Origin: Smithellaceae bacterium
GTDB lineage: Bacteria > Desulfobacterota > Syntrophia > Syntrophales > Smithellaceae
Assembly (NCBI GenBank): GCA_028693285.1
Contig: JAQUVQ010000008.1
Coordinates: forward strand, 1-64,000
Direction of reading: 5' to 3'
Length of the DNA: 64,000 nt
Shown here: piece by piece, positions 1 through 64,000 of the stretch
Layout of the letters: each line of letters starts with the position of its first letter
Position numbering within the stretch: position 1 is the stretch's first letter
Program-made: the position numbers and the translations under genes
The notes under the pieces: model-generated
The model's input: only the letters and a program-made list of their open reading frames with translations
Told to the model about the DNA's origin: nothing
Databases searched by the model: none

Positions 1-68
1 TCCGAAAGCGTTTTGCGTCCCTGCTTCAGGGCCTTGTCGATGATCTTCGCGGCTTTTTCGTTTTTCAT
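1..68 (-). CDS. Partial CDS (N-terminus): probable ATP-grasp (beta) subunit of NDP-forming acyl-CoA synthetase
   Basis: Minus-strand ATG at 68-66 reads MKNEKAAKIIDKALKQGRKTLSE and runs off the window. It overlaps the TGA of the upstream gene (ATGA). The N-terminus resembles ADP-forming acetyl-CoA synthetase beta subunits. Confidence 0.55.
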   Translation of the reverse strand, partial: MKNEKAAKIIDKALKQGRKTLS

Positions 69-1567
69 TTTATTTTTCCTCCATAATAATTGTTGATGTG
101 GGAAATCGCCCGAATGGCGTCGTGCAGTTCGTCGAAAACCGGAATGCCGCGGGAAAGGTATTCCTGCCGCGTCAGGGCGATCAGCTCCGTGATATCCATA
201 CTTTCCACGCCACGGGTCATGTTGGGCAGCACGGCAATTACCGGCTTGCCGGTCTGGTCGATGACGTCTCGGACGCACTGGGTCAGTTCCTTGTAGGGGG
301 CGGCCTCCGCAATGGGGATGCCGAACGCGCGGGCAAGACCCTTGTAGTGAAACAGGAGCGATACGATGATTTGCAGTTCGATCCGCTCATCTTCGGCCGC
401 GCCGAGAAGCACTTCCTTCAGCGCCTGCGGTCCGACAAAAGGATTGGCGACGTCAATCGGATTGATGGCGCTCGAGCCGGGCTTGGGCAAAACGCTTCCG
501 ATGCGCTCCTGGAGCTGCGGCGGCAGCGCCGGAATCTCGATGCCGAACGTTTCGGCCGTGTCGCAGGCGGTCACGCCGATTGCGCCTCCGCCGCCTACGA
601 TGGAAATCCCCCGAAAGGGTTTCGGCGGCAGCATCGCAAAGGCCAGGTTGGCCTGCGCCATCTCTTCCGTATCGTTTACCTGAATGGCTCCCGCCTGCTT
701 TAAGATTGACTGCCAGATGACGCGGCTTCCGCCCATCGACGCGGTGTGGCTGGCCACGCTGCGGGCGCCGGCCACGGAAAGGCCGCCTTTGTAAACGATG
801 ACCGGTTTTTTGGCCGCGGCGGCTTTAAGCTCGGAGAAAAAACGCTCTCCGTCCTTGATGCCTTCAATGTACATCGAGATGACCCGGGTTTCCGCATCAT
901 CGGCCAGATAGCGCAGAAGCTCCGCTTCGCGCAAATCCGCGCCGTTGCCGAAGCTGATCATTTTGCTGAAGCGGACTCCCAGCCATTTTCCCGCATGCGC
1001 GAAATCGATCGACATGCCGCCGCTTTGCGCGACAAACGCCACCGGTCCGGTTTCACGCGACAGATCCGGCCCCGGCAAAAGCGTGAGGCCGCTGGCCGGA
1101 CAGTAGATGCCGAAGCAGTTGGGCCCCACCACGCGAATGCCCCGTGCGGCGATATCCTGAATCCGCCGCTCCAGTTCTTTTCCCTCTTCGGTGCCCAGTT
1201 CGCTGAAGCCGGAGGAGAGAATCTCCGCGCCCGCCACGCCGATCTTCAGGCACGCTTCCAGGGATTCCGGAACATACCGCGCGTTCACCGCGACAACGGC
1301 AAAATCAACCGGGCCGGGAATATCCTCCACCATCCTGTGAATTTCCAGCCCGTATATCGTTCCTCCCTTGAGATTGACGGGATATAGTTTCCCTTCATAG
1401 CCCATCGCCATGATGGCGCGAAGCATGCCGGTTCCGAAGCCGACGCCGTTTTCATCCGCGGAGACGCCCAGAATGGCAATCGCCTTCGGATGAAAAATCC
1501 TTTCGTAGTCGGTCGGCGGGTAATGTGCTTTTCCGGTTTTTCCTGTTCTTCTGGTTTTGCTGGACAT
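65..1567 (-). CDS. Acyl-CoA synthetase (NDP-forming), CoA-binding/ligase (alpha) subunit
   Basis: ORF of about 500 aa with FHPKAIAILGVSADENGVG, VGPNCFGIYCP and SHTASMGG motifs. Start placed at MSSKTRRT, preceded by GGAGG. Confidence 0.85.
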   Translation of the reverse strand: MSSKTRRTGKTGKAHYPPTDYERIFHPKAIAILGVSADENGVGFGTGMLRAIMAMGYEGKLYPVNLKGGTIYGLEIHRMVEDIPGPVDFAVVAVNARYVPESLEACLKIGVAGAEILSSGFSELGTEEGKELERRIQDIAARGIRVVGPNCFGIYCPASGLTLLPGPDLSRETGPVAFVAQSGGMSIDFAHAGKWLGVRFSKMISFGNGADLREAELLRYLADDAETRVISMYIEGIKDGERFFSELKAAAAKKPVIVYKGGLSVAGARSVASHTASMGGSRVIWQSILKQAGAIQVNDTEEMAQANLAFAMLPPKPFRGISIVGGGGAIGVTACDTAETFGIEIPALPPQLQERIGSVLPKPGSSAINPIDVANPFVGPQALKEVLLGAAEDERIELQIIVSLLFHYKGLARAFGIPIAEAAPYKELTQCVRDVIDQTGKPVIAVLPNMTRGVESMDITELIALTRQEYLSRGIPVFDELHDAIRAISHINNYYGGKIK

Positions 1568-1621
1568 TCTGCCTCCATGCTTGCCGATTTTACCTTGTAT
1601 GCTAAACAGCAACAGGGATCG

Positions 1622-2050
1622 TCACCTGCGCAGGTCCTTGAGCATCCGGATCAAAAGCAGTCTTTCCTCCAGGGTGTATCTGGAGAAAATTTCCCGGTTC
1701 AAATCTTCGGTATCATTGATAAATTTGTCACGGCACTCCAGCGCCTTATCCGTCAGCCGGATGTTCAAAACCCGCCGGTCGTCTTTCACGTTCTTGATGA
1801 TCCAGCCGCTTTCCGCCATTCGGTCCAGAACGCCGGACAGCGTGGCGCTGTCCAGGGACAATCGCTTTCCCAGTTCACCGGCGGAAAGCCCTTCTTCCTC
1901 GTAAAGAGCGTGCAGGACGAGTCCCTGAATGGGTGTAAGGCCGTACAACTGCGTGCGGGACTTGAAAGTTCCGTACACTTTCTGATTGGCCTTGCTTAAG
2001 ATAAACAGAATCACGTCCTGGTAACTGATCATCGGTGACACCCGGGTCAT
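1622..2050 (-). CDS. MarR family transcriptional regulator
   Basis: 142 aa with a winged-helix pattern (GLTPIQGLVLHALYEEEGLSAGELGKRLSLDSATLSGVLDRMAESGWI...DDRRVLNIRLTDKA). Confidence 0.85.
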   Translation of the reverse strand: MTRVSPMISYQDVILFILSKANQKVYGTFKSRTQLYGLTPIQGLVLHALYEEEGLSAGELGKRLSLDSATLSGVLDRMAESGWIIKNVKDDRRVLNIRLTDKALECRDKFINDTEDLNREIFSRYTLEERLLLIRMLKDLRR

Positions 2051-2073
2051 TATTTAGTGTGCAAGATAAATAA
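2050..2073. promoter_or_regulatory. Candidate MarR autoregulatory operator
   Basis: Inverted repeat TTATTTA-N10-TAAATAA overlapping the marR start codon. Confidence 0.4.
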
Positions 2074-2198
2074 AGGGAGAGGTCAAGTCAAGAAAAATGT
2101 TGACCGGCGTTGACCGGTAAAAAGTTGATTGGCCGAAGAAATCCCCGTACTTCCCGCCCCCAGAGTTTTGGGCCTGTTGATTCCGGGGTGAAGGGAAT

Positions 2199-2714
2199 TC
2201 ATTTGCAGACGGATTTTTGGAGTGCTTCTCCCGTTGAATCGGAAAGGATGGGCTCCCATTCCGGGGAGGGATTTTCCCCGGAAAAGATCACTTTGCCGTT
2301 CGTGTCATAGGCGGTCAACGAAGCTTTTCGAATCCGTTTTTCCCGGCAGTCGATTTCGCACAAGAACATTTTTCTGGACAGCTGCTTGTATGCCGCCGCC
2401 GGCAATCCCTTTTGCTTCAGGGATTGAAGATATTTTTCCCTGCCTGCATCGGAAATGTTTTCTTTTCCCAGAACCTGGACGATGTGTTTTTCGTTCTTTT
2501 TGTCAATGTTGAGCTTTTTGTGATAGGAAAAAACAGTTCCGTCTTCATCCCGAAGGTATTCGATCCATTGCGCGGCCGCGGGCGCCGCCGGCAGAAACAG
2601 CACCAGAAGCGCCAGGAAGAAAGAGACGATCCTTGCGCATCCTCCTTCGCCTTTCGGGTTTCCGGCTTCCCGGATGAAACAGTTCTTGACTTTGATCGGC
2701 TTTGTGTTTTTCAT
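2199..2714 (-). CDS. Hypothetical exported protein
   Basis: 171 aa ORF with hydrophobic signal-like segment IVSFFLALLVLFLPAAPAAAQW. Confidence 0.6.
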   Translation of the reverse strand: MKNTKPIKVKNCFIREAGNPKGEGGCARIVSFFLALLVLFLPAAPAAAQWIEYLRDEDGTVFSYHKKLNIDKKNEKHIVQVLGKENISDAGREKYLQSLKQKGLPAAAYKQLSRKMFLCEIDCREKRIRKASLTAYDTNGKVIFSGENPSPEWEPILSDSTGEALQKSVCK

Positions 2715-2941
2715 AGCGTTTCCTGTATACGGAAAAGCACATCAGGAATCAACAGGAAATCTTGCATCGAATTTTCATGGCTCTTTCGCTCGGGTTTAGG
2801 CAAAGGGCTGTTCTTTAAAAAGATGGCCAACGCAAAAAGAGTCGGTTACGCTGAAACAAACGAATCCGGAGCAAGGAATGGTCAAATCGGGGCGTAAAGA
2901 AAGCGAAAACGAGGCTGCCGAATGTTCGGGAGGGCCTCGCA

Positions 2942-4240
2942 ATGCCTGAAGCGAAAAAAACCGGCGGTTTCTACGGTTGGGTGATGATGCCGCTTCTGTG
3001 CCTCGTCTATTCGATCCCGATCGGCTTTGCGCTCTATGGGCCGCCCGTCATTTACCGGTTCATGCAGAAGGACCTGTCCTGGCAGCGCGGAGAGATCAAC
3101 CTCGGCTATACGATTATCGGAATGATGCTTGGTCTGGGCGCGTTCATCATTCCGTGGCTGATGGACCGCTTCGGCCCCCGCAAAACGCTGGCCATCGGCG
3201 CGTCTCTGACGGCGGGATCGGTTCTGCTGATGGCGGCTGCGGGGCAATCCTATCCCGTTTACCTGGCGCTTTGCGTCTGCACCGGCCTGGGGATTTCCTT
3301 CGGGTCGGTCGTGCCCGTTCAGGCGCTGGTTCTGCTGTGGTTTAATGTTCACCGGGCGCTGGTCATGGGCCTGGTGCTGGGAGGCGGCGCGATCGGCGGG
3401 TTTATCTATCCCCAGATCATCAACGCCTCCATCGTGGCTTTCGGGGGAAACTGGAGGGCCGGCTGGTTCGTGATCGCGGCCGCCTGCTTTGCCGGCGCGG
3501 TTGTGGCCCTGATCGCCATTCGGAACAGGCCGGAGGACCTTGGACAGCATCCGGACGGACTGGCTCCATCGGCCGTAAGCAAAGCGCTGTCGGATGCCCG
3601 CAGCGGACGGATTCGAACCTACCGCTCGCCGGTGAACTGGCGTCTCAAAGACGCCCTGAAAACCAGAAGCATCTGGCTGGCCATCATCGGAATGTCGTTC
3701 ATCTGGTTTTTGTGGCAGTCCGTGCTGACCCAGACTCCGGCCCATTTGAGCGACCGGGGCTTTTCCATTTCCGATCCGGTCTGGTTTCTCCGGCCGGCCT
3801 TTATTTACGGGCTCATTCTGGCCTGCAGCATCGTGGGCCGGCTGAGCGTCTCGTTTCTGGGCGAGCGCATGGAAAGCCGTCTGCTGATCGCCATTGCCGG
3901 TTTCAGCCTGATCGCCGGAGGCGTTCTTTTCTGGTTTGCCTCCCGCGACAATCTTTGGGCGGCTTACCTGTACCCGCTCCTGGTCGGCTTCGGTTTCGGC
4001 GCGTCGTATGTGTCCTATCCTCTTTTGATGGGAAACTATTTCGGAACGGAGTCATTTCAAAGGATCAGCGCGGTGGCCAACCCCATTACCTCCAGCTTTC
4101 CGTATTTCGGCGCGTTTATCGCCGGCTGGCTTTATGACGTGAACGGCGGCTATGGAGCGGCCTTGATCATCGCCTGCGGCATCGCGCTGACCGGCTCCGT
4201 CCTGATGCTGCTGTGCCGCCCGCCCGTCAAGGCCGGCTGA
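2942..4240 (+). CDS. MFS transporter, OFA (oxalate/formate antiporter)-like
   Basis: 432 aa, about 12 hydrophobic segments, starts GGFYGWVMMPLLCLVYSIPIGFALYGPPV, typical of OFA-type MFS. Confidence 0.8.
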   Translation: MPEAKKTGGFYGWVMMPLLCLVYSIPIGFALYGPPVIYRFMQKDLSWQRGEINLGYTIIGMMLGLGAFIIPWLMDRFGPRKTLAIGASLTAGSVLLMAAAGQSYPVYLALCVCTGLGISFGSVVPVQALVLLWFNVHRALVMGLVLGGGAIGGFIYPQIINASIVAFGGNWRAGWFVIAAACFAGAVVALIAIRNRPEDLGQHPDGLAPSAVSKALSDARSGRIRTYRSPVNWRLKDALKTRSIWLAIIGMSFIWFLWQSVLTQTPAHLSDRGFSISDPVWFLRPAFIYGLILACSIVGRLSVSFLGERMESRLLIAIAGFSLIAGGVLFWFASRDNLWAAYLYPLLVGFGFGASYVSYPLLMGNYFGTESFQRISAVANPITSSFPYFGAFIAGWLYDVNGGYGAALIIACGIALTGSVLMLLCRPPVKAG

Positions 4241-4306
4241 AGTTTTGCTGCGGGACCGAATCAGGAAAATGATGCGAAAATGCTTACAGGAGTTTTACAA
4301 ACGAAA

Positions 4307-4345
4307 AGAGGCTGCAAATGGCTGGCATCTGCAACCCCTTGATTT
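4307..4345 (-). terminator. Probable intrinsic terminator of tRNA-Arg
   Basis: Minus-strand GGTTGCAGATGCCAGCCATTTGCAGCC hairpin followed by TCTTTTCG, just 3' of the tRNA. Confidence 0.5.
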
Positions 4346-4348
4346 TAC

Positions 4349-4425
4349 TGGTGCGCCCAGCAAGATTCGAACTTGCGGCATCCAGATTCGTAGTCTGGCG
4401 CTCTATCCAGCTGAGCCATGGGCGC
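4349..4425 (-). tRNA. tRNA-Arg (anticodon ACG), CCA encoded
   Basis: Minus strand GCGCCCATGGCTCAGCTGGATAGAGCGCCAGACTACGAATCTGGATGCCGCAAGTTCGAATCTTGCTGGGCGCACCA. The 7-bp acceptor stem, D, anticodon and T arms are all drawable. Confidence 0.97.
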
Positions 4426-4510
4426 GTTGTTTTCGAAAGAACGAAGGAGGCCTATAGCACATTATCCGCCTGATGCAAAATGAAAATGTTTGATCAGAGC
4501 CGGACGGAAA

Positions 4511-4927
4511 TCAGTCTTTGCTCTTCGATGTTTTTTTAATGTCTTCGATGACATCCTGCAGTCCTTCTTCCCTTTGGATAATATGGGTCGTATCGTCGGA
4601 GACGCCGGTCTGTCCGGCCTTTTCCTTGGCCCTGGCCATTTTCCTGACCCGGCTGACCTGCCAGGAATCGCCTGAAGTATCCACCAGCCAGTTGTTGAGA
4701 TCAAACTGCAGGCTTCGGACATGGGGAAGGGCGGCAAGCTCGCGGGCGATGTTTTCGACTTCCTGCGCGGAGAAATCTCCGTTGGGCCGGACCAGATCTC
4801 CGCTCAGATAGACCGTGCTTCCCAGAAAGGAGTACTCTATTCGGGCCAGATCCGCATCGTGCCGCGTGATGACCATTCTCACGCTGCGGTTGACTTCATA
4901 ACGGGATACCGGTTCATCCTGCTGCAT
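4511..4927 (-). CDS. Conserved hypothetical protein, BON-like segment
   Basis: 138 aa. Segment STVYLSGDLVRPNGDFSAQEVENIARELAALPHVRSLQFDLNNW resembles a BON-type fold. Confidence 0.55.
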   Translation of the reverse strand: MQQDEPVSRYEVNRSVRMVITRHDADLARIEYSFLGSTVYLSGDLVRPNGDFSAQEVENIARELAALPHVRSLQFDLNNWLVDTSGDSWQVSRVRKMARAKEKAGQTGVSDDTTHIIQREEGLQDVIEDIKKTSKSKD

Positions 4928-5056
4928 ATGCCACCTTGACCTGCAGATTCAATACCTCACAAGAGGAGCGGGTTGTCAAGAACGGAATGATCGCCGCAAA
5001 GGGGCCGAATGATTCGGATTTGATTTTGAAGGGACATTCGTGTACAAAAAATCATC

Positions 5057-6076
5057 TTGCCGGGAGATCTGAAACCGAGAATGGATAAAATCGTTAACGA
5101 ACATGACCTGAACCAGTCCGTCGTCCAATACGCTTCGGATGATTTTGTCGCCCTGCGGGCGCGAAGCTCCGTGGCGGAAGCGCTTGAATGCATCCGTTCG
5201 TCGCGAACGCAGAGTGCGATTCTTTATTTCTATGTAGTAGATGACGAGGACCGGCTGGTCGGCGTCGTCCCGACCCGAAGGCTTCTGACGTCATCGCTTG
5301 CCGCTTCCGTGGAATCCATCATGACCGACAGCCTCGTGTCGATCCCGGACAACGCCAATTTGCTGGAAGCGCTGGAGTTTTTTATTCTATACAAATTTCT
5401 GGCCTTTCCCGTGGTGGATGCCGGCCGGAAAATTCTGGGGGTCATCGACGTCAATCTTTTCACGCAGGAAATGATCGATATGGAGGAGCGCGAACAGGTT
5501 CACGGCATTTTCGACACGCTGGGCGTCAGCGTCGCGGAAATGAAGGACCGGTCTCCATTCAGCGTTTTTCGAAGGCGCTTCCCCTGGCTTCTTGCGACGA
5601 TCGCCAGCGGCACGGTCTGCGCGCTTCTGGTCGGATTTTTCGAAGCTACGCTGGCGCAAAGCCTGATCCTGGCCTTTTTCCTGACGCTGGTGCTGGGGCT
5701 GGGCGAAAGCGTTTCGATGCAGACGATGGCCATCACCGTTCATTTCATGCATCACCGCTCGGCGCAGTCCGGCTGGTATCTCGAGGTGCTGCACCGGGAA
5801 ATCACCCGCACACTGCTTCTGGCCGTTGCCTGCGGCGCGATTGTGGGCCTGATCGCCTGGGTCTGGCGCGGCGAAGCGGCGGCGGCCCTGGTGATCGGCT
5901 CCGGCATTTTTCTCTCGCTTCTTCTGGCCGGCTTTATCGGCGTCAGCGTTCCGTCTTTGCTGCACCGGCTGAAGCTGGATTTGCGGGTGGCCTCCGGACC
6001 GCTCACGCTGGCGCTGGCCGATATCTGCACTGTTGTTACTTATTTTTCCCTGGCGACAAAGATTCTCGCGCCTTAA
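5057..6076 (+). CDS. CBS-domain / MgtE-type divalent cation transporter (no MgtE_N domain apparent)
   Basis: Two CBS motifs followed by an MgtE-like membrane domain (RFPWLLATIASGTVCALLVGFFE...GLGESVSMQTMAI). An in-frame ATG at 5081 is an alternative start. Confidence 0.75.
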   Translation: MPGDLKPRMDKIVNEHDLNQSVVQYASDDFVALRARSSVAEALECIRSSRTQSAILYFYVVDDEDRLVGVVPTRRLLTSSLAASVESIMTDSLVSIPDNANLLEALEFFILYKFLAFPVVDAGRKILGVIDVNLFTQEMIDMEEREQVHGIFDTLGVSVAEMKDRSPFSVFRRRFPWLLATIASGTVCALLVGFFEATLAQSLILAFFLTLVLGLGESVSMQTMAITVHFMHHRSAQSGWYLEVLHREITRTLLLAVACGAIVGLIAWVWRGEAAAALVIGSGIFLSLLLAGFIGVSVPSLLHRLKLDLRVASGPLTLALADICTVVTYFSLATKILAP

Positions 6077-6840
6077 TCGAAAATCTTCGAATAATCCGGT
6101 TTGCGATGCTCGTAGAAAGCGGCGAAGGCTTCCTTGGCCGCCGGCGCTTTAAGCATGGCGCTGAAATGCCGGTTTTCTTCGGCGATTTGTTGGGTCACCG
6201 CGTCGAGGTGCCGCGCTTTGAGAAGCTGCTTGGTGACGCGCAGGGAGGTGGGCGGCAGGGCGGCAAGCCTGGCGGCCTGAGCAGAGGCGTAAGGCATCAG
6301 CTCCGCTGCCGGCAGCACTTTGTTGACGAGCCCCATGTCGAAAGCCTGTTCGGCCGTAAAGGGTTCGCCGAAAAAGAGCAGCTCCGCGGCGCGCTGATAG
6401 CCGACAATCTGCGGCAGAATACGGCTGGAGGCAAATTCCGGGCACAGCCCCAGTTTGGCAAACGGCATGGAGAATTTGGCGCCCTGCGCGGCGTAAATCT
6501 GGTCGCAGTGCAGAAGCATCGTGACGCCGATGCCGATGGCCATTCCCGAAACCGCGGCGATCACCGGTTTGGCCGCGAGGCTCAAATTGCGGATGAACTG
6601 CGCCACGGGACGGTCCGCGACATCGCTCTTCGTATTCATGAAATCTTCCAGATCGTTGCCCGCGGAAAAAATTTCCGGTTTGCCGCAAAAGAGCAAAACG
6701 CGCACGGCCCGGTCGTCTTCGCCGGCCTGAATCGCGTCCGCCATCCGCTGGTACATGGCGGCTGTAATGGAGTTTTTCTTGTCCGGCCGGTTGAATTCGA
6801 TGGTCAGGATTCCGTTTTGCTTTCTGGTTTCGATGTCCAT
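6073..6840 (-). CDS. Enoyl-CoA hydratase/isomerase family protein
   Basis: IEFNRPDKKNSITAAMYQRM...GKPEIFSAGNDLEDF...PVIAAVSGMAIGIGVTMLLHCDQIYA crotonase signatures. Confidence 0.9.
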   Translation of the reverse strand: MDIETRKQNGILTIEFNRPDKKNSITAAMYQRMADAIQAGEDDRAVRVLLFCGKPEIFSAGNDLEDFMNTKSDVADRPVAQFIRNLSLAAKPVIAAVSGMAIGIGVTMLLHCDQIYAAQGAKFSMPFAKLGLCPEFASSRILPQIVGYQRAAELLFFGEPFTAEQAFDMGLVNKVLPAAELMPYASAQAARLAALPPTSLRVTKQLLKARHLDAVTQQIAEENRHFSAMLKAPAAKEAFAAFYEHRKPDYSKIFD

Positions 6841-6865
6841 TTGTTCTCCTTAAGGGTTTAAAAAA

Positions 6866-8861
6866 TTATACCGCCGGGGATCCGTCGGCGGGGTTTCCCT
6901 CCAGCTTCTTCAGCCCCAGGTCGATGGCGCTGTGGCTGCCGAAAAGAATCAACTGATCTTCCGCCTCGAAAACAAAATCGCCGGGCGGATTCGTGATGGT
7001 CTGGTTTTTGCGGATGATGTTGATGATCATGGCGCCCGTTTCCGCCTTCAGGTTGACGTCGCGGATGCTTTTGCCGATCGTCGGGTTGCCGGGGGCGATG
7101 TAGCAGGTTTCAATGGTGCCCTGCGCCAGAATCTGGCCGATCTGGTCGAAGGCCTCCTGGGTATAGCGCACTTCGCGCAAAATGCCGTAGGATTTGTTCC
7201 GGATGATGTTGCCCTGCGCCAGCACGATGCTGTTGGGAATGTGAAACATCTTGAGGACGCGGCTGAAGATCTGAATGGAGGTCTCGAATTCCTCGGGGAT
7301 GACATCGTCGGCGCCCAGGGCCAGCAGTTCCTCGATGTCGGCAAGGTATTTCGTCCGGACGATCACGTGCAGCTTCGGATTGAGGGCTTTGGCGTTGGAC
7401 AGGCAGTTTTTCGTAAGAAAACGGTCGGAGATGGCGATGACCATGACGCGCGCCTTCTCCACGCCGGCGCGCCGCAGAATTTCCACGTTGGACGCGTCGC
7501 CCCAGAGCGCGTTTGTGTCCCCGCCGTTTTTCGCCTTTTTGATTTTCTGGAAATTCAGATCGATCATGGCGTAGCTGATGGCGGTATTTTTCAGCACCCT
7601 GGCCAGATTTCTGCCGTTGAGCCCCATCCCGCAGATAATCACGTGGTTGTAAAGGGAAATGCGCTGACCCTGAAGGGGGCCGGTGGAATCGGAATGCGAA
7701 GAGTTTTTGCGGTTGAGCAGCCCGTAGGCCAGCGAGGCCAAAAGGGGCGTGATGACAAAAGTCAGAACCGACGCGCCGATGAAGGTCTGATAAATGTCCC
7801 CGGCAATGATCTGGCTTCGGTAGCCCTGCGAGGCCAGAACAAAGGAAAATTCGCCGATCTGGGACAGCAGGACTCCGCAGAGTATCGCGCTTCGCAAAGG
7901 ATACTTCATCAGGAAGACCAGGCTCGCAACCACGGCAAACTTGATGAGAATGATCCCCAGAGAGGCCAGCAGGATGGGTCCGGGATGGGCCTTGAGAAAA
8001 TCAAGATTGAGAATCATGCCGAAGGATACGAAAAACACGGACAGGAAGACGTCGCGGAAGGGGCTGACATCGCTGATGATCTGGTGCGTGAAATCCGTGT
8101 CGGAAAGAGCCAGGCCGGCAAGGAACGCGCCGATGGCGAGCGACAGACCCAGCGATTCCGTGATCCAGGCGATCCCCATGGTGATGACCACGGACACGAT
8201 GACCAGCACGTCGCGCATGTTCATGCTGACGAGGCGCTCCAGCGCAAACGGGATCACGTACCTGCCCGCGACCAGAATCACGACAATGATCAGGAGGGAC
8301 TTGAAAAGCTTCCAGAGAATCAGAAGGGCGTCCGGACCGCTGCCGGCGGCCAGAAAGGGGATCATCAGCATCATCGGCACGACCATGATGTCCTGGAATA
8401 AAATGACGCCGACGGAGATTCGCCCCTGCGGCGACGATTCGTCGTCCCGATCCTTGAGGATTTTCAGAATCAGCGCCGAGGAGCTGTGGACCAGCAGAAA
8501 GCCGATCAGGACGGACTGGCTGACGCTGAGCTGCATGGCCAGTCCGGCGAGCAGTCCGACGACGAAGGTGCAGAAAAGCTGCAGACCGCCCGTGAGGAGA
8601 ATCTCGGAGAGGTGCTTCAGAAAGCGGGACAGCCGGATCTCGACGGCGATGGTGAACATCAGAAATGCGACGCCGATGTCCGCCATCAGTGAAATGCCGG
8701 CGATGTCGTCGATCAGTTTCAGGCCGAAAGGCCCGATCAGAATGCCGGTGATGAGAAAGCCGATGATGGAAGGGATCTTGATTTTATTGAAGATATAGAT
8801 GACCGGAATGGAGAAGCCTAAAATGATGATCAATTGGTGAAAAAACTTCAGTCCGTCCACG
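6866..8861 (-). CDS. Kef-type monovalent cation:proton antiporter with TrkA-N/TrkA-C domains
   Basis: Membrane domain (IIGFLITGILIGPFGLKLI) plus TrkA-N (NHVIICGMGLNGRNLARVLKN) and TrkA-C. Start probably GTG (VDGLKFFHQ) near 8861 rather than the ORF-track ATG at 8965. Confidence 0.85.
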
Positions 8862-8958
8862 GGCCTTTCCGATCGTTGAAGGGAATTTGCTTTGTTTTTT
8901 CGTTTATCACTGATTGGAAAAATTTTCCAAAAAAACATCGCCGGAGCGCTGATTTTGA

Positions 8959-8987
8959 TTGACAAAACCCTTCCGGGGAATTATTAT
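8959..8987 (+). promoter_or_regulatory. Sigma-70 type promoter of cimA leader
   Basis: TTGACA (8959-8964), 17-nt spacer, TATTAT (8982-8987). Confidence 0.75.
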
Positions 8988-9007
8988 TCCGCAAAATTCG
9001 TTATTTA

Positions 9008-9094
9008 ATGGTACGGACCATGAATGCCGGGCGAGCCATCATCATTAGCAGAATAATTATCCGCTTCCCCCGAGGAGGCCTGGCCGTGGAGTAG
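9008..9094 (+). CDS. Isoleucine-rich leader peptide of cimA (attenuation)
   Basis: Short ORF MVRTMNAGRAIIISRIIIRFPRGGLAVE* (or from ATG at 9020) with six Ile codons in two clusters, between promoter and terminator. Confidence 0.8.
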   Translation: MVRTMNAGRAIIISRIIIRFPRGGLAVE

Positions 9095-9118
9095 CTGAAA
9101 TTTACGCTCAAGAAATTC

Positions 9119-9156
9119 AAATCCGCTGCCAGGGAAACCGGGCAGCGGATTTTTTT
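9119..9156 (+). terminator. Attenuator terminator upstream of cimA
   Basis: AAATCCGCTGCC (9119-9130) / GGCAGCGGATTT (9141-9152) 12-bp stem with U-tract to 9156. Confidence 0.88.
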
Positions 9157-9175
9157 ATGGGAAAGAGAGGAAACC

Positions 9176-10753
9176 ATGACGCAAAACAGGATTTTGATTT
9201 ACGATACGACGCTCCGCGACGGCACGCAGGGAGAGCAGGTCACCTTTTCCGCCGAAGAAAAGCTGCGGATTGCGCGCAGGCTGGATGACGTCCATTTTCA
9301 CTACATTGAAGGCGGCTGGCCCGGCTCCAACCCCAAGGACATGCGCTTTTTTGAAATGGCCAAAACGGTGAAGTTTAAAAATGCCAGATTGACCGCGTTC
9401 AGCTCCACCCGAAAGCCGCGCATCCGGCCCGATGCCTGCCCCAATCTCAAGGCGCTGATTCGGGCCGAAACCCCGGCCGTGGCGATCTTCGGCAAGGCCT
9501 GGGATCTGCATGTTGCCGACATTCTGAAAGTGACCCCGGATGAAAATCTGTCCATGATCCGCGACTCCATCGCCTACATGAAGGCCAGGGGCAAAGAGGT
9601 GCTTTTCGACGCGGAGCATTTTTTTGACGGCTGCAAGAACAATCCCCGGTATGCCCTTCAGGTGGTCAGGACCGCGCTCGACGCGGGCGCGGACAGGATC
9701 ATTTTCTGCGATACGAACGGCGGGGCCATGCCGCATGAGGTGAGCGCCGTTCTGGGAAAAGCATCCGCCGTTATTCCAATGGAGAAGGCCGGCATTCACG
9801 CCCACAATGACTGCGGCCTGGCCGTCGCCAATTCTCTTGCGGCGGTCCGGGAAGGCGTGAGAATCGTTCAGGGAACGGTCAACGGCTACGGCGAGCGGTG
9901 CGGAAACGCCGATCTGACCTCCGTGATCGCCAATCTGCAGCTCAAAATGAAAATGCGCTGCCTGCCGGTGGCCTCGATCCGGCAGCTCACGAACCTTTCC
10001 CTGTACGTCAGCGACGTGGCCAACATTCCGCCCCAGATGTCGAGGCCTTTTGTGGGGAAGAGCGCGTTTGCGCACAAGGGGGGCGTTCACGTCAGCGCCG
10101 TGACGAAAAATTCGGCGGCCTACGAACACATGCCGCCGGAGCTGGTCGGCAACAGCCGGCGCGTGCTGGTCTCCGACATGGCCGGCAAAAGCAATATCGC
10201 CTACAAGGCCAGGGCCCTGGGCATCGAGCTGGACGGGAAAAACGCGCTGGGCAAGGTGGTGCGCCAAGTCAAGCTGATGGAGGACAAGGGGTATCAGTTC
10301 GACGCGGCCGACGGGTCGCTGTCGATTCTGATGAAAAAAGCGATCGGCCAGTTTGTGGAGCCCTTCATGCTGGAGTGCTTCAGCGTGGTCACCTCCAGGA
10401 CGCTGGACAACCCCTGTCTGTCGCAGGCCACGATCAAGATTTCCGTGGGCGGCGAGGAGGAGCTGACGGCCGCCGAAGGCAACGGTCCGGTGAACGCGCT
10501 CGACCATGCCCTGCGCAAGGCGCTGACCAAATTCTATCCGCAAATCAAGGAAATGCACCTGGTGGACTTCAAGGTGCGCACGCTGGAAGGCTCCGAAGGC
10601 ACGGCCGCGGGCGTCCGCGTTTTGCTGGATTCGACGGACGGCTCCGAGCTCTGGAGCACGACGGGCGTTTCCGAAAACATCATCGAGGCGAGCTGGCAGG
10701 CGCTCATCGACAGCATCGAGTACAAGCTCAGCAAAGACCGGAAAAAGAGGTGA
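9176..10753 (+). CDS. cimA: Citramalate synthase (2-isopropylmalate/homocitrate synthase family)
   Basis: 525 aa, YDTTLRDGTQGEQVTFSAEEKLRIARRLDD, HAHNDCGLAVANSLAAVREGVRIVQGTVNGYGERCGNADL. Leader regulation by Ile codons supports the citramalate role. Confidence 0.85.
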   Translation: MTQNRILIYDTTLRDGTQGEQVTFSAEEKLRIARRLDDVHFHYIEGGWPGSNPKDMRFFEMAKTVKFKNARLTAFSSTRKPRIRPDACPNLKALIRAETPAVAIFGKAWDLHVADILKVTPDENLSMIRDSIAYMKARGKEVLFDAEHFFDGCKNNPRYALQVVRTALDAGADRIIFCDTNGGAMPHEVSAVLGKASAVIPMEKAGIHAHNDCGLAVANSLAAVREGVRIVQGTVNGYGERCGNADLTSVIANLQLKMKMRCLPVASIRQLTNLSLYVSDVANIPPQMSRPFVGKSAFAHKGGVHVSAVTKNSAAYEHMPPELVGNSRRVLVSDMAGKSNIAYKARALGIELDGKNALGKVVRQVKLMEDKGYQFDAADGSLSILMKKAIGQFVEPFMLECFSVVTSRTLDNPCLSQATIKISVGGEEELTAAEGNGPVNALDHALRKALTKFYPQIKEMHLVDFKVRTLEGSEGTAAGVRVLLDSTDGSELWSTTGVSENIIEASWQALIDSIEYKLSKDRKKR

Positions 10754-10775
10754 CGACCGCTGATTTTTTGGCCGT

Positions 10776-11447
10776 TTGCAGCCATTGCTAAATCTTTCAA
10801 TTGCTGATATGGAAGCCCAACGTAAAGCGAGGGCTCGAACGGTGTTGTCCATAAACAGCCAGAATCCCCAGATGCGCCTCATTCGAAAGGCGACGGATGT
10901 GTTGAGGGACGGCGGCATTATCATCTACCCGACGGATACAGTGTACGGCCTGGGCTGTGATTTATCGAACAAGCGAGGCATTGAGAAAATATACGAGATT
11001 AAAAGAAGAAACAAAAAACGCCCTTTAAGTTTTGTCTGTTCCGATCTGAAGCACATCAGTCAGTACGCGCTGGTCACGGATTATGCTTATAAAACCATGA
11101 AGCGGTTTTTGCCAGGACCCTACACGTTTATTCTGGAAGCATCCCGTCTGGTTCCGCGGATCATTTTGCCGAAAAGGCCGACGACGGGCATTCGCGTTCC
11201 GGACAACCAGATTTGTCTTGCTTTGATCCGGGAGCTCGGGCAGCCGATTATCAGCACCAGCGTTCAGACCCTGGACGGGGAAGACCTCGGCGATCCCGTG
11301 ATCATCAACGAACACTTCGGGCGCGTGGTGGATCTGATTATTGACGGAGGGATCATCGTTCCCGAGCCGTCGAGCGTCGTCAGCCTGGTGGACGACCGGA
11401 TTGAAGTTCTTCGAACTGGAAAAGGCGACGTGAGCGCCTTTATATAA
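10776..11447 (+). CDS. Sua5/YciO/YrdC family protein (L-threonylcarbamoyladenylate synthase-like)
   Basis: LRDGGIIIYPTDTVYGLGCDLSNKRGIEKIYEIKRRNKKRPLSF signature. True start may be internal. Confidence 0.85.
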   Translation: MQPLLNLSIADMEAQRKARARTVLSINSQNPQMRLIRKATDVLRDGGIIIYPTDTVYGLGCDLSNKRGIEKIYEIKRRNKKRPLSFVCSDLKHISQYALVTDYAYKTMKRFLPGPYTFILEASRLVPRIILPKRPTTGIRVPDNQICLALIRELGQPIISTSVQTLDGEDLGDPVIINEHFGRVVDLIIDGGIIVPEPSSVVSLVDDRIEVLRTGKGDVSAFI

Positions 11448-11470
11448 AATACACGAAGCGGCGGGATGTC

Positions 11471-13390
11471 ATGTCCGTCAGCCGCGCGGCCCGGGAAAGG
11501 CCGCCCAAAAGGATCCTTATGAAACATGTAATGCTCGTTAACGCCGTGCACAAGGAGCAAATGCGCATGGCCACGGTTGACGAAAAAGGCAAGCTGATTG
11601 ATTTTAACATTCAAATGGCCGTTCGGGAACCGATCACCGGGAACATTTACAAAGGCAAGGTGCTGAAGGTCGAACGCGGCCTGCAGGCGGCTTTTGTGGA
11701 TTACGGCGGCGTCAAGGACGGTTTTCTTCCCCTGCGCGACGTCAGCCACGAATACCTGACCGAACCGGAAAACGGTTCCTCCGGCGGCAGGGCCGTTCTG
11801 AAGACGGGCCAGGAAATCATCGTGCAGGTGGTCCGGGAAATCATCGGCAACAAGGGCGCCCTGCTGACGTCGTACATCTCCCTGCCCGGACGGTATCTCG
11901 TGCTGCTTCCCAACAAGCTCTGCGGCGGCATCTCCCGGAAAATCGAAAGTGAGGAAGACCGCCGGAAGATCAAGACGCTGATGGACCAGATCAAGGTTCC
12001 CGAGGGGATGGGTTTTATCGTCCGCACGGCCGGGATCAACCGAACCAAGCAGGAAATTCAGCGCGACTACCAGTTCCTGATGCGCCTGTGGAAGGAGATC
12101 ACCAAGAAGGCCGAAGACGCCTCCGAACCGTCTCTGCTCTACCAGGAGACGGATTTCGGCGTGCGGTCGCTGCGCGACTACCTGACGCAGGAAATGGACG
12201 AAATCTGGGTGGACGAGGTGGAAACCTTCCGCAAGATGCGCGCGTACCTGAAAGCGGTCGCCCCCCGCCATTTGCGAATCCTGAAGCAGTACAAGGACAA
12301 GACTCCGATTTTTGAGCGCAACTCGCTGGAAGAGCAGATCCGGGTGATTTACCAGGAACGCGTGGAGCTCAAGTCCGGCGGCTACATCATTATCAATCCC
12401 ACGGAAGCCATGATCACCATCGACGTCAATTCCGGACGCGGGTCGAACAAGCGAAACATCGAAGAAACCGCTTTCCGGACGAATGTGGATGCCTGTGAAG
12501 AAATCGCGCGCCAGCTCAGGCTGCGCGACCTGGGCGGTCTGATCGTCATCGATTTCATCGATATGATCGACAAGAAGCACATTGCCGAAGTGGAAAAGGC
12601 CTTCAAGAAGGCGCTGAGCATGGATCGCGCCAGAATTCAGCTTTCGCGCATCTCCAAGTTCGGCCTGATGGAGCTGTCCCGGCAGAAAAAACAGTCCACG
12701 ATTCAGGAAATCAGCTACACGACCTGTCCGTACTGCGCCGGCAGCGGTCTGCGCCCCTCTCTGGAGTACGCCTCTCTCGGGGCGTTTCGCAAAATCGAAT
12801 CGGAGGCGGTCAAGGGCACCTATTCGGAGCTGAGGGTCAGCCTGCCGCATGAAATCGCCCTGTACATCCTGAACAACAAACGGACCGAGCTTTTGAAGCT
12901 GGAGTCAACCTTCGGCGTCTGCCTGATTATCGAAGGAAAACCCGATATGGCGTGGGACAATTTCGAAATTCAGCAGTCCATGAAGGAGCAGGCCCTGGAA
13001 GTCAGCGCCATTCAGGGAGTGCCCCTGCTGAACCTTGCGGAAAAGACGGAGCCGGACGCGGAGGGCGGTGAAAAGCCGGAAGCGGAAGCCGGCGAAGCCG
13101 AAGAGCCCCCCAGGAAAAAGGGGCGGCGCCGTTCCCGCCACAAGAAAAGAAAATCGCCGGAGGCATTAAAAGGCTCCGTTGCGACGGAAGACGCTTTGCC
13201 CGACGCGCAGCCTTCCCCCGGCGGGATGGCGCCTCCGGTTTCCTCCTCGCAGTTTTCGCGTTTTCCCGTCAAGCCGCTGAAGATTGTCGGCGCGCTGCCG
13301 GAAGAATTCTTTCCGGTGGACTTAAGCGGCGATCTTTTCACGCCGGAAATGGATCAGGAAGATACGGGCCCGGAGCAGGAGGATAACTGA
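11471..13390 (+). CDS. Ribonuclease E/G family protein
   Basis: S1-like N-terminus (GNIYKGKVLKVERGLQAAFVDYGGVKDGFLPLRDV), catalytic ITIDVNSGRGSNKRNIEETAFRTNVDACEEIARQLRLRDLGGLIVIDFIDM, CPYCAGSG zinc link. Start probably ATG at 11521. Confidence 0.92.
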   Translation: MSVSRAARERPPKRILMKHVMLVNAVHKEQMRMATVDEKGKLIDFNIQMAVREPITGNIYKGKVLKVERGLQAAFVDYGGVKDGFLPLRDVSHEYLTEPENGSSGGRAVLKTGQEIIVQVVREIIGNKGALLTSYISLPGRYLVLLPNKLCGGISRKIESEEDRRKIKTLMDQIKVPEGMGFIVRTAGINRTKQEIQRDYQFLMRLWKEITKKAEDASEPSLLYQETDFGVRSLRDYLTQEMDEIWVDEVETFRKMRAYLKAVAPRHLRILKQYKDKTPIFERNSLEEQIRVIYQERVELKSGGYIIINPTEAMITIDVNSGRGSNKRNIEETAFRTNVDACEEIARQLRLRDLGGLIVIDFIDMIDKKHIAEVEKAFKKALSMDRARIQLSRISKFGLMELSRQKKQSTIQEISYTTCPYCAGSGLRPSLEYASLGAFRKIESEAVKGTYSELRVSLPHEIALYILNNKRTELLKLESTFGVCLIIEGKPDMAWDNFEIQQSMKEQALEVSAIQGVPLLNLAEKTEPDAEGGEKPEAEAGEAEEPPRKKGRRRSRHKKRKSPEALKGSVATEDALPDAQPSPGGMAPPVSSSQFSRFPVKPLKIVGALPEEFFPVDLSGDLFTPEMDQEDTGPEQEDN

Positions 13391-13454
13391 ATGACCCTTC
13401 GAAGACTTCCCGAAGGCCCGGACCGCTCCGTCTCTGCGTCAGGGAGGACAGCGC

Positions 13455-14429
13455 ATGGCGGATGAAATCCGAAAGGGGCTTTTCCGGATCTCCGTGCCGT
13501 TGCCGAACAGTCCGCTCAAGGACCTGAACTCCTACGTGATCCGGGGCGAAGACCGCAATCTGATCATCGACACGGGTTTCAACCGAACCGTCTGCTACGA
13601 AGCGATGCAGGCAGGCCTGGCCGAACTGGGGATCGATCTGAATCAGACCGATTTCATGCTGACCCACATGCATGCCGACCACACCGGCCTGGTGACGAGG
13701 CTGGCGACGAAAACCAGCCGAATATTCTTCGGCAGGATCGACGCGCGCGTTTTTGACGGCGATCACGGCTGGCAGTCCCTGATTGACTTCGCCGCCCTGA
13801 ACGGTTTTCCCGTCGACGAGCTTCAGAAGGCGCTCGCCAGTCATCCGGGATTCAAATACAGTCCGCAGCAAAAGCCTGTCTTTACCCTGCTGGACGACGG
13901 CGACGTAATCGAATGCGGAGGCTACCGGCTGCGATGCGTCGCCACGCCGGGCCACACGCAGGGGCACATCTGCCTGTATGAGGAGGATCAGAGAATTTTC
14001 TTTTCCGGCGACCACGTCCTGTTCGACATTACGCCGCACATCGAGTCGTGGGCCTATGAGACCAATTCGCTTTCGGACTACCTGGCCAGCCTGGACCGGG
14101 TGTATGCCCTGCCGGTGGAACTGGTCCTGCCCGGACACCGGAATTTTCAGGGGGATCTGAAGGACAGGATCCGCGAGCTGAAGCATCACCACCGCGAACG
14201 GGCGGATGAAGTGCTGGAGGTTCTGGGCGGCCGGGCGATGAATGCCTATGAGATTGCCGCGGGGATGACCTGGGACATCGACTGCGAAACCTGGGAGGAT
14301 TTTCCGATTGCCCAGAAGTGGTTTGCCACCGGGGAAGCCATCGCGCATCTGCGCTTCCTGGAGGGAGAAGGCCGGATTCACCGCCATACCGATCAGGCGG
14401 TTGTCGCCTTTTCGGCCGTCCGTCCCTGA
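13455..14429 (+). CDS. MBL-fold metallo-hydrolase
   Basis: HMHADHTGLV, TPGHTQGHICLY and SGDHVLFDITP motifs. Confidence 0.9.
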   Translation: MADEIRKGLFRISVPLPNSPLKDLNSYVIRGEDRNLIIDTGFNRTVCYEAMQAGLAELGIDLNQTDFMLTHMHADHTGLVTRLATKTSRIFFGRIDARVFDGDHGWQSLIDFAALNGFPVDELQKALASHPGFKYSPQQKPVFTLLDDGDVIECGGYRLRCVATPGHTQGHICLYEEDQRIFFSGDHVLFDITPHIESWAYETNSLSDYLASLDRVYALPVELVLPGHRNFQGDLKDRIRELKHHHRERADEVLEVLGGRAMNAYEIAAGMTWDIDCETWEDFPIAQKWFATGEAIAHLRFLEGEGRIHRHTDQAVVAFSAVRP

Positions 14430-14486
14430 TTCGTCCCGTTCAGGATGCCGGCGATGGTCTGCCGCTTCATTTCAAATCAAACCAAA

Positions 14487-14517
14487 GCGGGGAACGGTCT
14501 GCAACCGTTCCCCGCTC
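14487..14517. terminator. Hairpin between convergent genes (terminator-like, no clear U-tract)
   Basis: AGCGGGGAACGGT-CTGCA-ACCGTTCCCCGCT, 13-bp perfect stem. Confidence 0.55.
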
Positions 14518-14526
14518 GATGACCTG

Positions 14527-14985
14527 TCAGAAAAAAACCATGGCCAGCGCTTCCGCGACGCACGCCGGTTTGTCCTGCCCTTCCATTTCAATGGTATGCG
14601 TCTGGCGGATCAAAAGACGGTTGCCCGGCTTTTCTTCCACGCCGGACAGCACGATCCGGTCGCGGATGTTCGATCCCGAAGGAACGGGATTGAGAAAACG
14701 CACCTTGTCCAGACCGTAGTTGATGGACATCTTCGCGCCTTCGATCTTCACGGGCGCCTGGTAGCTGAAAAAAGGGATGTGCGAAAGCGTCAGGAATCCG
14801 TGCGCGATGGTCCGGCCGAACGGTCCGGCGGCGGCCTTTTCCGCGTCCACATGAATCCACTGGTGGTCGCCGGTGCTGTCGGCGAACTGGTTGATCTGCG
14901 CCTGCGTCACCTGTTTCCAGCCGGAAACAAAAACTTCCTTCCCGAGGTGCGGCTGCAATTCTTTTAGTACCGATTCGATCGACAT
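14527..14985 (-). CDS. MaoC family dehydratase
   Basis: 152 aa with INQFADSTGDHQWIHVDAEKAAAGPFGRTIAHGFLTLS signature. Confidence 0.9.
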   Translation of the reverse strand: MSIESVLKELQPHLGKEVFVSGWKQVTQAQINQFADSTGDHQWIHVDAEKAAAGPFGRTIAHGFLTLSHIPFFSYQAPVKIEGAKMSINYGLDKVRFLNPVPSGSNIRDRIVLSGVEEKPGNRLLIRQTHTIEMEGQDKPACVAEALAMVFF

Positions 14986-15095
14986 ATTTTCCCCTCCTTG
15001 TCCCGGATCTTCGGCCCGGCCGTGCCGGCCTGCCTGCTCGAAAAGCGGGCCGCGGGGAGCGCCCGCGAACCCCTTGCCGCGTTCCGTCCTGCGCG

Positions 15096-16133
15096 CTACT
15101 CCAGCGCCGCGTTGACTTTGGCCTGTGCGGCTTTTGCTTCTTTCATGATGCGTTCAAATAGCTCGGCAATGGTCGGCACGTCATGAATCAACCCCTGCGA
15201 CTGGCCGACCGGGAGCACGCCCGTTTTGGAATCGCCGTCTTCCGTCGCGACGCGAATGGCTTTGAACGCGTTGGCCATATAGGCGAGCTGTCTGGCATTC
15301 TTGTAGCCGGACAGCAGAACCCCGATAAAAAGTTTAAAATACGGGATGCCCATCTGCTTCGCGATAGCCTGCGAATTGAAAAAAGCGGCGGGCCAGTTCA
15401 GGCCGGTTTTGACGGCTTTTTTGGCTGCGTCCGTTTTCATGACCCGGCACAGGATGCCGTCGAAGCGCTTGGAAAACAGCGTGTCATAGACGTCTTTTTC
15501 CTGCGTCATCCGTTTGTAGTTTTCATGCAGCGGGCTTTCCCTGGTTGTCATGAGTCTTGTTCCCATGGCGACGCCTTCCGCACCCAGCGCGAGCGCGGCC
15601 GCGATTCCACGTCCATCGGCAAATCCGCCGGCGGCAATCACGGGAATTTTCAGATTTTCCGCCAGATGCGGAATCAAAACCAGCGATGTGACGTCTTCGC
15701 CATGCGCCGCCGCTTCCTGTCCGGTGGCGATGACCGCATCCGTTCCGAAATCCTGCGCGCGTTTCGCGTGTTTCAGATTGACGACGGTCGCGAAGACCTT
15801 GCCGCCGTATTTGTGCGCTTCCTTCACAATCCAGTCGCCTTTGCCCAGCGCAAAGTTGATGACCGGCACTTTTTCCTGCAGCAGGACTTTCGCGTTTTCC
15901 GCCGCGCCCGGAAACATCAGCGACGCATTGGCGCCGAACGGCTTGTCCGTCAGTTTGCGGATTTCGCGGATGGCTTCCCTGGTCTGCGCGGCATTCAGCG
16001 GACCGGTGGCCAGAATGCCCAGCCCTCCGGCGTTGGATACCGCGGCCACCATTTTGGGAACGCTGATCCAGCTCATGCCGGACAGAACGATGGGATACTT
16101 GATGCCGACCATTTCAGTGATTCGTGTTTTCAT
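15096..16133 (-). CDS. Nitronate monooxygenase / 2-nitropropane dioxygenase family protein
   Basis: GIKYPIVLSGMSWISVPKMVAAVSNAGGLGILATG...VIAAGGFADGRGIAAALALGAEGVAMGTRLMTT. Confidence 0.88.
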   Translation of the reverse strand: MKTRITEMVGIKYPIVLSGMSWISVPKMVAAVSNAGGLGILATGPLNAAQTREAIREIRKLTDKPFGANASLMFPGAAENAKVLLQEKVPVINFALGKGDWIVKEAHKYGGKVFATVVNLKHAKRAQDFGTDAVIATGQEAAAHGEDVTSLVLIPHLAENLKIPVIAAGGFADGRGIAAALALGAEGVAMGTRLMTTRESPLHENYKRMTQEKDVYDTLFSKRFDGILCRVMKTDAAKKAVKTGLNWPAAFFNSQAIAKQMGIPYFKLFIGVLLSGYKNARQLAYMANAFKAIRVATEDGDSKTGVLPVGQSQGLIHDVPTIAELFERIMKEAKAAQAKVNAALE

Positions 16134-16176
16134 AGTTGCTCCTTCTATCGTGTAGTTTGGTTTGAAAGCCTCCGGT

Positions 16177-17169
16177 TCAGTTTCCGCACAGCTTTGCGGT
16201 TCTTGCGGTGATCTCTTTGGCCTGGGCTGCCATTCTTTCCAGCAGCTCCGCGCAGGTGGGGATATCGTTGATCAGGCCGATGGACTGGCCGACCATCAAA
16301 GGCGCGTAATCAACATCGCCGGTTTCCCAGGCTTGCTTGACTTTCTGGCCGGACAAGAGCGGAATCAGCTCTTCAAACCCGCCGTTGCGGGCTTCGATAG
16401 CCAGGACTTCTTCAATGACCTTGGATTTCAATCCGCGGCCCTGCAGGCCGATGGATTTTCCGTAAATCACCGTGTCAAATTCCTGCCGGCGGATCAGTTC
16501 CTGCTTGATGTTGTCATGCACTTCACATTCCTTCGTCGCGATGAAGCGGCTGGCCATCATCACGCCCTCGGCGCCCAGCGCCAAAGCGGCGGCCATGGTC
16601 CGGCCGTCCGCGATGCCGCCAACGGTGACCACGGGAATTTTTACCGAAGCCGCAATCTTGGGTGTCAGCACCATGGAGGTGACATCGTCATTCAACGGGT
16701 GACCGCCTTCTTCGATGCCGGCGGCATAGATTCCGTCAAAGCCGATTTTTTCCGCATGCAGGGCATGGCGCAAAGCGCCGACCTTATGAAACATTTTCAC
16801 GCCGGCTTTCTTGAGCATCTCGACGGCCTCCATTCCGGCCACCTTGTCCAGCGGCGTGCCGGAAAACTCGATGCCCGCCACTTTTTCCTCGGCGCAAACT
16901 TTAACATACATCTTGTGGTGCTCCGGCGTGATCCGGACCGAGGGCAGCAGCGTGATGGCCACAAAGAAGGGTTTATCGGTGAGCCGGCGCGTTTCCCGGA
17001 TCGCCGCGCGAAATTCGTCCGCCGTTTCATAATTGCCCGCCGTCAGATTGCCGATGCCGCCGGCATTGGACACCGCCGCGCACATTTTTGGTTTGCAAAG
17101 CCACATCATGGCCCCGCAGATAACGGGATACTTGACTCCGAACATCCTGGTGATTTGCGTGTCGAACAT
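16177..17169 (-). CDS. Nitronate monooxygenase / 2-nitropropane dioxygenase family protein (paralog)
   Basis: GVKYPVICGAMMWLCKPKMCAAVSNAGGIGNLTAG...VVTVGGIADGRTMAAALALGAEGVMMASRFIATKE. Confidence 0.88.
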   Translation of the reverse strand: MFDTQITRMFGVKYPVICGAMMWLCKPKMCAAVSNAGGIGNLTAGNYETADEFRAAIRETRRLTDKPFFVAITLLPSVRITPEHHKMYVKVCAEEKVAGIEFSGTPLDKVAGMEAVEMLKKAGVKMFHKVGALRHALHAEKIGFDGIYAAGIEEGGHPLNDDVTSMVLTPKIAASVKIPVVTVGGIADGRTMAAALALGAEGVMMASRFIATKECEVHDNIKQELIRRQEFDTVIYGKSIGLQGRGLKSKVIEEVLAIEARNGGFEELIPLLSGQKVKQAWETGDVDYAPLMVGQSIGLINDIPTCAELLERMAAQAKEITARTAKLCGN

Positions 17170-17179
17170 GAAATACCTC

Positions 17180-17908
17180 CTATTTTTTTCCGTTGTTTCC
17201 GGTCTTTCGCTTTTTGGCCGCCTTCAGGCTGCTCTGAATATTCTGCTCCACCTGCTTCTGGAAAAGACGCCGAAGAATGTAGTCCCGGTAGAAATTTCCG
17301 ACCTGCGTCAGTTCGGCGGTAATGGCGATGTTTTCCCGCGTCGATTTTCCGGCGACCATCTTGCGGCGAAGCGCCATCTCTTTCTCCACGATTTGCCTTC
17401 CCAGCTCCACCCAGAAGACCAGCTCCTGAAGCTTCATCCCCAGATCGGCCATCTTTTTGATGCCGTCCCGGCCCGCGCGGACGTCGTCCGGATCATACAG
17501 GGGCTTGTCCCTTTCGAACGTGAACGGGACCAGGATGCCCAGACGCCGGGCCTGCGCCAATTCCTTTTCCGTAAGGCCCGTCGCGTCAAGAAAAGCGGCC
17601 TGGCCGATGAGCCCGTTTTCCGCCTGTTGGCCGGAGCGGAACACGGCGTTTTCGATCGTTTCGGCTTCGGTCAGGTTCAGGCCTTCATCCATTCGGCGCA
17701 GAATGTTTTTGATGAGATACAGAGGAAAGTAGCGTCTTTCCTTCAGCTCCTGAATGACGCGCAGGCGCTCGATGCAGGCCTCGTCGTAATAGGCCATTTT
17801 CTCATTCGCTTTTTCGGGTTTGGGCAAAAGCCCCTCTCCGACGTAATAGCGGATGGTCGAGGGCCGCACACTGCTTCTTTTCGCGATTTCGCCGATTTTC
17901 AATTTCAT
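17180..17908 (-). CDS. MerR family transcriptional regulator
   Basis: N-terminal KIGEIAKRSSVRPSTIRYYVGEGLLPKPEKANEKMAYYDEACIERLRVIQELKERRYFPLYLIKNIL. Confidence 0.88.
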   Translation of the reverse strand: MKLKIGEIAKRSSVRPSTIRYYVGEGLLPKPEKANEKMAYYDEACIERLRVIQELKERRYFPLYLIKNILRRMDEGLNLTEAETIENAVFRSGQQAENGLIGQAAFLDATGLTEKELAQARRLGILVPFTFERDKPLYDPDDVRAGRDGIKKMADLGMKLQELVFWVELGRQIVEKEMALRRKMVAGKSTRENIAITAELTQVGNFYRDYILRRLFQKQVEQNIQSSLKAAKKRKTGNNGKK

Positions 17909-17919
17909 TCACTGCACCA

Positions 17920-17970
17920 AACATTAAAGTTGAGGTTTAATGTTATAGTGATATTGAAGACGGCTGTCAA
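17920..17970 (-). promoter_or_regulatory. Promoter/operator of the MerR operon
   Basis: Minus strand TTGACA (17970-17965), 17-nt spacer, TATAAC (17947-17942), overlapping perfect inverted repeat AACATTAAA-N7-TTTAATGTT (17920-17944). Confidence 0.65.
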
Positions 17971-18072
17971 GCAAATTGTCAAAAAGACAAAAACCAAGTG
18001 AAAACAAAAAGAAAGCCCGCCTGCTCGGCTCTTTGGAATGAAAATCTCGAGGCGGCCGGCAAAGATCATTGC

Positions 18073-18867
18073 TTACAACAGGGCGGCTTTTATTTCTTTG
18101 ACATGCGCGGCAGCCGCCCGAATCCCGTCGCCGCCGTTTTGGTTTTCCCCGATGAGTTTGACGACGGAGCTCCCGATGACAACGCCGTCGGCGATTCTTG
18201 CTATGGCCCTGGCCTGGCCGGCGCTCGTGATGCCGAAACCCACGGCGACCGGCAGTTTGGTTAATTTGCGGATTTTTGAAATCTCGCGGGCGATGTCTTC
18301 TGTTTTCGGAGCGGCGGTGCCGGTGACGCCCGTGATGGAGATGCAGTAAAGAAATCCTGAAGCGGCTTTCAGAATGGCTTTCAACCGGTCGTCGCCCGTG
18401 GTCGGCGCGACAAGCGAAATGAAGTCGATTCCGGCCGCATTCGTAAAAACCCTCAGTTCGCCCGCCTCCTCCGGCGGCAGGTCCACGACGAGGATGCCGT
18501 CCACCCCCGCATCTTTTGCCGCTTTGGAGAACTTCTGGGCGCCATAGGCAAAGATCGGATTAAAGTAGCCGAAAAGCACAATGGGAATCCGGGATGCCCT
18601 GCGAATATCGGCCACCAGATCCAGAACGCCTCGCAGTGTGGTTCCTGCTTTGATGGCCCGCTGGGATGCGGCCTGAATGACGGGGCCGTCGGCCGTGGGA
18701 TCGGAAAACGGCACGCCGATTTCCAGAATATCCGCTCCTGATTTTTCCAGACTCAACGCCAGTTCGCGCGTCGCCGCGATCGACGGATCGCCCGCCGTTG
18801 CATAAACGATCAGCGCCTTTTCTTTTTTGGCGCGCAGCTCTTCAAATTTTTTCCCAATTCTTCCCAT
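18073..18867 (-). CDS. trpA: Tryptophan synthase alpha chain
   Basis: FVTAGDP-type start (LIVYATAGDPS), LEIGVPFSDPTADGPVIQAASQRAIKAG. Confidence 0.95.
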   Translation of the reverse strand: MGRIGKKFEELRAKKEKALIVYATAGDPSIAATRELALSLEKSGADILEIGVPFSDPTADGPVIQAASQRAIKAGTTLRGVLDLVADIRRASRIPIVLFGYFNPIFAYGAQKFSKAAKDAGVDGILVVDLPPEEAGELRVFTNAAGIDFISLVAPTTGDDRLKAILKAASGFLYCISITGVTGTAAPKTEDIAREISKIRKLTKLPVAVGFGITSAGQARAIARIADGVVIGSSVVKLIGENQNGGDGIRAAAAHVKEIKAALL

Positions 18868-18953
18868 ATTTTCCTCTTTTCATTTTCGCTCCCTCCTTCC
18901 TGCCGGGCGGGGACTGAAGGGAGGGGAAATAATTCATTTTCACCCTCACCCAG

Positions 18954-18976
18954 CCCTCTCCCATCAAGGGAGAGGG
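18954..18976. repeat. REP-like palindromic repeat, copy 1
   Basis: CCCTCTCCC-ATCAA-GGGAGAGGG, preceded by CACCCTCACCCAG, between trpB and trpA. Confidence 0.75.
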
Positions 18977-19025
18977 CCTCGCAGGGAACGCTCGCGACCA
19001 CCCATGCGGGCGGCAAGACGGTTCC

Positions 19026-20207
19026 CTACAGCGTTTCCATGATCGTCCGGGCGTCCTTGTCGCCGCGGCCGGAAAGGCAGATGACCAAAATCCGGCGCTT
19101 CTTCATTTTCGGAGCGATTTTCATGGCGTGGGCAATCGCGTGCGAACTTTCCAGCGCCGGAATGATGCCTTCCTGCCGCGACAAATACAAAAACGCTCCG
19201 ATCGCTTCCTCATCCGTCACGGTGACATACGTGGCGCGGCCGGATTGTGCAAAATAGGCGTGCTCCGGGCCCACGCCGGGGTAATCCAGTCCCGCCGCGA
19301 TGGAGTAGGCGTCGCGAACCTGGCCGTTTTCATCCTGCAGAAGGTAGGTCTTGTTGCCGTGCAGGACACCGATTTTTCCGCCGTTGATGCTTGCCGAATG
19401 CTCCAGCGTATTCATGCCGCGGCCGGCTGCTTCCACGCCGATCATCTTCACCTTCTTTTCATTGCGGAAGGGATAAAACAGGCCCATGGCGTTGGAGCCG
19501 CCGCCCACGCAGGCCACCAGAACATCGGGATTCCGTCCTTCCGCTCTTGCCGTCTGCTTTTTGACTTCTCGCCCGATGACCGACTGGAAATTGCGCACCA
19601 TCATCGGATAGGGGTGCGGCCCGGCGGTTGTTCCGATGATGTAAAACGTGTCGCGGACACTTCCCACCCAATAGCGCATGGCTTCGTTCATCGCGTCCTT
19701 GAGCGTGGCCGTGCCGCTTTGGACCGGAACCACCTCGGCGCCCAGAATCTTCATGCGAAAGACGTTGGGCGCCTGGCGGCGGATGTCTTCTTCTCCCATG
19801 AAGATTTTGCATTCCATTCCGAAAAGCGCGGCCACGGTTGCGGTCGCCACGCCGTGCTGGCCCGCGCCGGTTTCGGCGATGACTTTTTTCTTGCCCATGC
19901 GCCGGGCCAGAAGCGCCTGCCCCAGCGTGTTGTTGATCTTGTGCGAGCCGGTGTGGTTGAGATCTTCGCGTTTGAGATAGATTCTGGCGCCGCCAAGCGC
20001 CTGAGTCATCCGGCAAGCAAAATAAAGCGGCGTCGGCCGGCCTGCGTAGTCTCGCCGGTACCGGTCGAATTCCTTCTCAAAGGATTTGTCTTTTTGCGCC
20101 ATGGCGTAAGCTTCTTCGAGCTCCAGCAGAGCGGGCATGAGCGTCTCGGCCGCATAGCGGCCTCCGAAGGCATCAAAGTGTCCTTTTTGATCCGGCAGCA
20201 TTTTCAT
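19026..20207 (-). CDS. trpB: Tryptophan synthase beta chain
   Basis: [51 protein letters not shown] motif. Confidence 0.97.
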
Positions 20208-20857
20208 GTTCTGTCCCTTCCAATAAAAATATTCAGCGGTGTTTCGCCGGCTGACGCGGAATGAATGATCCGCATCATGCGCGCGATTTTTGCGGAGTCT
20301 TTTTTGCCCGGCTTCTCTTCCGCGCCGCTGTTGATGTCCAGTGCGGCAGGCCGGACCACCTCAAGGGCTGCAGGAACATTGAATTCGTTCAAGCCGCCCG
20401 ATAAAATCAGCGGCCCGGCAATCTTCCTGGCCAGGTCCCAGTCGGCCGTCCTGCCCGTGCCGCCGTAAAGCCCGTTGTGGCGCGCATCAACGAGAATCGC
20501 GGCGACATCAAATGCTTCAGACTTCCGGACATCTTCTTCGGTTTGAAGAACCAGCGCCTTGAGAATCCGGTTTTTTGGAAATTGCCGGCAGTAGCCGGGG
20601 GATTCGTCGCCGTGGAGCTGAATCATGTCGAGGCGGCAGTGCTCAAACGTGTGCCGGACAAAGGATTCTTTTTCATTGACGAAGACGCCGACCTTCACCA
20701 GCCGGTCCGGCAGCGCTTTTGTGATCTGTGCCGCCTTTTGCGGCTCGATGAAGCGAGGGGAAGGCGGATGGAAAATAAAACCGACCGCGTCTGCGCCGTT
20801 TTCAGCCGCGGTGAGTGCATCTTCAAGGTTTGTGATGCCGCATATTTTTACCTGCAT
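20204..20857 (-). CDS. trpF: Phosphoribosylanthranilate isomerase
   Basis: [37 protein letters not shown]. Start at 20857 overlaps trpC; the longer ORF in the track extends through trpC in another frame. Confidence 0.93.
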
Positions 20858-21633
20858 GACGATTCCCTCCCCAGAAGCGAGCGCAGTGCACGGCCGATGT
20901 CCGGAGCGGTCATCAGCGCTTCGCCGATGAGAAAAGAAGAAATGCCCGCGTTCATCAGGTGTTCGATATCGGCGCGGTTTTTCAGAGCGCTTTCCGCGAC
21001 GACCGTGCGGTCGCCGGGAATCTGTTTCCTGAGTCGGCAACTGGTCTGAATATCCGTCGCGAACGTATCGAGATTGCGGTTGTTGATGCCGATCATCTCC
21101 GCTTTTGCCGCGAGTGCCGCCTGCAGCTCCTCCTCTGTGTGAACCTCGACCAGCGGGCACAGGCCCAGTGCTTCGGAAAGGGCGATGAATTCAAAAAGCC
21201 GCGGTCCCAGCGCGCGGACGATCAGCAGAATCGCGTCGGCGCCGACGGCTCTCGTTTCGTAAACCTGAAGCGGATCGATGATAAAATCCTTGCGCAGGAC
21301 GGGAAGACGAACTTCACGCCGAACGCTCGTCAAATCGCTTGTGTGGCCCAAAAAATAGGTTTGGTCGGTCAAAACGGAAACGGCGGCCGCGCCATTTTTC
21401 TCATACGTTTTTGCGATCGCCGCCGGATCGAAATGCTGCAACATGCGTCCGCGGGAAGGCGAGGCGCATTTCACTTCGGCGATGACGGCGCAGTCGGCAC
21501 CGCCGAGAGCCGCGCGGAAATCCCGGCAGGGCGGCAGCGCTGCGATGGCTTCGCAAAGACGCTCAGTCGTCGCCTCCTTTTTGAGACGGGCCACTTCCTC
21601 ATTTTTGGTTTCAACGATCTTGTCTAAAATCAT
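20848..21633 (-). CDS. trpC: Indole-3-glycerol phosphate synthase
   Basis: MILDKIVETKNEEVARLKKE...VIAEVKCASPSRG...VLRKDFIIDPLQVYE...IGINNRNLDTF. Confidence 0.95.
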   Translation of the reverse strand: MILDKIVETKNEEVARLKKEATTERLCEAIAALPPCRDFRAALGGADCAVIAEVKCASPSRGRMLQHFDPAAIAKTYEKNGAAAVSVLTDQTYFLGHTSDLTSVRREVRLPVLRKDFIIDPLQVYETRAVGADAILLIVRALGPRLFEFIALSEALGLCPLVEVHTEEELQAALAAKAEMIGINNRNLDTFATDIQTSCRLRKQIPGDRTVVAESALKNRADIEHLMNAGISSFLIGEALMTAPDIGRALRSLLGRESSCR

Positions 21634-21675
21634 GTCGTCCTCTTTTTTTCTCCCCTTTTTTCACCCTCTCCCTAA

Positions 21676-21698
21676 CCCTCTCCCATCAAGGGAGAGGG
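21676..21698. repeat. REP-like palindromic repeat, copy 2
   Basis: CACCCTCTCCCTAA-CCCTCTCCC-ATCAA-GGGAGAGGG between trpD and trpC. Confidence 0.75.
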
Positions 21699-21738
21699 AA
21701 TGAACCTGCAATTCATGATCGCCGCCGCTAAACCCTAA

Positions 21739-21761
21739 CATTCTCCCGTCAAGGGAGAGGG
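21739..21761. repeat. REP-like palindromic repeat, copy 3
   Basis: AACATTCTCCC-GTCAA-GGGAGAGGG, about 40 bp from copy 2. Confidence 0.7.
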
Positions 21762-21763
21762 AA

Positions 21764-22774
21764 TTAACCGTTCGTCATCTCGATGAGCGCCCGCAGTATT
21801 TTTGCCGCCCGGCCGCTGTCGATGCAGTCGGCGGCGATTTTAACGCCCTCCTGAATATTGCCTGCTTTCTCACCGGCGACAATCGCCAGCGCCGCGTTCA
21901 GTAAAACGACATCCCGGCAGGCGCCCGGCTTTCCGGAGAGCACGTCCGTCAGGATTCGGGCGTTGACCTCCGGATCGCCTCCGCGGATCGCCTCGAGCGG
22001 GTGAGTGGTTCCGACGAACTCCTTCGGGGAAAGGTTGTAGGTGCGGATGATGCCGTCTTTGAGCTCCGCCACGCGGGTTTCCCCGGTGACCGTCACTTCG
22101 TCGAGGCCGTCGACGCCGTGCACCACAAAAGCCCGCTTCGTCCCCATGTTTTTCAAAACGCCGGCGAACATTTCGGCAAGCTTTGCGTCGTAAACGCCCA
22201 GCAGCTGCGCGGTCGCGCCGGCCGGGTTGGTGAGCGGCCCCAGCATGTTGAAAATCGTGCGGATGCCGATTTCACGGCGCGGGCCGATGGCGTACTTCAT
22301 CGCGCCGTGCAGCCTCGGCGCGAACAGAAAGCCGATGCCGATCTGCTGGAGACACTCTTCGACGATTTCCGGATCGATGCTGATATTGACGCCGAGAGCC
22401 TCCAGCACGTCGGCGCTGCCGCACCCGCTGGAGACGGCCCGGTTGCCGTGTTTGGCGACCACGATGCCCGCCGCCGCCGCGACAAAGGCCGTCGTGGTGG
22501 AAATGTTGAACGTGCCCAGCTTGTCGCCTCCGGTGCCGCAGGTATCGACGACGGTTGTCGCGCAGGCGTTCACGCGCGCGGCCTTCCGGCGCATGATGCG
22601 CGCCGCGCCGGTCACTTCTTCCACGGTTTCGCCCTTCATGCGGAGCGCGGTGATGAACGAGCCGATCTGCGCGGGAGTGGCTTTGCCCTCCATCACTTCT
22701 TCCATGACGGCCATCATATCCCCCTCCGGCAGATCGATGTTTTGTACTACCTTGTCCAAAGCTTCTCTGATCAT
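21764..22774 (-). CDS. trpD: Anthranilate phosphoribosyltransferase
   Basis: [53 protein letters not shown]. Confidence 0.97.
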
Positions 22775-23358
22775 GATCCATGCTCCTTTCGGCCGATCTG
22801 TTTTAAAAAATTTCGAAGGATTCTTTTCCCCTGCGGCGTAAGGACGGATTCCGGATGAAACTGAATTCCTTCCACGGGATAATTTTTGTGCCGCAGTCCC
22901 ATGATTTCACCCTCGGGGGTCCGGGCGCTGATTTCAAGGCAGGGCGGCAGGGATTCCGGCCGCACCAGCAGGGAATGATACCGCCCCGCGGCAAAGGGTT
23001 GGGGCAGCCCCGCAAAAATCGTTTTGCCGTCGTGCTCCACGGGCGATACCTTGCCGTGCATGATGCGTTCGGCGCGAACGACTTCTCCGCCGAACGCGGC
23101 ACCGATGCACTGGTGTCCCAGGCAGATGCCCATCAGCGGCACGCTCGAATAAAATTTCTGAATCACGTCGATGGTGACGCCCGTTTCCCGGGGCGTGCAT
23201 GGGCCGGGCGATAAAAAAATTGCTTCGGGTCTCTCGCGCCGGATTTCTTCGAGGGTGATCCGGTCGTTGCGCCGGACCCGGACGTCCTCCCCCATCTGCC
23301 TCAGGTATTGAACGATGTTGAACGTAAAGGAATCATAATGGTCGATCATCAGAATCAT
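22771..23358 (-). CDS. trpG: Anthranilate synthase component II (glutamine amidotransferase)
   Basis: [19 protein letters not shown]...[12 protein letters not shown]...[16 protein letters not shown]...GIQFHPES. Confidence 0.96.
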
Positions 23359-24857
23359 AGAGCGCTCCTGCCGTTTTCGAGAACGAATCCGCTTGAGGCG
23401 AGCTCCACGGCCTTCTGCATGCCCCGCGCCTTGTGGAGCGTTTCCATGTGTTCGGCTTCGGGCCTGGAATCATGGACAATGCCCGCGCCGGCCTGAATGA
23501 AAATCCTTCCGTCCCGAATAACCATCGTGCGGATGGTGATGCACAGATCCATGTTGCCGCTGAAGCCGATATAGCCGACCGCGCCGCCGTATACGCCCCG
23601 CCGCACGGGTTCGAGTTCGTCGATGATCTGCATGGCCCGGACTTTGGGCGCGCCGGAGAGTGTTCCCGCCGGAAACGTGGCGGTCAGCACGTCAAAGGCG
23701 TCCCTGCCGCAATCGAGCTCGGCCCGCACATTGGATACCAGGTGCATGACATGCGAATATTTTTCGACCACCATGTACTGGTTGACCTGCACCGACCCGG
23801 TTTGGGCGATCCTGCCAAGGTCGTTTCTGCCCAGATCGACCAGCATGACGTGTTCGGCCCGCTCCTTTTCATCGGAGAGCAGCTCGTCGGCCAGCGCGCG
23901 GTCCTCCTGCTCGTTTTTTCCGCGCGGCCGTGTGCCGGCAATCGGCCTCAGCTCCACTTCGTTTTGCTCCAGGCGCACCATGACTTCCGGCGAAGAGCCG
24001 ATCAGGGTCAGATCATCCAGCTTGAGGAAAAACAGATAGGGCGACGGGTTCACGCAGCGGAGCGCCCGGTAAAGATCGACCGGATCGGCCGTGCAGTCCG
24101 TGGAAAAACGCTGGGAGAGCACCACCTGAATGGCGTCTCCCGCGGCGATGTAGTCTTTCGCTTTCTCCACGATGGCCTTGTACCGGTCGGGCGTCATATT
24201 GGATTCAAAAACCACGCCGGAAGCTTTTTGGGCGGGAGCCGGATATTCTGCCGGCGTCTGCAACAGCGCAATCAGATCATCGATCTTTCGGCACGCGGCC
24301 GCGTACGCTTCCGCGCGGGAATCCTCGTCTTCCGCAAAGGCGCAGGCGACGACCTTGATCGTATGGCGCACATTGTCAAAGATAATCAGGGAATCGCTGA
24401 TGACAAAAACGGATTCGTCCAGATTCAGGTCGTCGGGCGGCACATCGGGAAGCTTCTCGAAGTAGCGCACCGTGTCGTAGCCCAGATAGCCGACCGCTCC
24501 GCCGAAAAAACGCGGCAGTCCGGGAGGGACAACCGGCCGGTAGCGGCCCAGCAGCTCCCGCATTCGGCCCAGCGGGTCTCCCCGGTGTTCGGTCTCGAAG
24601 ATTTTCCCCTTTTCTTCCAGAATGACTTTCGGGCCTCGGATTCTGAACACGATTTCCGCATTAGTTCCGATAAAGGAATACCGCCCCCACTTTTCGCCTC
24701 CTTCAACGCTTTCCAGCAGGTAGGCATGCCGTTTGTGCCGAATTTTTTTTAAGACGGAAACGGGGGTTTCGAGATCCGCCAGGATTTCCCGGTAAACGGG
24801 AATCAGGTTCCCCCTTTTGGCGCAGACTTCAAAATCCGCAAATTTTGGTGAATACAT
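23355..24857 (-). CDS. trpE: Anthranilate synthase component I
   Basis: GPKVILEEKG...GDAIQVVLSQRF...PIAGTRPRGKNEQED...LVDLGRNDLGRI...GAPKVRAMQIIDELE. Start MYSPKFADFE at 24857, preceded by AGGGAG. Confidence 0.96.
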   Translation of the reverse strand: MYSPKFADFEVCAKRGNLIPVYREILADLETPVSVLKKIRHKRHAYLLESVEGGEKWGRYSFIGTNAEIVFRIRGPKVILEEKGKIFETEHRGDPLGRMRELLGRYRPVVPPGLPRFFGGAVGYLGYDTVRYFEKLPDVPPDDLNLDESVFVISDSLIIFDNVRHTIKVVACAFAEDEDSRAEAYAAACRKIDDLIALLQTPAEYPAPAQKASGVVFESNMTPDRYKAIVEKAKDYIAAGDAIQVVLSQRFSTDCTADPVDLYRALRCVNPSPYLFFLKLDDLTLIGSSPEVMVRLEQNEVELRPIAGTRPRGKNEQEDRALADELLSDEKERAEHVMLVDLGRNDLGRIAQTGSVQVNQYMVVEKYSHVMHLVSNVRAELDCGRDAFDVLTATFPAGTLSGAPKVRAMQIIDELEPVRRGVYGGAVGYIGFSGNMDLCITIRTMVIRDGRIFIQAGAGIVHDSRPEAEHMETLHKARGMQKAVELASSGFVLENGRSAL

Positions 24858-24870
24858 GGGCGCTCCCTTT

Positions 24871-24911
24871 AAAAAATAAAAAAAGGCCGTGCGTTGCGAC
24901 ACGGCCTTTTT
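24871..24911 (-). terminator. Second intrinsic terminator in trp leader (immediately before trpE RBS)
   Basis: Minus strand AAAAAGGCCGTG-TCGCAACG-CACGGCCTTTTTTTATTTTTT. Confidence 0.8.
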
Positions 24912-24924
24912 GGGTTGAACCATA

Positions 24925-24963
24925 CAAAAAAGCCGCGGAGTCCTGAGAGGTCTCCACGGCTTT
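24925..24963 (-). terminator. trp attenuator terminator
   Basis: Minus strand AAAGCCGTGGAG-N11-CTCCGCGGCTTTTTTG. Confidence 0.88.
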
Positions 24964-24985
24964 GACTTTTATCTAATAATAAAGA

Positions 24986-25063
24986 TCAGCGGCGGATGCT
25001 CCTCTCCGGGAGGTTCCACCACCACCAGTTGTTGATTGTATGTGCGTTGAATCTCTTTTGCAT
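24986..25063 (-). CDS. trpL: trp leader peptide MQKRFNAHTINNWWWWNLPERSIRR
   Basis: 25-codon ORF with four consecutive TGG codons, upstream of the terminator and trpE. Confidence 0.93.
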   Translation of the reverse strand: MQKRFNAHTINNWWWWNLPERSIRR

Positions 25064-25093
25064 GCTGCACCTTTTTCTCGCTTGTTGGTTGCT

Positions 25094-25122
25094 TCTATAA
25101 CAGCAGGTCCGTTTTCTGTCAA
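25094..25122 (-). promoter_or_regulatory. trp promoter, sigma-70 type
   Basis: Minus strand TTGACA (25122-25117), 17-nt spacer, TATAGA (25099-25094). Confidence 0.75.
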
Positions 25123-25155
25123 ACGTTTTTTGCGGGCGCGGGTGCGCGAGAACAT

Positions 25156-25914
25156 TCACGCCCTGGTTTTTTGCGGAATTTTCTTTTTGTTCCGGCGTTT
25201 TGACGGTTTGCCAAGGGGGCAGACGGAAACGCAGATGCCGCAAAGATGAACGTTCCGGTTGAGCCTTTCCTGCGACAACCTGCGGCAGGCCTCCATGCAG
25301 CGAAAAGCGTTGTAAAACTCGTCGCGGTCAAGAGTCGAATTCCACAGCTTGCCGTTGGCCGCCTCTCCGGGGCACAGCCTCACGCAGATGTCGCAGGCGC
25401 CGCAGCGGCTTTCCGTGATGGGTGTGCCGCAAGGTTCAATGGGCTGATGGGTAAGAACCGTCGCCAGGCGAATGCGGGGGCCGAACGCTTTCGACACCAG
25501 CAAATCCGTTTTGCCGATCCAGCCCAGACCGGCGCGGGTGGCCGCCATTTTGTGGGAGAAGTTCATCCGCAAGGTTTTGCCGAAGTCCGGGGGGATGTCT
25601 TCCGCCCGCACGGTGGCTTTGATCTGCAGGCAGGAAATGCCGTTTTGCGTGAGAAACCGCGATATTTTCGCCGTGATCCCATTGAGCTCATCATTGGTGG
25701 AATTGTATAATTCGTAATAAGGCATGGTCGGGCCGTCTTCGATTTCATCGACAATCGCGTCGTCCAGCCTTTTGCCGACAACAACGGCATAACGGTACGG
25801 ATAATACCCGGCCATCAGATCGCCCATGTCGGCAAATCCGACGACATAATTTTCCCGATCGGGCAGAAGGCTGATGATTTCGTTTTGCAGCGTCAAGGCT
25901 TCACGATGAGCCAT
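25156..25914 (-). CDS. 4Fe-4S double-cluster protein, epoxyqueuosine reductase-like
   Basis: RAGLGWIGKTDLLVSKAFGPRIRLATVLTHQPIEPC...CGACDICVRLCPGEA...CGICVSVCPLGK. The 657-aa ORF in the track is this gene plus an upstream artefactual extension. Confidence 0.75.
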   Translation of the reverse strand: MAHREALTLQNEIISLLPDRENYVVGFADMGDLMAGYYPYRYAVVVGKRLDDAIVDEIEDGPTMPYYELYNSTNDELNGITAKISRFLTQNGISCLQIKATVRAEDIPPDFGKTLRMNFSHKMAATRAGLGWIGKTDLLVSKAFGPRIRLATVLTHQPIEPCGTPITESRCGACDICVRLCPGEAANGKLWNSTLDRDEFYNAFRCMEACRRLSQERLNRNVHLCGICVSVCPLGKPSKRRNKKKIPQKTRA

Positions 25915-26130
25915 TTTGCCTTTCTCCTTTAGTGAAGGTTCAAGAATCCTATCACATGCCTTCTTTTCAAAACAGAGCAAATTCTTTTGCCGGTGCTTGC
26001 GGAGAAAAAACAGGCGCTGCAGGAGCGAACGCAGAAAGGGTAAAGATTGACGGCGTCTTTTGCTTTTGTTATGGTGTCGCAGTGCCGGTTGCTTTTGGGG
26101 AAATGCGGTTGCCCGGCACGGAGGCCTCGA

Positions 26131-27447
26131 ATGGACATCATTGCTCTGGTCATTCTGATATCTTTGCTGGTCATCATTGTGCTGCTGCTCTGGCAGCTCA
26201 GGCGGAGTTCCGTTGATTGGACGCCGCTTGTGGGCAAACTGGATGCCTTGCGGGATGCGCAGGAAAGAACCGACCGTTCGCTGCGCGACGAGATTGCCCG
26301 GTCGCGCTCGGAGGCGCAGTCGAACGCGCAGCAGGAACGAGCGGAGCTCGGGGCTTCGCTTTCTTCCTTCGGCGACTCCGTTCAGGCCCGCATGACCGAT
26401 ATTGCCAAAATCCAAAGCGATCAGATGGAGAGCTTTGCGCGGCAACTGTCCCTGCTTGCCGCCAGCAATGAAAAAAAGATGGAAGACATTCGTCTGATGG
26501 TTGACGAAAAGCTCAGGCAAATCCAGGAGGACAATGCCCGCCAGCTCGACCGGATGCGCGAGACCGTGGATGAGAAGCTGCAAAGCACACTGGAGAAGCG
26601 GCTGGGAGAATCCTTCAAGCAGGTTTCCGAGCGCCTCGAGCAGGTCCATCAGGGGCTGGGCGACATGCGCACGCTGGCCGCGGGGGTGGGCGATTTGAAA
26701 AAAGTTCTCACCAACGTCAAGTCGCGCGGCACCTGGGGGGAAGTCCAGTTGGGCGCGCTTCTGGAAGAGATTCTGTCTCCGGATCAATATCTGAAGAACG
26801 TCAGGATTCAGGAATCCGGCGGCGATTTTGTCGAGTTCGCCATCAGGCTTCCCGGCCAGGGCGATTCCCCGACGGAAAGCGTTCTGATTCCGGTGGATGC
26901 GAAATTTCCGGTGGAAGACTACTCCCGTTTGATGGAGGCTCAGGAAAGGGCCGATGCCCCCGCCGCCGAAGATGCGGTCCGGCAGCTGGAAGCGAGCATT
27001 AAAAAGGCGGCCAGAGACATCTCTCAAAAATATCTTGCTCCTCCCAGAACAACGGACTTCGGCATCATGTTTTTGCCTTCGGAAGGCCTTTATGCGGAAG
27101 TGATCCGCCGTACCGAACTGGTGCAGCACCTGCAGCGCGAGTACCGCATTGTGATTTCCGGGCCTTCGACGTTTGCCGCTTTTTTAAACAGCCTCCAGAT
27201 GGGCTTCCGCACGCTGGCGATTCAAAAGCGCTCCGGCGAGGTCTGGAAAGTGCTGGGCGAGGTGAAATCGGCGTTCGGGCGCTTCGGCGATTCGCTCGAT
27301 GCCGTGCGCAAAAGACTGGATCAGGCTTCAAGCTCCGTGGATGACGCGCAGAAAAAGACGCGCACGCTGGCCGGTAAATTAAAAGCGGTGGAAAGCCTGT
27401 CGGACGCTTCAGGCGAAGGCACTGTTGCGGATACCGAAGCGGATTGA
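26131..27447 (+). CDS. rmuC: DNA recombination protein RmuC
   Basis: N-terminal TM, coiled coil, then RGTWGEVQLGALLEEILSPDQY...FVEFAIRLPG...IPVDAKFPVEDYSRL...DFGIMFLPSEGLYAEV. Confidence 0.92.
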   Translation: MDIIALVILISLLVIIVLLLWQLRRSSVDWTPLVGKLDALRDAQERTDRSLRDEIARSRSEAQSNAQQERAELGASLSSFGDSVQARMTDIAKIQSDQMESFARQLSLLAASNEKKMEDIRLMVDEKLRQIQEDNARQLDRMRETVDEKLQSTLEKRLGESFKQVSERLEQVHQGLGDMRTLAAGVGDLKKVLTNVKSRGTWGEVQLGALLEEILSPDQYLKNVRIQESGGDFVEFAIRLPGQGDSPTESVLIPVDAKFPVEDYSRLMEAQERADAPAAEDAVRQLEASIKKAARDISQKYLAPPRTTDFGIMFLPSEGLYAEVIRRTELVQHLQREYRIVISGPSTFAAFLNSLQMGFRTLAIQKRSGEVWKVLGEVKSAFGRFGDSLDAVRKRLDQASSSVDDAQKKTRTLAGKLKAVESLSDASGEGTVADTEAD

Positions 27448-27563
27448 TGAGGCGCCGGAGGCGCGTCGATTCATCCCGGTTTTACGCATGGGTGAAGCAT
27501 ATTTTTCTTCCTGAGAAGACAACGAAGCGCATTTTCTGAAGGAAGTATGCGATAAGGGTTTAC

Positions 27564-28694
27564 ATGCTGAAAAACAAAAGTAATGTCGATTCGTCCGCTG
27601 CAAGCGATAAAACGCAGTTATATTTAATGGAACGCGTCAAAGAACTGACGTGCCTTTACGATATGGCGCGGATCGCCGCCGACACAAGTCTGAATATTGA
27701 AAATATGCTGATGGGTATTGTTGGAATACTTCCGGAGGCCTGGCAATATCCAAAAGATGCTTTCGCAAAAATCGTTTTTAATAACCGGATTTTTTCGATG
27801 CCGAATTATCCAAAATTTGTCCAGCGGCAGAGATCAGCGCTGGTCATCAATGGCAGGCGTCGCGGTTACGTTGAAGTGGCCTATCCAAAGAAGCGAGGCG
27901 CGCAAAATCTGAACCTTTTCCTGCAGGAAGAACAGAAGCTTCTCGACACGGTGGCGCGGGAAGTTTCCGCCATGATCCGGCGCAGAGAAACGGAACAGGA
28001 GAAATTAAAACTGGAGGATCAGCTCCGTCATGCGGACAGGCTGGCAACGATCGGCCAACTTTCGGCAAGCGTGGCTCACGAACTCAATGAACCGCTCGGG
28101 CACATCCTGGGATTTGCCGAACTTGCCAAGAAATGCCCCGGCCTTCCTGTACAGGCGATGGCCGACATCGAGAAAATATTAGCAACATCCCTCCATGCCC
28201 GTGAGGTTGTAAGGCAAATCCTGATTTTCTCCCGTCAGGCTTCTCAACAAAAAACAAAAGTGAACCTCAACAACCTTATAAAACAGGGGTTGACTTTTCT
28301 GGAATCCCGATGTGTCAGCGAGGGAATAAAATTACAGTGTCGATTGGGGCTTGATGTACCGGAGATTGACGCGGCACCCGCGCAAATGAACCAGGTTTTT
28401 GTCAGCCTGATGGTCAATGCCATACAGGCAATGCCCGATGGCGGAACGATATCCATCCGGACGCGCAGGGCAGGGGAGAAAGTGTCTCTCAATATAGAGG
28501 ATAGCGGCGTCGGCATGAACGAAGAGATTCTGCAAAAGGTTTTTATTCCCTTTTTTACAACTAAGGAAGCGGATGTTGGAACTGGGTTAGGTCTGCCGGT
28601 CGTTCATGATATCATCGCCGCCCACAAGGGTTCTATAAAAATTGAAAGCAAAGTCGGAATGGGAACGAAATGCAAAATACAACTGCCGGTCTGA
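27564..28694 (+). CDS. Cytoplasmic sensor histidine kinase (NtrB-like transmitter)
   Basis: HADRLATIGQLSASVAHELNEPLGHILGFAELA H-box; N, G1 and G2 boxes (EDSGVGMNEEILQKVFIPFFTTKEADVGTGLGLPVVHDII). No TM segment evident. Confidence 0.88.
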   Translation: MLKNKSNVDSSAASDKTQLYLMERVKELTCLYDMARIAADTSLNIENMLMGIVGILPEAWQYPKDAFAKIVFNNRIFSMPNYPKFVQRQRSALVINGRRRGYVEVAYPKKRGAQNLNLFLQEEQKLLDTVAREVSAMIRRRETEQEKLKLEDQLRHADRLATIGQLSASVAHELNEPLGHILGFAELAKKCPGLPVQAMADIEKILATSLHAREVVRQILIFSRQASQQKTKVNLNNLIKQGLTFLESRCVSEGIKLQCRLGLDVPEIDAAPAQMNQVFVSLMVNAIQAMPDGGTISIRTRRAGEKVSLNIEDSGVGMNEEILQKVFIPFFTTKEADVGTGLGLPVVHDIIAAHKGSIKIESKVGMGTKCKIQLPV

Positions 28695-30082
28695 AAAAAC
28701 CGGGCGCGTTAAAACAAAAAGAAAAAAAACAGCCTTCCGATAAAAAAGATGACATCCTTATTGTGGATGACGCGCCGGCAACATTGGAATTGCTGGAGCG
28801 CAATTTGTCGTCTGTCGGATACGGGATATGGATGGCGTCTAATGTGGAAGAGGCGCTCAGGGTGATCGACAGCTCCCATATTGATCTGGTAATTACCGAT
28901 TTCAAAATGCCGGGCTTAAGCGGCGTTCATCTTGCCCGCCATATTCGGGAAAATTACAACGATATGGCGGTGATGATCATCACGGCCTATCCCAGCGTTA
29001 AAGGAGCGGTGGAGGCGGTTAAAACAGGCGCGGAAGAGTACCTTGCGAAACCCTTCACCGGCGAAGAGCTTTTATCCGCCGTCAAAAGGGTCCTCCGGAA
29101 TCTCCACATTCGCAGAGCGGCCCACGCCTCGAACAAGCCGCGAATCCATATCCCTCACGGTCTGATCGGCGAGTCCGGTGCAATGTCAAAGATCAGCAAT
29201 TTTATCAACAAGGCGGCGCGAACATCGGCAACCGTTTTGATCTCCGGAGAAAGCGGAACCGGCAAAGAACTCGTTGCGCGCGCGATTCATTATAAAAGCG
29301 AGCGGGCTTCAGCGCCCTTTGTTCCCGTCAATTGCGGCGCCATTCCCGAGGAACTCCTGGAAAGCGAGCTTTTCGGCCACATCAAAGGGGCTTTCACGGG
29401 CGCCAACGAAACGCGCGCCGGTTTTTTTCAAACAGCGGATGGCGGCACCATTTTTCTCGACGAGATCAGTGAAACAAGCCTTTCCATGCAGGTTAAACTT
29501 CTGCGGGTCCTGCAGGACAAGGAAGTTTGCATGGTCGGCGCGACACGCACCAGAAAAGTGGATGTGCGCATCCTTGCCTCCACCAACAAAAATATACCCG
29601 CGCTCATAAAAAAAGGCCAGTTCCGGGAAGACCTTTACTACCGGATCAATGTCATCACCGTGGAATTGCCGCCATTGAGGGAACGGCAGGATGACATCTT
29701 TCTTTTAACGCGCCATTTTGCCGCCAAATTTGCCGAGGAACTCGGGCGCACCGCGCCCCGGTTTTCCGATGGCGCCTTGCAGGTGCTGCGCAGCTATCAC
29801 TGGCCGGGCAATGTAAGAGAATTGGAAAATATTATCCAGCGTCTTGTTGTCATGACGGACGAAGACGTGATCGATGTCCCGGACCTGCCCTCCCTGATGC
29901 GGTTTTCAGCCCACCAGCCTGCGGCTCCCGACCGCACCCTTGCCGCGGTGGAAGCCGAATATATTCGAAGCGTGCTGCTCAGCGTGAGCAATAATAAAAC
30001 CCTGGCGGCAAAAATCCTCGACATCGACAGAAAAACGCTTCGGGAAAAACTCGGGAAAGCGAAGCCGTCCGCATCGAGGTAG
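28670..30082 (+). CDS. Sigma-54-dependent response regulator (NtrC family)
   Basis: Receiver (DILIVDDAPATLELL...ITDFKMPGLSG), AAA+ (GESGTGKELVARAIH, ELFGHIKGAFTGANETRAGFF), HTH (NKTLAAKILDIDRKTLREKL). Confidence 0.95.
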   Translation: MQNTTAGLKKPGALKQKEKKQPSDKKDDILIVDDAPATLELLERNLSSVGYGIWMASNVEEALRVIDSSHIDLVITDFKMPGLSGVHLARHIRENYNDMAVMIITAYPSVKGAVEAVKTGAEEYLAKPFTGEELLSAVKRVLRNLHIRRAAHASNKPRIHIPHGLIGESGAMSKISNFINKAARTSATVLISGESGTGKELVARAIHYKSERASAPFVPVNCGAIPEELLESELFGHIKGAFTGANETRAGFFQTADGGTIFLDEISETSLSMQVKLLRVLQDKEVCMVGATRTRKVDVRILASTNKNIPALIKKGQFREDLYYRINVITVELPPLRERQDDIFLLTRHFAAKFAEELGRTAPRFSDGALQVLRSYHWPGNVRELENIIQRLVVMTDEDVIDVPDLPSLMRFSAHQPAAPDRTLAAVEAEYIRSVLLSVSNNKTLAAKILDIDRKTLREKLGKAKPSASR

Positions 30083-30241
30083 ATCTCCCCGGCGGTTCAA
30101 AATTCCCCGGTTTTAAGCATTGCTTTGCGCTTTTCCTTATTCATTATTTCCCCCATTTCCGTTCTGCGGAATCATTCTATCTTAAGAATATCATTCCGGT
30201 AACTTTATCGGTAAGCGGCAAATCCCGTCGTTAAAAATAAT

Positions 30242-30257
30242 TGGCAAGCATGTTGCT
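30242..30257 (+). promoter_or_regulatory. Sigma-54 (-24/-12) promoter of the NuoE/NuoF-GltD operon
   Basis: TGGCAAGCATGTTGCT: GG (30243-44)-N10-GC (30255-56), close to consensus TGGCACG-N4-TTGCW, about 40 nt 5' of the start codon. Confidence 0.85.
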
Positions 30258-30295
30258 CTTGCTTCACAACGATCATCTATCGAAAGGGGAAAGAA

Positions 30296-31519
30296 ATGAA
30301 AAGGACCGCCCGTGCAAGCGACGAGATGAAAAAGACCGAAAATACCAATGCCCGGAATCAAAAAGGCATCTGCTCTTCATGCGAAAATTTATCTCTTTGC
30401 AGTTTTATTGAGCCGCAAAGACAGCCTGTCTTGTTTTGCGAAGAATTCAGCATTGGCAAAGCCCGGACTGCGCCGGTTGTATTAGAAAAAAAGTCCGGCT
30501 CTCCGGCCCCGCTGGAGATCAGCATGGGGCTGTGCGCCACGTGTGATGATGCAAAGACCTGCCTTTATTCAAAGGACGAAGCCGGCGTCTGGCATTGCGA
30601 GGAATACCGGTGTGACGGCTGCGCAAAGGAATCCGGAAGTCCGCCGAGTTTGGAAAAAAGAGGCATGGATGCAAAAGACATCCTTGAGACGATCAGGAAG
30701 CATGACAAAAACAAGGGGGCGCTGATTGCCATCCTGGAGGAAATCCAGGCGGCGTATACGTATCTTCCGGAAGAGGCGCTCAGGCTGGTTTCAAAAGAGA
30801 CCGGCCGCTCGCTCGTGGATATCTACGGTGTCGCAACCTTTTACAAAGCATTCAGTCTGAAACCGCGGGGCAAGCATTGCGTATCCGTCTGCCTGGGTAC
30901 GGCATGCCATGTCCGGGGCGCTCAGGGGATCGTTGACGAATTCAAGCGCGAGCTTGACATTGCGCCCGGCGAAACAACGGCGGACAACGAGATCACCCTG
31001 GAAACCGTCAATTGTCTGGGGGCCTGCGCTCTGGGACCGACCGTGGTGGTGGACGGGCATTATTTCCCCCATGTGAGCAAAAGCAAGGTGAAAAACATCA
31101 TCGCCAGGGCGATGGCCGGTCTGGAAAAAATCGATGCGGAAACCGACAACCGGGTATTCCCCCTCCAGGTTTCCTGCTCCGCCTGCAATAAAAGCCTTCT
31201 GGATCCGGAGTATCCGATGGACGGTTATCCCTCGATTAACCTCCGTGTATCCTGCAACGGCACGAGAGGCCGGCTGCGCCTGTCTTCGCTTTACGGCAGC
31301 GGGGCCTCGGTCCTGGAGCATCCGATTCCGTCAAACAGTCTGTCCAGATTTTACTGTCCGCACTGCGCGGGCGAACTGCCGAGTTTCTCTACCTGCACGG
31401 AGTGCGGTTCCCCCATGGCCGCCATGAGGGTCTGCGAAGGCTGCGCCTGGGAGGTATGCACGCGTCAGGGCTGCGAAGGCCATCTGCTGAATCTGAATCA
31501 AATGAACATTCAAAAATAA
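30296..31519 (+). CDS. NuoE-like 2Fe-2S (thioredoxin-fold) NAD(P)H oxidoreductase subunit with extra N-terminal Cys motifs and C-terminal zinc-ribbon-like region
   Basis: GALIAILEEIQAAYTYLPEEALRLVSKETGRSLVDIYGVATFYKAFSLKPRGKHCVSVCLGTACHVRGA...LETVNCLGACALGP; N-terminal duplicated CxxC-x5-C-x11/12-CEE(F/Y). Confidence 0.88.
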   Translation: MKRTARASDEMKKTENTNARNQKGICSSCENLSLCSFIEPQRQPVLFCEEFSIGKARTAPVVLEKKSGSPAPLEISMGLCATCDDAKTCLYSKDEAGVWHCEEYRCDGCAKESGSPPSLEKRGMDAKDILETIRKHDKNKGALIAILEEIQAAYTYLPEEALRLVSKETGRSLVDIYGVATFYKAFSLKPRGKHCVSVCLGTACHVRGAQGIVDEFKRELDIAPGETTADNEITLETVNCLGACALGPTVVVDGHYFPHVSKSKVKNIIARAMAGLEKIDAETDNRVFPLQVSCSACNKSLLDPEYPMDGYPSINLRVSCNGTRGRLRLSSLYGSGASVLEHPIPSNSLSRFYCPHCAGELPSFSTCTECGSPMAAMRVCEGCAWEVCTRQGCEGHLLNLNQMNIQK

Positions 31520-31536
31520 CGATGAAGGGAAAAGAG

Positions 31537-34500
31537 ATGAAGAGGTTTCAATCTGTCGCTCAATTCAAGACGTATCGCAAAACATTTCTGGCAACTTCGG
31601 ATCAGTCCAAGCCCTGCATTGTCATCTGCGGGGGCACCGGCGGACAGGCCAGCGGCTCGAATGATCTGATCCGGATCATCAAGCGCCAAATCCTGGAAAA
31701 GGATCTGCACGACAAACTGGACCTGCGGATTACGGGGTGCCTGGGGTTTTGCGAAATGGATCCTTTCATCATCGTCGAACCGGGATACAATCTGTACCCG
31801 AAGCTGAAAATGGCGGACGTTCCCCGGATTATCGACGCGGCCGTGAGAGGGAAGGTGGTCGAAGAACTCCTGTACCGGGAACCCGGTTCGACGGTTAAAC
31901 GCTACTCCGAAAAAGAAATTCCCTTTTTCCAGGGACAGACCCGCATCGTGCTTGGCCAGAACCAGCGCCTCGATCCCATCCGGATCCACGACTACCTGAA
32001 AATAGGCGGGTACGCCGCGCTGGAAAAAGCGCTGCAGAAAAAAGACCGGGCCTGGCTGGTCGACGAAATCCTCAACGCCAAACTGCGGGGGCGCGGCGGG
32101 GCCGGGTTTTTGACCGGGAAAAAATGGGATCTGGCCCGCAGCATGAAGAGCCGCGGCCCGAAATATATTATCTGCAACGCGGATGAAGGAGACCCCGGCG
32201 CCTATATGGACCGGAGCATGCTGGAAGGGAATCCCCACGCCGTCATTGAAGGGATGATGATTGCCGCCCTGGCCATCGGCGCCACGCACGGCATCATTTA
32301 CGTGCGCACGGAGTATCCGCTGGCCATCAAGCACGCGACCATCGCGCTGCGCAGCGTCCGGCAACTGGGGCTTCTGGGAAAAAATATTTTAGGGCAGGGA
32401 GTCGATTTCGACATCGAAATCTTCCACGGCGCGGGCGCGTTTGTCTGCGGAGAGGAAACGGCGCTGATCAAATCCATCGAAGGAAAGATGGGAGAGCCGC
32501 GCCAGCGTCCGCCCTTTCCGATTCAAAAAGGCCTTTTCGGCTATCCGACCTGCATCAACAACGTTGAGACTCTGTCCAACGTGCCCTACATCATCAACCA
32601 CGGCGCCGCCGAATATTTGAAGATCGGCGTGGAAAACAATGCCGGCACGAAGATATTCTCCCTGGTCGGCAAGATCAAGAACACCGGTCTGGTGGAGGTG
32701 CCGCTCGGGACGCCGATTCGCAAAGTCGTCTATGACATCGGCGGCGGCCCTTCGGGCGAGGCAAAGATCAAGGCCATTCAGACCGGCGGACCGTCCGGCG
32801 GGTGCATTCCGGCCTCCATGTTCGATCTGAACATCGATTATGACAGCCTGGCCAAAGCCGGTTCCATCATGGGATCGGGCGGCATGATTGTCATGGACCA
32901 AAATACCTGCATGGTGGACGTCGCAAAATATTTTATGAGCTTCCTGAAAGACGAGTCCTGCGGGAAGTGTTTCACCTGCCGCAAGGGCACGCAGCGGATG
33001 TATGAAATTCTGGAGGATATTACTGAAGGACGGGGCACGCCAGGCCATCTCCAGCTGCTCGAAGAACTGGCGCAAACCGTGAAAGACACGACCATGTGCG
33101 GGCTCGGTCAAACGGCCGCCAATCCCGTCCTGAGCACACTTAGGTATTTCCGTGACGAATATGAACGCCACATTGCCGACAAGCGCTGCGAAGCGTTTGC
33201 CTGCAAGGAACTGACAGGGGCCCCGTGCCAGGCGGCCTGCCCCGTGGACACGGAACCGTGGCGCTATGTCGCCCTGGTGGAAAAAGGCGATTATGAAGAA
33301 GCCTATCGTGTGATCCGTTCGGCGAATCCTTTTCCGGCTGTAAGCTCGCGGGTCTGCGACCGCAAATGCGAAAGCCGCTGCAACCTGGGCGTAAGCGGGG
33401 GAGAGTCCATCGGCATCCGCGCCATCAAGCGGTTTGTCACCGACCGGGTGGACCCGTCCGCTTACCGGCCGAAACCGGCGAAGAACAAGGGAAAAGAGGT
33501 GGCCATAATCGGCGCCGGCCCCGCGGGCCTCACCGCCGCCCACAATCTATCGCTGCTGGGCTACAAGGTGACCGTCTTTGAAGCGGAACAGGTGCCGGGC
33601 GGCATGCTGTCCTGTTCTCTGCCCGCTTACCGGCTGCCCCGGGATATTGTGGAAAAGGAAATCCAGACACTTCTCAACGGCAACATCAAAATAGAGTACG
33701 GCCGGACGCTGGGAAAAGACATGTCCCTGCAGGACCTGCTTTCCAAAAAATTCAGCGCGGTCTTTCTTTCCATAGGGGCGCATGAAAGCTGGCGTCTGGA
33801 TCTGGAGAATGAAGACATCGAAGGAATCTATCCGTCCATTCAATTCCTGAAAGCGTTCAACATCCGGGGCGAACAACTGGCCCGGGGCCATGTGGGAATC
33901 ATCGGCGGCGGCAATTCGGCGGTGGACGCCGCGCGTGTCGCCCTGCGCCAGAAAGATGTTACCAGCGTGTCGCTTTTCTACCGGCGGACCCGCGAAGAAA
34001 TGCCGGCTTATGAAGAAGAAATCGACGCCGCCCTTGAGGAAGGCGTGCGGATTGAAACCCTGATTTCGCCGGTCAAGATTCATGTGCGCCAGGAGGAAAT
34101 CGACGCGGCGCTTCGGGAAGGCGTTGAACTGGAGACCCTGGTCACGCCGGTTAAAATCTATTCAAAAGAAGGCCGTGTCGTCGGCATTGAGTGCATCAAA
34201 AACCGTCTGGGCGATGTGGATGCCACTGGAAGGCGCAAACCCGTTCCGATTCCCGGAAGCGAGTTCAAGGTGGAACTCGACACGCTCATCGTCGCCATCG
34301 GCGAAAAGCCCCAAAGCGAGTTTCTGTCCGCGATGGGCCTGGACGTGGATAAAGGCGGGAGAATCAGGGTCAATCCCAAAACCTTCGAAACCAGCCTCAA
34401 GGGCGTTTTTGCGGGGGGCGACCTCGTAACCGGACCCAACACCGTCATTGACGCCATCGCGGCCGGCAAAAAAGCCGCGCAATGCATGGATCGATATTTG

Positions 34501-34785
34501 CAAAACCAGCCGCTGGTTGTGCCTGCCTCGCCGAAACGTCCCGGCGTCTTTATCGAACCGGCCGTTATTGACGAAGCGGAAGCGCAAACGGCAACTCGCG
34601 CCGAGCCCGCCGTGCTCCCGCCGTCCCAAAGGCTGAAAAACTTCCGGGAAGTCACCATGGTCCTGCCGGAAGAGCAGGCCCGGTCGGAATGCCGGCGGTG
34701 CCTGAGATGCGATCTTGAATTCACCAAAAAACAATCCGCGGAAAAGCCTGCGGCGGCCGCAATCGGAGGTGGGAAAAATGGTTAA
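31537..34785 (+). CDS. NuoF-like NADH/FMN subunit fused to GltD-like FAD/NAD(P)H oxidoreductase
   Basis: NuoF motifs (GRGGAGFLTGKKWDLA, NADEGDPGAYMDRSMLEGNPHAVIEGM, GAGAFVCGEETALIKSIEG, ESCGKCFTCRKGTQRM), then CQAACPVDTEPWRYVALV and VAIIGAGPAGLTAAHNLSLLGYKVTVFEA, GIIGGGNSAVDAARVA. Start chosen at ATG 31537 by RBS. Confidence 0.9.
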   Translation: MKRFQSVAQFKTYRKTFLATSDQSKPCIVICGGTGGQASGSNDLIRIIKRQILEKDLHDKLDLRITGCLGFCEMDPFIIVEPGYNLYPKLKMADVPRIIDAAVRGKVVEELLYREPGSTVKRYSEKEIPFFQGQTRIVLGQNQRLDPIRIHDYLKIGGYAALEKALQKKDRAWLVDEILNAKLRGRGGAGFLTGKKWDLARSMKSRGPKYIICNADEGDPGAYMDRSMLEGNPHAVIEGMMIAALAIGATHGIIYVRTEYPLAIKHATIALRSVRQLGLLGKNILGQGVDFDIEIFHGAGAFVCGEETALIKSIEGKMGEPRQRPPFPIQKGLFGYPTCINNVETLSNVPYIINHGAAEYLKIGVENNAGTKIFSLVGKIKNTGLVEVPLGTPIRKVVYDIGGGPSGEAKIKAIQTGGPSGGCIPASMFDLNIDYDSLAKAGSIMGSGGMIVMDQNTCMVDVAKYFMSFLKDESCGKCFTCRKGTQRMYEILEDITEGRGTPGHLQLLEELAQTVKDTTMCGLGQTAANPVLSTLRYFRDEYERHIADKRCEAFACKELTGAPCQAACPVDTEPWRYVALVEKGDYEEAYRVIRSANPFPAVSSRVCDRKCESRCNLGVSGGESIGIRAIKRFVTDRVDPSAYRPKPAKNKGKEVAIIGAGPAGLTAAHNLSLLGYKVTVFEAEQVPGGMLSCSLPAYRLPRDIVEKEIQTLLNGNIKIEYGRTLGKDMSLQDLLSKKFSAVFLSIGAHESWRLDLENEDIEGIYPSIQFLKAFNIRGEQLARGHVGIIGGGNSAVDAARVALRQKDVTSVSLFYRRTREEMPAYEEEIDAALEEGVRIETLISPVKIHVRQEEIDAALREGVELETLVTPVKIYSKEGRVVGIECIKNRLGDVDATGRRKPVPIPGSEFKVELDTLIVAIGEKPQSEFLSAMGLDVDKGGRIRVNPKTFETSLKGVFAGGDLVTGPNTVIDAIAAGKKAAQCMDRYLQNQPLVVPASPKRPGVFIEPAVIDEAEAQTATRAEPAVLPPSQRLKNFREVTMVLPEEQARSECRRCLRCDLEFTKKQSAEKPAAAAIGGGKNG

Positions 34786-35449
34786 TCTGACACTGAACGG
34801 ACTGTCCATATCCGTTGAAAGGGGGACGACGATTCTGGAAGCGGCGAAATTTTACGGTTTCCCCATTCCGACGCTGTGCCACAAGGAGGGGCTCTCGCCT
34901 TACGGCGCGTGCCGGCTTTGCGTGGTCGAAATCGGCGAGGGCCCGGGCGCGAAGCTCGTCTCGTCGTGCACCTATCCCGTTGAAGAAGGGATGAAGGTCC
35001 GCACCGCCTCGGAACGCGTCCTGAAGGCGAGAAGGATCATCATTGAGCTTCTCCTGGCTTCCTGTCCGCAATCCAAGGTCATTCAGGATATCGCGTCGCG
35101 GCACAACGTGCGCCAGCAGCGCTTCCGGCAGGAGCACGAGGACTGCATCCTCTGCGGACTGTGCGTGCGGATGTGCAACGAGCAGATGATGGCCGGAGCC
35201 ATCGGTTTTCGCGGACGGGGCAAAACGAGAAGCCTGGGCACGCCTTTCGACATGAAATCCGACGTCTGCCGGCTGTGCGGCGGCTGCATGGAGGTCTGCC
35301 CGGCCTGTCAGGCGCGCTGCACGTTCAATCAGCCGGAAAAAGCGATCTGCGGAGGCTGCGCCAACCTTGCGCCGCCGTGCATTGCGAAGGATCAGTTCCA
35401 CGATATGATGTGTTACATGTCACCCTGCGTGGCCTGTGAAATAAAATAA
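34778..35449 (+). CDS. 2Fe-2S/4Fe-4S electron-transfer subunit (NuoG/HydA N-terminus-like)
   Basis: VNLTLNGLSISVERGTTILEAAKFYGFPIPTLCHKEGLSPYGACRLCVVEI plus CILCGLCVRMC and CRLCGGCMEVCPACQARC clusters. Confidence 0.9.
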   Translation: MVNLTLNGLSISVERGTTILEAAKFYGFPIPTLCHKEGLSPYGACRLCVVEIGEGPGAKLVSSCTYPVEEGMKVRTASERVLKARRIIIELLLASCPQSKVIQDIASRHNVRQQRFRQEHEDCILCGLCVRMCNEQMMAGAIGFRGRGKTRSLGTPFDMKSDVCRLCGGCMEVCPACQARCTFNQPEKAICGGCANLAPPCIAKDQFHDMMCYMSPCVACEIK

Positions 35450-35476
35450 GCTTAAACCCAGAAAGGAGCAGGATAT

Positions 35477-37057
35477 ATGTCTTTTTCAAGAGTAAATACC
35501 TCCAGCGCCACCCTTACCAAAAACAGGACAGAAGAGTCTATATCACCGACGTCGGGCATGTGTGTCACGTGCATCGACGGCTGCGTCGGCATGTGTGAAA
35601 TAGGCAAATCCGCTTATCGCGGCCATGAAGTGATCTACCCCCAGCCTTTCGGCGTGATTACCTGCGCCGGCGAAAAGAAATATCCGGTGGATTATTCCCA
35701 TTTCAACATTATGGGGACGGCCGCCGGCGCTTACGGCATTGAAGCCGACAGCGACAAGGCCATTTTCCCCGCGGTCAACCTGGAAGTGGTTTTCGGCCAC
35801 GATAAGGGAATAAAGTTCAAGCTTCCCTGGCTGATTTCCGGCATCGGCTCCACCAACATCGCCAAGAACAACTGGGAAGGACTGGCCATCGGGTCCGCCC
35901 TGGCGGGAACGGGGCTGACCATCGGGGAAAACGTCGTCGGGATGGACCCGCAATCCAAATTCAAAAACGGCAACATCTTGGATACGGTCGATTTGAAGCG
36001 CCGCGTCAAGCTTTACCGGGATTATCAGCGCTTCGGCTACGGCGCCATCATCGTGCAGGCCAATCTGGAGGATACCCGGTTGAATGTGCATGAATACGCC
36101 ATTGAGGAACTGGGCGTGGAATGCGTGGAGCTTAAATGGGGGCAGGGTGCAAAAGACATCGGCGGCGAAGTCAAAATCAAGGATTTGAAAAAAGCCCAGA
36201 TGCTCCACGACCGCGGCTATATCGTTTTGCCGGATCCCTATGATTCCAATGTCATCGAAGCCTTTGCACGGGGCGCCTTCAAGGAGTTCGAGCGTCATTC
36301 GCGCGTCGGTATGGTCACCGAGGAATCGTTTGCGGCGACGATTAAGAGGCTGCGCAAGGCCGGCGCCAAGTACATTTTCCTTAAAACTGGCGCCTACCGT
36401 CCCGTCGATCTGGCGCGGGCTATTTATTTTTCGTCGAAATACAAGCTGGATCTGCTGACCGTGGACGGCGCCGGCGGCGGTACGGGCATGAGCCCGTGGC
36501 GGATGATGAACGAGTGGGGTGTCCCCCCGGTGGAACTGCATACGCTGGTGTATCAATACGCCAAAAAGCTCGCAGCGAAGAAAAAATATCTGCCGGCCAT
36601 TGCCGTAAACGGCGGCTTTACCTTCGAGGATCAGATATTCAAAGGTCTGGCGATGGGCGCGCCCTTTGTCAAATTGATCGGCATGGCGCGGGCGCCCATT
36701 GCGGCGGCCATGGTCGGTAAGACGATCGGCCAGACCATCGACGCCCAGCAGGTGCCGGTTTATGTCGAACGCTTCGGCAATACGAAGGATGAAATTTTCG
36801 TCACGGCCAGCGAGCTGCGCCATGAACTGGGCCACAAGGAATTTGAACAGCTGCCCACCGGCGCCATCGGACTTTACACCTACTATGAAAGACTGGCGCA
36901 GGGGCTTCGCCAGTTGATGGCGGGAAGCAGAAAGTTTGCGCTGAAATATATGACGCGGGACGACCTGGCGGCACTAACCCGTGAAGCGGCGGATGTCAGC
37001 GGCATTCAGTATATTATGGATGTCGATAAGAAAGAAGCTGAAAAAATTCTCAAATAG
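35477..37057 (+). CDS. FMN-binding glutamate synthase (GltB central domain)-like protein with N-terminal Cys motif
   Basis: CVTCIDGCVGMCEIGK; LLTVDGAGGGTGMSPWRMMNEWGVPPVELHTLV; FVKLIGMARAPIAAAMVGKT. No glutaminase domain. Confidence 0.88.
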   Translation: MSFSRVNTSSATLTKNRTEESISPTSGMCVTCIDGCVGMCEIGKSAYRGHEVIYPQPFGVITCAGEKKYPVDYSHFNIMGTAAGAYGIEADSDKAIFPAVNLEVVFGHDKGIKFKLPWLISGIGSTNIAKNNWEGLAIGSALAGTGLTIGENVVGMDPQSKFKNGNILDTVDLKRRVKLYRDYQRFGYGAIIVQANLEDTRLNVHEYAIEELGVECVELKWGQGAKDIGGEVKIKDLKKAQMLHDRGYIVLPDPYDSNVIEAFARGAFKEFERHSRVGMVTEESFAATIKRLRKAGAKYIFLKTGAYRPVDLARAIYFSSKYKLDLLTVDGAGGGTGMSPWRMMNEWGVPPVELHTLVYQYAKKLAAKKKYLPAIAVNGGFTFEDQIFKGLAMGAPFVKLIGMARAPIAAAMVGKTIGQTIDAQQVPVYVERFGNTKDEIFVTASELRHELGHKEFEQLPTGAIGLYTYYERLAQGLRQLMAGSRKFALKYMTRDDLAALTREAADVSGIQYIMDVDKKEAEKILK

Positions 37058-37097
37058 CCGCCGGCCGGAGATTAAGAATAATACATCATGCAAGGAT

Positions 37098-37149
37098 ATC
37101 GGTGAAACGCGCTTGCCCCGTCAGGAGGGGTGAGCGCGCGAATGCCGAT
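37098..37149. other. Predicted structured intergenic element (stem-loop)
   Basis: ATCGG/CCGAT closing helix enclosing CGCGCTTGCCCC-GTCAGGA-GGGGTGAGCGCG hairpin. Confidence 0.45.
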
Positions 37150-37175
37150 GGATGCCGTTTAAAAAGGATAGCTTC

Positions 37176-38012
37176 ATGACCGGGTTCAGTGAGGTCTCAT
37201 TGATGTATGACTCGCCTTATTCCGCGTCGTCGGATGTATCCAACGCACGCGCTCAGGACAACGTCGACCTTTCCATTTCACGCATCGAAGTCCTGGCCTT
37301 TCGAACCACCTTCGATGTTAAAAAGAGGCGCGGTATGGTTCCCGTCAATGTTTCCTTCTTCCCGGAAAAGCAGTTTGCCCGGGCGCTGAAAATCATGAGG
37401 CCCGTCTTCGCCAAAAATCTCGCTGTCAGTTCACGGGTTGCCGTGGCGAAGGCGGGAGAATCGCTGGGAGACGTCGTCGTGCCAGAGGGGAAAACAGGTC
37501 TGGCGACGATTTGCAGCATTGTGGTCAACGGCGTGCTGCTCAAGCACGGCATTCCCGTTGATTCCAAATTTGGCGGAATCCTTCAACTGAGAAAAGGCCA
37601 GGGCCTGCGATTTGTGGAGCTGATTCATTACGCCAGCTCATCGCTGGACCCGTCGGAAATTTTTATTCGCGGCAAGATGACCTCCATCGGGCAAGTGGTG
37701 GCGAACGGCGATGGTAAAATTCTGGCGAATTTCCGTGAAATCCCCGCCTTGAGCCGCACACTGGTGAATTGCGTGATTGATGATTTCACGCGCGCCGGCA
37801 TTAACGCCGTCTTATCCATCGGGGACATTGGGCATCCCATCTGCCAGACGCATGTTGATCTGAACAAGATCGGAATGATCATGATTGGCGGATTAAACCC
37901 GGTTGTGGCAGTCAGCGAAGCTGGCATTCCAGTGGATAATCGCGCCATGTCCACCGTGATGGAATTCGAGCAGCTGCAGGATATCGGCAAAGGCAAGGGG
38001 TCAAATCTTTAA
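37176..38012 (+). CDS. NrpR regulatory-domain (DUF128)-like protein
   Basis: GLATICSIVVNGVLLKHGIPVDSKFGGILQLRKGQGLRFVELIHYASSSLDPSEIFIRGKMTSIGQVVANGDGKILANFREIPALS matches remembered NrpR/DUF128 motifs. No N-terminal HTH recognised. Confidence 0.75.
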   Translation: MTGFSEVSLMYDSPYSASSDVSNARAQDNVDLSISRIEVLAFRTTFDVKKRRGMVPVNVSFFPEKQFARALKIMRPVFAKNLAVSSRVAVAKAGESLGDVVVPEGKTGLATICSIVVNGVLLKHGIPVDSKFGGILQLRKGQGLRFVELIHYASSSLDPSEIFIRGKMTSIGQVVANGDGKILANFREIPALSRTLVNCVIDDFTRAGINAVLSIGDIGHPICQTHVDLNKIGMIMIGGLNPVVAVSEAGIPVDNRAMSTVMEFEQLQDIGKGKGSNL

Positions 38013-39013
38013 TCTTGGCCGCATTTGCAGATGTCCAGCGGCCGGGTGGGGACAAGATCCAGATCGATGATCATTTCGTGGTCCAGCCGGCTGTCGCGGC
38101 CGGTCGTGGTCAGGTAGTTGCCCGTCATCAGCGAATTGGCGCCCGCGATGATGCCCAGCGGCAGAAGCTGGCGCAGACTTTTTTCTTTTCCGCCGCAGAG
38201 TTTGATGTCCCTGTCCGGCAGCAGGAACCGGTAAACGGCGATGGTCATGAGAATTTCCATCGGCGGCAGAAGCGGCATGTGCGAAAGCGGCGTGCCCTTG
38301 ATCGGATGGAGCAGATTGATCGGCACCGAATCGACGCTCAGCCGGTGCAGGTCGGCGGCAAGTTCGATGCGATGCGTGATGTTTTCACCCATGCCGAAGA
38401 GCGCGCCGGAACAGACGGACAGGCCTGCGTCTTTGGCGGCGCTGATGGTGGCCACGTTTTCTTCGTAGTCGTGGGTGGTGCAGATATTGCGGTAGTAGCT
38501 GCGGGCCGTTTCCAGATTGTGATGATAGCGGAACAGTCCGGCGGCTTTGAGGTCGCGGGCCCGGTCCGCGTCGAGCAGTCCCAGCGAGGCGCACGGGTGA
38601 ATGCCCGCATCCCGAATCTGCCCGACGGCTTTCAAAATTTCGGACCATTCCTTTTTGGATCTGACGCTTTTCCCGCTGGTGACGATGCCGAAGAACTCCG
38701 CCCCGTTTTTCCCGGCCTGTTCGGCTTCGGCGATCATTTGTTTGGCCGGCTTGAGCGGGTAAACGGGCGCGGAAGCGTTGTGGCGCCGGGATTGCGCGCA
38801 GAAACTGCAGTCTTCGGAGCACTTGCCGGACTTGGCGTTGGTAATCGAGCAAAGAATAATTTCTTTTCCTTTAAAGCGTTCCCGAATTTCGAAGGCCGCG
38901 GCGCAAATACGCCAGGGGGCCGAGCTTCCCTCAATAAAGAGCTCCAGGGCTTCGGATTCCCGAATGCCCTTTCCTTTCAAGGCCTTATCTTTCAGGGTAT
39001 CGATCAGATCCAT
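38009..39013 (-). CDS. bioB: Biotin synthase
   Basis: CSITNAKSGKCSEDCSFCAQS radical-SAM motif, HHNLETARSYYRNICTTHDYEENVATISAAKDAGL. Confidence 0.95.
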   Translation of the reverse strand: MDLIDTLKDKALKGKGIRESEALELFIEGSSAPWRICAAAFEIRERFKGKEIILCSITNAKSGKCSEDCSFCAQSRRHNASAPVYPLKPAKQMIAEAEQAGKNGAEFFGIVTSGKSVRSKKEWSEILKAVGQIRDAGIHPCASLGLLDADRARDLKAAGLFRYHHNLETARSYYRNICTTHDYEENVATISAAKDAGLSVCSGALFGMGENITHRIELAADLHRLSVDSVPINLLHPIKGTPLSHMPLLPPMEILMTIAVYRFLLPDRDIKLCGGKEKSLRQLLPLGIIAGANSLMTGNYLTTTGRDSRLDHEMIIDLDLVPTRPLDICKCGQD

Positions 39014-39071
39014 GTTCTTTTCACCTGGTTTTTGTGTGGGCTGAAGTCAGGCAAAGCCATCAGGCCGTCCT

Positions 39072-39488
39072 TTATAAATGGTAATCTCCCGCGGCTTCCG
39101 GCTGATAGATGATTTCGTCCACTTTGAGCTTGCGGACGCCGGACGGAACGGGCCATTCGATGATGTCGCCCGTGCGGTATCCCAAAAGCGCCATGCCCAG
39201 CGGGGCCATGATGGAAAGCTTGTTTTCCGATATGTTGGCCGCGGACGGGAACACCAGGGTATAGGTTGTCTTTTCGCCGGATTCCGTGTCCGTGATGATC
39301 ACTTTGGAATTCATGGTAATGACATCCCGGGGGATATTCGGAGGATCCACCAGCACGGCGCGATACAGCTCTTTTTCCAGCAGATCGAGATTGGCCTGAT
39401 TGGCTTTGGGCGATAAACGCAAACCGTCGATCAGTTCCGTCAGCCTGTCCATGTCGAATTGCGTAATGTGTATTGTGCGGTCTGCCAT
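39072..39488 (-). CDS. rnk: Nucleoside diphosphate kinase regulator (Rnk/GreA C-terminal domain family)
   Basis: ITQFDMDRLTELIDGL...VITMNSKVIITDTESGEKTTYTLVFPSAANISENKLSIMAPLGMALLGYRTGDIIEW; GGAGG upstream of ATG. Confidence 0.85.
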   Translation of the reverse strand: MADRTIHITQFDMDRLTELIDGLRLSPKANQANLDLLEKELYRAVLVDPPNIPRDVITMNSKVIITDTESGEKTTYTLVFPSAANISENKLSIMAPLGMALLGYRTGDIIEWPVPSGVRKLKVDEIIYQPEAAGDYHL

Positions 39489-39831
39489 GATGCTGTGTCC
39501 TCCTTTTGGCCTGGTCTGGGGGTTGAAAACGGTTGCCGGATCCAAAAGCCGCAAAAACGGCGATTATTGTTTGATAAAAAACGGAACACCGTCCTGGCCG
39601 ATGCTCCGAATTGCAAAGCACCCTATCACAGTTTTCAAAAAAAAAGAACAGGCAATCCGGATCTTTTCCGCTCAAATCCCCGCAGCGGCATTCCGGCGGA
39701 GGATTTGCGGGGGTGAGGGCCGCCGGAGAAGAAACGCTTGACATTCCGTGACCTGACATTAAGATAAGGCATCATTTTAAAAGGTTTGCCAGGCAAACAG
39801 TTTGCGCGATTTTAAACCGGAGGAGATCAAA

Positions 39832-40722
39832 ATGAAAAGAGTTTTGCTGTTTATCGGGACCAACATCGCCGTGCTCGTGGTCTTAAGCATTGTCATAAAG
39901 CTTCTCGGCGTGGATCAAATTCTTTACGCCAATGGCATCAATTACTTAAACCTGCTGATTTTTTCGGCGGTTTTCGGCTTCGGAGGATCGTTCATATCGC
40001 TGGCCATGTCCAAGTGGATGGCCAAGTGGAGCACCGGCGCCCAGGTCATCATGCAGCCCCGCTCCGACGCGGAAATCTGGCTGGTGAACACGGTTCAGAA
40101 GCAGGCTGCTCAGGCGGGCATCGGCATGCCGGATGTAGCGGTTTTTGAATCGCCGTCGCCCAACGCCTTTGCTACCGGCATGAATAAGAACAACGCGCTG
40201 GTGGCGGTCAGCACGGGGCTTCTGCGCAGCATGAACCGCAATGAAGTCGAGGCGGTGCTGGGCCACGAGATCAGCCACGTGGCCAACGGCGACATGGTGA
40301 CGCTCAGTTTGATTCAGGGCGTCGTCAACACCTTTGTCATTTTTCTGTCCCGTATCGTCGGATATTTTGTGGATCGTGTTGTTCTGAAAAACGAAGAAGG
40401 CCACGGAATCGGATTTTTTATCACCACAATCGTCGCGCAGATTGTCTTCGGCATCCTGGCCAGCGTCATTGTCATGTGGTTCAGCCGCCGGCGGGAATAT
40501 CGCGCGGATGCCGGCGGCGCAAGGCTTGCGGGCGTGGGCAGCATGATCGCCGCGCTGGAGAGTCTGCAGCGCAGCACGTTTGATCCCCTGCCGGATCAGA
40601 TGCAGGCCTTCGGCATCAGCGGAAAGCCCGGCAAAAACAGTCTAAAGCTTCTGTTTATGACGCATCCCCCGCTGGAAGACCGCATCGAAGCGCTGAAGCG
40701 CTCCGCCGGACAGGCGGCGTAA
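39832..40722 (+). CDS. htpX: Protease HtpX
   Basis: [42 protein letters not shown] zinc protease motif HEISH. Confidence 0.95.
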
Positions 40723-40746
40723 CAAAGATTCGCGCGGGCGGCCGGT

Positions 40747-41694
40747 TTATACGTGGTTGCGCAGTTGAAGCTCCAGCGGGTGAGGATTCAGATACACCTG
40801 CTCCTTCAGATAGGGTTCATCGTATTTGCGCACATGGTGGCCGATCAGCGTGAGAGGTACGATCAGGGGAACATGACCCTGCGCGCAGCGCTCAAAGATT
40901 TCCAGAAGCTCCTGTTTTTCATCGGCGGAGAGTTTTTCCCGAAAGTAGCCCATCATGTGCATCAGCACATTGACATTCTTTTTCGGCGTGGTTTTGAGTT
41001 TCAGCGCTTCCATGAGCAGCGCTTCGTACTTTGCCCAAAGATCCTGCAGGGCGTGGCGCTTTTGTTCGGCGACCAGTTTTCCCATGGCCTGATACAGTTT
41101 TGTGCTGTGCGACAGCAAAAGCAGCTTGTGCCGTGTGTGAAAATCCACCAGGGCGCCCCGGGGGGACCTGGCCCTGCGGACTTCGCGCCAGCGCCTGAGC
41201 GCAAAAATTCTTTCAATGAAGTTTTCGCGAAGCTGCGGATCATGCAGCCGCCCTTCCTCTTCCACCGGGAGCAGGGGAAAAGCGTCCATGAACATCCGCG
41301 CGAAGATGCCCACGCCGGTTTTGGCGGGCATTCCTTTCTCATCATAGACCTTGACTCTTTCCATGCCGCTGGACGGCGAATCGCTCTTGAAAATGAAGCC
41401 GCAGAGCTCCTCGGACGCGAGCTTTGCGATGCGCATATTCGCCCAGGAAACCATCATGTCCGTTTTGTCGATGCGGCTGGTGCGCGTGACGAGCCGGGGC
41501 GCGTCCGGTCTGCCTTCCAGGCGCATGGCTTCGCGGGGAATGCCCATGCCGCACTCGGTCTCCGGGCAAACCGGCACATAATCCACATACCGCCCCAGCG
41601 TGTCTCGCAGGAAACGGTCAAGTTTGTGTCCGCCGTCATAGCGGACGTTCTCTCCCAGAAGACAGGTGCTGATGCCGAGTCTGATTTTTTCCAT
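40747..41694 (-). CDS. DUF523/DUF1722 (YbgA-like) protein
   Basis: IRLGISTCLLGENVRYDGGHKLDRFL...CPETECGMGIPREAMRL...LVDFHTRHKLLLLSHS. Confidence 0.85.
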   Translation of the reverse strand: MEKIRLGISTCLLGENVRYDGGHKLDRFLRDTLGRYVDYVPVCPETECGMGIPREAMRLEGRPDAPRLVTRTSRIDKTDMMVSWANMRIAKLASEELCGFIFKSDSPSSGMERVKVYDEKGMPAKTGVGIFARMFMDAFPLLPVEEEGRLHDPQLRENFIERIFALRRWREVRRARSPRGALVDFHTRHKLLLLSHSTKLYQAMGKLVAEQKRHALQDLWAKYEALLMEALKLKTTPKKNVNVLMHMMGYFREKLSADEKQELLEIFERCAQGHVPLIVPLTLIGHHVRKYDEPYLKEQVYLNPHPLELQLRNHV

Positions 41695-41837
41695 GGCGTC
41701 TCCTTCCCGCTTCCGTCCATGGACGGCAGGCGGTGTGTTCAAAGGCTCCTTCTCATACCACAGATGGATGCAAAATATCTTTATAAAAAGAGGGGAATTG
41801 TGTAGCATCGGCCTGCATAAAAAGGCCGGGGAAAACC

Positions 41838-43055
41838 ATGCTGAACCATGATCTGAGCTTCTTCTATTATATTGTTCTGTTTGCGGCGTACTGCTTTATC
41901 GGATGGGTGGCGGAGGTGATGTACCGCTCCGCGGCTCAGCGGAAGTTCGTCAATGCGGGATTATTGTTCGGCCCCTTCATTCCCATTTACGGCATCGGCG
42001 CCTTTCTCGTCGTTGTCCTGGAGTACGCTCTGCAGGGGCGGCCCATCGCGCTTCGTCTGGCTGCCTTCGGCCTGGTGCTAACGCTTCTTGAATACGCGGC
42101 CGGCTATCTGTCCGAAAAGATCTTCAAACTGAAGCTTTGGGACTACTCGGAATACCGCTTCCATCTCCACGGCCGCGTGAGCCTTCTTTTTTCCCTTTTC
42201 TGGACCGTCCTGGCCTTCGGGTTTGTGACGATGATCCATCCCGAAGCTCTCCGGCTTTCGGCCCTGCTGCCCGCGGGCCCCGTGCAGATCGCCGCCATCG
42301 TCTTCATGGTGTATTTCTGGATCGACTACACTTTCTCCGTGATGTCGCTGGCCGCCTTCCGCAAGGGCGTCGCCTATCTCTACGAGGAGTACTTCAACTT
42401 AAGCAGCCTCGAAATCGAGGATATTTTGAAATCCTTTCAGCGGCTGCGGGAAGCTTTTCCCGACCTGAACCGGTACGTCAACCAGAACATCAACCGGCGC
42501 ATCCGGATCAAGATCGGTTCGTTTCTAAAGCCCGTTTTGGAAAAATTCTTCCAGGAGCTTGACGGCCGGAAGCCGTTTGAAGCGGAGTATTACGAGACCG
42601 TGCGGGAGATTCTCGATCATGAGGAATTCCGGAAGCTCAAGGACTACTTCCATCACAACTCCTCCATTTATCGCCATGTTCACGACGTGGCCTACCTGTC
42701 CTACCGGATCAGCAAATTTCTCAAGCTCGATTTCCGCTCCACGGCCCGTGGCGCGCTGCTGCACGACTTTTTTCTCTATGACTGGCGCCATCACGACGCG
42801 CCGGATTTGCCCAGGGAAAAATTCCACGGCCTGGAACATCCGAAAATCGCCGCGGCCAACGCCAAAAAATATTTTTCTCTCAACGACATTGAAGAGGACA
42901 TCATCCGCAAGCACATGTGGCCGCTCACCATCGTGCCGCCGAAATACAAGGAGTCCTACGTCGTTTCATTTGCGGACAAGTATCTGTCTTCCAGGGAATT
43001 CATCAGCGAGTACAAAAAAAGAATCGAGAAGCGCCGGTCGAAGGCGTCCGAATGA
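41838..43055 (+). CDS. CmpB-like (DUF1113, putative ABC permease) membrane domain fused to HD domain
   Basis: N-terminal YYIVLFAAYCFIGWVAEVMYRSAAQRKFVNAGLLFGPFIPIYGIGAF; C-terminal HDVAYLSYRISKFL...GALLHDFFLYDW HD-type residues. Confidence 0.75.
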   Translation: MLNHDLSFFYYIVLFAAYCFIGWVAEVMYRSAAQRKFVNAGLLFGPFIPIYGIGAFLVVVLEYALQGRPIALRLAAFGLVLTLLEYAAGYLSEKIFKLKLWDYSEYRFHLHGRVSLLFSLFWTVLAFGFVTMIHPEALRLSALLPAGPVQIAAIVFMVYFWIDYTFSVMSLAAFRKGVAYLYEEYFNLSSLEIEDILKSFQRLREAFPDLNRYVNQNINRRIRIKIGSFLKPVLEKFFQELDGRKPFEAEYYETVREILDHEEFRKLKDYFHHNSSIYRHVHDVAYLSYRISKFLKLDFRSTARGALLHDFFLYDWRHHDAPDLPREKFHGLEHPKIAAANAKKYFSLNDIEEDIIRKHMWPLTIVPPKYKESYVVSFADKYLSSREFISEYKKRIEKRRSKASE

Positions 43056-43098
43056 ACAGCGCATTTTTGCGATGGGGCCGCGGGCGGCTTGGTTTTGT

Positions 43099-43719
43099 TC
43101 AGGGGATGGCGCCGATTGCGGTAACGGACTTTTCCGGCTGAAGAATGCACGCCGGCGTGATGGAGACGCCGATTTCTTCCATTCGCAGTTTTTTGTGAAT
43201 GACTTTTTGGCTGGACAGGGAAAAGTCCGCGTAGCCCGCGGAAAAGCGGCGCGGCAAGAGACGCCTGCCTTCGCGCCGGAGCTGACCGTTCACATAATTC
43301 ATGATCCAGTCGAGCGCCGCGTCGGTCATTTCACTGGCGGTTGCGTCGTAAACGACGGCGGCGGTCAGGTTTCCCCGGGCGGTTTCTTCCGCGATGGCGT
43401 CCATGATCGGTTTGCCGGCAGTCGCCCCCATCAGCACCGCATCCCGGCAGTCGCCCAGAAACGCGGAAAGCTTTTCGCTGCGGAAGGTCGTCCGTCCTTG
43501 AAGGGAGATGAGCCGCCCGTCATTCCGGCGGATGGAAAGCCGCAGGAAGGAGCCCTGCAGTCGAATCATCGAGGCCGCTTCTTCCATGTGCCGGTCCGTT
43601 TCCCGCCGGCGGCCGGATGAAAGGGACGTGGTCGCTCTTTTAAATCCAAGCCGGGAATAGATCTGCGCCGCGGGCGGGGCGATCACAATGTTTTTCAGCA
43701 AAATGGCGGAGTTGGGCAT
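43099..43719 (-). CDS. Stand-alone vitamin B12-dependent methionine synthase activation-domain-like protein
   Basis: RRLLPRRFSAGYADFSLSSQKVIHKKLRMEEIGVSITPACILQPEKSVTAIGAIP resembles the MetH reactivation domain C-terminus. Confidence 0.7.
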   Translation of the reverse strand: MPNSAILLKNIVIAPPAAQIYSRLGFKRATTSLSSGRRRETDRHMEEAASMIRLQGSFLRLSIRRNDGRLISLQGRTTFRSEKLSAFLGDCRDAVLMGATAGKPIMDAIAEETARGNLTAAVVYDATASEMTDAALDWIMNYVNGQLRREGRRLLPRRFSAGYADFSLSSQKVIHKKLRMEEIGVSITPACILQPEKSVTAIGAIP

Positions 43720-43731
43720 GAGTCGTCCGGC

Positions 43732-44136
43732 TTATGGAGTGGAGGGGTTCGAATACAGTCTTTTCCACCGGTTCAGCTTTCCAAAGGCGTCTTCGACGGA
43801 GGCCAGGATCAGCTTCATATCCAGCGGCTTTTCAAAATAATCGTCAAAGCCGGCCCCTCGGCATTCCTCGATGCCGAACAGCGGAGACCATCCGGTGACG
43901 GCAAAAATCATGGAGACGGGCTGTGTTTCGCGGATCTTCCGGCAGAGCTCGATGCCGTCCATGCTGAAGAGCTTCAGATCCAGAAAAATGACGTCGATGA
44001 CGCTGTGCCGAAGAATCTCCAGCGCCGAAGGACCGTTTTCCGCGGCAGCGACCTCGTAGCCTTCCGCGGAAAAGAGCTGGGAAAGCAGTCTCCGCATGGA
44101 TTCCTCGTCGTCCACGATCAGAATTTTGCCTTTCAT
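43732..44136 (-). CDS. Single-domain response regulator (CheY-like)
   Basis: [35 protein letters not shown]...[17 protein letters not shown]. Start overlaps leuB stop by 4 nt. Confidence 0.9.
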
Positions 44137-45257
44137 GGCGATTTGACCTCCTTTCCGGCCGGCTCCCGCAGGAGGGAGGAAAGATTCCGGACGACGGCTT
44201 CGCCCATCTCTTCGGTTGTGGCCGCCCCGCCGCCCGCCGCGGCGATGTCCGGTGTGCGCAGGCCCTCCCGCAGAACGCTTTTCACCGATTGTTCGACCAG
44301 CGCCGCCTCTTCGGGGCGGTCCAGTGAATGCCGCAGCATCAGGGCGACCGACAGAATCGTCGCCAGCGGGTTGGCGATGTTTTTCCCCGCGATGTCCGGC
44401 GCGGAGCCGTGGATCGGCTCGTACAGAGCCTTGCCGTCTCCCAGGCTGGCCGACGGCAGCATGCCGATGGAGCCGGTCAGCATGGCGGCTTCGTCGCTCA
44501 GAATGTCGCCGAACAGGTTGGCGGTCACGATCACGTCGAACTGCGAAGGATTGCGGACGAGCTGCATGGCGCAGTTGTCCACATACATGTGCGAAAGCGA
44601 CACGTCGGGATAATCGCCTCCCGTCTCCGTTACGACCTGGCGCCACAGTTCCGTGGTTTCCAGAACGTTGGCCTTGTCCACCGACAGGAGTTTTTTTCTC
44701 CGTCCGCGCGCGAGTACAAACGCCCGGATGGCGATGCGGCGGATTTCGTCTTCCGTGTAGATCATGGTGTTGACGCCGGTGCGCCGGCCGCTTTGATCTT
44801 TGGTCACGCCGCGCGGCTTGCCGAAATAGATATCGCCGGTCAGCTCCCGCAAAATCAGAAGGTCGATGCCCTGCACCAGATCCTTTTTGAGCGGCGAGGC
44901 GTCCGCCAGCTCGTCAAAGACCGTCACGGGCCGCAGGTTGGCGTAAAGCCCCAGTTTTTCGCGCAGGCCCAGAAGCGCCCGTTCGGGCCGGAGGCTGTAA
45001 TCCAGTCCTTCCCATTTCGGGCCGCCCACCGCGCCCAGCAGCACGGCGTCGCTTTGCAGGGCTAGATGGAGGCTTTCATCGGGAAAGGGCGTTCCGCAGG
45101 CGTCATAGGCGCTGCCGCCGATGAGCCCACTGGCAAGCGAAAGGGAGATGCCGCGCCGGTCGGCGACAAGCTTCAGGACTTTCAGGGCTTCCCGAATAAT
45201 TTCCGGACCGATTCCGTCCCCGGCGAAAACAGCGATTTTCAGGTTTTGTTTCGTCAT
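44133..45257 (-). CDS. leuB: 3-isopropylmalate dehydrogenase
   Basis: [22 protein letters not shown]...[27 protein letters not shown]. Confidence 0.96.
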
Positions 45258-45264
45258 GCTTTTC

Positions 45265-45750
45265 TCATTTTCCGGCAATGTGCTTCATCAGGCCGCCGTC
45301 GGCGATGAGCTGTTCCATGAAGGGCGGAATCGGGCTGATCGAAAATGTTTGGTTCTGGCCTTCCACGGTGATGGAGCCCTGCGCGCTGTCCAGCGTTATC
45401 TTTGCGCCTTCGGCAATCGCGTCCGCCAGATCGCGGGATTCGAAGATCGGCAGGCCCATGTTGAAGGCGTTGCGGTAGAAGATGCGCGCGAAGCTTTTGG
45501 CCACGACGCAGGAGATTCCGGCCGCCTTGATGGCGATGGGCGCGTGCTCCCGCGAAGAGCCGCAGCCGAAGTTTTCTCCGCCGACGATGATGTCGCCCGG
45601 CGTCATTCGGGTCATGAAGGCGGGGTCTGCGTCTTCCATGCAGTGCCGGGCCAGTTCAGCCGGGTCCGACGTGTTGAGATAGCGCGCGGGAATGATCGCG
45701 TCTGTGTCGATGTTGTCCCCGAATTTCCAGATTTTTCCTTTCAGGATCAT
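45265..45750 (-). CDS. leuD: 3-isopropylmalate dehydratase small subunit
   Basis: [36 protein letters not shown]...[23 protein letters not shown]. Confidence 0.95.
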
Positions 45751-45768
45751 GGTCCCGTCCCCTTGGTT

Positions 45769-47028
45769 TTAGATTTCGTCCGGTGAAGCGATGCGGCCCA
45801 GAACGGCGGAAGCCGCGGCCACGGCGGTGCCGGCCAGATAAACTTCGCTTCTGGGATGGCCCATGCGCCCCACGAAATTGCGGTTGGTCGTGGCGACGGA
45901 TTTTTCCCCCTCGGCCAGAATGCCCATGTGCCCCCCGAGGCAAGCGCCGCACGACGGCGGGCTGATGACCGCCCCCGCGTCCATGAAGATTTCCAGAAGC
46001 CCTTCCTGAAGGGCCTGCCTGTAAATAAACGGCGTGGCCGGAACCACGATGAGGCGGACATGAGGGGCTGCCTTGCGGCCTTTCAAAATCCCGGCGGCAA
46101 CGCGCAGGTCTTCAATCCGGCCGTTGGTGCAGCTCCCGATCAGGGACTGATCGATCTTCACTTCGCCCGCCTGGCTGATGGCCCTGACGTTGGAAGGCAG
46201 ATGCGGAAAGGCGACCTGAGGCTCCAGTCGGGAGGCGTCGATTTCAATCGTCTGCGCGTAAACGGCGTCCGGGTCGGATGTGTAAAAGGCGTAAGGCCTT
46301 TTGGCGCGCGGCTTGACGTATTCCCGGGTAATCTCGTCCGGCGGAAAGATGCCGTTTTTCGCGCCGGCCTCGATGGCCATGTTGGCCATGGACAGCCGGT
46401 CGGCCATGGGCAGAGCGCGAATGGTTTCGCCCGTGAACTCCATCGCGGAATAGAGAGCGCCGTCCACGCCGATGCGTCCGATGATATGAAGAATCAGGTC
46501 TTTTCCGGAAACCCATTTTTGCGGTTTGCCGTAAACGACGAATTTGATCGACTCCGGGACCTTGAACCACAGCTCGCCCGTGAGCAGGACCGCGGCCAGA
46601 TCCGTGCTGCCCACGCCGGTGGCAAAAGCGCCCAGCGCTCCGTAGGTGCAGGTGTGGCTGTCCGCGCCGATGACCAGGTCGCCGGGAAGCACGATGCCTT
46701 TTTCGGGCAGCAGCGCGTGTTCGACGCCTACTTGCCCGCCCTCGTAAAAGTGCGTGATCCCGTGCTCGACGGCGAATTCGCGGACGGTTTTGCACTGCTG
46801 GGCGGAGTTGATGTCTTTGTTCGGCGTAAAATGATCCAGGACCAGCGCCACGCGGTCCCGGTCAAAAACCTTCTTGCCGCCGGCCGCGCGAAATTCGCGG
46901 ATGGCGATGGGCGCCGTAATGTCGTTGCCCAGCGCAATGTCCACGCGGGCGTTGATGAGCCGGCCGGGCGCAATTTCCTTCAGGTCCGTGTGCGCCATTA
47001 AAATTTTTTCCGTTATCGTGTATCCCAC
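45769..47028 (-). CDS. leuC: 3-isopropylmalate dehydratase large subunit
   Basis: [41 protein letters not shown]...[20 protein letters not shown]. Confidence 0.95.
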
Positions 47029-47095
47029 GCGATGGACTCCCTGATAAAAAATGCTTTTTAAAAAGTTAAAAAGATCGTTTTAACTATCCCATTTT

Positions 47096-48646
47096 TCAGC
47101 TTAATTCAAGTTTAACCTTTTTGGCGTTGTCTTTCAGAAATTCCAGCCGGTTGAGCGCGTTGATGTACGCCTTGGCCGAGGCGACAATCACGTCCGGGTG
47201 CGCGCCGCGCCCGATGACGGAATTCCCGTTGTACTTGAGCTGCACCATCGTCTCGCCCTGTGCGTCCGCTCCGCCGGTAATGGCGTTGACCGCGTACTTC
47301 AAAAGCGGGTAGTTGGTCTTCGTGATGTTGCGGATGGCCGCGAAGGTTGCGTCCACCGGCCCGTTGCCGAAGCCCGCGTCGCGGATCACCTCTTTGCCCA
47401 CCTGCATTTCCATGGTCGCCGTGGGAATGGCCACATTGCCGCTCACCACGTTGAGGTAGATCAGGTTGTACTTTTCCTCGCCCCGGTAGATTTCTTCATA
47501 GAGAATCGCCTCCATGTCCTCATCGTAGATGTCTTTCTTCACGTCGGCCAGGTCTTTCACCTTTGCCGCGACGCGGTTGAGCTGATCCTCATTCAGGATG
47601 TAGCCCATTTTTTTCAGATGCTGCGAAATGGCCGCGCGTCCGGAGTGCTTGCCCAGAACGATATGGCTGTCGCTGATCCCGACGGACTGGGGCGTCATGA
47701 TCTCGTAGGTGATTTTTTCCTTGATCAGGCCGTCCTGATGGATTCCGGATTCGTGCGCGAACGCGTTGGCGCCGACGATGGCCTTGTTCGGCTGCACGGG
47801 AATGCCGGTGATCTGCGTCAGCAGGCGTGACGTTTTGTAAATCTGGTCTGTTTTGATTTGGGTGGTAAGGCCGAACAAATCCCTGCGCGTGGCCAGCGCC
47901 ATGACGATTTCCTCCATCGCCGTGTTGCCGGCCCTCTCCCCGATGCCGTTGATCGTGCACTCCACCTGACGCGCGCCCGCGCGGATGGCGGCAAGCGAAT
48001 TGGCCACGGCCAGCCCCAGGTCGTTGTGGCAGTGGACGGAGATGACCGTATCGCCCATATTTTTCACGCGGTCGAACAGGAAGGCGATGAGGCTTCCGAA
48101 CTCGTCGGGGACGGCATAGCCGACCGTGTCGGGAATGTTGACGGTGACGGCGCCCGCGTCGATCACGGCGGAAACCATTTCCGCCAGATAGTTCCTGTCC
48201 GAACGGGTGGCGTCCATCGGCGAAAATTCCACGTTGGGGGTGTAGGATTTCGCAAGCTTCACGGCCGCCGCCGCTTCCCTGAGCACCTGCACGCGGCTTT
48301 TCTTGAGCTGGTATTTCAGGTGGATGTCCGACGATGAAATGAACGTGTGAATGCGCGGATGCGCCGCGCCCTTGATGGCCTGCCAGGCCCGGTCGATGTC
48401 CTGTTTGTTGGCGCGCGCCAATCCGGCCACCTGAGACTTCCGGATTTCCCGGGCGATCTGCCGGACCGCGTCAAAATCTCCCTCCGAGGCGATGGGAAAC
48501 CCCGCCTCGATGATATCGACGCCGAGTTTTTCGAGCTGCCTGGCCAGCAGCAGCTTTTCCTCCGTGTTCATGCTGTTGCCCGGCGACTGTTCCCCGTCCC
48601 GAAGTGACGTGTCAAAAATATAGACGTGATTTTTATCCCTCTTCAT
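47096..48646 (-). CDS. leuA: 2-isopropylmalate synthase
   Basis: YIFDTSLRDGEQSPGNSMNTEEKLLLARQLEKLGVDIIEAGFP...VHCHNDLGLAVANSLAAIRAGARQVECTINGIGERAGN. Confidence 0.96.
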   Translation of the reverse strand: MKRDKNHVYIFDTSLRDGEQSPGNSMNTEEKLLLARQLEKLGVDIIEAGFPIASEGDFDAVRQIAREIRKSQVAGLARANKQDIDRAWQAIKGAAHPRIHTFISSSDIHLKYQLKKSRVQVLREAAAAVKLAKSYTPNVEFSPMDATRSDRNYLAEMVSAVIDAGAVTVNIPDTVGYAVPDEFGSLIAFLFDRVKNMGDTVISVHCHNDLGLAVANSLAAIRAGARQVECTINGIGERAGNTAMEEIVMALATRRDLFGLTTQIKTDQIYKTSRLLTQITGIPVQPNKAIVGANAFAHESGIHQDGLIKEKITYEIMTPQSVGISDSHIVLGKHSGRAAISQHLKKMGYILNEDQLNRVAAKVKDLADVKKDIYDEDMEAILYEEIYRGEEKYNLIYLNVVSGNVAIPTATMEMQVGKEVIRDAGFGNGPVDATFAAIRNITKTNYPLLKYAVNAITGGADAQGETMVQLKYNGNSVIGRGAHPDVIVASAKAYINALNRLEFLKDNAKKVKLELS

Positions 48647-48690
48647 TCGTTGCTCCTTTCGCTTTCAAAATAAAAGACTGTCTGCCAAAT

Positions 48691-48725
48691 AAAAAAAGGC
48701 CGCGGGTTCCGCCCGCGGCCTTTTT
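48691..48725 (-). terminator. leu attenuator terminator
   Basis: Minus strand AAAAAGGCCGCGGG-CGGAA-CCCGCGGCCTTTTTTT. Confidence 0.88.
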
Positions 48726-48747
48726 AGGTGACTGGTTATGCTTTTGT

Positions 48748-48867
48748 TCAGCGACGACCTAAAAACGGCGGGCAGGCGGCCTTGACCAACAGGCGCAACA
48801 GGGCGAGGCCCGGAAGCAGGGTCAAAAGAGCGCCAGCCAAAATCGTTGTCGTCGTGAAGCTGAACAT
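48748..48867 (-). CDS. leuL: Leucine-rich leader peptide of leuACDB
   Basis: 39-aa ORF MFSFTTTTILAGALLTLLPGLALLRLLVKAACPPFLGRR with 11 Leu codons; AAGGA RBS; followed by terminator and leuA. Confidence 0.85.
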   Translation of the reverse strand: MFSFTTTTILAGALLTLLPGLALLRLLVKAACPPFLGRR

Positions 48868-48900
48868 GAAATTCCTTTTCAAAATAAAAATTCGGTTTGC

Positions 48901-48929
48901 TTGTTAATGCAAAAAGCGGGCTTTGTCAA
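48901..48929 (-). promoter_or_regulatory. leu promoter, sigma-70 type
   Basis: Minus strand TTGACA (48929-48924), 17-nt spacer, TAACAA (48906-48901). Confidence 0.55.
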
Positions 48930-48944
48930 AACTTTTTTCTTTTT

Positions 48945-48975
48945 CATAAAAAAAGGGGAGCCGAAGCTCCCCTTT
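48945..48975 (-). terminator. Intrinsic terminator of the ZraP/Spy-like gene
   Basis: AAAGGGGAGC-CGAA-GCTCCCCTTT with minus-strand U-tract. Confidence 0.75.
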
Positions 48976-48999
48976 CAAAAGGAGGGATGGGCAAAGTGG

Positions 49000-49512
49000 C
49001 TATTGATACATACCCATTCCTAAACAGGGTCCGGGACCCTGGCCGGCGCCGAATCCGCAGTCGCCTCTCATTCCGCCGCGGGGGCCAAAGCCTGTTTTTC
49101 CGCCCCATCGCGAGTTGGCCAGTTTATCCTTTTGTTCGGGAGTCAAAACCTTGTTAATGTCCAGCCTTAGGGCGGTCGTCTTGTCCTCCATCTCGTTTCT
49201 CAGCGTCCGGAGCTCCTTTTGAGCCGCGGAAATTTTTCCCTTGTCCGGATTGGCCTGCAGCCACAGTCTTCGCAATTCCGCGGATTTGTCAAAAATCTTT
49301 TCCCGGACTGGTCTCGTGGCTTTGTCGTTTGCGTCCTGCAATGCTTCGATTTTTGCTTTCTGGTCATCGGTCAGGTTTAATTTTTCCAGGCCTGCATTCC
49401 CGCAGGGTCCGTATCCTCTTCCTTTTCCCGGGCCGGGTCCCCAGGCAAAGGCCGAAGTCGTTAAAAGCAAGCCCGCCAAAACGGCTGTTAGCGTTAATGT
49501 GATTTTCTTCAT
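49000..49512 (-). CDS. Spy/CpxP/ZraP-like periplasmic protein
   Basis: Signal peptide MKKITLTLTAVLAGLLLTTSAFAWGPGPGKG; NLTDDQKAKIEALQD...TPEQKDKLANSRWG; Gly/Met-rich tail. Confidence 0.8.
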   Translation of the reverse strand: MKKITLTLTAVLAGLLLTTSAFAWGPGPGKGRGYGPCGNAGLEKLNLTDDQKAKIEALQDANDKATRPVREKIFDKSAELRRLWLQANPDKGKISAAQKELRTLRNEMEDKTTALRLDINKVLTPEQKDKLANSRWGGKTGFGPRGGMRGDCGFGAGQGPGPCLGMGMYQ

Positions 49513-49557
49513 GGTGCATCTCCTTTCATTTGTTTCTGTTCTGTTGCCGTTGTGTAC

Positions 49558-49573
49558 AGCAAGACATGGGCCA
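49558..49573 (-). promoter_or_regulatory. Sigma-54 promoter of the ZraP/Spy-like gene
   Basis: Minus strand TGGCCCATGTCTTGCT, GG-N10-GC. Confidence 0.8.
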
Positions 49574-49649
49574 ATTCTTTTAATGTATTGCAATGATTGA
49601 GCATTATGAAAATCCGCGCAAATTGCTTTGCCTTTTGCCCGCAATGGAC

Positions 49650-49664
49650 GGATAATGCGTATCC
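49650..49664. promoter_or_regulatory. Candidate enhancer (UAS) for the ZraR-like regulator
   Basis: Perfect inverted repeat GGATA-ATGCG-TATCC about 80-90 bp upstream of the sigma-54 promoter. GTATCCA recurs at 49672 and 49691. Confidence 0.5.
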
Positions 49665-49719
49665 AATGCGGGTATCCAGGTGGGTTCATTGTATCCAGAA
49701 ATTTGCGGGAGAAGGGGTC

Positions 49720-51408
49720 ATGCCTGAGAAACAGAAGAGAAAAGTCCGGTTTGATATTTCCGTCTGGGTTGTCATCAGTGCGGTTGCGGTTTTAGCCGTT
49801 ATTTTAGGGATGATGATGTTCATGCAGTTTCAGCACGCCCAGAATCAGGCCCGTCTGCTCCTGATCGATAAGGGAACAACACTGATCCATTCTTTTGAAT
49901 CGGGGCTGCGCCTTCTTCCGGAGCAGATGGAAGAAGATTTCTATCTTCAGAAACTGCTGATGGAAACCGCACAGCAGCCGGATGTGGATTACCTGATGGT
50001 CACGGACGACGAAGGTCATATTCTCGCGGACAGCGATCCGTCCATGCTGGGCCTGCCCTACGGACTGGATCTGGATGTGAAAAAGATTGCGCAAAGCAGG
50101 AAAATTCACTGGCGGCAGACGGCCAATCCCGAAGGCGCCGGCACGTTTGAGGTTTACCGGGGGCTTTCCCCGATGCCGGGGAATGCCGGGAAGAGCCGCC
50201 GGATTGTTTATGCCGGATTCAATATGGAGAAAATCGAAAAAGCATCCCGCGAAGACGCGCTTCGGACGATAGTGACGGCGCTCGTTCTTGTCCTGATCGG
50301 CTCTCTGGCCATTGTTTCCCTCTTTCTGGTTCAGGCGTATCGTCTGGCGCGCGTGTCTCTATCGCGGGTAACCGTCTTTTCCGAAGCCCTGGTCAAGAAT
50401 ATGCCCATCGCGCTTCTGGCGGTGGACCGTGAGGGGAAAGTGGCCGCCTGCAACGAGCAGGCCGGCGGCCTGCTGGCCGGCGCACCCGCGGAAGCGGTGG
50501 GAAAGGAAGCTTCCCTCGTTCTGCCCGGGCCTTTTATGCGTCTGCTGGAAGACGTTCGCGGACGGACCGGTCCGGTGGAAGAGGACATTCGACTGGTTTC
50601 CGAAAACGGAGAACAGACCTGGGAGGTGGTCGCGGCGGTTTTTGCCGACGATGAGGCGCATGAAGGAAGAATCCTGCTCGCCCGCAACGTGACGGGCGTC
50701 CGGCAGATGGAAAAGGAGGTTGCCCGCAGCCGCCACCTGAACGCCATCGCTTCGCTGGCCGCTGGCGTGGCGCATGAAATCCGCAATCCGCTGAGCTCCA
50801 TCAAGGGATTTGCCGTTTATTTCAAAAAAAGGCTGGCCGGGAATCGGGAAGACGAAGAGACGGCCGACATCATGATCGCGGAGACCGAAAGGCTCAACCG
50901 CGTCATCAGCCAGCTCATTGAATTTGCCCGTCCGCTGGTTTTGAAAAGGGAGCCTGCAGACCTGGAGGACCTGGTGCGGCAGTCAGTTCGTTTGGTGAAG
51001 GCTGAAGCGGAGCAAAGCGCCGTGGCGGTGGAAATCCAGGCGGAGGAGGGCCTTTCCCGGGCCGAGGTTGATCCCGACAAGGTCAGGCAGGTGCTGCTCA
51101 ATATTTTTCTCAACGCGCTGGCGGCGATGCCCAAAGGCGGAAGGCTGTCGGTTGCGCTGAACCGGCGTGACGATGATGTCGAAATTGCGGTCTCCGACAC
51201 CGGAGAGGGGATTCGGCAGGAGAACCTGCCCAGGATTTATGATCCGTATTACACCTCAAAGCCGGCCGGGACCGGCTTGGGCCTCGCGGTCGCGCAAAAG
51301 ATTATGGACGCGCACGGCGGCGCGATTGAGGTGGAAAGCCGGGAAGGAGCAGGGACCCGGGTTGCGCTGCGATTTCCGTTTATGGAAAAGGAAGGAATGG
51401 GACAATGA
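49720..51408 (+). CDS. Membrane sensor histidine kinase, ZraS/HydH-like
   Basis: N-terminal TM, periplasmic sensor, second TM, PAS-like region, HLNAIASLAAGVAHEIRNPLSSIKGFAVYF H-box, SDTGEGIRQENLPRIYDPYYTSKPAGTGLGLAV. Confidence 0.9.
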   Translation: MPEKQKRKVRFDISVWVVISAVAVLAVILGMMMFMQFQHAQNQARLLLIDKGTTLIHSFESGLRLLPEQMEEDFYLQKLLMETAQQPDVDYLMVTDDEGHILADSDPSMLGLPYGLDLDVKKIAQSRKIHWRQTANPEGAGTFEVYRGLSPMPGNAGKSRRIVYAGFNMEKIEKASREDALRTIVTALVLVLIGSLAIVSLFLVQAYRLARVSLSRVTVFSEALVKNMPIALLAVDREGKVAACNEQAGGLLAGAPAEAVGKEASLVLPGPFMRLLEDVRGRTGPVEEDIRLVSENGEQTWEVVAAVFADDEAHEGRILLARNVTGVRQMEKEVARSRHLNAIASLAAGVAHEIRNPLSSIKGFAVYFKKRLAGNREDEETADIMIAETERLNRVISQLIEFARPLVLKREPADLEDLVRQSVRLVKAEAEQSAVAVEIQAEEGLSRAEVDPDKVRQVLLNIFLNALAAMPKGGRLSVALNRRDDDVEIAVSDTGEGIRQENLPRIYDPYYTSKPAGTGLGLAVAQKIMDAHGGAIEVESREGAGTRVALRFPFMEKEGMGQ

Positions 51409-52775
51409 AAGATACGCTGGAGATTTTGATCGTCGATGACGACGCGGTTCACCGCAGAGCGGTCAGGCTCAACATGGCCGGCTGGGGGTATTCCGTCACG
51501 GAGGCGGACGACGGGGAAGAGGCCGTCCGGCAGGCTCGCTTGAGGTCGTTTGACCTGATCCTGATGGACATTCGCATGACAAGAATGTCGGGCCTGGAAG
51601 CCCTCGAGCAGATCAAGAAAATTCAGCCGGCCGTTCCGGTGATCATCATGACGGCCTACGCGTCGGTGGAAACTGCCGTCAGCGCCATGAAAATGGGCGC
51701 CGACGATTATCTGACCAAGCCGCTGAACTATGACGAGCTGCAAATCAAAATCGCGCGGACGGCGGAGCGCCGCCAACTGAAAAAAGAGAATGAATATCTG
51801 AAGGAAAGGCTGGGCGAGAAGTTCGACCGCCGGAATCTGATCGGCCGAAGCGAACCCATGATCCGGCTTCTGGAAATGGTGGAACAGGTCGCCGCGACGC
51901 AGGCCACGGTGCTGATTGCCGGAGAATCGGGAACGGGGAAGGAAATGATCGCCAACGCGATTCATTTCAACAGCCCCCGCCGGGAAGCGCCCTTTGTGAA
52001 GATCAACTGTGCGGCGCTCACCGAAACGCTTCTGGAGTCAGAGCTGTTCGGACATGAAAAGGGCGCGTTCACCGGCGCGGACCGCCGGCGGGAAGGAAAG
52101 TTCGTCCAGGCCGACTCCGGCAGCATTTTTCTGGACGAGGTGAGCGAAATGTCTCCCGCCATGCAGGTGAAGCTTTTGCGGGTTCTGCAGGAGCGGGAGC
52201 TGACGCGCGTGGGCGGGCAGGATGTGGTCAAGGTCGATGTTCGCCTGATTGCCGCTTCCAACAAGGATTTGAAAAAGGAGATCCGCGAAGGGCGGTTTCG
52301 CGAAGATTTGTTTTACCGGCTGAACGTCGTTGCGCTGGCCCTGCCGCCGCTCAGGGAGAGGGCCGAAGACGTTCCGCTTCTGGCGCAGCATTTTCTGAAG
52401 CTGTTTGCCCGGCGCAACGCCAGGACCATCTCCGGTTTTACACCCCGGGCAATGCAAAAGCTCGCGGCCTACGCCTGGCCCGGAAACGTCCGCGAGCTGA
52501 TGAATGCCGTGGAGCGGGCCGTGGTCCTGTCCCGCTCCGATACGGTGGACGAAGACGAACTGGTTTTTCCGATGGCGGACCAGAGCCTTTCCCCGGACGC
52601 TCCCCGCTCGGCAGCGCCGACGGCGGGCCTGCCGCTGGAGGAGGTGGAAAAGCGAAGCATTTTGGAGGCGGTCAAAGCGGCGGGCGGCAACAAAAGCGAA
52701 GCCGCGCGCCGTCTGGGCATCACCCGCAAAACCCTGCGCAAGAAGCTTACGAAGTATGAAGACAGGCATTCCTGA
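51405..52775 (+). CDS. Sigma-54-dependent response regulator, ZraR/HydG-like
   Basis: EILIVDDDAVHRRAV...MDIRMTRMSG; GESGTGKEMIANAIHFNS; ELFGHEKGAFTGADRRREGKF; HTH GGNKSEAARRLGITRKTLRKKL. Confidence 0.95.
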   Translation: MKDTLEILIVDDDAVHRRAVRLNMAGWGYSVTEADDGEEAVRQARLRSFDLILMDIRMTRMSGLEALEQIKKIQPAVPVIIMTAYASVETAVSAMKMGADDYLTKPLNYDELQIKIARTAERRQLKKENEYLKERLGEKFDRRNLIGRSEPMIRLLEMVEQVAATQATVLIAGESGTGKEMIANAIHFNSPRREAPFVKINCAALTETLLESELFGHEKGAFTGADRRREGKFVQADSGSIFLDEVSEMSPAMQVKLLRVLQERELTRVGGQDVVKVDVRLIAASNKDLKKEIREGRFREDLFYRLNVVALALPPLRERAEDVPLLAQHFLKLFARRNARTISGFTPRAMQKLAAYAWPGNVRELMNAVERAVVLSRSDTVDEDELVFPMADQSLSPDAPRSAAPTAGLPLEEVEKRSILEAVKAAGGNKSEAARRLGITRKTLRKKLTKYEDRHS

Positions 52776-52906
52776 GAAGTTTGATCCATTTTGGCCGGGA
52801 AGCGCTGCGATTCTTCCATTGAATAAATCTGTTGGCCGGTGAAGTGCGGTTTTTAAGAGGGTCTTTAAAAAGTTTCCACGCGGGAAAATAGCGGCTTGCG
52901 CAGGTG

Positions 52907-54235
52907 TCAGAGAGTCTTTCTGGCGTTCAGACGATTCAGTCGATGTTCAAGAGAATCCTTCTCCTCTTCGGAAAAAAAATTATCTCCCGCCATTGCTTTT
53001 TCGATGAGTGCTTTTGCCTGTCCGTAATCCCTCGCGCGGTGCTCCAGGTGCTTGGCAAGTTCGGTGACGGCGTAAAAATCGTTCGGGTCGCAGTCAAGCA
53101 TTCGCCGCCAGATTCGGACGGCTTCGTCCATGCGGCCGGTGCGTTTGCAGAGATTCGCCAGGTTCTTTTTGGAGGATAAGGAAAGCTCGGCGCAGGCGTT
53201 TTCCCCGAGAATCTCCAGAATTTTGTAAACGCCCGCCGTCCCCGCCTTTTTGAGCAGAAGCCTCGCCGCCGCAAGGTAGTCGTCGGGATGCGCGTGCTGT
53301 TGGAGGGCCTGCGCATTCAGAAGATCGACCAGATGCGCGGTCAGCGTCGCCATCGAAATCACGTCCAGCCGGTTGTGTTCAAAAATATCGGCGAGCAGCC
53401 GGGGATCGCGCCTTCTCAGCCAGTCGAAATAGCGCTGCGGAATTTCCCAGCCGGGAATGTCGCCTTCTCGCTCAACGCCCAGGATGTCCGCCTCCAGCGT
53501 GGCCAGGCGGCAGTTTTCCAAACGGTGCCCGAGCAGCCTGCGCGACGGATGCAGCAGATCCAGATGGGGCAGTTCGTGAAGGCTGCTTTGCATACGGTTC
53601 AGAATGAAGCGTGTGGCGAGCAGGTTGACGTCAAAGGCCTTGCCGTTGAAGGTCACCAGGAATTTTTTCTGCGCGGCGATTTCCTGAAGACAGGCCAGCG
53701 CCGCCGGCTCCTCGCCGAAATCGCGCGCCAGAATCTGCCGGATGTGAAACCGGCCTTCCTCAAACCAGCCCAGGCCGATGAGAAAGGCCATGGTGCCTGT
53801 TCCGCCGGAAAGCCCCGTGGTTTCCGTGTCCAGAAAAAGCGCGTCGGAAGGGTGATAAGCGCCCAGGACCGGATTGTTGGCCAGCATGCCCGCCGCGGTC
53901 ATGTCAAAATTGAAAGCCTCGCAAATGCTGCGGTGGCCGTGTCGGCTCACGCCGGAAAGAAAACCTCCGGCCAGAAAAAAACGGCCATGCCGGTTTTCGA
54001 TCTCCTCGCCTTCCAGCAGTTCGCAAAGCGCCCGGTTGCCGCGCGCCCTTGCTTCCTCCTGCGCCGCCCTGGTGCGCAGGGCCCCCCGGGTGACGACATT
54101 TTCAATCCTCCCGCGCAAATCGGCCAGTTGCGACTGCCTTTCGCTGGATGATGCCGAATCCGGCTGCACGGGTTCCGTCTTCTTTGGGGCCTTATCTTCG
54201 CCGGTCAGGCGTTTTAATTTATCAATAGATTTCAT
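52907..54235 (-). CDS. YprB-like ribonuclease H-like exonuclease with TPR-like C-terminus
   Basis: LFLDTETTGLSGGTGTMAFLIGLGWFEEGRFHIRQILARDFGEEPAAL...LVTFNGKAFDVNLLATRFI...HNRLDVISMATLTAHLVDLL. Confidence 0.85.
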   Translation of the reverse strand: MKSIDKLKRLTGEDKAPKKTEPVQPDSASSSERQSQLADLRGRIENVVTRGALRTRAAQEEARARGNRALCELLEGEEIENRHGRFFLAGGFLSGVSRHGHRSICEAFNFDMTAAGMLANNPVLGAYHPSDALFLDTETTGLSGGTGTMAFLIGLGWFEEGRFHIRQILARDFGEEPAALACLQEIAAQKKFLVTFNGKAFDVNLLATRFILNRMQSSLHELPHLDLLHPSRRLLGHRLENCRLATLEADILGVEREGDIPGWEIPQRYFDWLRRRDPRLLADIFEHNRLDVISMATLTAHLVDLLNAQALQQHAHPDDYLAAARLLLKKAGTAGVYKILEILGENACAELSLSSKKNLANLCKRTGRMDEAVRIWRRMLDCDPNDFYAVTELAKHLEHRARDYGQAKALIEKAMAGDNFFSEEEKDSLEHRLNRLNARKTL

Positions 54236-56613
54236 TGGTTCAAAACCAGATCAATAATCTTCGGCACAATTTCCTTGGCCGTTTTGCCCACTTCCAGCGT
54301 GGGGCCGACGCAGGACGGGCAGCCAAACGCGCAGGGACATTTTTCAATGAGGCTTTTCGCGGCGGCCAGCAGATTGGCATGCTCGCGGTAGAGCAGTTCC
54401 GAAAAGCCGATGCCGCCGGGATAGGAATCGAAGATGAAGATGGTCGGGTCGAATTCATCAAAGCGAGCGGCGTCGGAACTGTTAATCGCCTGCGGCCGCC
54501 CGCCGGAAAACGAAGTAATGACTCGGCCGGTTTTTCCCTGGCTCACAAACCACTCGCCGCTTTTGTCGCCGAGCGATCGGTCGATGTCATGCGTATCCGC
54601 CATCAGAAACATGGCCGACAGATGCTGGAGCGTATAGGCCAGCGCCGAAAGTCCGTCAATGATTTCCGCCGGCGTGAAATCAAGCCCCCGCAGCCGGTCT
54701 CGCGGAATCGTAAACCAGTAGCTTGTGGTGTGCATGTCCTTTTCCGGAAGATTCACGTCTCCATAGCCCAGATTTTCCGAGGTGTAGAATTTGATCTTTT
54801 TGAAGCCCACCACCTTGCGCACCACCTGCACCTCGCCGTGCTCGACAATTGTCCCGCCCGTGCGGAAGTTGTCGAACGAATCGATGACGCGCACATTGGT
54901 ATAGGTCATGGCGTCGGTGTAGTAGTCCGAATCCACTTTGCGGACGTAGGCCTTCTTTCGCTCCAGATCAAGTTTGTCCACATGGTACTGCTCGGAGGCC
55001 AGCATGTAAATCGCTTCATCATGGACGGCGGTAAACGCGCTGTCCCAGTCCACTTCGGCAATGACTTTGTGATTGCCCGCGTCGGTCGCATCGACGACCA
55101 CGACATTTTCCGGGTTGATGGCGCGAAGGCTGACCTCGTCGGCCGGGTAGCTTTCCGCCGCCCAGTGCCAGCGGTCGTCCGTCCGGTGGAGGACGCCTTT
55201 TTCCTCCAGGTACTGCAAAAACTCTTCGAGATTTTCGCCGCCGAATTTTTCTCCTTTTTCAAACGGCAGTTCGAAGGCCGCGCTCTTGATGTGATGAAGC
55301 AGGATCAGCAGGTTGTCCGGATTGATGCGGCAATGCTCGGGCGATAGAGAAAAGAAGTAGTCGGGATTTTCCATGATGAACTGATCCAGCGGGTTGCTTC
55401 GCGCGATCAAAATAGCCAGAGATCGTCCCGTTCGCCTGCCCGCGCGGCCCGCCTGCTGCCAGGTGCTCGCGATCGAGCCGGGATAGCCGGCCATGATGCA
55501 GGCTTCCAGGTTGCCGATGTCAATGCCCAGCTCAAGCGCATTGGTGCTGATGACGCCCATTACTTCTCGCGTGCGCAGACCGTTTTCAATGTCGCGCCGC
55601 AGGTTCGGCAGATACCCGCCGCGGTAGCCGGTGACAAAGTGGTCGTCGAGAGGCTTGCTTTTAACGAATTTGTCTTTGAGATACTTGGTCAGGACTTCGA
55701 CGTTAAGGCGGCTGGTGGCAAAGACAATCGTCTGAATATGGTTGCCGATCAAGTCGGAGGCGATCTTGCGTGCCGGCGTCATGGCGCTCTGGCGGATGCC
55801 CAGCTCGCGGTTCACGATGGGCGGGTTGAACAGCACAAAGGTTTTGGCCGCCGCGGGCGCGCCGCTTTTATCCAGAAGCGCGACGTCCCGTTCCAGAATT
55901 TTTTCCGCGTGTTCGCGGGGATTGGCCACCGTGGCCGAGCAGCAGATGAAGACGGGATTCGCGCCGTAAAAGCGGCAGATGCGGATCAGCCTGCGGATGA
56001 CATTGGCAAAATGCGATCCGAAAATGCCGCGGTAGATGTGCAGCTCGTCGATGACGACGTATTTGAGATTGACAAACAGCTTTTGCCACTTGGTGTGGTG
56101 CGGCAAAATGCCCGCGTGCAGCATGTCGGGATTGGTGACGACGATATGTCCCTGCCGGCGGATGGCCCGGCGCGCGTCATCGGGCGTGTCGCCGTCGTAG
56201 GTAAAGGTTTTGATGTCGGCCTGCAAATCCGAAATCAGGCTGTGCGCTTCGTGCATCTGGTCCTGCGCCAGCGCCTTGGTGGGAAACAGGTAAAGCGCCC
56301 GGGTTTCCGGTTCGTCCAGAATGCTCTGCAGCACCGGCAGGTTGTAGCAAAGCGTTTTGCCGCTGGCCGTGGGCGTAACCAGCACGACATCCTGCCCGCC
56401 GCGGATAAAGCGCACCGCCTGGGCCTGATGCCTGTAGAGCCTCTCCATTCCGCGCTTGACCAGAACATCGCGAAGATTCGGGCTCACCCAGGACGGGTAA
56501 TCCTCCCAATCCCCCGGCCGGGCCGGGATATCCACCACCGCCGCCGCGCCGGCGTTGAAGCTTTTGTTTTTTTTCAGACGGGCGATCCACTCGTCCAGGG
56601 TCAATTTGGCCAT
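54232..56613 (-). CDS. YprA-like DEAD/DEAH-box helicase with DUF1998 C-terminus
   Basis: LVTPTASGKTLCYNLPVLQSIL, DELHIYRGIFGSHFANVIRRL, NALELGIDIGNLEACIMAGYPGSIASTWQQAGRAGRR, C-terminal CPCAFGCPSCVGP. Confidence 0.9.
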   Translation of the reverse strand: MAKLTLDEWIARLKKNKSFNAGAAAVVDIPARPGDWEDYPSWVSPNLRDVLVKRGMERLYRHQAQAVRFIRGGQDVVLVTPTASGKTLCYNLPVLQSILDEPETRALYLFPTKALAQDQMHEAHSLISDLQADIKTFTYDGDTPDDARRAIRRQGHIVVTNPDMLHAGILPHHTKWQKLFVNLKYVVIDELHIYRGIFGSHFANVIRRLIRICRFYGANPVFICCSATVANPREHAEKILERDVALLDKSGAPAAAKTFVLFNPPIVNRELGIRQSAMTPARKIASDLIGNHIQTIVFATSRLNVEVLTKYLKDKFVKSKPLDDHFVTGYRGGYLPNLRRDIENGLRTREVMGVISTNALELGIDIGNLEACIMAGYPGSIASTWQQAGRAGRRTGRSLAILIARSNPLDQFIMENPDYFFSLSPEHCRINPDNLLILLHHIKSAAFELPFEKGEKFGGENLEEFLQYLEEKGVLHRTDDRWHWAAESYPADEVSLRAINPENVVVVDATDAGNHKVIAEVDWDSAFTAVHDEAIYMLASEQYHVDKLDLERKKAYVRKVDSDYYTDAMTYTNVRVIDSFDNFRTGGTIVEHGEVQVVRKVVGFKKIKFYTSENLGYGDVNLPEKDMHTTSYWFTIPRDRLRGLDFTPAEIIDGLSALAYTLQHLSAMFLMADTHDIDRSLGDKSGEWFVSQGKTGRVITSFSGGRPQAINSSDAARFDEFDPTIFIFDSYPGGIGFSELLYREHANLLAAAKSLIEKCPCAFGCPSCVGPTLEVGKTAKEIVPKIIDLVLNQ

Positions 56614-56777
56614 GCGATTTTTCCTTGTTCTTTCCGGCGGGCATGATAGATAAAAAAACGAAATATCACAACAGAGAATTAGCAAAAATTCATTGCAATA
56701 AACAGGTGAATGATTTATCTGCCCGGTAAGGGACGAATCGGAACAAAATCAATCTTTTGAAGAAAAGGGGAGAAGCC

Positions 56778-57602
56778 ATGGCGCTTTTCAGCATCGACCG
56801 GGACAAATGCAGGAGCGACGGAATCTGCGCGGCCCAATGCCCCGCCCAAATCATCGTTCAGGCGGACCGGCAGTCTTTTCCGTCTTTGCTCAATGGCGCG
56901 GAAGAATTCTGCATCCGCTGCGGCCACTGCGTGGCGGTTTGTCCTCACGGGGCTTTTTCCCTTTCCGGCATGACCCCTGACGAATGTCCGCCGGTCGATC
57001 CGGGCCTGCTTCCCGGCGCGGATGCGCTCAAACATCTGCTTCTGGCGAGGCGCTCCATTCGACGGTACAAAAAGACGCCCGTTTCCCGGAAGGTGCTGGC
57101 GGAGCTTCTGGACGTCGCCCGCTGTGCGCCCACGGGAAGCAACAAGCAGCAGGTTCACTGGATTGTTTACTCACAGCAGGAGAAAGTGCGCAGGCTGGCC
57201 GGAATGGTGGTCGATTTCATGAAGATCATGCTTCCCGCGGCCGCGGACGAGGCGGCCCTCCGCCGCTTCCGGCGGATCGTGGACGCCTGGGACGAGGGAC
57301 AAGACCGCATTACGCGGGATGCCCCGCACCTGATCATCGCGCACAGCCCCTCCGATCTTTCCTTTCCCGCGGCCGACTGCGCGATCGCGCTCACCTATCT
57401 GGAGCTTTACGCCTGCGCCCGGGGACTGGGCACCTGCTGGGCCGGGTATTTCACGGCAGCGGCGAATCTGCACGAGCCGCTGATTCGGGAGCTGAATCTT
57501 CCGGCGGGCCGCCAGTGCTGCGGCGCCGTGATGCTCGGATACCCGTTGTGCCGCTATTACCGTATTCCCGCGCGCAATGAGGCGCAGATCCACTGGCGCT
57601 GA
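56778..57602 (+). CDS. Nitroreductase family protein with N-terminal 4Fe-4S ferredoxin domain
   Basis: CRSDGICAAQCPAQII, CIRCGHCVAVCPHGAF, then SIRRYKKTPVSRKVLAELLDVARCAPTGSNKQQVHWIV. Confidence 0.9.
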   Translation: MALFSIDRDKCRSDGICAAQCPAQIIVQADRQSFPSLLNGAEEFCIRCGHCVAVCPHGAFSLSGMTPDECPPVDPGLLPGADALKHLLLARRSIRRYKKTPVSRKVLAELLDVARCAPTGSNKQQVHWIVYSQQEKVRRLAGMVVDFMKIMLPAAADEAALRRFRRIVDAWDEGQDRITRDAPHLIIAHSPSDLSFPAADCAIALTYLELYACARGLGTCWAGYFTAAANLHEPLIRELNLPAGRQCCGAVMLGYPLCRYYRIPARNEAQIHWR

Positions 57603-57765
57603 TGATCGCTCGATGCTCGGACTTCATGGCCGATAGCCCATCGCCTCTCGCCTTCGTCCTGTCCTTTGTCGGACAAACACGGACGCGCCTGTAGGACATA
57701 TCCCTTCAATAGAATCGGACGGAGACTGATACCAAGCGCCCCCGAAACAGTGTACTCAGTATGCG

Positions 57766-57897
57766 CTTTTCAAGGGGTACATGTATTGCATCCGCCATAT
57801 GTAATACGCCCCGAGGTTTTGCGGTCGGTGGATCAGAAGCGCGCATCTGATAAACAGGAACAAGGCCCGAATCGCGGGGCGTACCCCTCTTGAAAAG
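57766..57897. other. Nested inverted-repeat element upstream of acs
   Basis: Arms CTTTTCAAGGGGTAC / GTACCCC(TC)TTGAAAAG; TACGCCCCG / CGGGGCGTA; inner hairpin ATCAGA / TCTGAT. Confidence 0.6.
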
Positions 57898-58023
57898 ACC
57901 GATGGCGTCCCGTGTCTCCCCCTTAAAGCATCGAATATGACACTGGGTCCCTGGTTTGCAAAAGAGAAATAATGCCTTTTTGGCGGAAAAGGAAGGCATA
58001 AAAATAATTTTAAGGAGAATAAT

Positions 58024-60003
58024 ATGGCCGAAGTCAACGAACAAGATTTTTACGACAAAGTTTTTCCGGTACCGGACAGAGTAAGGGAGAAATCCTACAT
58101 CAAGAGCCGTGCGGAGTACGAAAAACTTTACAAAGAGTCGATCGAAAACCCCAATGCTTTCTGGGCGAAAATGGCGACGGAAAGACTGAGCTGGTTCAAA
58201 CCTTTTGACAAGAACAAGGTTTCGGACTGGTCGTTTGACGCCAAAAATGTGTATTCCAAATGGTTTGAAGGCGGAAAGCTCAATGTCTGCTACAACTGCC
58301 TGGACCGTCATCTGGAAACCAAGAAGAACAAGGCCGCGATCATTTTTGAAGGCAACGATCCCAACGACTGGAAAGTTTACACGTATTACGACATGTATCG
58401 CGAAGTCAACAAGTTCGCGAACGTTCTCAAAAGCCTGGGCGTCAAAAAGGGCGACCGTGTCACCATCTTCCTGCCCATGATCGCGGAGCTGTCCATCGTC
58501 ATGCTGTCCTGCGCCCGCATCGGCGCCGTTCATGCCATCGTTTTCGGCGGTTTTTCGGCGGAAGCGTTAAGAGACCGCATCAACAATTCCGGCTCACAGG
58601 TCGTCATCACCTGTGACGGAACCTACCGCGGCGCCAAAGCCGTTCCACAGAAAGACACCTGCGACAAAGCCCTGGCTCAGTGCCCCGGCGTGAAAACCCT
58701 GGTGGTTGTGAAACGTACCGGAACCGCCGTTACCATGAAGGAAGGCCGCGACGTCTGGTATGAAGAATTGATGGCCAAAGCGGACCGCTACTGCAAACCC
58801 GAAGAAATGGACGCGGAAGATCCCCTGTTCATTCTTTATACCTCCGGCTCCACCGGGCAGCCCAAGGGCGTCGTTCACACCCAGGCCGGCTACCTGCTGT
58901 ATGCCTCCATGACCCAGCAGCTCGCTTTTGACGTGCGCGAAGAAGACACCTACTGGTGCACCGCCGACATCGGCTGGGTCACCGGTCACAGCTACATTGT
59001 CTATGGTCCTCTGTGCAACGGCCATTCCAGCATTCTTTTCGAAGGCGTTCCCAACTATCCGGACTTTGGACGGTTCTGGGCAGTCGTCGAAAAATACAGC
59101 GTCAATAACTTCTACACGGCTCCCACAGCGATCCGCTCGATTGCCAAAGAAGGCGACAAGTGGGTCGATGCGCACGATATTTCCTCGCTGCGCGTTCTGG
59201 GTTCGGTCGGCGAGCCGCTCAACCCCGAAGCCTGGTGGTGGTACTACAATAAGATCGGCGCCAGCCGCTGCACGATTTCCGATACCTGGTGGCAGACCGA
59301 AACCGGCGGACACATGATCCTGCCTCTGCCCGGCGCGATTGACATCAAACCGGCCAAAGCCATGGTGCCGTTCTTCGGCGTGGTTCCGGTTCTGTTTGAC
59401 GAAGAAGGCAAAGAAATCAAAGGTCCCGGCAAAGGCGCTCTGTGTATTAAAAATTCCTGGCCCGGCATGGCCCGCGGTTTGTGGAATGACACGGAAGGCC
59501 GGTTCGTCGAAAATTACTTTGTGCAGTTCCCCGGCACGTACTTCTCCGGCGACGGCGCGGAACGCGACGCCGACGGCGACTACAAAATCACCGGCCGTGT
59601 TGACGACGTCATCAATGTTTCCGGTCACCGGCTGGGCACCGCGGAAGTCGAAGCGGCGCTCACCTCCCATGCGGATGTCGCGGAAGCGGCCGTTGTCGGA
59701 TTCCCGCATGACATCAAAGGTCAGGGCATCTTCGCTTACGTCACGCTGAACAACAACGTGGAAAAGACGGATGAACTCAAAAAGGCCCTGGTCGCCCATG
59801 TCCGCAAGGTCGTCGGTCCGATTGCATCGCCCGACCAGATTCAATGGGCGGATGGTCTGCCCAAAACCAGATCCGGCAAGATTATGCGCCGCGTTCTGAG
59901 AAACGTCGCCGCGAAAACGTTCGGTGACTTCGGCGACACGTCAACCCTGGCGGATCCGCATGTGGTTGATGACCTGGTCGAAAACAGGAAGAAACTCGGC
60001 TAA
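58024..60003 (+). CDS. acs: Acetyl-CoA synthetase (AMP-forming)
   Basis: YTSGSTGQPKGVVHTQAGYLLYA, WWQTETGGHMILPLPG, VSGHRLGTAEVEAAL, PKTRSGKIMRRVLRNVA. Confidence 0.97.
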   Translation: MAEVNEQDFYDKVFPVPDRVREKSYIKSRAEYEKLYKESIENPNAFWAKMATERLSWFKPFDKNKVSDWSFDAKNVYSKWFEGGKLNVCYNCLDRHLETKKNKAAIIFEGNDPNDWKVYTYYDMYREVNKFANVLKSLGVKKGDRVTIFLPMIAELSIVMLSCARIGAVHAIVFGGFSAEALRDRINNSGSQVVITCDGTYRGAKAVPQKDTCDKALAQCPGVKTLVVVKRTGTAVTMKEGRDVWYEELMAKADRYCKPEEMDAEDPLFILYTSGSTGQPKGVVHTQAGYLLYASMTQQLAFDVREEDTYWCTADIGWVTGHSYIVYGPLCNGHSSILFEGVPNYPDFGRFWAVVEKYSVNNFYTAPTAIRSIAKEGDKWVDAHDISSLRVLGSVGEPLNPEAWWWYYNKIGASRCTISDTWWQTETGGHMILPLPGAIDIKPAKAMVPFFGVVPVLFDEEGKEIKGPGKGALCIKNSWPGMARGLWNDTEGRFVENYFVQFPGTYFSGDGAERDADGDYKITGRVDDVINVSGHRLGTAEVEAALTSHADVAEAAVVGFPHDIKGQGIFAYVTLNNNVEKTDELKKALVAHVRKVVGPIASPDQIQWADGLPKTRSGKIMRRVLRNVAAKTFGDFGDTSTLADPHVVDDLVENRKKLG

Positions 60004-60013
60004 AGACCCCTTG

Positions 60014-60036
60014 TGCGGAACGGCTGCCGTTCCGCA
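60014..60036 (+). terminator. Hairpin downstream of acs
   Basis: TGCGGAACGG-CTG-CCGTTCCGCA. Confidence 0.5.
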
Positions 60037-60051
60037 TGTAAGTCCCTCCTT

Positions 60052-60087
60052 AAAAAGCCGTTCCCCGGTTTCGGGGAACGGCTTTTT
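60052..60087 (+). terminator. Intrinsic terminator of acs (usable on both strands)
   Basis: AAAAAGCCGTTCCCCG-GTTT-CGGGGAACGGCTTTTT. Confidence 0.88.
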
Positions 60088-60224
60088 GCTTTGGCCGGAT
60101 CAGATCGGACCGGATTTTCCGTATTCCCTTGCCCTCCTGATGCCCGGGCTCTTTCCGGGCATAGATCCGCCTTTCCTTCAGGCAAACCGCCCTGCGTCAG
60201 GACGCTTCCGTTCGGGCATAACCA

Positions 60225-62333
60225 TTATGGGTTGGGAACGATTCGTATCCTCGCATCCAGCGCGACGACGCCGGAGCCGTCGGCCAAAACCCGCAGCGGG
60301 TTGACATCCAGTTCGCGGATCTGAGGAAATTGATGGAGCAGATGGGAGACCCGTTCAATGGCGGCCGCGTAGCCGGGAATATCCCCGGCGCCTTTCCCCC
60401 GGGCGCCCTGCAGGATCTTGCAGGATTTGAGTTTCCGGATTTTTTCTTCAATCTCCCGGCTGCCGGCGGGGCACAGGACATGGGCGACGTCCTTAAACAC
60501 TTCGATGTAGATGCCGCCGTATCCGAAAGAAACAACCGGTCCAAAGGAAGCATCGCGCTGCCCGCCGATGAACATGTCGTATCCTTCGCCGGCCTGTTTC
60601 ATGACGCGGATTCCCTCGAACCGGGCGTCTTTTTTGCAGCGATCAAGATTCCGGCGTATGCGGTCAAAGGCGCTTCGGACGGCTTCGGCAGTTTCAATCC
60701 CCGTGATGACGCCGCCTGCGTCTGATTTGTGGACGGCGTCGGGCGAGACGATTTTCATCACCACCGGGTAGCCGATGCGCTCGGCCGCGGCGGCGGCCTC
60801 GTTCGCGTTTCCGGCCACGACGGATTCGGCAGCGGCGATGCCGCCGTGGCGGAGCAGCTCCAGGGCTTCCTCGCCTTTGACGCCTGGATGATCCGCGATC
60901 CAGGTCTTCGCGGCCCGGATGTCGATTCGGTCTGGCAAAGCATGGACGGGCGAACCATCCGCTTTTCTGGCGTAATAGTCATGCTGTTTTTTAAAGGCGC
61001 GGATCATTTCGCCGGCGTTATTGAAGATGGGAATGTCGAGATTCCGCTTGATCCGGGAAATCGTCGCCGAAAGTCCGAACAGGCAGATGCCCAGCGGCTT
61101 TCCCGAAGACAGAATGGTTCCCGTTACTTCCTTGGAGAGGTCCGTATGGAACATTTTGTAAAAAACGTCCTCTCCCCGCGGCATTTCCGGCCATTGCGTG
61201 ACGTAGACGGCTCCGTCGACGTTTTCGTTGTGCATGACGGAGAAGAAAATATTGGAATACGCGCCGGCATCATAGATGTCGCCCATGTCGAGGGGGTTGG
61301 AAAAATGGATGACCCCGGCGTTGGAAGAATTTTTGAGTTCATCATAGAAAGCCGGGCCGGGATCCGCGAACGCGAAGCCGGACTCCTCGCAGAGATCCGC
61401 CATCATGACCGTGAATCCGCCCGCGGGGGACATGACCATGATCCGCTTGCCGCGCATGGGAGGCAGATCAAACACCTTGGCCATCGAGATGAAATCGTTG
61501 AACTCGTGAATCCGGGTAATGCCCGCCCTTTCAAAGGCCGCATCGAGAATGGCTTCGTTGTTGGAAATCGCCGCCGTATGGCTCATGGCGACTTTTTTGC
61601 CGGCATCGGTCGTGTTGGATTTCAGGACGATCACGGGTTTGCTGATCCGGGACGCGGCCTCGATCAGGCGGTCTCCCCGGGGGATGCTTTCCAGGTACAT
61701 GCCGATGACCCTGGTGTCGGGATCGCGGCCGAAATATTCCAGGAAGTCCACCTCGTCCAGGTCCAGTTTGTTGCCGATGCTCGCAAATTTCGCCATCCCG
61801 ACGTTTTCATCGGTCATGAGGTTCCAGAGCATCAAACCCACGCCGCCGCTCTGGGTGATGATGGACAGTCCTCCCTTGGGCGGACTGAAGGACGGCACAA
61901 AAGGCAGGCACAGGCCGTTGGCGGTGTTGGCTACCGTGACGCCGTTGGGTCCGACGAACCGGATGCCGTATTGACGGGCCCGGCGCACTACCTGCTCGGC
62001 AAGTTTCCGGCCTTCTTCCCCCAGTTCATTGAATCCGCCGGAAGGGATGGCCATCCATCGAACGCCGGCTTTTCCGCAGGCATCGACGGCATCGGGGACA
62101 AACCGCGCGGGAATCAAAACAAAAACAAGATCCGGCACCGCCGGCAGTTCTCCGATGTCCCTGTACATCTTGATGCCGTCCACGTGCGGATCGGTGGATC
62201 GGGGGTTGACGCCGAAGATGCGCCCGAGATACCCCCAGCGGATGAGGTTTTCCAGAACAAGGCGGGGAATGTTGTCGGGCCTCGACGACAGGCCCATGAT
62301 GGCGATGGATTGCGGGTAAAAAAGTTTTTCCAT
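60225..62333 (-). CDS. Acetate/acyl-CoA ligase (NDP/ADP-forming), fused alpha-beta
   Basis: FYPQSIAIMGLSSRPDNIPRLVLENL...RFVGPNGVTVANTANGLCLPF; ATP-grasp YPVVMKIVSPDAVHKSDAGGVITGI. Confidence 0.92.
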   Translation of the reverse strand: MEKLFYPQSIAIMGLSSRPDNIPRLVLENLIRWGYLGRIFGVNPRSTDPHVDGIKMYRDIGELPAVPDLVFVLIPARFVPDAVDACGKAGVRWMAIPSGGFNELGEEGRKLAEQVVRRARQYGIRFVGPNGVTVANTANGLCLPFVPSFSPPKGGLSIITQSGGVGLMLWNLMTDENVGMAKFASIGNKLDLDEVDFLEYFGRDPDTRVIGMYLESIPRGDRLIEAASRISKPVIVLKSNTTDAGKKVAMSHTAAISNNEAILDAAFERAGITRIHEFNDFISMAKVFDLPPMRGKRIMVMSPAGGFTVMMADLCEESGFAFADPGPAFYDELKNSSNAGVIHFSNPLDMGDIYDAGAYSNIFFSVMHNENVDGAVYVTQWPEMPRGEDVFYKMFHTDLSKEVTGTILSSGKPLGICLFGLSATISRIKRNLDIPIFNNAGEMIRAFKKQHDYYARKADGSPVHALPDRIDIRAAKTWIADHPGVKGEEALELLRHGGIAAAESVVAGNANEAAAAAERIGYPVVMKIVSPDAVHKSDAGGVITGIETAEAVRSAFDRIRRNLDRCKKDARFEGIRVMKQAGEGYDMFIGGQRDASFGPVVSFGYGGIYIEVFKDVAHVLCPAGSREIEEKIRKLKSCKILQGARGKGAGDIPGYAAAIERVSHLLHQFPQIRELDVNPLRVLADGSGVVALDARIRIVPNP

Positions 62334-62389
62334 AATATTTTCCGTTTGACGGTTTCCGAAGAGATGGCGTCCGGGCGGATGAGGTTCTC

Positions 62390-62935
62390 CTATACCAGCA
62401 CCTCCACCTGGGTGAATCCCTTCTCGTAGGAATAGTTCACCGGATAGTCGAGTTCCCGGAGGATCCGCTTCATCGCGATGTTGGTTGAATCGACGATGGA
62501 CACAAACCGACCAATCCCCTGCTTTCGGCCGATCGCAAATATTTTTGACAGCATCTGTTTGCCGAGACCTAAATGCTGCCAGTCGTCGCGCACCACGATC
62601 GCGAAGTCCGTGAGCTGCTCCTGGGGATCGTAGCCATACCGCGCCACTCCGATGATGGCGTCTTTTTCATCCTCGCGGATGACGGCCGCCAGCGCGAAGT
62701 TTCTTTGATAATCGAGATGCGTGAGTTGGAAGAGCAGCTCCTTCGGCAGAGCCTTGACGGGCCTCAAAAAACGCAGATAGATCGAATCGGACGAAAGCTT
62801 GTTCAGCAAATCCACGATGAAAGATTCATCCGTCGGCAAAACAGGCCTGACCGGCACTGTTTTCCCGTTTTTCAGGGCCATACGGGTTTCGTATTGCAAA
62901 AGATCGCTCCGGTTCATTGTTGATGGCATTTTCAT
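62390..62935 (-). CDS. GNAT family N-acetyltransferase
   Basis: VPVRPVLPTDESFIVDLLNKLSSDSIYLRFLRPVKALP...VVRDDWQHLGLGKQMLSKIFAIGRKQGI. Confidence 0.85.
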   Translation of the reverse strand: MKMPSTMNRSDLLQYETRMALKNGKTVPVRPVLPTDESFIVDLLNKLSSDSIYLRFLRPVKALPKELLFQLTHLDYQRNFALAAVIREDEKDAIIGVARYGYDPQEQLTDFAIVVRDDWQHLGLGKQMLSKIFAIGRKQGIGRFVSIVDSTNIAMKRILRELDYPVNYSYEKGFTQVEVLV

Positions 62936-62972
62936 TACCCAACCGGCGGCAGCGCGCGGTCTGCCGCCTTGC

Positions 62973-64000
62973 TCACGACAGATTCAGCGTCATCGACACC
63001 ATGTTTTCATCCTTGCCGTCGAACTGGAAGGCGCAGCGGCGGAAGATGCGGATCATGGCGTAATTTTCCTGAAGCGTTTCCGCCCGGATGGTTTTGTATC
63101 CTTCCTTTTTGGCCAGCTCGATGCACTGCTCCGACAGGGTAATCCCCAGGGATTTGTTCTGCCACGGATCGGAAATGATGATGGCGTATTCCGCTTCTCC
63201 CTCGCAGCGCTTGTTTTTGAGGAGGCGCGCGATGCCGAGGAACTTGCGCTGATCCCCCGTTTTCGCCTCGGCGACAAGGGCCACTTCATCTTCCGGATTG
63301 ACGTTGCAAAAACGTTGCGCCCGCTCCGGCGTGGCGGAAAAAGGCGACAGAAAGCGAAGCCAGAGGGATTTGGGGGAGCAGCTGTTGACAAAATCCGTCC
63401 ACAGGCCGATGTCTTTTGGATTGATCAGCCTCAGTTGAACGGGGACATTGTCCACGGAAAGAGTGTCCTTGGTCAGATGACGGGCGATGGAATCCGTGAA
63501 GGCGCTCTGGCGCCGCACGCCGTAGGCATGCATCTGCCCCAGCACTTCCGCCGCCATTTCCGCGGTGGAATACACAGGGAAGCCGGCCTGCTCCATCTTG
63601 ACCACGTCGTGAATCATGAACTCCTTGCAGGCGACCACGCAGACCGCCGGTTTTTCCTTGTAGTCGATGGACTTCATGACGTCCACGAACGATCCCAGGA
63701 TTTCGCCCTGAATGACGACGATGAAGCTCTGCACGTCGCTCGATTCCACGCCGATTTCGATCAGGTTTTTCACCTGCTCGGGCGTCATGGAAAAAGAGCA
63801 GTCGATGGGATTGCCCGCATTGGCGAATTCCGGCAGGGCGTTTTTCAGGCGCTTTTGAAAATACGGCTCCAGTTCGGCCAGGCGCATGCCGGACAGATAC
63901 AGCATGTCGGTGGCCGCGACGCCCAGCGACCCGGTATAGGTGATGACCATCACGCCGTTGCCCTTCGGGATGGGCTGTTTGGAAAAGGCGCGCGTCAGCG
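62973..64000 (-). CDS. Partial: NDP-forming acyl-CoA synthetase-like domain fused to GNAT domain (Pat-like)
   Basis: MVITYTGSLGVAATDML...NAGNPIDCSFSMTPEQ..., then GNAT RLINPKDIGLWTDFVNSCSPKSLWLRFLSPFSATPE...IIISDPWQNKSLGITLSEQCIELAKKEGYKTIRAE. Reading frame runs off the right edge. Confidence 0.8.
   Translation of the reverse strand, partial: LTRAFSKQPIPKGNGVMVITYTGSLGVAATDMLYLSGMRLAELEPYFQKRLKNALPEFANAGNPIDCSFSMTPEQVKNLIEIGVESSDVQSFIVVIQGEILGSFVDVMKSIDYKEKPAVCVVACKEFMIHDVVKMEQAGFPVYSTAEMAAEVLGQMHAYGVRRQSAFTDSIARHLTKDTLSVDNVPVQLRLINPKDIGLWTDFVNSCSPKSLWLRFLSPFSATPERAQRFCNVNPEDEVALVAEAKTGDQRKFLGIARLLKNKRCEGEAEYAIIISDPWQNKSLGITLSEQCIELAKKEGYKTIRAETLQENYAMIRIFRRCAFQFDGKDENMVSMTLNLS

Follow-up and report, generated by a model that had tools for sequence, protein, structure and literature searches.

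The closest described systems are the attenuators of enterobacteria (trpL, hisL, leuL, ilvL/ilvGMEDA and ivbL/ilvBN), in which a leader peptide containing codons for the end product is followed by a terminator and a mutually exclusive antiterminator, and the position of the ribosome serves as the sensor. The ilvL and ivbL leaders mix the codons of the branched-chain amino acids. The open literature also describes ilv operons of other bacteria that are controlled through leader peptides. Two reports on Corynebacterium describe a small ORF in the ilvBNC leader and attenuation of the branched-chain amino acid genes (PMC11857589, PMC10272879); that system belongs to another phylum, and its target is ilvBNC and not citramalate synthase. 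In Staphylococcus aureus, a further report (PMC5794164) places a leucine-rich attenuator peptide, together with control by CodY, on branched-chain synthesis; a leader peptide is thus shared with the locus described below, but the codons are those of leucine and the target is not cimA. Citramalate is absent from the main text of two comparative surveys (PMC545781, PMC2965389). No attenuator or other transcription control of cimA was found in the open literature, a coverage outside which lies the older survey of proteobacterial attenuators reportedly made by Vitreschak and co-workers in 2004.

The locus analysed here lies in a stretch of 64,000 nucleotides, hereafter the window, from a contig of a Smithellaceae bacterium. 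It shares with the enterobacterial attenuators the four features listed above, the last of them by prediction, and differs from them in its target, cimA, which forms the entry to the pyruvate/citramalate route; in contrast to ilvL and ivbL, its leader carries runs of Ile codons only. The mechanism would be a textbook one, whereas, as far as we have seen, its target gene and its breadth are undescribed.

The gene concerned (9176-10753, forward strand) codes for an (R)-citramalate synthase. Its product scores 711 bits with the profile TIGR00977, whose cut-off is 450, whereas no LeuA (isopropylmalate synthase) model reaches its own cut-off with it; the gene is therefore cimA rather than leuA, as had been argued from the DNA letters and the leader codons. 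A separate leuA is present in the same window (47096-48646, reverse strand), and the genes after it were identified by eye as leuC, leuD and leuB. Many anaerobes make isoleucine mainly or solely through the citramalate route. Among six genomes tested, none contains a threonine deaminase above the ilvA cut-off, and three of them lack a close homologue; the genome of the window possesses one short dehydratase, below all cut-offs. Downstream of cimA (10754-13390, forward strand) are genes for an L-threonylcarbamoyladenylate synthase and then an RNase E/G-like protein, the latter named by eye. No clear terminator is visible by eye between cimA and these genes, and they may therefore be co-transcribed with it and share its control.

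All the elements that the sequence-only reading had placed upstream of cimA are present in the window at the positions given, and their arrangement is far beyond chance. A sigma-70-type promoter with 11 of 12 consensus matches occupies positions 8959-8987 of the forward strand, its hexamers TTGACA (8959-8964) and TATTAT (8982-8987) being separated by 17 nt; TTGACA with the 17-nt spacer recurs in 38 of 40 upstream regions from the window's family. It precedes, on the same strand, a leader ORF ending at a stop codon at 9092-9094, for which two in-frame starts, 9008 and 9020, had been proposed. The ORF itself was borne out, and its start could be refined: the start conserved among relatives is the ATG at 9020, giving a 24-aa peptide, MNAGRAIIISRIIIRFPRGGLAVE (9020-9094), while the ATG at 9008, which yields the longer reading MVRTMNAGRAIIISRIIIRFPRGGLAVE (9008-9094), is common to the closest relatives. 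The Shine-Dalgarno sequence at the leader start is weak.

The six Ile codons proposed for this ORF are found in two triplets, ATC ATC ATT (9038-9046) and ATA ATT ATC (9053-9061). Of the 618 ORFs in the window that are 15-60 aa long, the cimA leader alone has at least five Ile within any eight residues. Across 42 family leaders the six positions specify Ile in 245 of 252 cells (37, 42 and 41 leaders for the first triplet; 41, 42 and 42 for the second), with changing mixtures of ATT, ATC and ATA; all three synonymous codons are in use in the first triplet, and the amino acids at the two codons separating the triplets vary freely. The share of ATA among Ile codons is 34% in the leader versus 8% in cimA, which may raise the sensitivity of the leader.

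Between the leader ORF and cimA there is an intrinsic terminator hairpin with a U tract (9119 to about 9157, forward strand; regions 3 and 4), 97.8% of whose cells are paired in the family. Its 5' arm, region 3 (CCGCTGCCAGG, 9123-9133, forward strand), can instead pair with region 2 (CCTGGCCGTGG, 9079-9089, forward strand), and the antiterminator so formed has the complementarity ascribed to it earlier, over 11 positions with one mismatch and one G-U pair. As region 3 is common to both helices, antiterminator and terminator are mutually exclusive. An additional short hairpin, absent from the sequence-only reading, separates the Ile codons from the antiterminator strand; it pairs GCUUCC (region 1, 9063-9068) with GGAGGC (region 2a, 9073-9078; hairpin 9063-9078, forward strand). 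Its cells are paired in 95.5% of cases in the family, and it is less regular across the order. Unlike the corresponding element of the enterobacterial attenuators, it overlaps region 2 by only a base or two, and because of this it need not block the antiterminator as the 1:2 hairpin of trp does. Folding of the window sequence up to region 3 with no ribosome in place still produced the antiterminator; since the 1:2a hairpin leaves the 2:3 helix able to form, the untranslated state carries no clear prediction. It is possible, as a guess, that the 1:2a hairpin acts as a pause hairpin for RNA polymerase.

Of the 51 genomes of the window's family, 47 have a CimA orthologue. The leader was parsed upstream of 42 of the cimA genes, and each of these 42 has an ORF with an Ile run, together with the region 2 strand and the terminator. 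A covariance model of the leader (R1) matches in 46 of the 51 genomes, usually with a single match adjoining cimA; in the five remaining genomes the assembly has no cimA or a contig edge lies at or near it. The leader is thus present in essentially every family genome whose assembly reaches upstream of cimA. In other families of the same order we took the regions upstream of cimA at 60 further loci, 59 of them long enough, and by our own count about 56 of these 59 have a recognisable Ile-run ORF before cimA; those without it are L153, L160 (with no more than two Ile) and L184, itself a diverged second cimA. The peptides of the order differ widely (for example, MKINTIIIIINGIIIRPPHIKGLIMV and MTNRDFSTIIIIGGIIRGTQPCAAW), but the leaders have in common an Ile run, region 2 and region 3.

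Outside the order, the same leader design precedes cimA in two or more additional families of the phylum. In these families (f45 and f78; L245-L254) the leader is related to that of the window, and a Leu run often comes after its Ile codons, so that such leaders look as if two amino acids were read. At one Acidobacteriota cimA locus (L072) an Ile leader is present, and its antiterminator is very stable. A search for Ile runs at named, more distant CimA loci revealed no comparable leader in Paenibacillus or in most other phyla, and a scan of Firmicutes cimA loci for T-boxes gave none above threshold. At Desulfovibrionales-like loci the upstream ORF resembles, by eye, the end of an aspartate kinase. 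Apart from L072, the distant loci inspected have no such leader.

Other leaders of this type were observed in the same and related genomes. Within the window, a Leu-rich leader ORF, MFSFTTTTILAGALLTLLPGLALLRLLVKAACPPFLGRR*, with a terminator after it (48720-48698), lies directly before leuA (start 48646) in the region 48698-48867 of the reverse strand and would represent a second attenuator of the window; most of the 30 leuA loci inspected show it recognisably. Elsewhere in the genome of the window (L237; G000:C63:23140-23900, reverse strand), ilvB is preceded by a Val-run leader, MMFLKDFDSGRIWTQAIAGRLAVVVVRMGSAALYL* (VVVV), with a 12-bp antiterminator of -21.3 kcal/mol and two successive terminator-like hairpins, and this leader is also recognisable in relatives. 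In another genome (G004), the Ile attenuator is present a second time (MNTITIRHIIIISNIIISVHIGGLVLV*; L242:2983-3260, G004:C29, reverse strand), located not at cimA, but before genes for an acyl-CoA dehydrogenase and an electron-transfer flavoprotein (Etf).

The cimA leader might answer branched-chain supply in general and not isoleucine alone, a reading in keeping with the Leu runs of some f45 and f78 leaders and with the single Leu and Val codons near the end of the window leader. In the window's family, however, the runs are of Ile only, and leucine and valine have leaders of their own at leuA and ilvB; we therefore regard a general response as improbable. The presence of the Leu and Val leaders in the same genome supports Ile-specific control of cimA, and with leaders for Leu, Val and Ile at leuA, ilvB and cimA, respectively, each committed branched-chain step appears to sense its own product.

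The pairing of region 3 with its two partners was assessed by covariation. In the family alone the antiterminator is conserved with no covariation signal, because region 3 is almost invariant there, while the terminator does covary; the alignment was therefore extended to the order. In 62 leaders from across the order, aligned without reference to structure, the antiterminator is formed in 85.7% of cells, versus 22-62% for slid partners. Changes on both sides occur at 6 of its 12 pairs, in 66 cells compared to 27 in shuffles, and none of 500 shuffles scored as high; such cell counts are inflated by relatedness, and the signal comes mainly from the comparison between families. The terminator is formed in 98.2% of cells, with changes on both sides at 4 of 10 pairs (77 cells, versus 20 when shuffled). 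Region 3 changes jointly with both of its partners, as in CCUGAUAAUGG:CCGUUAUCAGG and CCUGGCCGUGG:CCGCUGCCAGG, and both-side changes also occur outside the window's family (L168, L159 and L147). The best helix between the terminator arm and the segment after the Ile run has a mean z of -2.7 against dinucleotide shuffles in the 42 family leaders, and of -3.5 in 55 other leaders of the order. Conservation of the Ile-rich ORF and of both helices in related genomes, with compensatory changes, had been proposed as a check on the attenuator, and all three are kept throughout the family and the order, each helix showing changes in both of its strands.

These data bear on the simplest alternative, namely a plain terminator preceded by a non-functional or coincidental Ile-rich ORF, with a low constant level of cimA maintained by partial readthrough. 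The strong terminator fits such an arrangement, but the Ile runs are kept across an order despite synonymous change, region 2 changes together with region 3, and region 2 follows the second Ile triplet at a constant distance in the window's family, so that we consider this alternative very unlikely. Just as unlikely is the use of the hairpins by a regulator other than the ribosome (a metabolite riboswitch, a T-box or an RNA-binding protein). Such systems have terminator/antiterminator pairs too, but Rfam gave no known element at the cimA leader at gathering or relaxed thresholds (no match at gathering scores, matches of chance level only at the relaxed one, and T-box and riboswitch models unmatched), and the conserved part is the Ile run of a predicted leader peptide, with no aptamer-like structure conserved.

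It is, in our assessment, highly probable that the cimA leader is a ribosome-mediated transcription attenuator which ties cimA expression to charged tRNA-Ile; we infer stalling, the switch itself and the response to isoleucine from the sequence elements, conservation and covariation observed above. RNA polymerase would start just downstream of 8987, with a ribosome following it and translating the 24-aa leader. Under a shortage of charged tRNA-Ile, this ribosome is predicted to stall at the second Ile triplet, covering region 1 and leaving region 2 (9079-9089) to pair with region 3 (9123-9133); the terminator would then not form, and cimA would be transcribed. With plentiful isoleucine, the ribosome would reach the stop codon (9092-9094) and hide region 2, such that the 3:4 terminator would form and transcription would end before cimA. 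On this evidence the cell very probably turns cimA on only when isoleucine is short.

This geometry, in which a ribosome at the Ile codons frees region 2 and one at the stop codon covers it, had been part of the sequence-only reading and agrees with folding carried out, in silico only, with the RNA under the ribosome masked. With the ribosome at the last Ile codon, and folding up to region 3, the antiterminator formed in 41 of 42 family leaders and in 56 of 62 order leaders; with the ribosome at the leader end, the terminator formed in all of them (42/42 and 62/62). At equilibrium the window sequence favours the terminator state over the antiterminator state (-31.5 versus -25.0 kcal/mol), and the switch therefore has to be kinetic, with the 2:3 helix in place before region 4 is made. 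Readthrough would thus depend on 2:3 forming ahead of region 4 synthesis, as in other attenuators.

The leader independently backs the cimA assignment of a gene that is easily confused with leuA, and it provides a ready experimental system as well as a covariance model for annotating many genomes. We would give about even chances to a broader proposal, in which an ancient Ile-tRNA-sensing attenuator constitutes an order-wide control of the citramalate route and, together with the Leu leader of leuA and the Val leader of ilvB, forms a complete set with each committed step sensing its own product, the G004 copy suggesting that the module was copied to a second, possibly isoleucine-related pathway. 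For the anaerobes that carry it, the Ile-codon leader shows how the citramalate route could be matched to demand.
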